From Promethearchaeota archaeon Loki_b32 (GTDB lineage: Archaea; Asgardarchaeota; Lokiarchaeia; Sigyniarchaeales; SOKP01): a stretch of 46,315 bases of DNA. This document shows positions 1 through 46,315 of the stretch, one piece after another; position 1 is the first letter of the stretch, and every line of letters starts with the position of its first letter. A model generated the notes under the pieces. The model ran no database searches, was not told the DNA's origin, and worked only from the letters and a program-made list of their open reading frames with translations. The translations under genes and the position numbers were made by a program. The stretch lies in NCBI GenBank assembly GCA_005223125.1, contig NJBH01000006.1, positions 1-46,315 of the forward strand. The letters run 5' to 3'.

Positions 1-1
1 A

Positions 2-1480
2 ATAAAAAATAAATTGGATAATAAAATAATTATTATGGTTTCTGGTAGAATTATTCCGAAATTTTATCCAATTTTAGTCTATTTAGGAATAGATTTAATT
101 GATTGTTCTTATTCCATGTTTTTATCCGCCGAAAACTTCTATGATACAATAGAATATCTATTACCAATATATAAGGTTAAATATCTCCCATGTTCCTGTG
201 TAGCTTGTAAGGGTAAATTAAATTATCTATTTAATAAGAAACATTCTGGTGAAAAAATTGATTTATTGAGTTTACACAATTTAATTACAGCATCAAACTA
301 TATGAAAAAGATCAAACAATATTTAAATTATGAAGATTATCGAGTTTTTGTAGAAAAATCATCTTTGGATGAAACAAATTTAATTTCGATTTTAAAGATA
401 TTAGATAAAAAATATTTTAATTATCTTAAATATGAAACACCGATAATACAAAAAAGTAAAAATATAAGATGTCTTGGTCCTTCTTCATATAATAGGCCAG
501 ATTTCCAGCATTTCAGGGAAAATGCTATTAAAAATTTTGAACCTGAATCATGGACAAGATTAATTATTTTATTACCATGTTCTTCTAAAAAACCTTATTC
601 AAAATCAAAATCACATAAAGCATTTTATAATGTTATAAGAAAATTTTCAGAGTTTCCAGATTTTCAAGAGTTTATTTTAACATCACCATTAGGAGTCATA
701 CCAAGACAATTAGAGAATATTTATCCGGCGAATTCTTATGATATATCCGTAACGGGTGAATGGGATAATGAAGAAATAAATATTACCGCAGAAATGCTTA
801 TTAGAATGGTAGAAAAATACGAACCTGAGATTCCAATTCTATGTCATTTAAAAGATGGATATCTTGAAATTGCAAAGAAGGCTTCTTCTAAATTACCTCA
901 TAATTTTGTGTTCTCCGAAATTCAAGATAAAACAACTTCTATGGAATCACTCCAATCTCTAGAGAACTTAATTAAAGAAAATATAAACAAATTCCAAGTG
1001 AAAAGCGATAAAATTGAAAATATATCGAAATCTTGGATTAGGAAATTTGTTAAGATTTTAGATTATCAATTTGGTATTGGTTCGGGCACTAAAGTTATTC
1101 CTAATGGACTAAAACCGATTCGAGTTAGAGGTAATGATCAGATTGATTTAAAGGATTTAGAAACTCAAGAAAAATTAGGGGTATTTAAGTATTCAACAGG
1201 TCAAATTGTTTTAACCCTTCCAGGACTTAAAAGATTAATTCAAACGCCAAATTCTATTAATTCAAACTATATTGTTTTTAATGGAGAAGAAATACGTGGA
1301 AATACTTTATTTCGAAAGGGTGTTTTAGATTATAGCTTGGATCTTATCCCGAACAGTCAGGTAGTGATAGTTGACGAAGCAAAGAAAAAGATAATTGGCA
1401 GTGGAGAGTTAATTGTAGGTTCTAATTTTATAAAAAATTCTAAAAGCGGGAGAATTGCAAAAATTTATGAATGGAAATAA
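2..1480 (+). CDS. arcS: Archaeosine synthase ArcS (TgtA2), 5' end cut by window
   Basis: ArcS adds lysine to the preQ0 base that TgtA has placed at position 15 of archaeal tRNA, the first step from preQ0 to archaeosine. The frame is open to the left edge, and the first residues already align inside a TGT-type barrel, so the N-terminal part lies outside the window. The TTG at 14 is only the first possible start in the window. Numbering from that TTG, the TGT-like zinc site is intact (C60, C62, C65 and H88). The ArcS signature, PCS-x2-KPYS-x-SKSHK, follows near residues 190-205, and a PUA RNA-binding domain ends the protein (about 400-488). The stop overlaps the next gene, RaSEA, which acts on the ArcS product. 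Assignment is firm from the ArcS motif plus partner. Confidence 0.9.
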   Translation: MKNKLDNKIIIMVSGRIIPKFYPILVYLGIDLIDCSYSMFLSAENFYDTIEYLLPIYKVKYLPCSCVACKGKLNYLFNKKHSGEKIDLLSLHNLITASNYMKKIKQYLNYEDYRVFVEKSSLDETNLISILKILDKKYFNYLKYETPIIQKSKNIRCLGPSSYNRPDFQHFRENAIKNFEPESWTRLIILLPCSSKKPYSKSKSHKAFYNVIRKFSEFPDFQEFILTSPLGVIPRQLENIYPANSYDISVTGEWDNEEINITAEMLIRMVEKYEPEIPILCHLKDGYLEIAKKASSKLPHNFVFSEIQDKTTSMESLQSLENLIKENINKFQVKSDKIENISKSWIRKFVKILDYQFGIGSGTKVIPNGLKPIRVRGNDQIDLKDLETQEKLGVFKYSTGQIVLTLPGLKRLIQTPNSINSNYIVFNGEEIRGNTLFRKGVLDYSLDLIPNSQVVIVDEAKKKIIGSGELIVGSNFIKNSKSGRIAKIYEWK

Positions 1481-2567
1481 GGATCTATTGGTAGATCGTA
1501 CATCTCTGATTGAGAAAATTTATTCAATTAAACAAAATGCTCAAAAAAGGAGAACTAATTATAGGGAAGGACAATTAAATCGTCCAGTTAGTTTTTGGAT
1601 AAAAGAAGATAGACTTATAAGTGAAATAGGAAAGGATTTCACAATTATTTTACGAACTAGAGGATGTAGTTGGGCATTAAGTGAACACGGAGGGTGTTCT
1701 ATGTGTGGTTATTATCTAGATGCCAACAAAAAAGATGTATCAGCTACTCAAATAATAAATCAGTTTGATCATGCTTTTGATGATAAGATAAATGAAATCA
1801 CACAAGATTCCAACAATTTTATACTTAAAATATTCAACTCTGGAAGCTTTTTGGATGAAATTGAAATACCTAAAAACGTTCGAAATTACATCCTTGAAAA
1901 AATCTCAAAAGTAGAAAAAATTAAGGAGATTGTTATTGAATCTCGAGTTGAGTACATAACTTCGGAAAAATTAGTAGAAATAAATCAATTTCTTGACAAC
2001 AAACATATTGAAATTGCTGTTGGGCTTGAAACTGTAAATGATTATATTAGAAATTGTTATATAAATAAAGGAGTTTTATTTAAAGATTTTAAAAATGTTT
2101 TAAATCTATGTAAAGACCATGGTGTTGGTGTAAAAGTATATCTATTATTTAAACCGCTTTTTTTAAATGAACAAGCGGCAATTGATGATTGTATCAATTC
2201 TATACAAACATTAATAAGTTTAGGAGTGAATTCAATATCAATCAATCCAATGAATATTCAAAAAGGAACTCTTGTAGAACAATTATGGTCCCAGAATAGA
2301 TACAAACCACCATGGTTTTATTCACTTTTTAAATGTTTAAAAAAATCAGTCAATGGAAAAGACTTAGAAAAAACACGACTTTTGTGTGATCCTTCTGGAG
2401 CCGGTACAAAAAGAGGAATTCATAATTGCTTGAAGAGGGAATGTGAAAGTTCAGCAAAAGAAAGACTTAAACATTTTGTTCTCTCTCAGGATTTGAGCGA
2501 GTTAGATCGAAATGGATATGAATGTACCTGTAAGAAAAAGTATACCTTGAAGAAAGTTTTTTACTGA
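1467..2567 (+). CDS. Radical SAM archaeosine enzyme RaSEA
   Basis: RaSEA converts the lysine adduct made by ArcS into the amidine of archaeosine on tRNA, as a radical-SAM lyase working with ArcS. The protein has an Elp3-like cluster motif, C-x9-C-x2-C (RTRGC ... GGCSMCGYY, about residues 67-83), followed by a TIM-barrel with a GLET segment and a Cys-rich C-terminus (CLKREC, CTCKKK). At about 366 aa it matches the family size. I chose ATG 1467, which overlaps the arcS stop by 14 bases. An in-frame TTG at 1455, just after GGGAG, is the alternative start. The overlap implies translational coupling with ArcS, consistent with the two acting as a complex. Confidence 0.88.
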   Translation: MNGNKDLLVDRTSLIEKIYSIKQNAQKRRTNYREGQLNRPVSFWIKEDRLISEIGKDFTIILRTRGCSWALSEHGGCSMCGYYLDANKKDVSATQIINQFDHAFDDKINEITQDSNNFILKIFNSGSFLDEIEIPKNVRNYILEKISKVEKIKEIVIESRVEYITSEKLVEINQFLDNKHIEIAVGLETVNDYIRNCYINKGVLFKDFKNVLNLCKDHGVGVKVYLLFKPLFLNEQAAIDDCINSIQTLISLGVNSISINPMNIQKGTLVEQLWSQNRYKPPWFYSLFKCLKKSVNGKDLEKTRLLCDPSGAGTKRGIHNCLKRECESSAKERLKHFVLSQDLSELDRNGYECTCKKKYTLKKVFY

Positions 2568-2643
2568 AAAGTTATGCATGAGAAATGAAAATCTCAAAAG
2601 TATATGGGGTGTATTATATTGATTCTTATTATTCAATAATGAG

Positions 2644-2705
2644 TAACTTTGGAAGGATTCGAACCTCCGACCAAAGCAATGCTCTACTAACTAAGCAACA
2701 AAGAC
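2644..2705 (-). pseudogene. Degenerate tRNA-like sequence lacking an anticodon arm
   Basis: Read on the minus strand, this is a tRNA with a recognisable D arm (GCTT ... GTAGAGC) and a canonical T arm (GGAGG-TTCGAAT-CCTTC). The acceptor halves GTCTTTG and CAAAGTT pair at 5 of 7 positions plus one G-U. Only about 11 nt lie between the D and T stems where 22 are expected, and no complementary anticodon stem is present, so the anticodon arm is missing. I see a tRNA remnant rather than a working tRNA; an intron would add bases, not remove them. It lies downstream of the archaeosine genes, probably by coincidence. Confidence 0.55.
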
Positions 2706-2926
2706 TTTGATTAAAAAATAGAATATAAGAAATATTTATATTAAAAAACTGATCAGATTTATTAAATTGAACATTCTAGATTAAATCTTGAAAAATGAAA
2801 TCTAATTATACTCCATATCATGGGAACCAATGAATCAGGGATCTTGAATCAATCCATCCTCCCGATTGCCACAAGATCAGCAACTTATAGGATGACGATG
2901 ATAATGGAAAAAAAACCTATAGGATT

Positions 2927-3424
2927 TTATCTTGAAGGTTTCTTTAGCTTTCTACTTAGAATCATTGAGATTAAGCAAATAATGCTGATTAAAAGGAATA
3001 GATTATATCCGAAAATAGTAGGTTCGCCTTTTTTAGGATTTTCTATGACGATCTTTATATAATTAGAAATACTTTGCCCATAATTATTACGAGCAACAAC
3101 TATAAAATAATAGGTACCTATAGGATAATCCGTTAATGCAAGCGAACGATCCTTGGTTTCATTTAATAGTAGAGTTAGACTACCATTTATGACAGTTATT
3201 TCCTCAGAATGTTGATAAACAGAATAATTTGAGGCTCTATCAGCAATAGTCCAAGTTAAAATAAAATTTCCATCTGTATCTAGATTTCCCGCATTAGATG
3301 ATAACACAAAAGGATCAGGAGGTTGAGTCTTTACAGAAAGTTCATAATTCTGAATACGAGCAATCAACGGATAATAGTCAAGATAAAAAATAATGTTAAA
3401 TGAGATTAAAAATCTTAATATCAA
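2927..3424 (-). CDS. Small fibronectin-III-like membrane-anchored protein
   Basis: This 165-aa protein starts with a hydrophobic segment (about residues 3-22, signal-like). A beta-rich domain follows with the look of a fibronectin type III or Ig-like fold (ILTWTIA near 55, GTYYFIVVARNNYG near 103-116). It ends with a transmembrane helix (about 139-158) and a short basic tail (RKLKKPSR). That arrangement predicts an exposed domain held by a C-terminal anchor. Large surface proteins of Asgard archaea often end this way, so the gene could be the surviving C-terminal piece of a longer one; nothing upstream in frame supports that directly. No specific function can be assigned. Confidence 0.6.
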   Translation of the reverse strand: MILRFLISFNIIFYLDYYPLIARIQNYELSVKTQPPDPFVLSSNAGNLDTDGNFILTWTIADRASNYSVYQHSEEITVINGSLTLLLNETKDRSLALTDYPIGTYYFIVVARNNYGQSISNYIKIVIENPKKGEPTIFGYNLFLLISIICLISMILSRKLKKPSR

Positions 3425-3662
3425 GCCAGATTCCTTCTTTATTTTATGTCTTTTTATCTACATATTTGTACCATAATGTTTTCAAGAAATAACCTCAAAT
3501 GTCAGATAGTCATATTAAAAGATGCAGATGATCTCCTTAAAAATACCAATTACAAAAAAATTACTCATAGTAATCTTTTTCAGGGAATTTTTCCAAAAAA
3601 ACTCTTTTTAGATTATTAGTCCCTTAATTTACCTTTTTGTAACAATGGGAAATAAAAACCAT

Positions 3663-3676
3663 TATATTTAAATATT
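3663..3676 (+). promoter_or_regulatory. TATA-like element upstream of gar1-tfb
   Basis: TATATTTAAATATT, a good archaeal TATA-box match, lies about 50 bases before the gar1 start. No other gene lies between. Start of transcription is inferred, not seen. Confidence 0.4.
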
Positions 3677-3723
3677 AGCAACCATCATTTATTTTAATTT
3701 CATCCACTCAGCAAGGGGATCTC

Positions 3724-3978
3724 TTGAAAAAGAACTGGGTTAAATTGAATCTATTCTATATTGGACAATCAACAAAGAAACATCAAATCTTTAGAGCAAA
3801 ACAATGGAATAAGAGCTTAGAAAAGATTTTTAAAAACATAATTTATAATGAAAAATACGAAAAAATTGGATTTATTAAAGATATATTTGGTCCTATAAAT
3901 TTTCCCTTTATCTCTATAAAAATCTTACCTAATCAATCCTTTAACCCTAATGATAAATTCTTCACTAAGGTAGCCTAG
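3724..3978 (+). CDS. gar1: H/ACA RNP subunit Gar1
   Basis: Gar1 belongs to the H/ACA ribonucleoprotein (with Cbf5, Nop10 and L7Ae) that pseudouridylates rRNA; it helps release substrate by binding the Cbf5 thumb loop. The short protein (84 aa) carries the Gar1 core, KIGFIKDIFGPINFPFISIK at about residues 47-66, matching the family pattern G-x-V-x-DIFGP-x3-PY-x-x-VK. It ends soon after, as archaeal Gar1 proteins do. The start is TTG, preceded by GGGGAT at suitable spacing. The transcription factor B gene follows in the same direction; gar1 next to tfb is an arrangement known from many archaea and supports the call. Confidence 0.85.
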   Translation: MKKNWVKLNLFYIGQSTKKHQIFRAKQWNKSLEKIFKNIIYNEKYEKIGFIKDIFGPINFPFISIKILPNQSFNPNDKFFTKVA

Positions 3979-4032
3979 TATTTTTAAAAGCTTTTTAAAT
4001 TAAAAAAATATTTTAAAAAAAAGGTGTGTTTT

Positions 4033-5001
4033 ATTTCAAGTTGGAAAGAAGTGAGTCCAGAATTAGATGAACAGCTAAATTCTGAAAGCAATATATGTAC
4101 CGAATGCGGGGAAGATATTTTTTTTGATGAAAATAGAGGATTAATAGTCTGTGAAGAATGTGGTTTAGTTCATTCAGAAAAACATATTGATCGTGGACCA
4201 GAATGGAGAGCTTTTGATGCTGAACAGAAAAAGAAGAGAACACGCACTGGTGCTCCGATGACTTATATGATACATGATAAAGGGCTTAGTACAATGATAG
4301 ATTGGAAAAATCGAGATATCTTTGGCAAGGAAATACCCGCAAAATTAAGAGGACAAATATATAGACTTCGTAAATGGCAAAGCCGTATTAGAGTATCTGA
4401 CGCAACTGAAAGGAATCTTACATTTGCTTTGAGTGAACTTGATCGTATGGCTTCAAATTTAGATCTCCAAAAAAATTTGCGAGAATGCTCAGCTAAAATA
4501 TATCGAGATGCCGTTAAAGCCCATTTAATTCGTGGTAGAAGTATAGAAGGGGTTGCTGCTGCTAGTTTATATGCCGCTTGCAGAATGTATAAAGTCCCAC
4601 GCACTTTAAACGAGATAGCTGAAGTAGCTCGTGTAGATAAGAAGGAAATTGGGCGATCTTTTAGATTTATTTCAAATAAATTAGAATTAAACTTAAATCC
4701 TACAAAACCTTTGGATTTTCTTACAAGATTTATATCAGAATTAGAGTTAACTAATAAATGCCAAAAAATGGCAAAAGTAATAATTAGAATGGCAGAAGAA
4801 AGAGGTTTAACTTCTGGAAGAGGTCCAACTGGAGTTTGTGCTGCGGCTATTTATGCTTCGTCTATTTTAACAAATGAAAGGAGAACTCAAAGGAAAATAG
4901 CACGTATAAGCTGTGTAACTGAAGTAACAGTTCGCAATCGTTTCAGTGAACTTGTGGAAAATCTTAACTTGGAATCTCATTTAAAAAAAAGCCATAAATG
5001 A
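4033..5001 (+). CDS. tfb: Transcription initiation factor IIB (TFB), probable AUU start
   Basis: TFB bridges TBP-bound promoter DNA and RNA polymerase. An N-terminal zinc ribbon (CTEC ... CEEC) is followed by the B-finger region ([11 protein letters not shown]) and two cyclin-like repeats that bind TBP and BRE. All parts are present at the usual length (about 322 aa). A GTG at 4024 opens the frame, but it lies inside AAGGTG (4021-4026), which is a good Shine-Dalgarno sequence. The in-frame ATT at 4033 sits six bases after it and gives the N-terminus M-SSWKEV. GTG 4051, after GGAAAG, is another possible start. Co-oriented with gar1 54 bases upstream. Confidence 0.93.
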
Positions 5002-5179
5002 CTAAACATGATATTTTTTTACATTTTACAGGAAGACTAAATCATCATATTATTTGGAATTTTTTTCATAATATCTTAGTAATATTGGCGATATGTCTTA
5101 TTTTGCTAAAATTCATGCGTTCTTTAACGATAGAATGATATCATCTTCATATTATAGCATTTAATGATATTTTATCAAC

Positions 5180-5557
5180 ATGATCATATTAGATCATATT
5201 AATGGATTAGGTGTTGTAATATTGGATAATCTAATTAACGAGAGTGAAGTAAAGTATTTCTTATACAGGATAGAAAAAAACTTTCCTAATTTTGTTGCGG
5301 GGATAATTACTGATAGACATGGGTTCCCTGTTGCTTCAAAAATCTCAAATAAATTGTGGATTCTTGAAAACACTTTAGCTTTATCCGCGATTACTAAAAA
5401 TAAAGTGTTTATAGAAGACTCTAAGCTAGTACAAATTAAACGAGATTTAGATAAATCAAAAAATTACAAGTTGTTGATATTATTACAAAAGTCTAAGGAA
5501 TATAAGAGTCGTTTAAAACCGTTAAAATCTTTAATTAAATCGCAGGATCTTTTCTAA
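5180..5557 (+). CDS. Divergent Roadblock/LC7-like protein
   Basis: This 125-aa protein has a Roadblock/LC7 core in its middle: FVAGIITDRHGFPVASK (about residues 38-54) followed by a helix beginning ENTLALSAI. This is the strand-turn-strand pattern with D-x-x-G-x-P-x-A-S seen in bacterial MglB and archaeal Roadblock proteins. Asgard archaea carry many such proteins, thought to pair with small Ras-like GTPases. The last 35 residues are basic and not typical of the family. The ATG start has no strong ribosome-binding site. A second Roadblock gene follows 207 bases downstream on the same strand, so the two may form a heterodimer; that is inference. Confidence 0.6.
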   Translation: MIILDHINGLGVVILDNLINESEVKYFLYRIEKNFPNFVAGIITDRHGFPVASKISNKLWILENTLALSAITKNKVFIEDSKLVQIKRDLDKSKNYKLLILLQKSKEYKSRLKPLKSLIKSQDLF

Positions 5558-5764
5558 GAATAATATTTACTGAAAAGAATTTAAAATTATTCTTTATCGC
5601 GAACCGTAGAAAAATAACTAGTTTACTTAAATTTTTATATTTAGAATTTCTTCATTATCTAAAGTAGGTGTAAGGTAAAAATATAAAGATAAGTTTAAAT
5701 AAATATTTTTTAACCTTAAAGAAACTGTCAATAAAAGATAATAAATTAATAGGTTGACTACTAT

Positions 5765-6235
5765 TTGAATTATTCCGAGGACGAGCTTAGATTAAAGAAG
5801 ATTTTAACTACAATTATCAATAGTACACTAGGACTAAAATATGCTCTTTTGACTGATGATACAGGAATAACTATTTTAAGTCAATCTAAATTTAAATTTT
5901 CTGAAGATAATGGGACTTCCGTAGAGAAAATTGGCGCCATTGGAGGTGCTGTTTTTGTAGCTGGCGAAGAACAGGGTCATATTTTAGGATATGGATCCAT
6001 CAATCTCCAAATAACCGAATATTTTGAGGGAATGATTTTTTCAATGAAAGTTGGTAAAGGAGTGTTGTGTATTGTGGCGGACAAGAATGCACAAATAGGA
6101 TTTATCAGAGCAATTATGAAAAAATGGGGACCCTTAATCGGTGAAATTTTAGGCAGATATCTTCAAGCCGATCAGGCAGAACTCGGAAAAGAAATGAAAG
6201 AACTATTTAGATCTGATTCTATGGGTATGTTATAG
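5765..6235 (+). CDS. Roadblock/LC7-domain protein
   Basis: This 156-aa protein fits the Roadblock/LC7 family. An N-terminal helix (EDELRLKKILTTIIN) leads to strands around YALLTDDTGITILSQ, a Gly/Ala-rich helix (IGAIGGAVFVAGEEQG), then GKGVLCIVADKNAQIG and a long C-terminal helix. Such proteins are regulatory platforms for small GTPases; no GTPase gene lies nearby in this window. The start is TTG at 5765. Upstream, TTTAAATAAATATTTTT (about 5694-5710) is a plausible TATA region, so the gene may have its own promoter. The downstream neighbour is non-coding structured sequence. Confidence 0.75.
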   Translation: MNYSEDELRLKKILTTIINSTLGLKYALLTDDTGITILSQSKFKFSEDNGTSVEKIGAIGGAVFVAGEEQGHILGYGSINLQITEYFEGMIFSMKVGKGVLCIVADKNAQIGFIRAIMKKWGPLIGEILGRYLQADQAELGKEMKELFRSDSMGML

Positions 6236-6339
6236 AACAAGTCTGTCTTTTTAAAAGCAGATTCTGTAATTGACTTAATTTTTTCAAGAGAAAAATGGCA
6301 ATAATAACATTTTTATTTTCAATACTCTATTATAATACT

Positions 6340-6638
6340 GGGAAAGCGATGATGGAATAACCGCTTCTTCGAGGACTCATATGAATAAAAAATGATTATG
6401 CAGTGCAAAACGATGCGAATATTCGGAGTTTAATAATCAATAAATGCAAAATTAAAATGGGCTTTTTACTGAGCAATGGTAAAAACCACAGCAATGAAGC
6501 TAAAGTCAGCAACCCAGATTGCAGACATGATTATGTCCCAAAGTCAAATGCCTGACACGAGAGAACGTCTTTGATCTAAAGGGAAGATTTCCTTAAAATG
6601 AAAAAGACCGTGTTAGTGTTTCAGGCGACATACTTCCC
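6340..6638 (+). ncRNA. Candidate structured RNA, about 299 nt, unassigned
   Basis: No credible ORF occupies this region, but several helices stack along it. A closing helix pairs GGGAA (6340-6344) with TTCCC (6634-6638). AAGCG/CGCTT makes a 5' hairpin (about 6344-6366). TTTTTAC (6463-6469) pairs with GTAAAAA (6479-6485). GACAT-GATT-ATGTC is at 6524-6537. A long bipartite hairpin (6550-6626) contains GCCTGA/TCAGGC, CAC/GTG, GTCTTT/AAAGAC and AAGGGA/TTTCCT, with small bulges. TATA-like bases occur at about 6328-6337. I looked for RNase P and SRP RNA conserved cores and did not find them, so identity is open. Strand is inferred from flanking gene direction. Confidence 0.4.
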
Positions 6639-6862
6639 TAAATTATTAAAAAATGATTAAGTTATAAATTAACTTAAAAACCTATCCATATCCCCAACCC
6701 CACGTTTTACTGAATTAGTCAGTGATTTATAAAAATAACCTTTATATGGTAATCTGATTCCAGTGTTGTTGGTTTTGGTTAGCCTGTTATTAATCGTTTC
6801 GACAATTATTTTATTATTTGCAGTCTAACATTTTTGGAGAAATAATGGCATCAAAACTGTTT

Positions 6863-7357
6863 TTAAGAGAAAGGAAAAGGATCTTTTTTATTTACACCTT
6901 TAATTCTATCTTCGATTCTTGATATCAAACTAGTTAAACAATCAAAGAGAATTTTTCTTATTTGTTCATAAGTAATATCGATTTCTATATCATTACTATT
7001 ACGAAAATCGTCATCTTTATAAAGTGATTTAAATACATTTTTAGTTTTAAGGATTTTATAAGAGCTATCTACTATAAACGCATACATGCTTTCACTTTCA
7101 TATTCTTTTTTCATTATTAGTGAAAGCATGACAAATTCTTTTTTCCCACGTGCCCATTCAGAAGGGATCTCGAAATTAAAATTGATGATTTTCTTTTTTT
7201 TAGTAATGAGAACAATTTCAAAAAAGGTTTCATCAATTTCCAAATCGAAAAACTTCAATAATCTATTTATAATGTCTTCTTCAAGTTTTTCATTAGGATA
7301 TGACATCAATACACTTGGACCTTTAATTTGATGAAAATAAGTAAGGACTAAGTGCAT
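6863..7357 (-). CDS. Longin-like domain protein (Asgard type)
   Basis: This 164-aa protein begins MHLVLTYFHQIKGPSVLMSY, the beta-strand opening of longin/SRX-type domains in which a short strand is followed by a GP turn. The middle has further strands (FEIVLITKKKKI, FVMLSLIMKK, MYAFIVDS) and the C-terminus is a long helix (YEQIRKILFDCLTSLISRIEDRI). Longin domains serve as platforms for GTPases or membrane-trafficking factors in eukaryotes and are expanded in Asgard archaea. The fold call rests on pattern only. The gene is transcribed toward the structured RNA and follows the ECF cassette on the same strand at a gap of 81 bases. Confidence 0.45.
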   Translation of the reverse strand: MHLVLTYFHQIKGPSVLMSYPNEKLEEDIINRLLKFFDLEIDETFFEIVLITKKKKIINFNFEIPSEWARGKKEFVMLSLIMKKEYESESMYAFIVDSSYKILKTKNVFKSLYKDDDFRNSNDIEIDITYEQIRKILFDCLTSLISRIEDRIKGVNKKDPFPFS

Positions 7358-7438
7358 AATTTTTTACCAAAAGTTTATTAAAATATAAATTTAGAAAATT
7401 TAAAATTAATTTAATAGAAAAGGATTTAATTGAATTTA

Positions 7439-8194
7439 CTAATAATATTTTTTTATTAATAATAGAATATCATCATATGATCCTAGCAATTGCTTAACAT
7501 TTGAATTTCCTAATCCTTTACGAGGTGCACCACCAAAAATAATCCGCCCATTTTCAAGCATAAGCATTTTTTTTGCCCAATGTTCAATGAAAAATAAATT
7601 ATGAGATGTAAAGAGTATTGTTATCCCATTTTCTTTTCTTAGATTCTCTAGGATTTTAAGATGATTGTAAATTGATTTAAAGTCAAGATTTGCAAAAGGT
7701 TCATCTAATATTAACAATCTAGGTTTCATTGCTAACAAACCGGCCAAAGCTGCTCTTTTTCTTTGACCCCAAGAAAGATTAAATGGGGAATAATTTTTAA
7801 ATTCTGATAATTGTACTGCTTCTAAAGCCCAATCAACTCTTCTTTTAACTTCTTTCTCATCAAGCTTTAAATTTCTTGCTCCAAAACTAATATCTTCTTC
7901 AATAGTTGGAGCAAATAATTGGTTATCAGGATTTTGGAATAAAAAACCAATTGATTTTCTAATCTCCCATAATTCTTGTTTATCTCTTGTAAGCGTATTA
8001 TTAAAAATCTTAACTTTTCCCGTTTGAGGTTTTAATAATCCAACTAATAACCTTAATAAAGTTGTTTTTCCTGAACCATTGTTTCCAGTAAGTCCACAAA
8101 TGACTTTTTCCTCTAGTTTAAAAGATATATTTTGTATTTTAAAACCCGAATTATAACTAAAATTCAAATTTTCTACTTCTACGGCATAATTAAT
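7439..8194 (-). CDS. cbiO: ECF transporter ATPase (CbiO/EcfA type), AUU start
   Basis: The energising ATPase of a metal ECF transporter. Walker A is GNNGSGKTT, the Q-loop is LFQNPDNQLFAPTIEEDI (the PDNQLF signature of CbiO/EcfA), the ABC signature is LSWGQRKRAAL, Walker B is LLILDEPFANLD, and the switch His is in TSHN. The first conventional start, TTG 8167, would delete the first strand of the fold. In-frame codons upstream read NYAVEVEN, the normal CbiO N-terminus, and begin at ATT 8194. That ATT lies seven bases after AAGGTG (8207-8202). It overlaps the cbiQ stop by 16 bases, indicating coupling. About 251 aa. Confidence 0.9.
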   Translation of the reverse strand: MNYAVEVENLNFSYNSGFKIQNISFKLEEKVICGLTGNNGSGKTTLLRLLVGLLKPQTGKVKIFNNTLTRDKQELWEIRKSIGFLFQNPDNQLFAPTIEEDISFGARNLKLDEKEVKRRVDWALEAVQLSEFKNYSPFNLSWGQRKRAALAGLLAMKPRLLILDEPFANLDFKSIYNHLKILENLRKENGITILFTSHNLFFIEHWAKKMLMLENGRIIFGGAPRKGLGNSNVKQLLGSYDDILLLIKKYY

Positions 8195-8982
8195 GTAAAT
8201 ACACCTTGATAAATTGATTCTAAATTAATTATAAAAATAAAACTAATGATCATGAATACGAATAAAACTAATAGCCCAACATCAGTTGCTTTCAATTTTT
8301 TTGGAGCAAATGTAATTTTACCAGAAAAACCTCGCATCTTTAGGCTTTCATATAGTTTTTCACTTCTTTCCATATTCATTATAATACTCTTGCCCATTAT
8401 ATAAGCGTGAGTCTTTAATTTTTGCCAATAAGAAGTGATTTTTTTACCTCTCATTTCTTGTGCTTCTAATATCTTTTTATTAGATCCTGCTAAGATAGGG
8501 ATATAATGTAACATTATTATTAAAGATCCTACAAAAAAAGATGGAATTCTTAATTTTGTTAAGGCTTCTATAAATTCTGAATAAGTTAAAGAAGAAAAAA
8601 ATGACATAAAAACAAATAAAGAGCAAAAAGCTCTTAGAAAAATAAGAGAAGCAAGATATAATCCTTCTTTATAAATTGTTATACTAATTCCAATATTAAA
8701 ATTATAAAAAACAGTCCCCCCCACGTATAATGGAATGAATACTGTCATTAAAAAAATAAAAGGGATAACTACTTTTAGTCTTGAAACAATTTCTATAATA
8801 TTTAATCGAAATAATAAATCAAAGGTTAAAATAACTAAGAAAATGGTAAATATTAGATAAAAATCTTTTATAACTAGAAAGGGTATTACTAAAATAAATG
8901 GTAAAATTAACCGAATTAATGGATGAATCTTATTTAAAGAATTTTTTGCTTCTTCATGTCTAAATGGTAATATTGTTTTCAA
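8179..8982 (-). CDS. cbiQ: ECF transporter transmembrane subunit (CbiQ/EcfT type)
   Basis: EcfT couples ATP hydrolysis by CbiO to the substrate-binding membrane protein. The 267-aa protein has about six hydrophobic helices and two cytoplasmic coupling-helix motifs of the x-R-G kind, EAQEMRG (about residues 172-178) and ESLKMRGFSG (about 212-221), which are diagnostic for this family. Its stop overlaps the start of cbiO. The substrate-specific component CbiM is divergently encoded about 160 bases away, so the whole transporter is here. The substrate is most likely cobalt or nickel, in line with the corrinoid and AcsC genes of the window. Confidence 0.88.
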   Translation of the reverse strand: MKTILPFRHEEAKNSLNKIHPLIRLILPFILVIPFLVIKDFYLIFTIFLVILTFDLLFRLNIIEIVSRLKVVIPFIFLMTVFIPLYVGGTVFYNFNIGISITIYKEGLYLASLIFLRAFCSLFVFMSFFSSLTYSEFIEALTKLRIPSFFVGSLIIMLHYIPILAGSNKKILEAQEMRGKKITSYWQKLKTHAYIMGKSIIMNMERSEKLYESLKMRGFSGKITFAPKKLKATDVGLLVLFVFMIISFIFIINLESIYQGVFTLIMP

Positions 8983-9141
8983 CTTATTAGACCTCTTTGA
9001 TTTTGTGTTTTGAAATAATTTAATTAAGTTTCATACTAGATTCTAATTTTTTCATATTATTTAATAATGATACTAAATTATGAAAAAATATTATTTATTC
9101 CAAAAAAATTAATCGATAATAAAATAAAGGTTAAAAAAAAA

Positions 9142-10137
9142 ATGCATATACCAGATGGATTATTGGATCCAGCTACTATAATTATCCTTTGGATCATAGT
9201 CATAGCTGTTATGATTCTTGGATATTTTAAGATGGGAAAATTTTTTGAGAAAGAGGATTCTGACAAATTAATTCCTTACATCGGAGTTTTGGCAGCAGTA
9301 ATTTTTGCTTTTCAATTTGTAAATTATCCTGTCCCTGGAGGGACTTCTGGTCATTTAATTGGAGGAACTCTTGTCGCAGTTATATTAGGTCCATGGGCAT
9401 CAGTAATTATTCTCTTTTTAGTTTTAATTGTTCAAAGTTTATTCGGAGATGGAGGGATATTGGCTTTAGGAGCAAACGCATTCAACATGGGCATAATTGG
9501 AGGAATGATTGGATTTTATATTGTAGTATTTATAGTAAAAATCCTAAAGAAAACATCTATTAGAAAAGAAATGAAAGTTACGATTGCAACAGCTATCGGT
9601 TCTTATATTTCTATTGTTTTAGCCTCTTTTATTTGTGGTATTGAAATCAGCATTTCGGGAGCAGTTCCTGTTGAGATTGCCATTCCTGCTATGGTTTACT
9701 GGCACCTTTTAATAGGTATTGGCGAAGCTATTATTTCTGCTTTAATTGTATTTTATATTTACAAAGTAAAACCAGAGATTATTATGACAGAATCAACAAT
9801 GACAGAAAAAGTCATAACTATTAATATATCAAAGTATAAAAAACCGATAATTTCTATATTTGCAGTTATTGCAGTACTAATGTTGATGATAGCAGTAGGA
9901 TTTACGATTGGAATTTTATCAGATGCCCCAGATGGATTAGAACGTGTATTGATCGACCAAAATAGCGAATCTTGGCTTGAAAGTTTAGTATCTCCCTGGG
10001 AACCTATATTTAGTTGGATAACAAGTGATTATGGAGCAGCAATTTTGGGTATTGCTGTGTCTGTTATTTTGATGTCTTCTGCTTTTTATTTAATTATTCG
10101 TTATAAAAAGAAGAATTCAATAAGTATTGTTCAATAA
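9142..10137 (+). CDS. cbiM: Cobalt/nickel ECF substrate component CbiM fused to PDGLE domain
   Basis: CbiM/NikM binds the metal ion through its free N-terminal Met and the His at position 2. The sequence at 9142 reads MHIPDGLLD, the invariant N-terminus, so translation must start there and not at the upstream ATG 9067, which would bury the metal site. AAAGG lies 11 bases upstream. About seven membrane helices follow with GGTSGHLIGGTL and the ALGANAFNMG segment. The C-terminal part (about residues 230-331) has an extra helix, the motif DAPDGLER and a last helix, i.e. a fused PDGLE/CbiN-like domain. A T-rich tract follows the stop. Confidence 0.9.
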   Translation: MHIPDGLLDPATIIILWIIVIAVMILGYFKMGKFFEKEDSDKLIPYIGVLAAVIFAFQFVNYPVPGGTSGHLIGGTLVAVILGPWASVIILFLVLIVQSLFGDGGILALGANAFNMGIIGGMIGFYIVVFIVKILKKTSIRKEMKVTIATAIGSYISIVLASFICGIEISISGAVPVEIAIPAMVYWHLLIGIGEAIISALIVFYIYKVKPEIIMTESTMTEKVITINISKYKKPIISIFAVIAVLMLMIAVGFTIGILSDAPDGLERVLIDQNSESWLESLVSPWEPIFSWITSDYGAAILGIAVSVILMSSAFYLIIRYKKKNSISIVQ

Positions 10138-10160
10138 AAAATAAAATTTTTTTTATTTTT
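10138..10160 (+). terminator. T-tract terminator after cbiM
   Basis: An A-rich stretch followed by a run of eight T and more T-rich sequence lies directly after the cbiM stop, as expected for intrinsic archaeal termination on U-tracts. Confidence 0.35.
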
Positions 10161-10282
10161 AAATCATTAATATAGTAAGAAATAATTAAAGACTCTTACA
10201 ATTCCCTATTTATTTCCGAATACATACAAACAATTTAAAAGCAAAATAATCAAACTACTAACAAAAAGAAAAAGAAATTTTC

Positions 10283-10879
10283 ATGAATTTAATATTTTTT
10301 ATTAAATCTACGACAGTAAATATTGATAACTATACGATTAAGGATATACCTGGTTCTTCTGGTCGATTAGATGTAATTTCAAGGTGTGTTCTTTCAGCAA
10401 TATTAGGTAGAGATAGTTTTGAAAAAAACATTCAGATATGGGTATTCTTAGATCGTTATGGTACTTTTATTTTTAATCCAGAATTTATTGATTATGAAAT
10501 TTTTCCTAAAAATGAATTGCTCTTTTCAGACTATTTTGTTAAATTTCTACAGAAGCATAGTGTTAATGAAGAACATCCTCCAAATATATTAAATTCTATA
10601 AAAGTTTCAAAAATGAGGATAATAGAAGCAATTATGCACTTTCAAACATTGAATTATAAATTATATGTTTTATGTGAACAAGGTAAGGATTTCTTCAAGC
10701 TATTAAGTGGTATTAAAGAAAATGAAAATATAGTTTTCATATTAGGCAGTCAAGAAGATGAATATATTGACTCAAAGGAATTACTAGCATTAAAGATTCC
10801 CGTTATAAGTATCGGAAATCAATCCTATTTAGCGTCTTCTGTTATTCGATTATTGAAATTACACTTATTAGCATTATAA
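10283..10879 (+). CDS. trmY: tRNA pseudouridine-54 N1-methyltransferase TrmY
   Basis: TrmY is a SPOUT methyltransferase that turns pseudouridine-54 of the archaeal tRNA T-loop into 1-methylpseudouridine. The 198-aa protein follows the family layout. DIPGSSGRLDVISRCVLSAI (about residues 22-41) matches the DLPG-x-GRLD-x-x-CRC-x-x-A block. The SAM-binding knot region near the end reads VFILGSQEDEYIDSKE and then IPVISIGNQSYLASSVIRLL. Start ATG 10283 is preceded by AAAGAAAAAG rather than a strong Shine-Dalgarno sequence. It joins ArcS, RaSEA and Gar1 as a further RNA-modification gene in this window. Confidence 0.85.
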   Translation: MNLIFFIKSTTVNIDNYTIKDIPGSSGRLDVISRCVLSAILGRDSFEKNIQIWVFLDRYGTFIFNPEFIDYEIFPKNELLFSDYFVKFLQKHSVNEEHPPNILNSIKVSKMRIIEAIMHFQTLNYKLYVLCEQGKDFFKLLSGIKENENIVFILGSQEDEYIDSKELLALKIPVISIGNQSYLASSVIRLLKLHLLAL

Positions 10880-10946
10880 TAAATTTTTTATTCTAAAGAA
10901 ATTTTAAGATTATTAATCGTATGGGATTTCAGGATTTATAAAGGAA

Positions 10947-11666
10947 TTGAATGAGATAGAAGACATAGATAAAAGAGCTCGACAGAGAGAATTTTCATAT
11001 AGATTTATAGATCGCCCGGTAGAATTTTTAATTAGACATAATTTTACACCTAATAAGATTTCTTATATAGGATTCGTATGCACGTTAGTTGCATCATTAA
11101 TAATTGCAATATATGGATTGTTTTTTTCTATATGGCTCTCATGGATTATTCCCGCTATTATAGGAATAGCTGGTGCTATGGATCTATTTGATGGGGAAGT
11201 AGCTAGAAGAACAAATAAAGAAACTCAAGCAGGGGCATTCTTGGATTCAAATTTAGACAGACTTTCTGATGCTATTTTTATTTTAGGTTTAATTTATGGA
11301 GGTTTAGTAAATTATTTAATAGGCTATATTATCTTGTTTTTAGTTATAATGATTTCTTATACACGTTCAAGAGCAGAAAATGAAGGTGTTAATATGGAGG
11401 GAATTGGATTCATGGAAAGAGCTGAGCGAATTCTTTTTTTGCTTTTTGTTATAATTATAGAATTAATACTATATTTTTCGACGTTTCTCTTGTTAAATGA
11501 ACCATTAACCATTTTTATCCCATTTATTACTAGTATTCCAGTAACACCAGTCTTTCTCATTAGCATTTTAATTTATATTTTTACTTTAATTTATACTATT
11601 CTGCAAAGATTAAACTATACCTTTAAAACTTTAAAAAATCATAATGCAAATTTAGAGGAAAAATAA
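10947..11666 (+). CDS. CDP-alcohol phosphatidyltransferase (archaetidylinositol-phosphate synthase-like)
   Basis: An integral membrane enzyme of phospholipid head-group synthesis. The complete catalytic motif D-x2-DG-x2-AR-x8-G-x3-D-x3-D is present (DLFDGEVARR followed by QAGAFLDSNLD, about residues 81-104), with about six hydrophobic helices around it. In archaea this family joins CDP-archaeol to an alcohol such as inositol-1-phosphate, serine or glycerol phosphate. The N-terminal NKISYIGF segment and the overall length (239 aa) resemble archaetidylinositol-phosphate synthases, but the exact alcohol cannot be read from the sequence. The start is TTG 10947; AGGA lies immediately upstream. Confidence 0.82.
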   Translation: MNEIEDIDKRARQREFSYRFIDRPVEFLIRHNFTPNKISYIGFVCTLVASLIIAIYGLFFSIWLSWIIPAIIGIAGAMDLFDGEVARRTNKETQAGAFLDSNLDRLSDAIFILGLIYGGLVNYLIGYIILFLVIMISYTRSRAENEGVNMEGIGFMERAERILFLLFVIIIELILYFSTFLLLNEPLTIFIPFITSIPVTPVFLISILIYIFTLIYTILQRLNYTFKTLKNHNANLEEK

Positions 11667-11804
11667 TCAGTTTATAAAATAAGCCCTATTAATATCTATT
11701 TATATAATTTACTACGCCTAAAGATAAATTTTTTAAGTTTTATATAATTCATTCTTTAGAGGTAACAAAATATATCAATAAAAATAGAAAATTGCTGATT
11801 CCTT

Positions 11805-12077
11805 ATTCCTAAAAAAAGAAAAAGTGGTGGAAAGAGTGGTTCTAAAAAAGGGCATTATGCTAGAGTTCAATGCTCAAAATGCGGACGTATGGTTGCTAGA
11901 AGTAAAGCAAAAGCCGTGACAAGAAGAACATCTTTAGTTGATGGTAGAATGTATGCTGAACTGAAAAAGACTGGTACTATTATTCAAACTCCAAGCACGA
12001 AAAAATATTACTGTATTAGTTGTAGTATCCACTCAAGGAATATCGCCCAGCGTGCTAAATCAGAGAGGAGAACTTAG
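11805..12077 (+). CDS. rps26e: Ribosomal protein S26e, apparent AUU start
   Basis: S26e is a small-subunit protein near the mRNA exit, present in eukaryotes and some archaea including Asgard lineages. The reading frame gives PKKRKSGG ... GHYARVQCSKCGRMV and later YYCISCSIHSRN: the basic N-terminus and both zinc-binding C-x-x-C pairs of S26e. The only ATG in frame (11889) would remove the first zinc pair. An in-frame TGA at 11796 limits the start to 11799-11808, where ATT 11805 stands exactly where the universal Met of MPKKR belongs. No Shine-Dalgarno sequence is close; a TATA-like stretch (about 11769-11783) would fit a very short leader. The predicted protein is 90 aa. Confidence 0.9.
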   Translation: MPKKRKSGGKSGSKKGHYARVQCSKCGRMVARSKAKAVTRRTSLVDGRMYAELKKTGTIIQTPSTKKYYCISCSIHSRNIAQRAKSERRT

Positions 12078-12321
12078 ATTTAGTCACTTCGGCAATGTAT
12101 AATACTGCTACAGCACAACATATAAAGTCACCATGTAGTGAATCTTTTTTCTTTAAATATAAACAAGTTTATTCTATATTTAACGATGTTAATATAGTTG
12201 TTGTCAAACCTACAATTATAAATAAGAAAATAAAATAAGTGAAATAATATAATGGAACCAGAAATTTCTATAGAAAAGCGGATGTTAATGCATCTCTTAT
12301 GATGTGATGTTAACAAATTGG
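12078..12321. other. Intergenic stretch after S26e with a possible gene stub
   Basis: No complete gene is seen. A 16-codon frame at 12252-12302 reads MEPEISIEKRMLMHLL and stops; it resembles the first helix of an archaeal winged-helix regulator and could be the stub of a broken gene. It lies 20 bases before the left 42-bp repeat. The rest is AT-rich without recognisable signals. Confidence 0.25.
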
Positions 12322-12363
12322 AAATTATTTTAAATCCTTGAGTGCTGAATTTTTCTGAGGTTT
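12322..12363 (+). repeat. 42-bp direct repeat, left copy
   Basis: Matches 19864-19905 at 40 of 42 positions in the same orientation. The shared core is CCTTGAGTGCTGAATTTTTC. The two copies bracket the 999-aa and 1412-aa gene pair. It could be a target-site or att-type duplication, or a shared regulatory element. Confidence 0.85.
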
Positions 12364-12385
12364 ATTTTATTATACAATAAAGATG

Positions 12386-12541
12386 TTCAATCCTTTTTCG
12401 TGCGGATAATATTTGACAATTGCAAGAGTGATGTGAATGATGTGGATCAATCTTTATTTGCATGGATAATATAAAAGGTGATTCGAAAAATGTCTCAAAA
12501 GATTCATGTGGATCAATCCTTGTTCATGTGGATATTATATA
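12386..12541 (+). repeat. Three imperfect repeats with a CAATC ... GGATAATAT pattern
   Basis: Three related units lie about 60-66 bases apart: TTCAATCCTTTTTCGTGCGG (from 12386), GGATCAATCTTTATTTGCAT (from 12443) and GGATCAATCCTTGTTCATGT (from 12510). Each is followed by GATAATAT or GATATTATAT. They fill the space between the left 42-bp repeat and the 3' end of the 999-aa gene. Function unknown; possibly termination or processing signals. Confidence 0.6.
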
Positions 12542-12554
12542 AATAAATATTATT

Positions 12555-15554
12555 TTAATTTGACTTAATATTTCGAAGAAATTCAAGTGCACATTCTCTA
12601 TAATACTTTCGATGTAGAGATAAGCCAATTTTTACATTCTCTTCATTGATTTTAAAACCACATGATTTGTTATTTATATTTTGTAATTGCTTTCTCTCTG
12701 TCTCTGGTAATTTCCAAGCCATATTCACCTTTAATTTTTCATCTATAACCTTTAGAGAGATCGATTTCATGATATTATCGGCATATTTTCTCTGTGCAAA
12801 GTAATAGGCAAATTCATTTTTTAGATTTTTATCTCGTTCTGTCATGTATTTCTCCCAATCCTCTTCCCACCATCTCATGCGGATAGCTGGGTATGTACGG
12901 GGTTTTATATTGAGTTTGTTAGATAAAATCTTGTTTTTTTCTACCCACGCAGGCGCTTTTAAAAATAAACCTATACTTTTATAATGTTCATAGTTTTCAT
13001 TTCGCAATTCATTCATATGTTCATAGTGAAAGCTTATTTTGACTATATTATGAATAATTTTATTTAGAACCAATAAACAATCAAAAAAATGAGTTAGCTG
13101 TTTTAACATATGTTTAACTTCTGACGAGTAATATCCAAAGATTATGTACTGAAGGAATTTTTCGAACTCATAAAAAAAGTCATTAATATAATTCTTAGCT
13201 TCACAACCAAAATCTTCTGGGGAAAACAAATCAATTCTTTCCTCCAGGAGAATTCTTATTTCGTTTAATCTTTCAATGAAGTTTTTAGGTGGTGTGAATT
13301 CTTTATCTTTTAATATGACTTTCAAGTCTTCAAACAAACTAATATCTGAAATATCTTTTATTACAGAAAGAAGATCCATTATAGACTCATTTTGATGCCC
13401 TAGAATTTTCATTATATCGTTATATTTTTTAATTTTTGAAGAATCTTCAAAGTCTTGACCATCTTGAAAACATAGAAAGATTTCTTTCTTAATAGGCTCG
13501 GTTAGTCTCGTATTTATCTTTTGTATAATATCAAGGTCTAACTTTTCATAAGCCATGAATAGGAACATAATTATATTATCGTGTACATTTGTCCATGGAT
13601 TTTCCGGAATATAGGTTTTAACAAGTCTATTTATTAGGTCATATTCAGGACTTTCAAATATTTGGCAAATTTGATCTTTATCATATATTTTAAAAAATTC
13701 TTTTAGGAACTCATAACTCCAATCTCCATATTCATAGTATTTATCGTTTAAAATGACGTTTTTTATGAAGGGAGCAATCATATCACTTCCCATTTCTCTC
13801 ATTATTTTAAATATATAATCTAGATAATCACGTTTTTGAGTGAATTTAAAAATAAGATCTCCACCTTCCGGACCCATTTTACTTAGAAAGTACTCGAGAT
13901 AAGTGGGTGGATATTCTTCGTTGAAAATCTTGTTAATAATGTTTAGAAAATTATGTCCTGAATTTTTTGATATCTTAATTACATCACTTTTATTTAATAG
14001 TTTGACAATTTCTGTATTAAACAGGTTTACAATAGCTTCATAGGAATTAGCTTGAAACGATGCTAATAAACATTCTATTATTAAAATCTTTAAGTTTTCT
14101 TTATTATCCTTTACAATATTAGTCGTAAGTTTACCAATTTCGTCCCTATACTCAAAATTATACTCATATTTATTATATATAATAACGTTAAGTAGTATTT
14201 TTAAACCAAGTTCTCCTAATTTTTCAATATTTTGCTTACTAGGAACGTAATTTCCAGAACTTACAATCTGTGAAAATTCTATAAGATCTAATTGTTCATA
14301 CTTTTTTTTCAAAGATTTCATCAAAAATTCGGGTGATTCTTTGTATATGATAAAAGTGGTCATGATCCAGCATTTTTCTTCACTATTCAAATCATCATAA
14401 TGTTTTGAAAGGAATTCACGTAAGATTCTTGAATTATTTTCGAGGAGAATCCCAAAAAGATAGAAACGAATCCGTTCCTGACGATTTTTATAAGCTAAAA
14501 TAGTTCTTTCTAGAATTTTTTTAATCTCCTCTGAAACGATACTTAGGAAAGGTATATCATATTTTTCAAGTAAATCTATGGTATTTTCGTTTAATTTAAA
14601 GTCTTTTTTATCTATTCCAGAAGCGTGTGAAGTATTATCAAGTATAATGAATGAAATTTTTCTCCAATCTAAATTCTTTAGGTTTTTCTGTATCTTTTCG
14701 AATATTAATTGATCAATTTTGTTTTGATCAAATAATAAATATGAAATCAATGCAACTTTTTGATCTTTGTTTAAAATGGAATACATTCTCTGAAAAAAAT
14801 TTACTATACTTTTAGAATTGCGAAAAATTAATATTTTGCTTACTTTTTGAAAGCTCTTGAATTTTTCTCTTAAATGATGATTCCATTCGATATACCAATC
14901 AAGTTCTTTTTTCAGTAATTTGAAAAGGGCATCATCCAACTTTTTCAAATCAAAGTCTTGAAATTCTTCTTCTGAAAAGGCATCAAATAAATCTTCTCGA
15001 AGAATGTCTCTAAAAATCTCAAAATTTTCTGATTTTAAATAATAATTAATGTCATTTTTTAGCACTAGTTTGGCAAAATCTTCATCAAATTTAATTAATC
15101 TCTTAAAATTGTATGGATATATTATACCCCCTGATAAAATATTAAGGTTCCTCTTATCAAATAGCTTACCTAAATCTTCTTCACTAAACAGATTCAAATA
15201 GCGATTCCCTAAAATAAAATTAACCACATCTGATTCACCACTTAAAAACCCCTTCAATACATCTCTTTTAAAAACTTTTTTAGCAATCGGTTCTCTTGAA
15301 TCAGATAATCTTTCCAATAATTGAAACGCAATATCATAAGGTAGGAGTGTTTTATCATATTCACTCTCTACCCATTTTTGTATAGATGAGCATCGGTTAT
15401 TGAATTCTTCCTCAGTATTGTCCTCATTACGTTCATTAATTGGGATTGAAGAATGCCAATGTACCAAAGTGTGTGTTTCCATATGGATTTCTGTAATAGA
15501 CATAACACCCTCTTGTTTTAGAGTAATATACTTATTAACCTTGAATTCTTTCAT
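12555..15554 (-). CDS. Giant alpha-helical (HEAT-like) protein, paralogue of the upstream LRR protein
   Basis: A 999-aa protein of unknown function. Its first ~100 residues match the N-terminal module of the gene upstream: KEFKVNKYITLK with EG at the start, then CSSIQKWVESEYDKTLL and PIAKKVFKRDVLK. The remainder is predicted to be nearly all helix, in repeated acidic/basic segments like HEAT or ARM scaffolds. I see no P-loop, nuclease motif, membrane helix or leucine-rich repeats. The start ATG 15554 has AGAGGATGG upstream. Only 15 bases separate it from the 1412-aa gene's stop, so the two are almost certainly one operon. The C-terminal region (about 840-999) is not shared with the neighbour. 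Confidence 0.75.
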   Translation of the reverse strand: MKEFKVNKYITLKQEGVMSITEIHMETHTLVHWHSSIPINERNEDNTEEEFNNRCSSIQKWVESEYDKTLLPYDIAFQLLERLSDSREPIAKKVFKRDVLKGFLSGESDVVNFILGNRYLNLFSEEDLGKLFDKRNLNILSGGIIYPYNFKRLIKFDEDFAKLVLKNDINYYLKSENFEIFRDILREDLFDAFSEEEFQDFDLKKLDDALFKLLKKELDWYIEWNHHLREKFKSFQKVSKILIFRNSKSIVNFFQRMYSILNKDQKVALISYLLFDQNKIDQLIFEKIQKNLKNLDWRKISFIILDNTSHASGIDKKDFKLNENTIDLLEKYDIPFLSIVSEEIKKILERTILAYKNRQERIRFYLFGILLENNSRILREFLSKHYDDLNSEEKCWIMTTFIIYKESPEFLMKSLKKKYEQLDLIEFSQIVSSGNYVPSKQNIEKLGELGLKILLNVIIYNKYEYNFEYRDEIGKLTTNIVKDNKENLKILIIECLLASFQANSYEAIVNLFNTEIVKLLNKSDVIKISKNSGHNFLNIINKIFNEEYPPTYLEYFLSKMGPEGGDLIFKFTQKRDYLDYIFKIMREMGSDMIAPFIKNVILNDKYYEYGDWSYEFLKEFFKIYDKDQICQIFESPEYDLINRLVKTYIPENPWTNVHDNIIMFLFMAYEKLDLDIIQKINTRLTEPIKKEIFLCFQDGQDFEDSSKIKKYNDIMKILGHQNESIMDLLSVIKDISDISLFEDLKVILKDKEFTPPKNFIERLNEIRILLEERIDLFSPEDFGCEAKNYINDFFYEFEKFLQYIIFGYYSSEVKHMLKQLTHFFDCLLVLNKIIHNIVKISFHYEHMNELRNENYEHYKSIGLFLKAPAWVEKNKILSNKLNIKPRTYPAIRMRWWEEDWEKYMTERDKNLKNEFAYYFAQRKYADNIMKSISLKVIDEKLKVNMAWKLPETERKQLQNINNKSCGFKINEENVKIGLSLHRKYYRECALEFLRNIKSN

Positions 15555-15569
15555 TAAGAACCATCCTCT

Positions 15570-18500
15570 TTAAAAAATAAATGTATCATCTGGATCGAAG
15601 TCAAATTCCTTAATTTCAAAATTAAATTTATATTCCAGTAATTTTTCTTTAGGAATATTATTTTTACCTAATACTAAGACTTTTAATTCTTTTAGATGCT
15701 CCAATCCTTTTATTTCAGATATTTCATTGCTGTATAAGTTGAGATATTTCAATTTTTTAAGACTATTTAAGTTTTCAATTTCCGAAATTTTATTGATACT
15801 TATATCGAGAAATTCTAAATTAATGAGATTGTCTAAACCATTGATTTTAGTTATTTTATTTCTGTTTAACTTTAACTTTTTTAAATTTTTTAGAGAATCT
15901 AACCCTTTTATTTCAATTAAAGTTTGATTATAGTTGATATTTAGAATTTCTAAGTTGTTAAGTTTCTCTAATCCTTTTATTTCAGAAATCCTATTCTGAG
16001 CTAAATCGAGTATTTTCAGCTTTTGTTGATTTTCGAGATTTTTAATTTCTCGAATGTTGTTTTTACGAAGAAAAATGGCTTCAAGATCAGTCAAGCTTTC
16101 TAATCTTTTTATTTCGTCAAAAGATCCAATGCTAAAATTAGTCAAATCTAATGCTTTATTCCAAATATAAAATTTTTTTCCATATACGAGTACAGATTCA
16201 GTATTTTCTTTAGGTATCAATTTTTGGCGACAATATTCCACAAAATTACGAGGATTTTTAGCCAAGTAAGGCCAACTTTTTGTCTCAACACTTCCCAATT
16301 CCTCAAAAAGTTGGTGATCTATTGGATTACCTCCAATACTTAAGCGATTTAATTTTGGAAGATCTTCTAAACCCTTTATCTCTGAAATATTGTTATTACA
16401 GAGTTCTAACATAGTAATATTATACAGACTCTTCAGTCCTTTAATCTCCTTAATCTTATTAAATCCAAGATCTAAGCGGAATAACTTTTTTAGGTTTTCT
16501 AACCCCTTAATTTCGGTAATTTGATTACTCGCAAGATCCAAATCTCGCAAGTTTGCAAGTTCAGATAATTGTCTGGGGATTTCTTTTAGGTTTAGATTTT
16601 TAAAATTTATGGTTGCAAGTGATTTTAGTCCACTAAACCAATTTGGGAATTCTTTTATCTTTGAAGATGATAAATCCAGTTCCACCAGATTTTTCAGGTT
16701 TTTCAACGATTTGGGTAGAGATTCGATTCTTGTGTTTGAAAGCTTTAAATACCTTAACTTTTTTAATCGTCCAAACGAATCTGGTAAAGTTTCAAGCTTA
16801 CACCCGAATGCATTAAAGGATTCAAGCGATTTTAAATCCCCTATTGATTCTGGTAAGGTTTTAATTGTATTTTTATGGTTATTTGATATATCTAAAGATT
16901 TTAAAGACTCCAACCCTCCAATGCTTTCGGGAAGAGATTCTAAGAGATTTTCAAACATTCTTATTGACTGAAGATTTTTAAGATTCCCAATGGATTCGGG
17001 GAGGTATTTGATGGGATTCCCGTTCAAATCTAATTTTTTCAGAGATTTTAATTCCCCGATGAACTCGGGGAGTGTAGTAAAATTATTGTAACTTAAATTC
17101 AGTTCTTCGAGCGAAGTTAACTTTGCAAAGGATGTGGGCAGATTTGACAAGGGTGAGTAACATATGTTTAATCTTTTTAAACTTGTGAGTTCCCCGATAG
17201 TTTTAGGTAATTGCTGCAAGTTGACTCCGTTTTCGTCCCAAATTGATAACTCCTCTACTTTTCCATTAGCAATAATAAAACCTGATCCCTGGGGTTCCTC
17301 ATCATTGTTATGTATAAATAAATCACTGTCAATTTCATTCTCAATTTCCATAAGAACCTCTTTTCCAGAAGAAATTAATTTCCAAAAATCTTCTCGATTC
17401 AAATCATTAACATAATCTCTAATGTGATAGCTAAACTTATCCTCATCATAACTGTGTCTTTCCATGAACCAAAATATACTACTAACAAAATCTCTTGGAA
17501 AAAAATCTCGAATATCAATCAGGATTTTGTCAATAATTTCATCATATTCCCACTGAAGCTTTTTGTATATTTGATAGTCAAGTGATAGTAGCAGTTCATT
17601 AATGCCCTTTGGAGCGATGCAAAGAAATTTTACTGCTAGAATGTCAAATCCAAAATCCCAATTATCTTTATCCTGGAGTTCTAACAATTGCTCTAAAATC
17701 AGATTCAAGATATTATTAGGTCGTCTTTTCAATTCAGTGGTCATCATCGTAGTGTTAGAAACTAACAAGGCCCTCAATTCGAGTAGAAGTGGTTCATTTA
17801 AGAAACTTTGATTAAATTCAGATTCTGTATCTTGAATGATGGTCGTAAGGAAAAAATCTAGTATGTCAAGAGCGTAAGAATTCTTATTTACTGCATAGAG
17901 CTTGAAGATTTTCAAATTAAACCGCCTATCGCTTCGCATAACGTTCAAACACTCCTCTTCTAAAGTAGTTTCGATATGGGTGAGAAATTCTTCAATATCA
18001 TCAATCCTTATATATTTGAATAAATATTGAAAATTGATTAAATCCCTAAATAGGTCTATATCATCAGTTTTTAATCGTTCCAGTAAAGCCTTCCTAATAT
18101 CTTGTATCTCACTAAAATCTTCGTCTTTTATGAAGAAACTAATGCGGTTTAATAAATTAACCAGTGGTCTTCTAGAAGAATAGCTTTTTGTGAAATACTT
18201 GAAATTGTTGTTCTTTAGCATGTTAATTAGCAAGAGAACCTTGATGTTATTAAAAAATCTATCCTCAAATATACCAAATCTTGGGATATTAATCAAACCC
18301 TTAACAAGTTCTTCTTGATTCATGATATTTTTGAGGATCAAGGAGGTCTCTTCATCATCAAGGACACTTTTTATCACTTTAAAAATAACAATACCTTTAG
18401 GATCTTTTTTTCTCACCAGATCAACTATGATTTTAACGAGCTGTTCCCTTTTATCCTCTGACATGTTTTTAATAAATTCTTCGAACTGTGGAAGTTTTTT

Positions 18501-19808
18501 TATCATAAGAATCATGTTTTTCGGAGATATATCTCCATGAATAAACGTTTGGAGGAGATTCACAATGACATTCTTATTTTGTAAGGAATCTATTGCTTGC
18601 TTGTTTAAATACCTCGTCAAATCATTAAGCTTAAATAATTCTAGGAGGTTATGCTCATCCTTACTACAAATAAGTTCGATGATTTTAGCAGTGATCTCGC
18701 GATCATTTACAAGTTCAAGGGTTCGTGAGGAGTATATGAAATCAGATTCTTTTTCATTAAGTAAAAAACGAGTTATTATCTCTTCTTTGAGTAATTTATT
18801 TGCAACATCATCACCTTTTTTAATGAGGTATCTCAAAAATGTGGAAAACATAATGGTGCGAATATCACTTGTTTCTAGAAAAGCTTTAATAGTTTCTTTT
18901 AAGGTATTACTGTTTTTACAAAAGAGATGTTCCACTCCAGATTCCTCTAGGTATTGAATGACTAATCGTCCTAACCAATATTCAAATGCTATTGGAAATC
19001 TTGGAAATTTTTTAACAAATTCACGAACCTTACCATCCTTACGTTTATTCACGTAGGCTCGGAGCATCGCATTATGCATTCCTGGATCAAGCTGTATATC
19101 CCTGTTAGAACGAAAATAAATACCTTCTGGCCTAAAAACTCCCGTATACAGCATTATTGCCCCAGATGTCTCCTCATTTAAATCTTCAAAGACTTGTTTC
19201 CAGTTTTCATCTTGAAAAGAATCCATTAGTCGAAACAGGTTTATAAACCTAAAAATCGAATCATCCCCCGCTTCGATTCTCTTTAGTGTTTGATCCAATA
19301 TCCGAGGATAAGGTGCAAGAAACATGTTTTCACGGATGTTTTTATCTAGATATTCTAGATATCCATTTTGGAAAAGATATGAAACGACTGGTAAATACCA
19401 AGATTTCAAACGTTTCATTATTTCTTCTTTGAGGGCGCGTTTAGCAATTGGATCTCCAATGAGAGACAGTTTTTTAAGCAAGGGAAAAGCTAAATTCGAA
19501 TGGAGTAACCGAGTATCGTATTCATGTTCCACCCATACTTGCATATTCGAACAATGCCCCCAAAATTCTGTCTCTGGTGGGATTCTTGATGCAACCATAT
19601 CCATTCGCTCGAGAGAGCGATCTAATTTTTCAGCAGCTTCATCGATAGATTCAATCTCATCAAAAGTGCTAATTTTATCAACAGGAATATTCAGCAATAA
19701 AAACTTACATTGATTAAACAATTGTTCTTTAACATAAATGTTGGTCTTTTCCCCTTCCAGCTTTAACGTGATGTACTCATTAACCTTGAATTCTTTCTGT
19801 GTAGGCAA
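15570..19808 (-). CDS. Giant HEAT-like plus leucine-rich-repeat protein
   Basis: A 1412-aa protein with three parts. Residues 1-~200 form a module beginning KEFKVNEYITLKLEG and containing HCSNMQVWVEHEYDTRLLH, shared with the downstream 999-aa protein. About 200-850 is helical and HEAT-like. About 860-1165 holds bacterial-type leucine-rich repeats (LPESIGNLKNLQSI kind) shifting to SDS22-like repeats (ITEIKGLENLKKL kind). After a ~60-residue interruption (with NPRNFVEYCRQKL), more SDS22-like repeats fill about 1226-1395. No enzymatic motif is visible, so it is probably a recognition or scaffold protein. TATA-like TTTATAAGTA lies just upstream on this strand, next to the 42-bp repeat. By eye it is slightly less AT-rich than its neighbours. 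Confidence 0.85.
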   Translation of the reverse strand: MPTQKEFKVNEYITLKLEGEKTNIYVKEQLFNQCKFLLLNIPVDKISTFDEIESIDEAAEKLDRSLERMDMVASRIPPETEFWGHCSNMQVWVEHEYDTRLLHSNLAFPLLKKLSLIGDPIAKRALKEEIMKRLKSWYLPVVSYLFQNGYLEYLDKNIRENMFLAPYPRILDQTLKRIEAGDDSIFRFINLFRLMDSFQDENWKQVFEDLNEETSGAIMLYTGVFRPEGIYFRSNRDIQLDPGMHNAMLRAYVNKRKDGKVREFVKKFPRFPIAFEYWLGRLVIQYLEESGVEHLFCKNSNTLKETIKAFLETSDIRTIMFSTFLRYLIKKGDDVANKLLKEEIITRFLLNEKESDFIYSSRTLELVNDREITAKIIELICSKDEHNLLELFKLNDLTRYLNKQAIDSLQNKNVIVNLLQTFIHGDISPKNMILMIKKLPQFEEFIKNMSEDKREQLVKIIVDLVRKKDPKGIVIFKVIKSVLDDEETSLILKNIMNQEELVKGLINIPRFGIFEDRFFNNIKVLLLINMLKNNNFKYFTKSYSSRRPLVNLLNRISFFIKDEDFSEIQDIRKALLERLKTDDIDLFRDLINFQYLFKYIRIDDIEEFLTHIETTLEEECLNVMRSDRRFNLKIFKLYAVNKNSYALDILDFFLTTIIQDTESEFNQSFLNEPLLLELRALLVSNTTMMTTELKRRPNNILNLILEQLLELQDKDNWDFGFDILAVKFLCIAPKGINELLLSLDYQIYKKLQWEYDEIIDKILIDIRDFFPRDFVSSIFWFMERHSYDEDKFSYHIRDYVNDLNREDFWKLISSGKEVLMEIENEIDSDLFIHNNDEEPQGSGFIIANGKVEELSIWDENGVNLQQLPKTIGELTSLKRLNICYSPLSNLPTSFAKLTSLEELNLSYNNFTTLPEFIGELKSLKKLDLNGNPIKYLPESIGNLKNLQSIRMFENLLESLPESIGGLESLKSLDISNNHKNTIKTLPESIGDLKSLESFNAFGCKLETLPDSFGRLKKLRYLKLSNTRIESLPKSLKNLKNLVELDLSSSKIKEFPNWFSGLKSLATINFKNLNLKEIPRQLSELANLRDLDLASNQITEIKGLENLKKLFRLDLGFNKIKEIKGLKSLYNITMLELCNNNISEIKGLEDLPKLNRLSIGGNPIDHQLFEELGSVETKSWPYLAKNPRNFVEYCRQKLIPKENTESVLVYGKKFYIWNKALDLTNFSIGSFDEIKRLESLTDLEAIFLRKNNIREIKNLENQQKLKILDLAQNRISEIKGLEKLNNLEILNINYNQTLIEIKGLDSLKNLKKLKLNRNKITKINGLDNLINLEFLDISINKISEIENLNSLKKLKYLNLYSNEISEIKGLEHLKELKVLVLGKNNIPKEKLLEYKFNFEIKEFDFDPDDTFIF

Positions 19809-19863
19809 TTTTATGGTTTTTTCATATTTTTGTCTTATAATTGGATAAGATACTTATAAATAA

Positions 19864-19905
19864 AAATTATTTTAATTCCTTGAGTGCTGAATTTTTCTGA
19901 TGTTT
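19864..19905 (+). repeat. 42-bp direct repeat, right copy
   Basis: Second copy of the repeat at 12322-12363 (two mismatches). It begins 56 bases upstream of the start codon of the 1412-aa gene, next to its TATA-like element, so it might also be part of that promoter. Confidence 0.85.
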
Positions 19906-20013
19906 TGATGATTTTCGCTAGACTTTTTCTTTAAATAGTTTCAAACACACAATAATAAAAACCGTAATTTTCAATAAAATATTTGAGGAGAAGATAAAGG
20001 CCTCCCTTAACCA

Positions 20014-20136
20014 TGGCTCCTGTCAGACACCCTGGATTTTTGTCTTTTGATCGTGTAGTAGGTTACACGATGTTTTCGCCCTCCTCCCCCTATTTGAGTT
20101 GATGACCTTCTGTTTAGGTCGAGCTGGCAGGAGTCA
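20014..20136. ncRNA. Candidate multibranched structured RNA, 123 nt
   Basis: A 13-bp stem, unbroken except for two G-U pairs, joins TGGCTCCTGTCAG (20014-20026) and CTGGCAGGAGTCA (20124-20136). Inside it are AGACA/TGTCT (about 20025-20045), the perfect 8-bp hairpin ATCGTGTA-GTAGGT-TACACGAT (20050-20071) and GACCT-TCTGTTT-AGGTC (20104-20120). A C-rich single-stranded stretch lies between (20078-20090). The block is clearly richer in G+C than its surroundings and is followed by TTTT. Strand cannot be decided from pairing alone. It does not match any RNA family I can recall; no tRNA, 5S or box H/ACA signature was found. Confidence 0.5.
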
Positions 20137-20205
20137 CTTTTAAAATAATCATAATCGACAACCCTCATATACTTTATATTTTTGTAATTATATTTTGAGA
20201 GTGTA

Positions 20206-20322
20206 ATGTATGAAAAGAGCGAAGCAGTAAAACAAGTGAGAGGGGAGCTAATTCAACAAACTCTGGATAAAATTTATGAGACTCTGGATTTTAGTGATCT
20301 TAGAACAAACACATATGGATGA
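20206..20322 (+). CDS. Micro-ORF, 38 aa, hypothetical
   Basis: This short frame starts MYEKSEAVKQVRGELIQQTL and ends in SDLRTNTYG; its composition is protein-like and forms an amphipathic helix. CTTTATATTT at about 20171-20180 is a suitable TATA box, and GAGAGTG precedes the ATG. It overlaps the next micro-ORF by eight bases (ATGGATGA). The pair could instead be one ~70-aa gene split by a frameshift. I do not recognise either product. Confidence 0.4.
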   Translation: MYEKSEAVKQVRGELIQQTLDKIYETLDFSDLRTNTYG

Positions 20323-20419
20323 TAAAAGAGTAACTGTAGATAATCCTCAAAAGGAATTAATTGAAGAAGCTGAAAAATATATTAATGAAGCAGAATTGAA
20401 GTTAAAGAATAAAAGATAA
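20315..20419 (+). CDS. Micro-ORF, 34 aa, hypothetical, overlapping the previous one
   Basis: It reads MDDKRVTVDNPQKELIEEAE and continues as a highly charged helix ending KNKR. Its start lies inside the end of the preceding micro-ORF, so coupling or a frameshift between them is likely. It ends about 105 bases before the 154-aa gene on the same strand. Function unknown; a small antitoxin-like or RNA-binding role is only a guess. Confidence 0.4.
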   Translation: MDDKRVTVDNPQKELIEEAEKYINEAELKLKNKR

Positions 20420-20523
20420 TCATACTCCAGAGTTTTTCCGGATTTCATCTTCTTTAATTCTAAAAATCTAGGATTTTTTATTTATAAATATAGAACAAGA
20501 TATACAACTAAAACATCTTTAGG

Positions 20524-20988
20524 TTGAAAAATGTGAAAATCATAAAGGAAGATAGAGATCAAGGTACAGTGACTTCCATAGAATTCTTTAAAGAACATTA
20601 TAAAGAATTAGGAGAGATTAGATATCTCATTCTTTATTATGCTGAGAGAGAATGGAGCATAAACCATAACTTACAGCATCAGTACACGATCTTTATTGGG
20701 GAGAATGCTCAATTATGGTTATTTGGTATAGCATGGGGGTATTATGGACAAGAACCTTCTGGTTTGCATGAGATAATAGGTATGATTGATCCTGAGATTA
20801 CTTATAAGCAAATTGTAGATTTAGAGTGGATGGCGGAAGAACCGATAATGTTTGAAATTGGTGAAAGCAAATTTATTTTGAAACATATAACTGAAAATGT
20901 TAAGGAAATACTTCGCAATGGAAATAGATTTTTACCATGGGATATACGAAATGTAAGCCAACGAGATAAGAGTGAAAGAAGAACTTAA
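20524..20988 (+). CDS. Hypothetical 154-aa protein with an S26e-like C-terminal tail
   Basis: I do not recognise the family. The protein is soluble, mixed alpha/beta and rich in aromatic residues (YTIFIGENAQLWLFGIAWGY near residues 55-74). Its last 13 residues, RNVSQRDKSERRT, align with the end of ribosomal protein S26e in the same window (RNIAQRAKSERRT), 10 of 13 identical. The codons differ at many synonymous positions, so this is not a recent copy. The start is TTG 20524 (GTG 20533 is possible). It lies downstream of the structured RNA and micro-ORFs on the same strand, at the far side of the island from S26e. Confidence 0.65.
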   Translation: MKNVKIIKEDRDQGTVTSIEFFKEHYKELGEIRYLILYYAEREWSINHNLQHQYTIFIGENAQLWLFGIAWGYYGQEPSGLHEIIGMIDPEITYKQIVDLEWMAEEPIMFEIGESKFILKHITENVKEILRNGNRFLPWDIRNVSQRDKSERRT

Positions 20989-21041
20989 AGTCTACTCTTT
21001 ATATGTTATTACTTTCTTATCATATTTTTATAAATGAAGAA

Positions 21042-23027
21042 TCATAGATTTAATTGTTTAAAGAAAGCTGGAAGATTATAAATTATTTTGACCATATCTT
21101 TTGTTGTAGTCTCTATAATAGCCCTAATTAAGAAATCGTTCTTTAAATCTTCTTCAGGTTCATAAATTTTCACCTTAGCTGTTGATTTAATTTTAAGAGT
21201 ATAATTTTCAGCAATTCCGGTAACATTTTCACTAGTTTTCAATTTAATTCCCAATAAACCTAATTCATAATGGGAAACAATAAAAAGAATTTGTTCTGGG
21301 ATTTTTTTGGATTTTTCGAAATACACAACTTCGAAGTAATCATCTTGAAGTTCCTTTGGAAGTTTTGAGAAGGGAATTGTTTTTTTTTTTCCTGTAATAT
21401 ACGGAAATGGGGTATAAAACAAGAGATTAAAACTTGAGATTTTTTTAATTTGTTCATTATATTTTTCAACATCCTTAATTGAGTAAGCTTTATCTAATAA
21501 AACATCTAATTTATCGACCATATCTTCCGCTGAATATCCGGCCAAAACCGTTGCAATATAAGATCTTTTAAGCTTTTCTATTAAGGTTTCACTTTTGTAT
21601 GTTAATTTATAGTCAATTGAGATTTCCAATGCTTGATTGTAAAGATTTACAGCAATTTGAGAATGTCCTAATGCCAAGAAATAATCCCCTAATTCACTAA
21701 ATACTATTATCGCATCGAGAAAATTTTCTTCGAAATCAATTTTTGAGATTTCATCCATGATATTCATTGCTGTATTCTTATCTTCACCTTGAATATAGAT
21801 TGCTATAGCTTTACCGATTAAAGATTTAAGACGTAACTTATCATCTCCATAAATATCGGCTAATTCTTCAGTAAAATTATATTGTTTAATAGCATTTTCA
21901 TAAAGTCCATGAAATAGATATATTAAGGCTTTGATATAATTTAGAGTTAAACAAGTCTTATGATTATGGATTATGATGGAAAACAATGCAGCTCTTTCAA
22001 GTGAATCTATAGCTGCGTTAATCCGGCCAAGCGAAACTAATAAATACGCCCGCAAAAATTCCATCTTGCTAATTTCAGAACATATCAACTGCTCCACAAT
22101 CTCATAATCCTTGATATTTGTTAACTGCCCCGATGCGACTTGAAGTAACGATACTAAAAAACCATTACCTGTTTTTAAATATTTTACAGCATCCTTTGTT
22201 TCACTTTTTATTATCGCTTCTCGAGCCCGGATTACATATTCCCTTGAAATTTTTAAATTTTCAAGAAATTTTACTATTCTAATTATTTGATCCTCTTCAC
22301 TTTGAGGGAGATCCTGATTAGATATATACTTCTCAGCAATGTTAATTTCATCTGCATATTTTGTAGCGCCGATCTCAAATTTAACACCAGTATCGGGATT
22401 TTCTAACTCAACATCTTGAGATAATATCGATGTTTCTGTAACTGCAATCGCTTTTTCAATCAACCAGGTTATTTTTTGTTCAGCGGGATATATTTTAGAG
22501 CGTTCAATCATATATGATAATGTATAATTTAAACTTCTTTTCCAAAGTTCTTTAAAATATTTTCTCATCTGAGATTTAGCAATTGTTCTCTGTATTTTCA
22601 ACAAAAAACTTGAAAGTGATAATATATTAATTTTTCCCTTGTAGAGTAAATTTGTATTCTTTGCTAATTTAAAATCATCGGTTACTAGGTGAACAGGCAA
22701 AGCACTATTTTCATCCATTAATTTCTTTCCAATGCAGACAAGTGTTAAATCAGGATCTTGAGCAGGAAATCTAATATTAAATTGATTTAAATCGTCTTTA
22801 ATAGCATCTATTTCTCTTGGGAGTACTTTTTCTACATTAATTATGTTTTTTAGCTTGTCTTTATATGTATGTGGTGCTTTTATTTCATCAAACACGACTT
22901 GAGAAATATAATATTCATATCCTAAATCTTCAGCGACAATTTCTAAATTTTTTAGAACATTACGGGCTTTAATTTGGAGCAGACAAATGAAATAATTAGC
23001 ATCAAATATGATTCGCTGTTTAGGCAT
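21042..23027 (-). CDS. PIN-domain protein with TPR-like helical repeats
   Basis: A 661-aa protein. Residues 1-~150 form a PIN nuclease domain: IFDANYF (D9), VVFDEIKAP (D47/E48), DPDLTLVCIG (D91/D93) and LVTDDFKLA (D117/D118) supply the usual acidic metal-binding cluster. PIN domains cut RNA, often rRNA or tRNA. About 260-540 consists of TPR-like helix pairs (AYLLVSLGRINAAIDSLERA, NLYNQALEI) and the last ~120 residues are beta-rich. There is no antitoxin-like partner beside it, so a housekeeping RNA-processing or quality-control role is more likely than a toxin. Its ATG start follows AT-rich sequence with no Shine-Dalgarno. Confidence 0.75.
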   Translation of the reverse strand: MPKQRIIFDANYFICLLQIKARNVLKNLEIVAEDLGYEYYISQVVFDEIKAPHTYKDKLKNIINVEKVLPREIDAIKDDLNQFNIRFPAQDPDLTLVCIGKKLMDENSALPVHLVTDDFKLAKNTNLLYKGKINILSLSSFLLKIQRTIAKSQMRKYFKELWKRSLNYTLSYMIERSKIYPAEQKITWLIEKAIAVTETSILSQDVELENPDTGVKFEIGATKYADEINIAEKYISNQDLPQSEEDQIIRIVKFLENLKISREYVIRAREAIIKSETKDAVKYLKTGNGFLVSLLQVASGQLTNIKDYEIVEQLICSEISKMEFLRAYLLVSLGRINAAIDSLERAALFSIIIHNHKTCLTLNYIKALIYLFHGLYENAIKQYNFTEELADIYGDDKLRLKSLIGKAIAIYIQGEDKNTAMNIMDEISKIDFEENFLDAIIVFSELGDYFLALGHSQIAVNLYNQALEISIDYKLTYKSETLIEKLKRSYIATVLAGYSAEDMVDKLDVLLDKAYSIKDVEKYNEQIKKISSFNLLFYTPFPYITGKKKTIPFSKLPKELQDDYFEVVYFEKSKKIPEQILFIVSHYELGLLGIKLKTSENVTGIAENYTLKIKSTAKVKIYEPEEDLKNDFLIRAIIETTTKDMVKIIYNLPAFFKQLNL

Positions 23028-23210
23028 TAGAAAACGAAATTTTTTTGAATCCTATAGAAAAATTTTATTTAAATATATTAAATTGCAATCTATTTAATTT
23101 TTTTTTATTTAAACAAACAAATGAAAATAGAAAAAGAATCCGAAATATTTTAAGATATAAATTTTAGAAGTACTTAAGCAAATAAATAATAGTAACTAAG
23201 AGTGATTCTC

Positions 23211-23717
23211 ATTCGAATAATAGACGTCATTGGATATTCAGGTTCAGGAAAGACATGCTTTATTGTAAATGCTATAAAACTACTTAAAAATAATTTTAAT
23301 TATAATGTTGCAGTGATAAAAAATGTAAAACATCACTCTGTTGATGAAAAAGGAAAAGACTCTTATAATTTTACTAAAGCTGGAGCATCTTATTCCGTGA
23401 TTCAAAATATAAAGAATGAGACTGCTATTTTTGTGGATAGTAAAGAGTTAAAAAATAATGTTCTTATAAAATGGATAAATAATGGCCCATATAAAATAGA
23501 TGTACTATTTACCGAAGGTTTTAGGAATTTAAACAATCCAACTGTATTATGCATTTCGAATTTAAGTGAAATTGAAGAGCAATTGACAAAAAATGTTAAA
23601 ATGATTTCTGGGATAATCTGTGTCGGAAATTTAAAGGAAAAAGAGATTTTTAATTTACCAATAATAGATATTGAAAATGAATTTTCAAAATTTGTAAATA
23701 TTTTTAACCTAAATTAA
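23211..23717 (+). CDS. mobB: Molybdopterin-guanine dinucleotide biosynthesis protein MobB, probable AUU start
   Basis: MobB is a P-loop GTP-binding protein that assists formation of the molybdenum or tungsten dinucleotide cofactor. The protein has Walker A GYSGSGKT at the extreme N-terminus, VAVIKNVKHH, a D-x-x-x-F-x-x-AGA-x-x motif (DSYNFTKAGASYSV) and VLFTEGFRN, all typical of MobB. A GTG at 23202 opens the frame but lies within AGAGTGAT, a likely Shine-Dalgarno sequence. The in-frame ATT at 23211 gives the usual short lead (M-RIIDVIGYSGSGKT). Its cofactor would serve Mo/W enzymes such as formylmethanofuran or formate dehydrogenases; none lies in the window. Confidence 0.85.
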   Translation: MRIIDVIGYSGSGKTCFIVNAIKLLKNNFNYNVAVIKNVKHHSVDEKGKDSYNFTKAGASYSVIQNIKNETAIFVDSKELKNNVLIKWINNGPYKIDVLFTEGFRNLNNPTVLCISNLSEIEEQLTKNVKMISGIICVGNLKEKEIFNLPIIDIENEFSKFVNIFNLN

Positions 23718-23729
23718 TTTAATAAAAAT

Positions 23730-25652
23730 TTAATCAAGATTTTTCCAAAATGGGGCAAAATTTTGGCATAGAAATTTAAAATCTTTTATGATTTTCTCAT
23801 CTTCAATATCTAGAAGTAGAATTTCACTCAATTTTTCATAAACTTTAATTTCATTTTCAGGATCCTTAACAGAATTTCGAACATCCTGTATTAAATTATT
23901 TAGCGGAATTATGATCTCATATATTAACCATTCTTCGAAAAAGGGTTGATCAGAAAAAGAGTGAATATTATAGGTAATCATGATTTGTAATAATTCTTCG
24001 ACACTGTAAAACTTTTTTTCCGGAATAGTTATGTTAAATTTTTTCATTTCTCCCTTAAGTTGCTCTCTGTTTAAACTAATTATATAATCTGGCCACACAT
24101 CATCAGAATAGTTTATATCTTGAAATACAAATAGTTCTAAAACCCTCAAAGCAATATTTTTTCCAATATAACGACTGCGTGGATCTATAAAATTTTTAGA
24201 GGCATCATCTGGGGAAGATCTCATAAAAATTTTATCAATAATTACATAGAGAATTCTACATATATGATCAACAACTATATTGAATGTAAATGGTGTATTT
24301 TGTGGATCTTCAGAAAGAGATTTATTTTCTTGAGTAATAATTTGGGAAAAATTTGAACCTAAACTTTTTAGGAATGTTCTGAAAAACCCATAATTTAATT
24401 GAGATATATTTTTGTTAAATATCCTCTGAAAAAAGAGATCAATGTTCTTAATATTTGATAAAGCAGAGAGGAAATTTAAAAATTCTTTTACATTTTTAAT
24501 AGAATTTGCTCCTATTACTTCTTCTACATCCTTATTATGTTGATTTAGTGTATCTTTGAAAACTTTTGGTAAAAATAGTAAATCTCCTACTTCTAACGCT
24601 TCTAAACCACTCCCAAAATAATACTTCATGTATAATAAAAAAAGATTTAGTTGAGATTTTGGAGATGGTAGATTGTTTGCCTGGAAAGTTGAGTATAAGG
24701 TTGATTTCTTATCAAGATAATCAAAAAATACAATGATAGAATTTTTCTTCTCGGGTGAATAGTCAAGGTTAATTAAAAATTCTTTTTTAATAATATCCCA
24801 TTTAGAAAATATAGAATCTTCTACTCTCGCTCCTACAAAATTAAAAAAATCTAATAACGGGGAGAAGCTTTGTAATAAATTGCATTTCTTATAAAAATAA
24901 TAAAGTAAATCAACTAGTTTTTCTTTTGAAGAAGAATATTCTTTTAAAGCAATTTGATATAATTTTTCTCTTCCTTCAAGTAATTTTGCAAAATAATCTT
25001 CTGGAATACCTTTAATTTGTCTCAAGAAATAATATAAAACCATATTATAATAATAATTGAAAGTTTTATCTTTACTGTCTTTAACTATAATCATAAAATT
25101 CAAATTTTTGTTTACATCTGTATTTTTGACTATAACAGCATCAAGTAATATATAAATCCTTTTCTGGATCACTTTTCTAATCACAATTCCTAAAAAGCGA
25201 ACAAGGAAATAGAGATACCACGTTATAAGGGAAAATCCATATAAAATTTCAACTTGGAAATCATCTGAAATTTTAGCAAATTGTTCTTCTTCATTTGGAT
25301 TGAGAAGATAATTATATTCAAAGAAGGTTATTTTTTCAGAAATTTTTTCCTTGTTAAATAAATTGAGGGAATTTTTTTTAAAGCTAAAAAACTCTTCTAA
25401 GAAGTAACTGAATAAATCATGAAAATTTTCATAGAAAAATGATGTAAATGTTTTCTTAATTACTCGATTTTGATTTTTTTTTTCAAATTCTTCCCATTTT
25501 AATTGAATATTATTTTTAAATTCTTCAAATTTAATACCATTCTTTTTCAAAACTTCAAATAACACGCTATTCATTTTTTTAATACTAAAATCTAGCATGT
25601 TAGCTCTATCTTGAAGATTTTCGACAATATATTTTAATTCTTTAAAGGCCAC
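23730..25652 (-). CDS. Hypothetical 640-aa helical protein
   Basis: I do not recognise this protein. It is predicted to be mostly helical, rich in Phe, Tyr, Leu and Lys, with one strongly hydrophobic stretch (about residues 135-160, LYGFSLITWYLYFLVRFLGI) that may be a membrane helix or a buried core helix. No nucleotide-binding or catalytic motif is evident. It starts with ATG at 25652 (MAFKELKYIV) and converges with mobB, the stop codons only 13 bases apart. It sits between MobB and a HypE-like gene, with no evidence of a shared operon. Confidence 0.65.
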   Translation of the reverse strand: MAFKELKYIVENLQDRANMLDFSIKKMNSVLFEVLKKNGIKFEEFKNNIQLKWEEFEKKNQNRVIKKTFTSFFYENFHDLFSYFLEEFFSFKKNSLNLFNKEKISEKITFFEYNYLLNPNEEEQFAKISDDFQVEILYGFSLITWYLYFLVRFLGIVIRKVIQKRIYILLDAVIVKNTDVNKNLNFMIIVKDSKDKTFNYYYNMVLYYFLRQIKGIPEDYFAKLLEGREKLYQIALKEYSSSKEKLVDLLYYFYKKCNLLQSFSPLLDFFNFVGARVEDSIFSKWDIIKKEFLINLDYSPEKKNSIIVFFDYLDKKSTLYSTFQANNLPSPKSQLNLFLLYMKYYFGSGLEALEVGDLLFLPKVFKDTLNQHNKDVEEVIGANSIKNVKEFLNFLSALSNIKNIDLFFQRIFNKNISQLNYGFFRTFLKSLGSNFSQIITQENKSLSEDPQNTPFTFNIVVDHICRILYVIIDKIFMRSSPDDASKNFIDPRSRYIGKNIALRVLELFVFQDINYSDDVWPDYIISLNREQLKGEMKKFNITIPEKKFYSVEELLQIMITYNIHSFSDQPFFEEWLIYEIIIPLNNLIQDVRNSVKDPENEIKVYEKLSEILLLDIEDEKIIKDFKFLCQNFAPFWKNLD

Positions 25653-25834
25653 ATTTAATCAAATATTTAATCAGTTTATCTTTTTAATCAGTATTTATCA
25701 AACCTAAGAAATAAATGCTATATATATTATAACATAAAATTTTGAAAATAAAAATCTTAGTTAAATGAGGAAAAATATGGTGACTTCAATATTAAGGTAT
25801 ATCTTAAAGAAATTAAAAGATAATATTAGCAAAA

Positions 25835-26863
25835 TTAAAATAATTTTGTAATTTCGTCAGTTTCTGTGTATTTAAGTGGTTCCTTTCTTCCATCTTCTTT
25901 TTTAACCACTAATCCTTTATCTCTAGGGGTAAATTTACCTATTTGTTCTGTAAATACTTGATTATCTCTAAGTAGCTCAATTAAATCTGATGAATCTTCT
26001 TGGTTTACAGCAATTAATAAGGATCCAGATGATAAAGTATTATATGGATTAAGATGAAATATTTCACTTAAAATTTTCGATTCTGGTAAAATTTGGATTT
26101 TACTTTCTTCAATTTCCACGCCTGTATTTGAAGCAATCGTCATTTCAGCTACACCTGTGTAAACACCACCTTCGGTAGGATCATGTATAGATTTTATTTT
26201 AAAATGGTTATTTGCCAAGAGAGCCTCGTTAAAAACACTTATTCCCGGGTTATAAAGGTAATCCTTGCATTTTTTTATAAAGTCATGACTGAACTTTTTA
26301 TTTATCAGTTCATTTTCTTTTTCACGTCCAATTATAGACGTACCTTCAATAAAAATACCTTTTGTTAGTATAAGTGCATCTCCGGGTTTTGCTCCCGATG
26401 TAAGTACAAGTTTTTTCTTCTCAACCTCTCCAATCAAAGACCCAACTATTATTGGTCTGTCAAGCCCAGGTGTAACTTCTGTATGACCACCTACTACAGT
26501 TATCTCCATTGATTTACATGTATCATGGATACTTTTAAAGATATTTTCGACAACTTCACTCGTAGTTATACTTTCCGGCAATAAAATTGTAGATTGAAAC
26601 CATTTTGGTTTAGCTCCTGTGCATACAAGATCATTTACATTCACAATTACTGCATAATAGCCAATCTCCTCAGTTGCAAAAGTAATTGGGTCTGTTTTAG
26701 CTACTAAATAATTAGGTCCTGGTATATCTATAACTGCGGCATCTTCACCGATTTTAGAACCCATAATTACCCTATTATCTTTTATTTCTATATTTGAGAG
26801 CAATTGAGCTAAAAAGTCGTGTTTAAGCTTTCCAAGATTAAATTTTTCATTAACTCTATTCAT
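25835..26863 (-). CDS. AIR-synthase-superfamily protein (HypE-like)
   Basis: A 342-aa member of the PurM/HypE/SelD/ThiL ATP-binding superfamily. Seen in order: GEDAAVID near residue 39, TDPITFATEEIGYYAVIVNV (metal and ATP-binding Asp and Asn), GGHTEVTPG, then GISVFNEALLA and HDPTEGGVYTGVAEM. The order and the HDPTEGG motif resemble HypE. The C-terminus ends TDEITKLF and lacks the PR-x-C tail that HypE uses to carry the cyanide group, so it is unlikely to be a standard hydrogenase maturation HypE. Archaeal HypE-like proteins without the tail are known but of uncertain function. Confidence 0.75.
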   Translation of the reverse strand: MNRVNEKFNLGKLKHDFLAQLLSNIEIKDNRVIMGSKIGEDAAVIDIPGPNYLVAKTDPITFATEEIGYYAVIVNVNDLVCTGAKPKWFQSTILLPESITTSEVVENIFKSIHDTCKSMEITVVGGHTEVTPGLDRPIIVGSLIGEVEKKKLVLTSGAKPGDALILTKGIFIEGTSIIGREKENELINKKFSHDFIKKCKDYLYNPGISVFNEALLANNHFKIKSIHDPTEGGVYTGVAEMTIASNTGVEIEESKIQILPESKILSEIFHLNPYNTLSSGSLLIAVNQEDSSDLIELLRDNQVFTEQIGKFTPRDKGLVVKKEDGRKEPLKYTETDEITKLF

Positions 26864-27097
26864 TGTTATAGTCTTTTTAGGGTTTCATGATTTATTAAAA
26901 TTTTGAGCAATTTATTAGTCAATTACCACTTTATAACATTTTTATTGAGTATTGGAATAAAATGGTTTTAATTTAGAATTATAATATGAATATGAATAAA
27001 TGCATCCATCATAATACTATAGGAACTAAAACAAATCTTCAACAAAAGCATGTAATTTAATTTATTTACACCCGAAAATTTAAAATCTAGTTCTTCC

Positions 27098-27676
27098 TTG
27101 AAAATAATAAGAAATAATCATTCACTTATAAAAAAGAGTGTAAGTAAAATGGGATTTGGTAAAGCATTTTTATTGAGTATAGTTGCTTTTGTTGGATTAA
27201 ATTTTATTTTTACAATAATTTATTTTGCTCTTGGTGATGGATTTGATGTTTTGTTCGATAACATTCAAGAGGCTCAACTAAGAATTCTATATTATTTATT
27301 TGGTTCAATTGTTAGTGCCCCATTTTTTATTTTTAATGTAACAATAGTGCAACCCTTTTTGGGAACTTTCGTTCTAGAGACTTTTATTTTTTGGTTAGGA
27401 TATTTGATTGCTCCTATCATTGCAGCGATTCTTGCAGGAAGGTTTGGTGAAAGTAAAATCCAATGTTTTGGCGGTTGGGCCTTAACAGCAATAATAAGTA
27501 CAGTATCAGTAATTATCGCAGCGTTTTTAAGCCCTATAACTGAAACCGAACTATTGAATTTGTACTTTTTGCTTGATTTTGATCACCTTCTTATCTTTGC
27601 AATCACAGGTTGCGTAATAAACATATTTTTCTATGGTTTCTTCGCTCTCCTTGTTTCTAAAATAGAGTATTACTAG
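27098..27676 (+). CDS. Hypothetical multi-pass membrane protein
   Basis: A 192-aa protein with four to five hydrophobic segments (about residues 23-45, 62-80, 88-112, 125-147, 160-185) and few charged residues between them. A short basic N-terminus is followed by KMGFGKAFLLSI. No transporter or enzyme motif is recognised. The TTG at 27098 gives the longest form; an ATG at 27149 (MGFGKAF) is an equally sensible start. It stands alone between the HypE-like gene and a 383-base gap. Confidence 0.6.
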   Translation: MKIIRNNHSLIKKSVSKMGFGKAFLLSIVAFVGLNFIFTIIYFALGDGFDVLFDNIQEAQLRILYYLFGSIVSAPFFIFNVTIVQPFLGTFVLETFIFWLGYLIAPIIAAILAGRFGESKIQCFGGWALTAIISTVSVIIAAFLSPITETELLNLYFLLDFDHLLIFAITGCVINIFFYGFFALLVSKIEYY

Positions 27677-28059
27677 TTTTAAGTTATAATTACTGAATTT
27701 CTCCTTTTTTTTATTTTTTCTACTTAAATAATATAAAGTCTGAAAATTAAGTTAATTCCTTAATTTTTAAATTAAATGATAAAAAAATTTGTTTTATTTT
27801 TAAAGTTTAATTTAAATGTAATATTAGGAAGGGAAACAAAATTTTCAATCTTACATTGGATTTCGCCTTTAATAATCTTTTTTTTATAGAAAATTTGAAT
27901 TTTGTTATCCTTGTCCTCTCCTTTTTATTGTACTATTCTGAAAAATTCATACTCCACATTTTATACTTATATTAATGCGTTAATAGGATTCCCGCTCTTA
28001 AATTAATATAAGTAAAATAATAGTATTAGTAAAATTTAAGATATAAGGTCATTAATAGG
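27677..28059. other. Intergenic region, AT-rich, no gene
   Basis: No ORF of interest is present on either strand. The only structure I see is the perfect inverted repeat at 27964-28014 just before the next gene. Confidence 0.5.
27964..28014. repeat. Perfect 13-bp inverted repeat, 25-base spacer
   Basis: TACTTATATTAAT (27964-27976) is the exact reverse complement of ATTAATATAAGTA (28002-28014). The right arm contains a TATA-box-like TTAATATAAG, about 50 bases before the small gene at 28060. It may be an operator for a dimeric regulator or an RNA hairpin in the leader. Confidence 0.5.
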
Positions 28060-28395
28060 ATGAGTTCAGGAAAAATAGAGGGAAATTATTTTAAGAATGT
28101 TCAAAATAGTTTAATATCTGATGAATTAGCTATTTTTACTGACTGTATTTTACAAAAAAGTACTAATTTTGAATCTGAATCTTATAAAAAAGCATTAAAA
28201 AATGATTTTGATCTTGATTTAGAAAAGAAGGATGAGTATTTCATAGATAGTCATTTTAATATGATAAAGGAAATACATTTTATTTTAAAGAATTCAGCAG
28301 ATCTTACTCAAAATCAGAAATTTGCTTATTGTAATAGTCAGAGGTTTTTTATGAAATTGTATTTACAAAGAATTTCGAAAAAAATAGAAATATAA
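28060..28395 (+). CDS. Hypothetical small protein, 111 aa
   Basis: Soluble, helical and charged, with no family I recognise. AAGGTC ends nine bases before the ATG, a good ribosome-binding site, and a TATA-like inverted repeat lies upstream, so the gene looks real and separately transcribed. It converges with the acyl-CoA synthetase gene; the stops are five bases apart. Confidence 0.6.
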   Translation: MSSGKIEGNYFKNVQNSLISDELAIFTDCILQKSTNFESESYKKALKNDFDLDLEKKDEYFIDSHFNMIKEIHFILKNSADLTQNQKFAYCNSQRFFMKLYLQRISKKIEI

Positions 28396-28400
28396 TTGAA

Positions 28401-29849
28401 TTATATTTTTCTATTAGGGGAATTATGAGATTTTAAAAATTCCAAATAATCACATAAAAGGGAGAAGCTTTTTGCAGCATCCCTTAAAGAAAAGAAATAT
28501 AAAACTCTTTTTTTATGCAATAATTTTTTAGCAGAATTAAACCTTTTTGCGAGAGCACTGTCGTCAGCAATATTGGGTAAACAAAATGCATAAGGTTTTA
28601 AAGTTGATTCAAAAATTTTTATCATTCTATTAAAAACATGTCGATAGATATGATCTGGCCAAAGAGGTATCATAATTATATTTATATTTGGATCTTTAAC
28701 TACAATTTCAATACATTTAGTAAAAATATTTAAAATAAATCCAGATGCACCCAAATCAACAGGATTTTTAATATTTACGTTAACATATGGTAATACTTCA
28801 GCAATTTTGGATTGTGATTCAGGAGTCAACTCTGGAATTTTAAGATTTTGAGAAGCAAATAGATCTGTAATATTAACAGATGATCCTCCTCCAGGAGTAA
28901 TTATCCCTATATTTCTTCCTTTTGGAGAATATTTTGGATATAATAATTCGAAAGTTTTAATAGTATTCCAAAATTCTTCATTATCTTTAACAAGAATTGT
29001 TCCTGTTTGCTTAGCCATAGATTTCCATAACCTATCATTTGAAGCTATCGCTCCAGTATGGGAATATGCTGCTCGAGATCCGTCTTTCGTGTATCCTCCC
29101 TTCCATAATACTACTGGTTTAGATTTTGTTACTTTTCTCAGTTCTAAAAAAAATTCATGACCTGTTGCTGAACCAAAAGATTCTAAATAAGCTGCAATAA
29201 GAGTTGTTTTTGAATGTTGATGATAATGTCTTATTAAATCAACGCAATTTAGGTCAATTTGATTACCGAAACTAATACCATATCGTAATCTGATGTCTCG
29301 TTTATAACCTACATTAACTAATTGAGTAAAATGTCCTCCAGATTGTGACATAAATGAGACACCTCCATATTCCCCATTTTGTAAAGCAAATGTGAAAGCC
29401 ATCCCCGTTTCTGCATTTAATGGACCTAAACAATTTGGACCAATTATTCTTGTATTCGAATCTTTGATAATCTTTAAAAGCTCTAATTCTAATTGTTTTC
29501 CTTCAGGATCACCCGTCTCAGAAAATCCTGAAGCAAAGATGATAACCCATTTTATTCCTTTTTCTACACATTCTTTTAAAACATTTGGAATGAACTTTAT
29601 TTTTAAGGAAAGGTATGCAATATCGATGGGATTCGGAACATTTAAAACTGAAGGATAACACTTCCAGCCCAATATTTTATCGTACTTAGGATTTATGGGA
29701 TAAAAAGTTTCAGACCATATAGAATCCCTAAAAGCTGGTAAATACATCATTGATCCAAGCCTTGAGCTTTCTGATGCTCCAATAAATGCGATATGTTTAG
29801 GATAAAATAAGGAGTTAAGTTCTTCAAATCCAATTTGTTGCTTAGCCAT
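28401..29849 (-). CDS. NDP-forming acyl-CoA synthetase, alpha subunit
   Basis: This family makes ATP (or GTP) from acyl-CoA, phosphate and NDP at the end of archaeal peptide, sugar or fatty-acid fermentation; it can also run in reverse. The 482-aa protein has the CoA-binding Rossmann domain (KHIAFIGASES, residues 18-28), two succinyl-CoA-ligase-like domains (RIIGPNCLGPLN, SFMSQSGGHFTQL) and the phosphorylated His in AYSHTGAIAS (about residue 263). It lacks the ATP-grasp beta domain and no beta gene lies beside it, so the beta subunit must be encoded elsewhere. Substrate is not readable from sequence. Confidence 0.85.
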   Translation of the reverse strand: MAKQQIGFEELNSLFYPKHIAFIGASESSRLGSMMYLPAFRDSIWSETFYPINPKYDKILGWKCYPSVLNVPNPIDIAYLSLKIKFIPNVLKECVEKGIKWVIIFASGFSETGDPEGKQLELELLKIIKDSNTRIIGPNCLGPLNAETGMAFTFALQNGEYGGVSFMSQSGGHFTQLVNVGYKRDIRLRYGISFGNQIDLNCVDLIRHYHQHSKTTLIAAYLESFGSATGHEFFLELRKVTKSKPVVLWKGGYTKDGSRAAYSHTGAIASNDRLWKSMAKQTGTILVKDNEEFWNTIKTFELLYPKYSPKGRNIGIITPGGGSSVNITDLFASQNLKIPELTPESQSKIAEVLPYVNVNIKNPVDLGASGFILNIFTKCIEIVVKDPNINIIMIPLWPDHIYRHVFNRMIKIFESTLKPYAFCLPNIADDSALAKRFNSAKKLLHKKRVLYFFSLRDAAKSFSLLCDYLEFLKSHNSPNRKI

Positions 29850-30031
29850 TAACTAAATAAAATAATGAAATTTTTAAAAATTTTCTAAAGACTTAAAAAA
29901 TTAAAGCCAGATAAAAAGAGTTGGAGTCATATTTGTTTTGAAAAACCAAATTTTTAATTCAATTTACAACTAGACTACACATACTTAGTGAATATTTTCT
30001 ATAGAAAAAAAAAGAATTTGGAGAAATTGAA

Positions 30032-31486
30032 ATGGCTAGACCAAGTCCGTTAGAGATTTACGCCCTTTTGGATAAGTCAAATTGTAAAGATTGCGGTTAT
30101 GATACATGTATGGCTTTTGCGACGGATACATTGGAAAGAAAGGTAAAAGCTCAAGATTGTCCACATTTAATGCAGGATCCAAAACAATCAAAAAATAGAG
30201 AAAAGCTCATTAAACTTTTAACGCCTCCTCAAAAACCAGTTACTATTGGTATCGGAGAGAGAGCAGTTACAATTGGAGGAGAAGAAGTTTTAATGAGGCA
30301 TCAATTAACATTTTATAATCAAACGGCTCTTTTTGTTGAAATAGCAGATGATGATCCAGATTTAGGAGATCTTGTCAAATACCTTTCAGAACTTAAAATA
30401 GAGAGGATGGGAGATGTTCTTACTCTTAATGGAATTGCTTTAAGAAATGTATCTGGAGATAGAGATCAATTTAAATTAGCAGCTAAAAAGCTGACAGAAC
30501 TCTCAAATCTTCCAGTTATGTTGTGTAGCTTTAACACTGAAATATTATTAGCTGCTGCTGAAGAAATCAAGGATAAAAAACCTTTACTCTATGCTGTGAC
30601 AAAGAATACATGGGAACAGATAGGGAAGTTTGCGATACAAAATAACTTACCTGTTGTTATTGTATCTAGTAATTTAGATGAATTAATGTCTTTAAGTGCT
30701 ACTATGCAGAAATATGGTGTAAAGGAGATTGTTTTAGATTCAGGAACTTATTTTGGACCTGGAAATCTTTCTGTAACTTATGATAATATTATGCAATTAA
30801 GAACAGGAGCAATAAATAAAGAAGATGTAAATGCTTGCTGGCCTGTTATGGGTGTTCCTGCTGCTTATTGGAATCAAGTAAAGATAGGAGATGAGAAAGA
30901 GCTATGGGAACACCAATATCAAGAAGTAATAATGGGTGCTGTTATGGAATCTATAGATATAAATTTGATAGTTTTACATACGGGTCAGAAAAAGGAAGAG
31001 ATCTGGGCACTTTTAGCTTTAATGACATTACGGCAAAGTTTATTCTCTGATCCAAGAATATACCCTGCTGTAGATGCTGGCATTTATAAAATCGGAGAGC
31101 CCGATGATATGGCACCGATATTCGTTACAAGCAATTATAGAATGACAAAAATCCCCGTTGAACAGGATTTACAAGGAGCAAATCAAAATTGTTGGCTTTT
31201 AGTAGTTGATACTGAAGGAATAGGAATTGAAAGTGCAGTTGCGGGAGGACAATTTAGTGCAGGGGGAATAGCAGAAGCCGTTAAGGAATTTAAAGTCTTT
31301 GATAATGTAAAACATCGAGTTCTTGTTCTTCCAGGAATGGCTGCTCGTTTGAGTGGTGCTTTAGAAGATGAAGCTGACGCGTTTGTAGTAGTAGGACCTC
31401 GAGATAGTTCTGGGATCCTTAAATTTATGGATACTCAATGGAAACCCGAAGAATTCATGAAGGAATATGAATCTTGGGAAAAATAG
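30032..31486 (+). CDS. acsC: Corrinoid iron-sulfur protein large subunit (AcsC/CdhE), acetyl-CoA synthase complex
   Basis: The large (gamma) subunit of the corrinoid Fe-S protein that carries the methyl group to acetyl-CoA synthase in the Wood-Ljungdahl pathway. The N-terminal [4Fe-4S] motif is complete (C18, C21, C26, C43; NCKDCGYDTCMAF). A TIM-barrel follows and then a C-terminal B12-binding domain (GIESAVAGGQFSAGGIAEAV, VLVLPGMAARLSGALED). The length, 484 aa, is normal. ATG is preceded by TTTGGAGAAATTGAA. Unusually, none of the other acs/cdh genes are adjacent. It depends on cobalt, which links it to the ECF transporter at 7439-10137. Confidence 0.92.
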   Translation: MARPSPLEIYALLDKSNCKDCGYDTCMAFATDTLERKVKAQDCPHLMQDPKQSKNREKLIKLLTPPQKPVTIGIGERAVTIGGEEVLMRHQLTFYNQTALFVEIADDDPDLGDLVKYLSELKIERMGDVLTLNGIALRNVSGDRDQFKLAAKKLTELSNLPVMLCSFNTEILLAAAEEIKDKKPLLYAVTKNTWEQIGKFAIQNNLPVVIVSSNLDELMSLSATMQKYGVKEIVLDSGTYFGPGNLSVTYDNIMQLRTGAINKEDVNACWPVMGVPAAYWNQVKIGDEKELWEHQYQEVIMGAVMESIDINLIVLHTGQKKEEIWALLALMTLRQSLFSDPRIYPAVDAGIYKIGEPDDMAPIFVTSNYRMTKIPVEQDLQGANQNCWLLVVDTEGIGIESAVAGGQFSAGGIAEAVKEFKVFDNVKHRVLVLPGMAARLSGALEDEADAFVVVGPRDSSGILKFMDTQWKPEEFMKEYESWEK

Positions 31487-31487
31487 T

Positions 31488-31513
31488 ACTTTTTTCTTTT
31501 TTCTCTTTTTTTA
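31488..31513 (+). terminator. T-rich terminator after acsC
   Basis: Three closely spaced T runs (six, six and seven T) follow the acsC stop directly, a typical archaeal U-tract terminator. Confidence 0.45.
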
Positions 31514-31528
31514 GAATGATTTCAATTC

Positions 31529-32191
31529 TTATATTAGAAAATATATTATATCAACAGTCAAATCATTCACCGAATTTATGATCACTACTTTTCCAGTTTT
31601 TATTTCGTATAATTGCTTAGCGGAATGGTGTCCTGTCAATACTCCAATGAATGGACAATTTAAGTTATTAGAAAGTCTTACATCTTTTGGATGGTCTCCA
31701 ATGATTATTACTCTATATCCCGGATAATTCTTTTCTAAAATTATCTTTAATTTAGGATCAAGTTTTCCTAATTCCTTTCTATCTTCTGTTTCTCCCAAGA
31801 CATAATCAAAGTATTTCTGGATTTGTAGAATTTCTATTATTTTCTTTGCCATTTCCTGCTTTTTTGAAGTAATTACCCCTAGAGTAAAGCCAACATTTTT
31901 AAATTCTTTCAGTTTTTTCTTAACTCCCGATAAAAGCTTAGATTGATAAATACCCTCAATTCCGTAATATTCTCGAAAGGCAGAAGATAACTCTGAGGGA
32001 TTTAAATTGGAAACTTTAGAAAACATTTCATCCAAAGGAGTTCCAATCATTGCTTCAATTTCTTCCCGATTCAACTCAGGGAGCGTAAATTTTCTTAAAG
32101 CATAATTAAAAGACTTTACGATCCCTTTCCTATTGTTAATTAGGGTATTATCTAAGTCAAAACTTAAAATAATCTTCACTGTTTTTTTCAT
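31529..32191 (-). CDS. HAD-superfamily phosphatase (phosphoglycolate phosphatase-like)
   Basis: A 220-aa hydrolase with all four HAD motifs. Motif I is SFDLDNTLI (D12 nucleophile, D14 acid/base), motif II is VITSKK, motif III is the Lys before KLDPKLK, and motif IV is IIIGDHPKDVRLS. The cap is the small helical C1 type between motifs I and II, as in phosphoglycolate phosphatase and related enzymes. It probably removes phosphate from a small metabolite, damaged or otherwise. It converges with acsC; the T-rich tract lies between the two stops. Confidence 0.8.
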   Translation of the reverse strand: MKKTVKIILSFDLDNTLINNRKGIVKSFNYALRKFTLPELNREEIEAMIGTPLDEMFSKVSNLNPSELSSAFREYYGIEGIYQSKLLSGVKKKLKEFKNVGFTLGVITSKKQEMAKKIIEILQIQKYFDYVLGETEDRKELGKLDPKLKIILEKNYPGYRVIIIGDHPKDVRLSNNLNCPFIGVLTGHHSAKQLYEIKTGKVVIINSVNDLTVDIIYFLI

Positions 32192-32277
32192 AATATAATA
32201 TGATCAGAAGAAATTGCTATATTTTAATTACTTGATTAAAAAGTATTGAAAAAAAAAGAAGATTGGGATTAAAAAAC

Positions 32278-33420
32278 TTACATTAATATCGTTAATAAGG
32301 GATCTCCTAGAAGAATCATTCCCATCGAATCAGGGTCACTTGGACCATGTAATGGATTCCAATACCATAATCTCATGGCTTCACCGAAGACCTTTCCTTG
32401 ATTTAATGGTGTATAAAAATAGCTATTCATTGTCATTCCACCTATCTTTGATGAGCCCACTATGGTCAAAGTATTATTAGAAAAGAGATATTGGGTTCCC
32501 AAATTATTTTGATATTCAAAATTAGCTGCTGAACATGCAAACAGATTGTAGAACAAAGCTTTAGTGTTAATATTTAGAACATCAGTATAATTTACTTTTC
32601 CTTCTGCACCATATCCACTTGGACCAAATAAATGCTCATATGGCCAAGAATGTGCAAAAACATGAATAAATTCATAAATATGTGTTAAACGAGTCTTATA
32701 ATCTGCTGCAGTTGTGCTGGTTAGTGAACTAATACAAGTTATGTTTGAATAAGCAGTCATATCACCAAGCCATTCGCTTGTCCATGCTGCCCAATCATCA
32801 TCAATATACACTAGTTGCGAATGAGGACGAGTAAGTTGACCCATTCGATAAGCATGATTTCGAGCAAAATAATCGCGATATGCTGTAAGATGATCAGTAT
32901 TATTCAAAGATTCAGGACATATTCTCCCTATCCAAATTTCAGGGTAAATATCGCCTGTACCATTATTATGAGTATCAAAAAGTTCATCAGTAGGATCATT
33001 ATCAACCAATTCACCATCCAAATCAGTCAAGTATAAATCGATTGGATAAGTCCTCCATAAAGTCCAAAAGCTATCGTAATACTGCATCATTGCTGAAGGA
33101 AGATCTCCAATTAACACAGCTCCAGCTAAACCCAGAGGTTGATTACTTGCATTTATTAAATCATATCTTAATGCAGTTACGTTGTTACTGGACCAATTTA
33201 TGATATCTACAGTGTATCCTTGATTAATAACGTCTTGTTTGTACTGTTCAATTTCAGAAGAGAGACTACTATAAATAGTTGAATTGACATAAAAATGAAT
33301 GTGAGTTTTTTGAGTAGAAGCTGGAGTTTTACTGAAAATAACCAATGAAAATGGAATAGTTACTCCTACAAATATTCCGCATAATATAACAACAAGAAGA
33401 TATTTTGTTTTTTTATTCAT
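32278..33420 (-). CDS. Secreted gingipain-like (C25-type) cysteine peptidase
   Basis: A 380-aa protein with an N-terminal signal or anchor helix (about residues 7-29). The mature part follows the caspase/gingipain fold: AVLIGDLPSAM, DLYLTDLDGELVDNDP, EIWIGRICP, then the catalytic His in HVFAHSW (H257) and Cys in NLFACSAANF (C296), followed by TIVGSSKIGG and MILLGDPLLTI at the end. These are the landmarks of peptidase family C25, with the catalytic pair in the expected order. It should act outside the cell. Length is shorter than bacterial gingipains, lacking adhesin domains. Confidence 0.75.
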   Translation of the reverse strand: MNKKTKYLLVVILCGIFVGVTIPFSLVIFSKTPASTQKTHIHFYVNSTIYSSLSSEIEQYKQDVINQGYTVDIINWSSNNVTALRYDLINASNQPLGLAGAVLIGDLPSAMMQYYDSFWTLWRTYPIDLYLTDLDGELVDNDPTDELFDTHNNGTGDIYPEIWIGRICPESLNNTDHLTAYRDYFARNHAYRMGQLTRPHSQLVYIDDDWAAWTSEWLGDMTAYSNITCISSLTSTTAADYKTRLTHIYEFIHVFAHSWPYEHLFGPSGYGAEGKVNYTDVLNINTKALFYNLFACSAANFEYQNNLGTQYLFSNNTLTIVGSSKIGGMTMNSYFYTPLNQGKVFGEAMRLWYWNPLHGPSDPDSMGMILLGDPLLTILM

Positions 33421-33589
33421 TTTTCATTCCTTTTTGAAACTTTAAATTACTCAAAAGGTCCACTAGATTAATTTGAAATATTTCTCGACTGATATCTCAT
33501 TAGTAGACTTTTTATATTAACATAAAGGATTAGTTTTAAATATTTAAGTATTTAAGACCCGCGTAAGTAGTCTATACAAAAGTGTCTAT

Positions 33590-35242
33590 TTAGTTTATTT
33601 TAAATCCTTTAAATAATTTCAAAAGATACATTATTTCTTCAGAGTTTTCGATTAGTCTTCTTAAATTGTAAGGGAAAATGGCCAATCCTACTTCCTTCCC
33701 ATTGGAAACTTGTTCGATCATTATTTTTATAATTTCTTTAAATTTTCTAACAGTATCACCTTCAATTTCTATTTCAGAGATAATTTCCCATGCTTTATCC
33801 AATTTTCCATTTAATAAACATGAGATAGAGGCAAGAACATAACTCTGAACTATATGCGAATAACCAATTTTTTTGAGGTTAGCTGCCCTATAATAATAGC
33901 GATATAAATTGTTTACCATTTCTCTTAAGAGGTAATCTTTGGCGTTATCTAACTGTTCATAAAATTTAATACTTTCTAAAATAAGAGTAGCTGCAGTAAA
34001 AAATTGTTTGTTTTTTAAATCTTCTTCTGCAATTTTATTTAATCCTCTAATAATTTGATTGAAAATACCAAATCTATTAAATTCTAATTCTCCTTCAATC
34101 GCAATATCATAAGCATTTAAATAACTCTCTGTAGACTCATTTATACTTCCGATCTTCCAAAAATTATCTCCTGCTTTTACAAAATGTTTGTAACTCATTT
34201 CAAAATTATCCATTTCTTTAAAAACATTAGCCCCATCAAAAAAATTTATAGCTGCTTGGTTAAAATCTTCTATCTTCTCAGAAAAATTACCAGCTAGCAA
34301 AAAACAAGAAGCACATTCAATTAAATTATTTTTTATATCAAGATAACATAATCCAGCTCCTCGGTAATATCGAGAGATTTTATGAAAATTTTCTTGGTTC
34401 TTTTCTAATGTTTCTGCTAGATCTATATATGCACCAGCTTCTTTTTTAGAAAAATTAGTATACTGGTCTTTTTCATCTAAAATTTTGTAGAGATTTTTTA
34501 ATATCTGATAAATCTGAGCTAATGTTAGATTATCGCTTGTTTCTTCATATTTAGTCGCTAAATTTGAGAAAAATTCTACTCCCTCCAATATAATATCTTG
34601 TGATTTGTTGTAATCGTCGATTTCCTCATAACAGGATCCAATTTGTTGGTATGAATAGGATAGCATATCATAAAAGTAATGAATTTTTGAAATTTCGATA
34701 ACTTTCTCGTAAAATTTTATAGCCTTCTTGAAATTAGATAATTTTAGAAATAAATCCGCGATATTTTGATAATTTTGAGCTAGTTTTCTAGCTTCATTAA
34801 ACTCTTTTAGAAGTTCACTCTCTTGTTTTAAAAATTTTATACTATTTAAGATATTTTTTTTCTCAGATTCTGAATTAATAATTTTTTCGCTGTAAATATC
34901 TGCAATTCGTAAATACAATTCAGCGATTTCATGTAATTTGGCTTGAAGTTTATAATCAACAATTAATTTTTTATATAATTCAATAATCTGGTTATACAGT
35001 TCGAGAGCCTCCGAGAAATCAATGTTTTCTACAATCTCTGCAACCGAGAAAAGAAATTCTCCAGCTTCAAAATATTCTCCAGATTGAGCAATATCATTAG
35101 CAAAATTAATAGAACACGAAAGCATCTCTTTTATTTTTTTATTTTTTTCTATTGGATCTGTTAAGCTTTGAATTTTGGATTCATAATTACGTATCTTATC
35201 TAAAAATTCAGTGTAATCTATGAATTCTTCTTCTTCAATAAT
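33590..35242 (-). CDS. TPR/SNAP-like helical repeat protein, apparent AUU start
   Basis: A protein of about 550 aa built of helix pairs of TPR or alpha-SNAP character (KAIKFYEKVIEISK, SYSYQQIGSCYEEIDDY, QAAINFFDGANVFKEM). Asgard genomes hold many such proteins, some likened to SNAP; function here is unknown. The first conventional start, ATG 35125, is internal: 39 more in-frame codons upstream read as normal protein (EEEEFIDYTEFLDKIRNYES). The only initiator there is ATT at 35242 (or 35239), five (or eight) bases after the strong Shine-Dalgarno GAGGAGATC (35256-35248). The in-frame TGA before it closes the frame. Confidence 0.75.
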   Translation of the reverse strand: MIEEEEFIDYTEFLDKIRNYESKIQSLTDPIEKNKKIKEMLSCSINFANDIAQSGEYFEAGEFLFSVAEIVENIDFSEALELYNQIIELYKKLIVDYKLQAKLHEIAELYLRIADIYSEKIINSESEKKNILNSIKFLKQESELLKEFNEARKLAQNYQNIADLFLKLSNFKKAIKFYEKVIEISKIHYFYDMLSYSYQQIGSCYEEIDDYNKSQDIILEGVEFFSNLATKYEETSDNLTLAQIYQILKNLYKILDEKDQYTNFSKKEAGAYIDLAETLEKNQENFHKISRYYRGAGLCYLDIKNNLIECASCFLLAGNFSEKIEDFNQAAINFFDGANVFKEMDNFEMSYKHFVKAGDNFWKIGSINESTESYLNAYDIAIEGELEFNRFGIFNQIIRGLNKIAEEDLKNKQFFTAATLILESIKFYEQLDNAKDYLLREMVNNLYRYYYRAANLKKIGYSHIVQSYVLASISCLLNGKLDKAWEIISEIEIEGDTVRKFKEIIKIMIEQVSNGKEVGLAIFPYNLRRLIENSEEIMYLLKLFKGFKIN

Positions 35243-35365
35243 TGTAAGATCTCCTCATAAAAAGTAAAACCTAAATATAGAAATTAATATAAAAATAAAA
35301 AAAATTGGATTTTTCTTGAAACTTAAAATTTGTATGCTTAATTATCTTAAATATGAAAATTTCTA

Positions 35366-35397
35366 ATGAGTTACTAAAATTTAACCTAGTAACTCAT
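35366..35397. promoter_or_regulatory. 11-bp perfect inverted repeat between divergent genes
   Basis: ATGAGTTACTA (35366-35376) and TAGTAACTCAT (35387-35397) are exact complements with a 10-base spacer. The element lies in the intergenic space between the TPR gene and the ThiS-like gene, which diverge from it. That placement suits an operator controlling one or both, or a leader hairpin. Confidence 0.5.
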
Positions 35398-35499
35398 CAA
35401 AAAGAAAAAATCACTGCGTTCTGAAACGAATAAAACTTAAGAAATAATATTAAATATTATAAAGATTATTTATTAAATAATTAAAAATATTAGGTGTTT

Positions 35500-35712
35500 A
35501 TTATAAAACAAATCTCAGAGTTATTAGATACTGGTTTATATGAAACTTTTACTCCAGATAAGTCTATGACAGTTGCAGATTTATTAAGAGAACTTAATTT
35601 GGAAGATAAGTATTTTGGTATCCTTGTAAATGGAAAAAAAGCAACACCAGAAACCAAAATTGGAACAGAGGATTCCATTATTATACTTCCACATATAGCG
35701 GGTGGATTTTAG
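35500..35712 (+). CDS. ThiS/MoaD-family ubiquitin-like protein ending GGF
   Basis: A 70-aa beta-grasp protein. The pattern MTVADLLRELNL ... FGILVNGKKATPETKIGTEDSIIILPHIAGG is that of ThiS/MoaD sulfur carriers, whose C-terminal Gly-Gly is adenylated and thiocarboxylated. Here one residue, Phe, follows the Gly-Gly (codons GGT GGA TTT TAG), so activation would need removal of the last residue, as for ubiquitin-like precursors. A GTG at 35494 opens the frame but is part of AGGTG, a probable Shine-Dalgarno; ATT 35500 or ATA 35503 follow it in frame and give a normal N-terminus. Candidate roles are thiamine, molybdopterin or tRNA sulfur transfer. Confidence 0.75.
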   Translation: MIKQISELLDTGLYETFTPDKSMTVADLLRELNLEDKYFGILVNGKKATPETKIGTEDSIIILPHIAGGF

Positions 35713-35720
35713 ATTAACAA

Positions 35721-35748
35721 ATCTTTTTTTTACTCTCTTTTTTAAATG
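35721..35748 (+). terminator. T-rich terminator after the ThiS-like gene
   Basis: An uninterrupted run of T and a second T run within 30 bases follow the stop codon. No hairpin is needed for archaeal termination. Confidence 0.4.
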
Positions 35749-35812
35749 GTTTCATTACTTCAATTTAATTCATAGTGATTATTAGGAATTGGAGTTCTTA
35801 AACTCAATTGTT

Positions 35813-35990
35813 TTAAAGATTGTTTTCAAAGAAACCACGCGTTATTTTAATAACTTGTTCAAGACATTCTTTTGAAGCCGTATAAAACGCATGAGGCTTA
35901 TCACGGAGTAATTTCGTGTTAAAAAGGTTAGGAAGGATTTTTTTCGCACGCTTTATAACGGATTTTCCCGGGAAAAGGATATCATTTTGA
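35813..35990 (-). pseudogene. 3' fragment of an unidentified gene
   Basis: A minus-strand frame with protein-like sequence ends at 35813: KILPNLFNTKLLRDKPHAFY continues to QVIKITRGFFENNL and stop. There is no plausible start; upstream it runs into sequence that codes better on the other strand. The stretch KPHAFYTASKECLEQVIK looks like paired helices, possibly HEPN-like, but this is too short to assign. It is probably the end of a gene whose 5' part was lost at a junction near 35960-35990. Confidence 0.4.
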
Positions 35991-36120
35991 AACGCCAGTT
36001 GATGGTAAAATAGAGAAATACGAAATATCTTGGAGATATTTACGACATGAAGTTTCTTATTTAGAACGTAATAGAAGAATTCCTAAAATTTTAGATATTA
36101 ATAACATCCCCCTCTTCTAA
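35959..36120 (+). pseudogene. 3' fragment of a second unidentified gene, head-to-head with the first
   Basis: A plus-strand frame opens after a stop at about 35956 and ends at 36118-36120. Its product (GYHFETPVDGKIEKYEISWR, then SYLERNRRIPKILDI) has a normal amino-acid balance, while the opposite frame over the same bases does not. It lacks a start codon. With the preceding fragment it marks a rearrangement scar: two genes, both missing their 5' ends, joined back to back around a CCCGGG. Confidence 0.35.
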
Positions 36121-36249
36121 AAATTTTTTTTCTTCAAGAAATAAAAAAAAGATAAGATTCGATAACAATCGCAGAACAAGGTCTTACTAATTACTACCTA
36201 CTACTTATTAAATATTATTATATTTTACTGATTTGTAACAAAAAGAAGC

Positions 36250-36504
36250 CTAATATCGAAAATCTCGAACTTGCGCAGGAGCGGCTTCAGTTACTACTAC
36301 CTTACTCGCAGCAGGGCCTTTATCACCTTGAGTGATCTCAAATTCTACTTTATCGCTTTCATGTAGGGTAGCAAATTCATCACCCTCCTTAACAATGGCA
36401 CTGTGATGAACGAATATATCTCCTTCTTCTTCAGTTGCTATAAATCCATAACCTTTACGGTTATCAAACCATTTAACTGTACCTTCGGTCAATTTTAAAA
36501 CCAA
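36250..36504 (-). CDS. Cold-shock-domain protein (CspA-like)
   Basis: An 84-aa single-stranded nucleic-acid-binding protein with a full cold-shock domain. [15 protein letters not shown] carries RNP1 (KGYGFI) and DIFVHHSAI carries RNP2; [19 protein letters not shown] completes the barrel. CSD proteins act as RNA chaperones and are common in bacteria but patchy in archaea, so acquisition by transfer is plausible. The tail ([12 protein letters not shown]) is specific to this protein. The codon choice is somewhat richer in G+C than that of its neighbours. ATG start; upstream sequence is AT-rich and could hold its promoter. Confidence 0.92.
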
Positions 36505-36722
36505 TTTTTACATAAATTAAATTTTTTTATCAGTTCGTATTGAACTATTTAAGAAAATGAATGATGTTGTAAATATGTTATGTATTTCCAATGATTTATT
36601 GAAAAATTCATAGTGTTTATTTGATTTAAAAAATATAATCCAAAGGTCTTGTAGAATCTTAACCAAAATTAATCCCCTATTTAGATTTATAATATATATT
36701 ATGATTTCGTTCTAAAAAACTG

Positions 36723-37703
36723 TTACTTTAATGTAATTCGTAATAGATCTTTAGCTATTATAGTGTTAGGGAATATTTCTTTAGCTTCTTCTAGTAACAT
36801 TAAGGCATTTTCTTGATATCGTGCTGAAATATGAGTAAGAATCAATTGTTTTGCATTCATTTTTTTTGCATCTGTTGCTGCATCAACCGATGTAGAATGT
36901 TTCTTCTCCTCAGCAATTTCTGCAAGTGCTTTTGCGAACGTTGCCTCATGTATTAAAATATCTGAATTTATTCCTAAATTTATTAATGAATCACTAGGTT
37001 TTAAATCTCCTGAGTAGGTAATTTTTCTTCCTGGTTGTTTGGCACCAACAATTCCTTCCTTAACAGGATCAATAGTTGTTCCATTGAAATCAATGATTTG
37101 TCCTTCTTGTAGTTTTTTCCACAGATGACCTTCAGGAATACATAATTCTCTAGCACGGTCAGGATTGAATTTACCATATCGTGATTTTTCAATGAAAGCA
37201 TATGCGAAGGTGATGACAGAATGTTCTACTAGAGCATATTTTATTGAAAAGTATTTCGTATCTAACACTATGTTATTATTCATCTGGATTGTCTTCTTTG
37301 GTGTTTCAGAATCTAATCCTTCATACTCAATTAATTCTTGCGATTGATGATCGATTTCTATGATTTTAATATGATATTTAGCTTTCAATCCAAGAATTTT
37401 CTTATGGAGAAATAAATAAAGAAAGAGATTTCGGGGTCCAAAAATCATCATTGGTGCGGTTCTATCGTTTAAACTTAAACGAAATAAAAATCCAGGGAGG
37501 CCAATAATATGGTCTCCATGAAAATGAGATATAAATATTTTCATTGGTTTATTAAATTTTAATCCTGCTTCAGCAAATTTACGTTGGAAATCTTCTCCAC
37601 AATCAAAAAGGAAAATTTGATTTCTATATCTCAAAGCAATACTAGAGAGATTACGTTCTTTAATAGGAGTCGCTGCTGCGCTTCCTAATATAATTAGTTC
37701 CAT
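36723..37703 (-). CDS. rnz: Ribonuclease Z (tRNA 3' endonuclease)
   Basis: RNase Z trims the 3' trailer of precursor tRNA. The 326-aa protein is the short form. Metallo-beta-lactamase motif II is SHFHGDHIIGLPG (H60, H62, D64, H65), with MELIILGSAAATP at the N-terminus, LVEHSV, YSGDLKPS (metal Asp), HEATF and KKHSTSVDAA (phosphate and AxT-type region), and LTHISARY with the last metal His. All active-site residues are present. It lies 19 bases downstream of a coiled-coil gene on the same strand and is likely cotranscribed with it. Confidence 0.92.
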   Translation of the reverse strand: MELIILGSAAATPIKERNLSSIALRYRNQIFLFDCGEDFQRKFAEAGLKFNKPMKIFISHFHGDHIIGLPGFLFRLSLNDRTAPMMIFGPRNLFLYLFLHKKILGLKAKYHIKIIEIDHQSQELIEYEGLDSETPKKTIQMNNNIVLDTKYFSIKYALVEHSVITFAYAFIEKSRYGKFNPDRARELCIPEGHLWKKLQEGQIIDFNGTTIDPVKEGIVGAKQPGRKITYSGDLKPSDSLINLGINSDILIHEATFAKALAEIAEEKKHSTSVDAATDAKKMNAKQLILTHISARYQENALMLLEEAKEIFPNTIIAKDLLRITLK

Positions 37704-37722
37704 AGCCTGACGTATGATAAAT

Positions 37723-39054
37723 TTATTTTCGTAACTGAGAGAGCTCTAATCTTTGTTCACTATTTAGTTTTTCCAGATTATTGATTTTATTTTTAAGTTC
37801 TCTAACTCTCAATGCTAAGTTAGGATCTTCTTTCTTAGGTTGAACCCGAGTTTGGAAATTTAAGCTGTCCAATTGACGTTGTAAATCACTGATTTTTTGA
37901 TCCTTTACTTTTACATCATTTTCTAAATGTCGATATTTTCTTTTTATCTGTACTGCCTCGTTTTTAATTGTTTCAATTTCTCCTTCTTTTGTTTCTAGTT
38001 GTTTTTGAAGAAATATTGCCATCTCTCTTTGCATCTTTAATTTACCTTCTAGCTCGTTTCGGTTTTCACTTGGTTCTGGTGATTTTGTCATTTGATCTTT
38101 CTTAATTTGTTCTTGAAGCGATTTTATTTGTAATTTAGCTCTATTTAATTTATTTTGTAAATCTTCTTTTAATCTTTTAATCATTTCACTAGAAGTAGCA
38201 TCATTTTGTTCAAAACTAGCTGCAATTTCGTTTTTTTGTAAAGAAATAAGATCTTTCTTTAATTCTTCAATTTCTTTATCCTTTATTCCAAGTAAGTCAT
38301 TTAACTCATTAATTTCTTTTTTAAAATCTTGTACTTTCGTAAGTTCTTTATTTTCCTTTTTACTTCTTTTTACTGCCTTCTCATGTTTTTGTTTTAATTC
38401 AGATATTTTTCTTTTAGATTTATTTAATTGTTGTTGGAGATCTTCTATTAATTTTTTCGCAATTGAATCACCTTTGTTATCATCAGAAGCAGTGCTAAAA
38501 TCTTTTATCTTTTGATTTAATTCAAAGATCTCTGACTTAAGACCTTGAATTTCTTCTTCTTTTTTTTTTAATTTTTCATCAAAATCTTCGCTAGCGCCTT
38601 TATAAGCTCTTAATTTCTTAATTAATGATTGTTGTTTGTTTATTTTTTCTTGTAAATCTTTTACTAACGCATTAAGAGGTGGTTTACTTCTTAAATCTTC
38701 GACTCTAATAACCTTTGATTCTTTACTTCTGGATTTTATTCTTTCTAATTTTTGCTGAAGTTGTACTTTCTCTTTTCTTAAAAAGCCCATACTATTTTTT
38801 AGAGTTCTAATTTGTTTATCTTTTGCATCGAGCTCAATAGCCATTTTTGAGTCTTCTGCTTGCTTCTTTTTACTTTTCTTTTTTGAGTCTTCTTCTGGGA
38901 TAAGAGCTTCTAATCTCATAATAGTTTCTTCGAGGTCTTCAATTTTATCAAGTAAATTATGAATTTCAGTATCTTTTTTCATAATTTCTGTTTCTAGAAC
39001 CTTGATATGTGTTTCTAGAACCTTGACACGAGTTTTTAATGTATCATCAGACAT
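37723..39054 (-). CDS. Long coiled-coil protein
   Basis: A 443-aa protein that is almost entirely heptad-repeat coiled coil from residue 1, rich in Lys, Glu, Gln and Leu, with breaks at about residues 58-70 (EDSKKKSKKKQAEDSK), 190-200 and 320-330. No globular domain, P-loop or membrane segment is visible, so it is neither an SMC nor a Rad50. It probably acts as a structural or tethering element. Its gene precedes rnz closely. Similarity to tropomyosin or myosin tails would be expected from composition alone and should not be read as homology. Confidence 0.75.
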   Translation of the reverse strand: MSDDTLKTRVKVLETHIKVLETEIMKKDTEIHNLLDKIEDLEETIMRLEALIPEEDSKKKSKKKQAEDSKMAIELDAKDKQIRTLKNSMGFLRKEKVQLQQKLERIKSRSKESKVIRVEDLRSKPPLNALVKDLQEKINKQQSLIKKLRAYKGASEDFDEKLKKKEEEIQGLKSEIFELNQKIKDFSTASDDNKGDSIAKKLIEDLQQQLNKSKRKISELKQKHEKAVKRSKKENKELTKVQDFKKEINELNDLLGIKDKEIEELKKDLISLQKNEIAASFEQNDATSSEMIKRLKEDLQNKLNRAKLQIKSLQEQIKKDQMTKSPEPSENRNELEGKLKMQREMAIFLQKQLETKEGEIETIKNEAVQIKRKYRHLENDVKVKDQKISDLQRQLDSLNFQTRVQPKKEDPNLALRVRELKNKINNLEKLNSEQRLELSQLRK

Positions 39055-39159
39055 TAAGAAGAATCACCTTTATATTAGTATAATACAATTTCAAAAATTA
39101 AAATTTAACTTATTAATATCTTTCCCATCTTTTTTCTAAATAATATTTTAATAAAAATC

Positions 39160-41070
39160 TTAATACATACTAAAATCTTTTATTGAAAAATTATTGATTT
39201 TCTTGAGTAATGGGAAGAGGCTCAAAAAATTAAAAATAATAAATATAAAAAATAAAAATAAAAACAAAACAAATGGAATATATAAAGGAGGCAAATAAAC
39301 TCGATCGAAAAGAAATAAAGAATTAATAATCATTCCTATTGCTAAACTTAAGAGTAAAGAGGGCATTAAAACAAAGGTTGACTCTAGGAAAAGAATCTTC
39401 TTTATAGATTTAGTTTTTGAACCTATGGCACGCATAATTAAAAAATCCTTCGCTTTCTCCATTATTCCTGCCTTTTGGTAATTATATAATGAAAAAATAG
39501 CAATTATAGAGATTATAATCATTAATAACATAGGATAGATAGATAAATTACCTAAATATTCCATATTATCTTGAAAGATATTATCTAATCTTAAATGTGT
39601 GAAATTTTCTCCAATTTTTTGAGTAATATTATCAAGTTCATCTTTTATCCCATTATACGCTCCAGAACTTAGCTTTAGCATTATAATATTAACCTCTTCA
39701 TTTGTAAGGTTTAAAATCTTCCTAGATTCTTCAATGCTTAGATAACCAGCCCATCCAGAATAAAAACTATCAATTATTACACCGGAAACATGAAATCTCC
39801 TATTAAAAGTAGTAAGTTCTAAACTTTGATCTAAAGCATATTCAAAAAAGTTATAAGCTAGTCCATCTCCAATAGTCATATTATCATAGGCATCCACTTC
39901 AGTAAAGAATCTTCCTTCGATCTCAAAATTTTGAATTAAATTTTCAGGATTGACTCCGATAATAGGGATAATACCTTTTCGATTTTGTCCGACAACAGTA
40001 TATGTACCATCACCAGAAATATGAATGCCTGGAATTTCTTCAACATTATAAAAATTTATTATACGTTCATCAATTTTTTCGATTTCTTCAATGTTATATA
40101 ATTCATTCATATCACTTAAGTTGAAAAGATAATGTGATTCTGTAAAATTTATGTTCTTCTCATCAATTAAAATAGTAGGATCAGAAAACATCTTATACAT
40201 TAAGGAGTAATTGGATACTACATCTTGATGTCCAATAATTACAATGTTTTCACTTTGGGATTTATGAATCCATTCTTGAGATGATATTCGTAGAACTAAT
40301 GCACCTAAACCTAATGTGAAGATCATCAATCCAATTATAGAGAATAAAATTAAATACCTCTTAAATTCGCCTGTTTTTCTCAATGTATTGACAGTAGCAA
40401 TTTTAAAATTAATTCCAATTGAAGTCAACCATCTTGGTACTAATTTTAATCGCTTAGAAGCATCATAGTTATAAGGAATATCCTTTGAGAAAGAACTTAT
40501 AATTTTCTGTTTTCCAATTTTTCGAATTGTATAACCAGTTATTAAAAAAATCCCAAATATACATGAGAAAAACAATATAGGCGTATACACTAAATCAATT
40601 ACCAATATAATTGGAAAATTAAAAATATTCATGATCCAGGCGAAAATTCCAAATATTATCAAACCCAAAACTAATCCTAATAGAAAACCAATAAAAAATA
40701 GTATGTAAGCTTCCAATAGATAAAAACTATATAATTTACGGGGGAGTGTACCTAAAGATTTCATAATGGCTATATCTCTTTTTTTAGAAATAACCAATGT
40801 AGTTGTAACAGAAAGAATTATAACAATCGCTAAAGAAAGAAATAAAATTTGAATTAAATTATTAAATTCTTTATAGATAAGATTGATTCCTCCAGAGAAA
40901 TAATATATATTTGTATATGTAGTTTGAGTAAGTATATTTATACCTAATGATGATGTGAAATATATTAAGAACTCTGTAAATGCGATTATTATTATAATTA
41001 TTAATAAAAATGGAAAATTAGAATGCCTTTTTCTGTAAAAATCTTTTAACGCAAAATCAAACGATGACAT
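39160..41070 (-). CDS. ABC exporter permease, MacB/FtsX type
   Basis: A 636-aa permease with two FtsX-like halves. A first membrane helix (about residues 20-42) is followed by three helices with VISKKRDIAIMKSLGTLPRKL, the cytoplasmic motif of FtsX domains. After another membrane helix (about 237-260) comes a large extracellular domain (about 265-505), then three more helices with EKAKDFLIMRAIGSKTKSIKK repeating the motif. The partner ATPase gene lies 15 bases upstream. Such systems move lipoproteins, peptides or lipids across or out of the membrane, or transmit mechanical signals. The substrate is unknown. Confidence 0.85.
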   Translation of the reverse strand: MSSFDFALKDFYRKRHSNFPFLLIIIIIIAFTEFLIYFTSSLGINILTQTTYTNIYYFSGGINLIYKEFNNLIQILFLSLAIVIILSVTTTLVISKKRDIAIMKSLGTLPRKLYSFYLLEAYILFFIGFLLGLVLGLIIFGIFAWIMNIFNFPIILVIDLVYTPILFFSCIFGIFLITGYTIRKIGKQKIISSFSKDIPYNYDASKRLKLVPRWLTSIGINFKIATVNTLRKTGEFKRYLILFSIIGLMIFTLGLGALVLRISSQEWIHKSQSENIVIIGHQDVVSNYSLMYKMFSDPTILIDEKNINFTESHYLFNLSDMNELYNIEEIEKIDERIINFYNVEEIPGIHISGDGTYTVVGQNRKGIIPIIGVNPENLIQNFEIEGRFFTEVDAYDNMTIGDGLAYNFFEYALDQSLELTTFNRRFHVSGVIIDSFYSGWAGYLSIEESRKILNLTNEEVNIIMLKLSSGAYNGIKDELDNITQKIGENFTHLRLDNIFQDNMEYLGNLSIYPMLLMIIISIIAIFSLYNYQKAGIMEKAKDFLIMRAIGSKTKSIKKILFLESTFVLMPSLLLSLAIGMIINSLFLFDRVYLPPLYIPFVLFLFLFFIFIIFNFLSLFPLLKKINNFSIKDFSMY

Positions 41071-41085
41071 GACATATTTATTTTT

Positions 41086-41883
41086 CTAATTTTTAATATC
41101 ATTGATTATTTCTTCTTGTATTATTCTTCCATCCTCAAATGAAATAATTCTATCGGCTAAACTTATTATATAATCATCATGAGTAGCGATTATAATAGTT
41201 CTAATATTATTTTTTAATTCTTTAAAAAGATCTCTAATAAATTGACTAGTCTTCTTATCTAAATTTGCAGTTGGTTCATCAGCGATAATTAAAGGAGGAT
41301 CATTCGCTAATGCTCGTGCTATCGCTACTCTTTGCTGTTCTCCAGCAGATAATTGGAATGGTAAATGTTCTCTTCTATCACTAAGACCCATGTTTGCTAA
41401 TAATTTCATGGCGTGTTTCCTCTGATCTTTAAAATCCACTCCCGAAAGATTCATAGGAAACATAATGTTTTCCTCAGCAGTAAGAGTACTAATAAGATTG
41501 TAATTTTGAAATACAAATCCAGAATTTAATAATCTCCAAGTTGTTAATGATTCTTGTTCCATGTCTGAGATTTTCACACCAAAACTATATATAATTCCAC
41601 TGTTAGGTGTGTCTAATCCTCCTATTAAGTTTAGTAAAGATGTCTTACCTGCCCCACTAGGTCCCTTAATAACTAAAAATTCTCCATTATATATTGATAA
41701 TGATACATTATCCACTGCTCGAACAATATAATCTCCAATTTCAAAATCCTTAACTAAATCCTTACAATAAACTGCTGGTTTCTTTGTTAAATCTTTTAAT
41801 AAATCATTTTCTGATCTATCTTTATTATCTTCTAATGAACTTTTTCTCGTTTTATTGTCCGAAGAATTTTCTTTTTCTAGCAC
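41086..41883 (-). CDS. ABC transporter ATPase, MacB/LolD type
   Basis: The 265-aa ATPase partner of the FtsX-like permease. Walker A is GPSGAGKTS, the Q-loop SGFVFQNYNLIST, the signature LSAGEQQRVAIARAL, Walker B LIIADEPTANLD, and the switch His ATHDD. This is the MacB/LolD/FtsE subfamily. A ~35-residue charged N-terminal extension (EKENSSDNKTRKSSLEDNKD) is not typical and may be a flexible anchor. The start is GTG at 41883. Confidence 0.9.
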   Translation of the reverse strand: MLEKENSSDNKTRKSSLEDNKDRSENDLLKDLTKKPAVYCKDLVKDFEIGDYIVRAVDNVSLSIYNGEFLVIKGPSGAGKTSLLNLIGGLDTPNSGIIYSFGVKISDMEQESLTTWRLLNSGFVFQNYNLISTLTAEENIMFPMNLSGVDFKDQRKHAMKLLANMGLSDRREHLPFQLSAGEQQRVAIARALANDPPLIIADEPTANLDKKTSQFIRDLFKELKNNIRTIIIATHDDYIISLADRIISFEDGRIIQEEIINDIKN

Positions 41884-42379
41884 GATGTTTATAATTATTA
41901 TTTATTTAAATTTTTAGTGTTGATTGTAGCTACTTACGATAATATTATAAAAATCATTCAATGCAATATCAGAAATTTCTGAAAAACTTGTATAAAATTA
42001 TTTAGATATTAATTTTTATGGAACCTACAATTCTCCAAATTTTAGTTTGAACATAAATTAAGTTTAAATACTAAAGTATCATATTTATACTCTAGAGGGA
42101 AGAATGAGAAAATACAAATAATATCCCCTAATTTCCTAATTAAACACTATGGCATTCTGCTAAGTGGATTATAATGGTAACTAATAACTAAATTTTAAAC
42201 AAAATCTTGGACATATAAGGTTTTGATTTTTTCTCATCCTCCCTCACTCTCTTTTTCGTATTTTTATAAGTTTGTACTGTTATGTAGTTCTTATTTTTAT
42301 TAAAATAAGATTTAAAGGATAAATTTAATTTACTTAAATAACATTTTGCGATTAAATACATAACAAGAAGTAGATTTTA
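41884..42379. other. Intergenic region with promoter-like sequences and a palindrome
   Basis: No gene of credible length is seen. The perfect 14-bp palindrome TCAGAAATTTCTGA occupies 41969-41982, 86 bases upstream of the ABC ATPase gene, where an operator could sit. Near the other end, TTTACTTAAATAAC (about 42329-42342) is a TATA-like element some 40 bases before the corrinoid protein gene. Confidence 0.4.
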
Positions 42380-43015
42380 ATGGATTTTGAAAAATTAACA
42401 GAACTGGTAATTGAATTAGAAGTAGATGATATTGCTGACGCTGTGAAAGAAGCTTTAAATGAAGGTAAAGATGCTTTTGAAATATTAAATTCTCTAACAA
42501 AAGGTATGGATGAAGTTGGACGCCGTTATGAAGAAAAAGAATATTATTTAACAGAACTTGTATTGGCAGGAGAAACAATGAAGGAAGCTTTTAATGTTTT
42601 AAAGCCTGCGTTAGCTGCAGCAGGTAAAGCAGAAGATAGTGTGAAAATAATTCTAGCTACAGTTAAAGGAGATAATCATGATATAGGAAAGAACATTTTA
42701 GGTTCTCTTCTTTTAAGTTCTGGTTTTGAGCTTTATGACTTAGGGATGGATGTTGATGAAAATACAATAATTGAAAAAGTAAAGGAAACTGGAGCAGATA
42801 TTATCGCTTTGAGTACTTTACTAACTATGACAGTGGAACACATAAAAGTTGTTCATGAAGCTTTACAAGCAGCAGGACTACGTGATAAGGTTAAATTAAT
42901 TGTGGGAGGAGCTCCTTTAAATATGGAACTTGCAAAAAGACTTGGAGCTGATGATTTTGCTGATGATGCCGTTGATGGTGTAAGGCACATAAAGCGACTT
43001 TCTGGTATTGAATAA
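42380..43015 (+). CDS. Methyltransferase cognate corrinoid protein (MtaC/MtbC/MttC type)
   Basis: A cobamide-carrying protein that shuttles methyl groups between a substrate-specific methyltransferase and a second methyltransferase. The N-terminal helical cap (about 1-85, MDEVGRRYEEKEYYLTELVL) and the Rossmann-like B12 domain with D98-x-H100-x-x-G103 (GDNHDIGKNI, the lower-ligand His), ALSTLLTMT and VGGAPL are all present. The 211-aa length is standard. No methyltransferase gene adjoins it, so its substrate cannot be read from context; methanol, methylamines or methoxylated compounds are candidates. Regulation is unknown; a TATA-like element lies about 40 bases upstream. Confidence 0.9.
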   Translation: MDFEKLTELVIELEVDDIADAVKEALNEGKDAFEILNSLTKGMDEVGRRYEEKEYYLTELVLAGETMKEAFNVLKPALAAAGKAEDSVKIILATVKGDNHDIGKNILGSLLLSSGFELYDLGMDVDENTIIEKVKETGADIIALSTLLTMTVEHIKVVHEALQAAGLRDKVKLIVGGAPLNMELAKRLGADDFADDAVDGVRHIKRLSGIE

Positions 43016-43237
43016 GCCTTACAGATTGATTAAAATTTTTTTCTTTAATTTTGATTTTATACCATCTAAATTTAAAAGATTTATAATATATAAACCCCTT
43101 ATTCTAACTGTTTTATACGTTTTTCTTAGATTGTATTAATATTTATTAAATTATAATGAGAAGATTTATACTCTTTTTGAATCGTTTATATCTCAAGAAA
43201 TATGTTATGATAAAATCCTTTTTAGGAGGTTTTTAAA

Positions 43238-43492
43238 TTGAATAATAAACAAACTGAAGGATTTGAAATTGATAAAGAATTAGATACTCGTGGTTTATTT
43301 TGTCCCGAACCGTTATTTGAAGTGAGAAATTTAAGTGAAACTCTTAATGAAGGGCAATGTTTTAAAGTTATAGCTAATGATCCCGCTGCAGAAGAAGATC
43401 TTAAAAGATGGGCTAAAAGAACCGATACAAAGGTTGTAGAATTTAGTAAAGATGGTGATGATTTAATTTTTATTTTTAAGAAAACAAAATGA
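43238..43492 (+). CDS. TusA-like sulfur-carrier protein
   Basis: An 84-aa protein with the TusA/SirA signature LDTRGLFCPEPLFEVRN, in which the Cys of CPxP carries persulfide sulfur, followed by the two-layer fold (FKVIANDPAAEEDLKRWAKR). TusA relays sulfur from a cysteine desulfurase to acceptors in tRNA thiolation or cofactor synthesis. The TTG start is eight bases after a strong GGAGG. It is the first gene of a tight cluster: the IscS-like gene begins 16 bases after its stop and iscU overlaps the end of that. Confidence 0.85.
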   Translation: MNNKQTEGFEIDKELDTRGLFCPEPLFEVRNLSETLNEGQCFKVIANDPAAEEDLKRWAKRTDTKVVEFSKDGDDLIFIFKKTK

Positions 43493-43508
43493 ATAAGGTG
43501 GGAAAAAT

Positions 43509-44702
43509 ATGAGTTTTTATTTAGACTATCAAGCGGCAAAACCTGTAGATGTGCGCGTTGTTTCAGAAATGACTATGTATTTAAATCAAAAATTTGCTAA
43601 TCCATCTTCATTGCATTGTGAAGGAGATGAAGCTACTGATGCTCTAAGTGATTCAAGACAAAAAGTAGCGGATTTTATAAATTCTCCAAATCCAGATTCT
43701 ATAATTTTTACATCGGGGGCTACAGAATCAAATAACTTAGCAATAATAGGAGCTGCAATGAGAAATCAAAAGAAAGGAAACCACATCATAATTTCAGAGA
43801 TAGAACATATATCAATTTTAAATATTGCAAAATATTTAGAACGTCAAGGCTTTAAAGTAAGTAGAGTTCCAGTTGATCAATATGGTATTGTGAGACTAGA
43901 TAAACTAGCACGATTAATTACTGATAAAACTATTTTAATTTCAATCTCAACTGCAAGTAATGAGGTAGGTTCTCTGCAACCAATAGGAAAAATCAGCGAT
44001 ATTGCTACAAAAAATAATATCTTATTTCATACTGATGCGGTGGCTAGTGAAAGTGTTATCCCATTAGATGTTCAAGAAATTCCATTTGACTTAGTAACGT
44101 TATCATCAAACGATATTTATGGTCCCAGAGGTGTAGGTGCTCTATACTTGAAAAAAGGAGTACGTGTAAATCCAATCATTATTGGAGGTGGACAAGAAAG
44201 AGGATTAAGATCTGGTTCTGAAAATGTACCTGGAATAGTGGGATTTGCAAAAGCGGCTGAAATTATGAAAGCAGAAATTAATAATGACGCAGAGAGATTA
44301 AAAATTTTAAGAGATAAAGTGATTAAAGGAATTTTAGAGTCAATTCCAAAATCTTATTTGAATGGTCATCCTGAATTAAGACTTCCTTATAATGCACATT
44401 TTAGATTTGATTATATCGAGGGTGAATCATTGATTCTTAGTCTAAAAGATGAAAATGTTGCCGTCGCAACAGGATCAGCATGTTCTTCAAAGACATTAGA
44501 ACCTTCACATACATTAATCGCAATGGGTTTACTACACGAAGAAGCTCACGGATCTCTTGTGGTAACTTTAGGTCGTTATACTCAAGAAAAAGATATTGAT
44601 AAACTTATAGAAGTCTTACCTAACATAGTAAAAAGATTACGATTATTATCCCCTTTAACGCCTCCTGATTTAATTAAAAAATATAATGAGGTGAATGAAT
44701 AA
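43509..44702 (+). CDS. IscS/NifS-like protein lacking the PLP lysine
   Basis: Family: cysteine desulfurase (fold type I PLP enzyme), 397 aa. The fold markers are there: TSGATESNN, EIEH (H100, PLP stacking), YGPRGVGALY and the sulfur-carrying Cys in ATGSACSS (C325). But the PLP lysine motif S-x-HK-x-YGP reads SSNDIYGP, so the Schiff-base Lys is Asp202 and the preceding His is Asn201. The conserved Gln of DA-x-QS is also replaced (DAVAS, Ala179). It should not desulfurate cysteine. Archaeoglobus fulgidus IscS is reported to carry the same Lys-to-Asp change and to lend its Cys as a cluster ligand to IscU. The iscU gene overlaps its stop. Confidence 0.92.
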   Translation: MSFYLDYQAAKPVDVRVVSEMTMYLNQKFANPSSLHCEGDEATDALSDSRQKVADFINSPNPDSIIFTSGATESNNLAIIGAAMRNQKKGNHIIISEIEHISILNIAKYLERQGFKVSRVPVDQYGIVRLDKLARLITDKTILISISTASNEVGSLQPIGKISDIATKNNILFHTDAVASESVIPLDVQEIPFDLVTLSSNDIYGPRGVGALYLKKGVRVNPIIIGGGQERGLRSGSENVPGIVGFAKAAEIMKAEINNDAERLKILRDKVIKGILESIPKSYLNGHPELRLPYNAHFRFDYIEGESLILSLKDENVAVATGSACSSKTLEPSHTLIAMGLLHEEAHGSLVVTLGRYTQEKDIDKLIEVLPNIVKRLRLLSPLTPPDLIKKYNEVNE

Positions 44703-45507
44703 AATGAAATCAACTGAGTATACCGAAAAAGTTTTAGATCATTTTCGCAATCCGAGAAATGTAGGTGTCATAGAAAACCCTGATGGTTACGGAAAGGTTG
44801 GAAATCCTATTTGTGGTGATTTAATGTATATGTATATAAAGGTTGCCAAAAATAATAATGATGAAGAATATATTGAAGATATTAAATTTAAAACATTTGG
44901 CTGCGGCTCTGCGGTAGCAACTTCTTCTATGATCACAGAAATGGCTAAAGGAATTACACTAGATGAAGCTTATAAGATTACAAGACAAGATGTAGCTGAT
45001 GAATTAGAAGGACTTCCTCCAATTAAAATGCATTGTTCAAATCTCGCTGCTGATGCATTAAAAGCGGCTATTGACAATTATAGAACTGGCGCTGAACCTG
45101 AGGTTGAAGTAGCAACTTCATGCCAACTTGAAATTAGAGTTATCCTTGGTTTTGATGAGTTTCTTGGAAAGGGAGCATTTAGGGAAGCTCCAGAAAATTT
45201 AGAAGAACTTAGAGATAAAAGAATTTTGATAATTGATTCTGGTGACAATTCTTTAGAGCTTGCCTTACAATTAACAGAATATACAGGTAGAGTTATTGTT
45301 GTTACCTCTTCAAAAGGAGTACCAGGTAGGGAAGAAATTGCTAAAAATCTTAAAAAATCTGATGTGAAAATATTACATCAATCTGACCTTTTAGAAGTTA
45401 AAGGAGAACTCGATGAGGTAGAACGTGTAGTTTTACATGATTACGATGAAGACGAGAATTATGAGCTCTACGTAGATGTTGTTATTAAGCTAAATTATAG
45501 AGGTTAA
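44695..45507 (+). CDS. iscU: IscU Fe-S scaffold fused to a thioredoxin-reductase-like NAD(P)-binding domain
   Basis: Residues 1-~135 are IscU, the scaffold on which Fe-S clusters are built. The three ligand Cys are at C40 (NPICGD), C70 (FGCGSAVATSS) and C114 (MHCSNLAADAL), with the key Asp (D42) kept. After a link with TSCQLEIRV comes an extra ~100-residue domain (about 172-268): RILIIDSGDNSLELALQLTE, RVIVVTSS, then ELYVDVVIKLN. This resembles the NAD(P)H-binding half of thioredoxin reductase but lacks the FAD and CxxC parts. The ATG overlaps the iscS stop; ATG 44704 is an alternative start. Standard IscU is about 130 aa. Confidence 0.9.
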   Translation: MNKMKSTEYTEKVLDHFRNPRNVGVIENPDGYGKVGNPICGDLMYMYIKVAKNNNDEEYIEDIKFKTFGCGSAVATSSMITEMAKGITLDEAYKITRQDVADELEGLPPIKMHCSNLAADALKAAIDNYRTGAEPEVEVATSCQLEIRVILGFDEFLGKGAFREAPENLEELRDKRILIIDSGDNSLELALQLTEYTGRVIVVTSSKGVPGREEIAKNLKKSDVKILHQSDLLEVKGELDEVERVVLHDYDEDENYELYVDVVIKLNYRG

Positions 45508-45528
45508 TTTTTTTCTTTTTCTTATTGA
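45508..45528 (+). terminator. T-rich terminator after iscU
   Basis: Runs of seven and five T follow the iscU stop directly, probably ending the tusA-iscS-iscU transcript. Confidence 0.4.
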
Positions 45529-45703
45529 GTATCTAATGAAATATTTATTTATCATTAATTTTTATTATTTTTATTCAGACATTAATCTCACTTTACTTGC
45601 TATATATCCCTCATTTTTGGAAAGATGTGAACAACCACTCTACTAGCATATCTTGATTATCTTGAAGTGTTAATTGGCAAAAATCCAAATGTTGCTAAAA
45701 TAA

Positions 45704-45936
45704 AATAGGGGACCATTAGCGTTAGGTGGAGATAGAAATGGTGGACAAGAAATCACTATAAGAAGTTTTTTAGATTTTTTTCAATATAAACATGTTTTGA
45801 TTGTATCGGGGGGCATATTTTGAGTAAATTTAGGTACACGTTTATGGGTAAAAATTCAAGATTGAAAGGTATTGAATCTGAAAAAGACAGCTTAAGAACG
45901 ATTAGGAAAGTTATCAAAAGAATGACAGGAATTTAA
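45704..45936 (+). pseudogene. Remnant of a flavodoxin-like (NADPH-dependent FMN reductase family) protein
   Basis: One frame reads GPLALGGDRNGGQEITIRSF and then DFFQYKHVLIVSGG before a stop. This matches the GG-x-x-GGQE-T block near the C-terminus of iron-sulfur flavoproteins and FMN reductases. A second frame then gives a suitable C-terminal helix, EKDSLRTIRKVIKRMTGI, and stop. The two are out of frame and the N-terminal half (flavin-binding loop) is absent, so the gene is broken. Upstream bases to 45529 hold nothing recognisable. Confidence 0.6.
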
Positions 45937-46035
45937 AGATTAATATTTCAAGAAATTATAAGGGATTATAAATTTAGAAAAGTTAAAGAATATAATACAA
46001 TTTTCTTATGAAAATAGCATAATAATGAATATTAA

Positions 46036-46315
46036 ATGAAAGATAAAATAGATTGGGTTTGGAGAGATGATAATCATCCTGATTCCAAAAAGAAAGTTCC
46101 TAAAAAGAAAGACAAGAAAGACCCAAAAGTTACTTTCAAAAAAGGTGTAATTATCGCCATTTTATTACTTTCAATAGGAATAGCTCAGTTAATATTTGTC
46201 ATCTCAGTACGTTCAAAATTGATCTGGAGGTATAGTGGTGGACCAGTATCGGGTGAAGAAGTCATAAATGTCCCTCCTACTTATTTGTATCCAAATAGAT
46301 ATATAATCATGGCTA
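46036..46315 (+). CDS. Membrane-anchored protein, 3' end outside window
   Basis: The frame starts at ATG 46036 and is open to the right edge (93 codons). A Lys/Asp-rich cytoplasmic segment (DSKKKVPKKKDKKDPKVTFK) precedes one hydrophobic helix (GVIIAILLLSIGIAQLIFVI). An extracytoplasmic part begins GGPVSGEEVINVPPTYLYP. This is the layout of a type II or signal-anchored surface protein. The family cannot be named from this portion. Confidence 0.65.
   Translation, partial: MKDKIDWVWRDDNHPDSKKKVPKKKDKKDPKVTFKKGVIIAILLLSIGIAQLIFVISVRSKLIWRYSGGPVSGEEVINVPPTYLYPNRYIIMA

Follow-up and report, generated by a model that had tools for sequence, protein, structure and literature searches.

Islands in the 3′ ends of protein genes restore the gene end on one side and displace the native end to the other. 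Among Asgard archaea, accessory elements that insert beside tRNA or rRNA genes include HeimM2, a Heimdallarchaeal 8-kb element encoding a leucine-rich-repeat (LRR) protein and a homing endonuclease, and the aloposons, with tandem giant genes whose giants span 3000–6000 aa (Wu et al., 2022; PMC8813620). The block described here resembles both as an Asgard accessory element, with an LRR protein as in HeimM2 and tandem giants as in the aloposons. Unlike them, it sits within the ribosomal protein gene rps26e; its genes are a different set and include no recombinase, the giants being compared by description. With the 3′-end gene islands it shares the restored and displaced gene ends, but here there is neither an integrase nor an att-like core.

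The window (the whole stretch of DNA that was analysed, 46,315 nucleotides) is the first 46.3 kb of the 161.5-kb contig C44. The island is described from one genome and its junction pair from one draft assembly (4.13 Mb, 71 contigs; completeness 95.5%, contamination 4.6%); the counts given below for families rest on incomplete assemblies. In nine same-genus genomes (G001, G002, G003, G005, G006, G007, G008, G009 and G010) the genes for a CDP-alcohol transferase, S26e and a TPR protein are adjacent, and the block is absent. Because the S26e and TPR genes adjoin in all nine, the block is a real strain-specific genomic island, and its gain as a unit, proposed in a sequence-only reading of this DNA, is borne out. 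That reading had placed the ends of the unit at a pair of 42-bp direct repeats. Clean presence/absence junctions were not found there: the true junctions fall beyond the repeats, by ~0.25 kb on the left and ~1.05 kb on the right, and one of them is inside rps26e.

Table 1. Features of the island and its junctions (window positions; strand left empty where none is assigned)
Feature	Position	Strand	Description
rps26e, left copy	11805–12077	+	90 codons, ATT start; Pfam S26e 27.3 bits
Island	12016–20952		~8.9 kb; from empty-site synteny and alignments
Orphan promoter box	12322–12363	−	copy of the 42-bp box without a TATA box or a gene behind it
CRISPR remnant	12385–12538		repeats 12385–12412, 12445–12472 and 12511–12538, plus two spacers
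P1	12555–15554	−	999 aa; eroded N-module and long body, predicted helical
P2	15570–19808	−	1412 aa, TTG start; N-module ~1–165, uncharacterised body, LRR ~850–1400
P2 promoter	19818–19905	−	upstream box (19864–19905), TATA-like and initiator-like elements
Structured RNA copy	20012–20141	+	three helices, T-rich 3′ end; model R1 128.7 bits
Truncated 83-aa-ORF remnant	20206–20322	+	38 codons; the full ORF follows the RNA in other genomes
154-aa ORF	20524–20988	+	accessory family, homologues in G007, G005 and G010; C-terminal codons are the rps26e tail
Displaced native rps26e tail	20953–20988	+	VSQRDKSERRT-stop; matches G001 at 35/36 nt

The left edge of the island is not sharp (within ~11935–12077), and the right edge is at 20952/20953. 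The 5′ part of the left rps26e copy resembles G001; the gene is divergent from ~11935 onwards, most clearly in its last ~20 codons, and identity of the left flank to G001, ~85% overall and 98% at 11740–11839, falls to 78% at the end of the S26e gene. The final 36 nt of this copy match G001 at 21 positions and G008 at 27. On the right, a block like that of G001, the nearest relative, starts at 20953, and the 154-aa ORF takes its final 12 codons from the native rps26e tail, which agrees with the left tail at 22 of 36 nt. With a native tail at the right and a foreign-looking tail at the left, the native rps26e was therefore interrupted, and the incoming sequence restored an end to it; the displaced tail and the empty sites together show insertion into the rps26e 3′ end. 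The segment between the left copy and the first 42-bp repeat (12078–12321) gave short, AT-rich, chance-level matches in 57 relatives, with no homologous copy at the locus. The right flank is ~97% identical to G001 over 21.0–23.0 kb and ~80% beyond; the tract at 20953–23000, at ~97% amid ~80–85%, looks like a recent exchange by recombination among species of this genus. The apparent start codon of rps26e is ATT (11805–11807), at the same place in nine relatives and ATA in G005; in the window and in G001, an in-frame stop lies three codons upstream, so that no standard start codon is available.

Scans of P1, P2 and the 154-aa ORF against Pfam, NCBIfam and PADLOC found no integrase, transposase or recombinase, and any string shared by the true junction zones is shorter than 10 nt, hence no attachment core. 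In the absence of both, the simplest account is a recombination anchored in rps26e whose right-hand join was illegitimate. An accessory block of 8.9 kb was inserted in the rps26e 3′ end in this lineage: at the left, rps26e homology would have anchored the recombination, the donor 3′ end keeping the gene intact, and at the right an illegitimate join would have fallen inside the 154-aa gene. The block itself is a patchwork that combines the P2-P1 operon, driven by a promoter type that other repeat-protein genes also have, with the orphan box, the dead remnant of a CRISPR array, an RNA copy and the 154-aa gene. Taken as a whole, that is, insertion into rps26e, a patchwork block and a two-subunit adaptor or receptor formed by P1 and P2, we consider this proposal reasonably probable.

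One rival is an integrase-driven element that targeted the rps26e 3′ end, carried a replacement end, and has since decayed or was mobilised in trans. A restored gene at the left and a displaced native tail at the right are the classical outcome of 3′-end integration, and Asgard elements at tRNA and rRNA sites have been described (PMC8813620), but an origin of this kind is unlikely given the missing recombinase gene, the lack of a shared string between the junction zones, the poor agreement of the two tails, a right junction that cuts into the 154-aa ORF, and nine relatives free of any insertion at S26e.

The 42-bp direct repeats themselves, identical at 40 of 42 positions, are real. Their 24-bp core occurs at only three sites in the 4.13-Mb genome when up to 3 mismatches are allowed, compared with none for a reversed control pattern. 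The right copy lies directly upstream of the TATA-like element of P2, and the 87-bp P2 promoter region is 86% identical to sequence upstream of a radical SAM gene on contig C71 and 80% identical to sequence upstream of a TPR gene on contig C24. Similar promoters stand ahead of WD40, TPR, LRR and N-module genes in G005, G002, G015, G008 and G014, some of the promoters in the genus having the core part alone in common with that of P2. With the right copy abutting a TATA-like element and similar regions ahead of unrelated genes, the repeats are thus a promoter element, namely its upstream half. As ends of the island they are ruled out by the empty sites and by the promoter being common to unrelated genes, an outcome that the sequence-only reading had itself named as refuting its view. 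The orphan left copy may be the leftover of a lost gene. On C71, the promoter-sharing locus (L074, 1472–9743) comprises in one orientation the radical SAM gene, a pair of small ORFs, of which one starts with the motif FVTNSSSDS, and a gene for a 1942-aa relative of P1; the set is a possible peptide-maturation operon.

These data bear on a second alternative, in which the repeats are the footprint of a cassette recombining between them, or of a promoter-anchored exchange. Same-orientation copies do bracket P2-P1, and recombination between identical promoters could add an operon and leave an orphan copy behind. Against this, the empty site lacks both repeats and further sequence beyond them, and the same box recurs within promoters of unrelated genes. 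We regard a repeat-mediated origin as decidedly improbable, and movement as a repeat-bounded cassette, as first envisaged, finds no support: the boundaries lie outside the repeats, an integrase or transposase is lacking and the junction zones have no shared string. Least probable of these origins is a misassembly, in which fragments from two strains would have been joined at rps26e and the TPR gene: although the assembly is a contaminated draft, the flanks differ in identity to G001 (left ~85%, right ~97%) and the multi-copy RNA repeat lies at contig ends in some genomes, both sides are syntenic in gene order, the right tract fades to ~80% past 23.0 kb as a recombination tract would, and the GC3 shift tracks the block and not one flank.

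Beside the orphan box lie three smaller repeats, which the sequence-only reading had noticed correctly without recognising what they are. They match 24, 22 and 23 of the 28 bases of the CRISPR repeat at G007:C16 (L270), and nowhere else in the window does a match reach 20/28. The copies are degenerate, with periods of 60 and 66 nt, and therefore represent a decayed CRISPR remnant. The L270 array has 15 repeats, mostly 60–61 nt apart, and adjoins cas6b and a Csx1/Csm6-type gene. The remnant is like the type III-associated arrays of Lokiarchaeota (L270, L273, L274) in its repeat, TTTCAATCCTTGTTCGCGTGGATAATAT, and in its ~60-nt period; unlike L270, it has just three degenerate repeats and no cas genes. 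Its spacers found no exact 26-mer match in IMG/VR, and spacers of the related arrays, compared with the island and the virus-like contigs, gave short AT-rich matches alone, taken as chance.

To the right of the P2 promoter, a segment of ~130 nt belongs, on covariation, to a structured RNA family not described before. Two-sided compensatory change affects 15 of the 22 pairs when 39 copies are aligned, compared with a shuffled mean of 6.2, and paired cells amount to 96.6%, falling to 33–48% once the pairing is slid. The family is marked by an invariant TGGATTTTTGTCTTTTG and a CCCTCCTCCCCC stretch, and has no match in Rfam at the gathering score, the sole match in the window being a distant tRNA. 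It is found in almost every tested genome of the taxonomic family, often in several copies (L224–L263), some at contig ends. About half of the copies lie ~180–385 nt upstream of a Tes-like radical SAM gene, which scores 434.8 bits against the NCBIfam profile for the tetraether lipid synthase Tes, just under its cut-off of 450; the remainder include copies ahead of an 83-aa ORF. The RNA may be a stand-alone small RNA or a leader element.

Relatives of the 154-aa ORF occupy other genomic places in G007, G005 and G010. At G007:C53 (L180, 9726–12915) the relative follows an AriB-like gene and an AriA-like AAA ATPase, and at G005:C45 it lies near type I restriction genes, which suggests, by gene neighbourhood, a defence context for the 154-aa gene and the island. 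The G007 AriA-like ATPase (732 aa) carries an N-terminal Ras-family GTPase domain (Ras 3e-29, AAA_21 5e-18), and the two genes form a PARIS-like pair. The G010 relative (C64, L182, 4710–5180) is inserted at another point of the neighbourhood that is syntenic with the window, flanked by orthologues of the window genes at 33590–35125 and 36723–37703.

The core of the block is formed by two adjacent giant genes with related N-terminal modules, as had been proposed. Both are on the minus strand and are separated by 15 bp, so that a single operon is plausible. The modules of P1 and P2 share ~34% identity over 149 aa (E ~1e-14), related but distant, and ~30 module residues are missing from P1. P1 is 36% identical to the first part of the 1942-aa C71 protein, which has two N-modules. 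Given the low identity between the modules, the loss in P1 and the C71 alignment, P1 and P2 are unlikely, on sequence comparison, to be recent duplicates of each other; in an N-module tree they do not group, the tree being almost without resolution and P1 a long branch. P2 carries 13 LRR_4 stretches (170 bits compared with a cut-off of 27) and is alone in passing the LRR profile cut-off. The stretches lie at roughly 860–1400, on both sides of a non-LRR gap near 1165–1215 (Pfam), in keeping with the LRR region first proposed, and are preceded by a long stretch without a family match. P1 has no matches in Pfam, NCBIfam or PADLOC, and no Pfam HEAT profile match; the model of its structure is all-helical with a pLDDT of 46, too uncertain for a fold search, and the HEAT-like label given to it earlier, whose sole basis is this all-helical prediction, is held with low confidence. 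A PDB sequence search with P1 and with the N-terminal 854 residues of P2 returned nothing, single-sequence patterns from P2 found no relative in the genome contigs, PADLOC profiles matched none of P1, P2 and the 154-aa ORF, and in neither P1 nor P2 did Pfam, NCBIfam and PADLOC scans reveal an effector domain or an NTPase. As for the suspected shift in base composition, GC3 is 0.296 in P2, 0.241 in P1 and 0.271 in the 154-aa ORF, versus 0.196 (sd 0.032) in flanking genes, an excess of 1.4 to 3.1 sd, with a codon usage that is unremarkable in other respects; across ORFs in the rest of the genome GC3 averages 0.221 (sd 0.046).

A search for the N-module across the genome finds it at ~20 places (at least 16 by profile). 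Its fusion partners include LRR, TPR, WD40, Ras/Roc GTPase, CBM96 and DUF1963 domains, and most paralogues stand singly amid housekeeping-like genes. With a 25-sequence profile, the module was detected in 70 of the 227 genomes of the phylum searched, comprising 62 of the 65 from the same family and 8 spread over three further families of its order, while genomes from other orders gave no match; by this profile search, it is a paralogue family restricted to one order of Lokiarchaeia. An AlphaFold2 model places four strands before helices (pLDDT 79.9), a fold search of PDB with the model returned nothing at E < 1, and the sequence has no match in Pfam or PDB. One further giant (1282 aa, G015:C39, L172, 2862–6710) combines the N-module with LRRs and a C-terminal DUF1963, with a related promoter upstream. 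The module is also encoded on three IMG/VR contigs of 93–111 kb (L198, L199 and L200). The proteins concerned are 739, 303 and 435 aa long, and in the 435-aa one CxxC (zinc-finger-like) motifs precede the module. These contigs have dense small ORFs; one of them encodes a viral-type DNA polymerase, and the others phage-family ATPases or a PAPS reductase. A capsid gene was looked for and not found, and their viral nature therefore rests mainly on IMG/VR.

Adaptor and receptor families usually pair one conserved module with many ligand-binding repeat domains. By analogy, the conserved N-module might dock to one partner shared by the family, leaving the variable region, the LRRs of P2 or the helical body of P1, to bind the target, and the P1-P2 pair would be a two-subunit adaptor or receptor with no enzymatic activity of its own. 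Such a non-enzymatic role is the likeliest single function, though tentatively held. The LRR part is compatible with a sensor, as suggested earlier. A narrower possibility is that P1-P2 is an anti-virus sensor in which the LRR part recognises a viral protein. The neighbouring CRISPR remnant, the PARIS-like and restriction genes near relatives of the 154-aa gene, and the N-module on three virus-like contigs speak for this, but an effector domain is absent, PADLOC gives no match, most paralogues are single among housekeeping-looking genes, and the viral copies could be chance pickups of host genes; we think an antiviral role unlikely. The remaining probability lies with functions outside both readings.

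More speculatively, and with little confidence, the N-module (KEFKVN ... HCSNLQ-W) could serve for docking in an adaptor system peculiar to Lokiarchaeia, one that works like a variable receptor repertoire, with shuffling of LRR, TPR, WD40 and Ras-type domains, a partly shared promoter type, viral copying and island-driven diversification. In a works-like comparison only, F-box, BTB and NLR-like receptors are similar in joining a conserved adaptor-like module to varied LRR, TPR and WD40 domains; unlike them, the N-module has no Pfam, PDB or fold match, and P1 and P2 have no NTPase.

The island provides a well-resolved case of Asgard gene gain, in which a ribosomal-protein gene received a different end and its displaced tail remains as evidence. 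New here are a structured RNA family often found upstream of a Tes-like gene, from the tetraether-lipid synthesis family, and an undescribed adaptor-like module, which has multiplied in a single order and is joined to repeat and GTPase domains of eukaryote-like kinds. If the adaptor reading of P1 and P2 is true, archaea related to eukaryotes would have in it a protein-interaction system that is concrete and open to testing.
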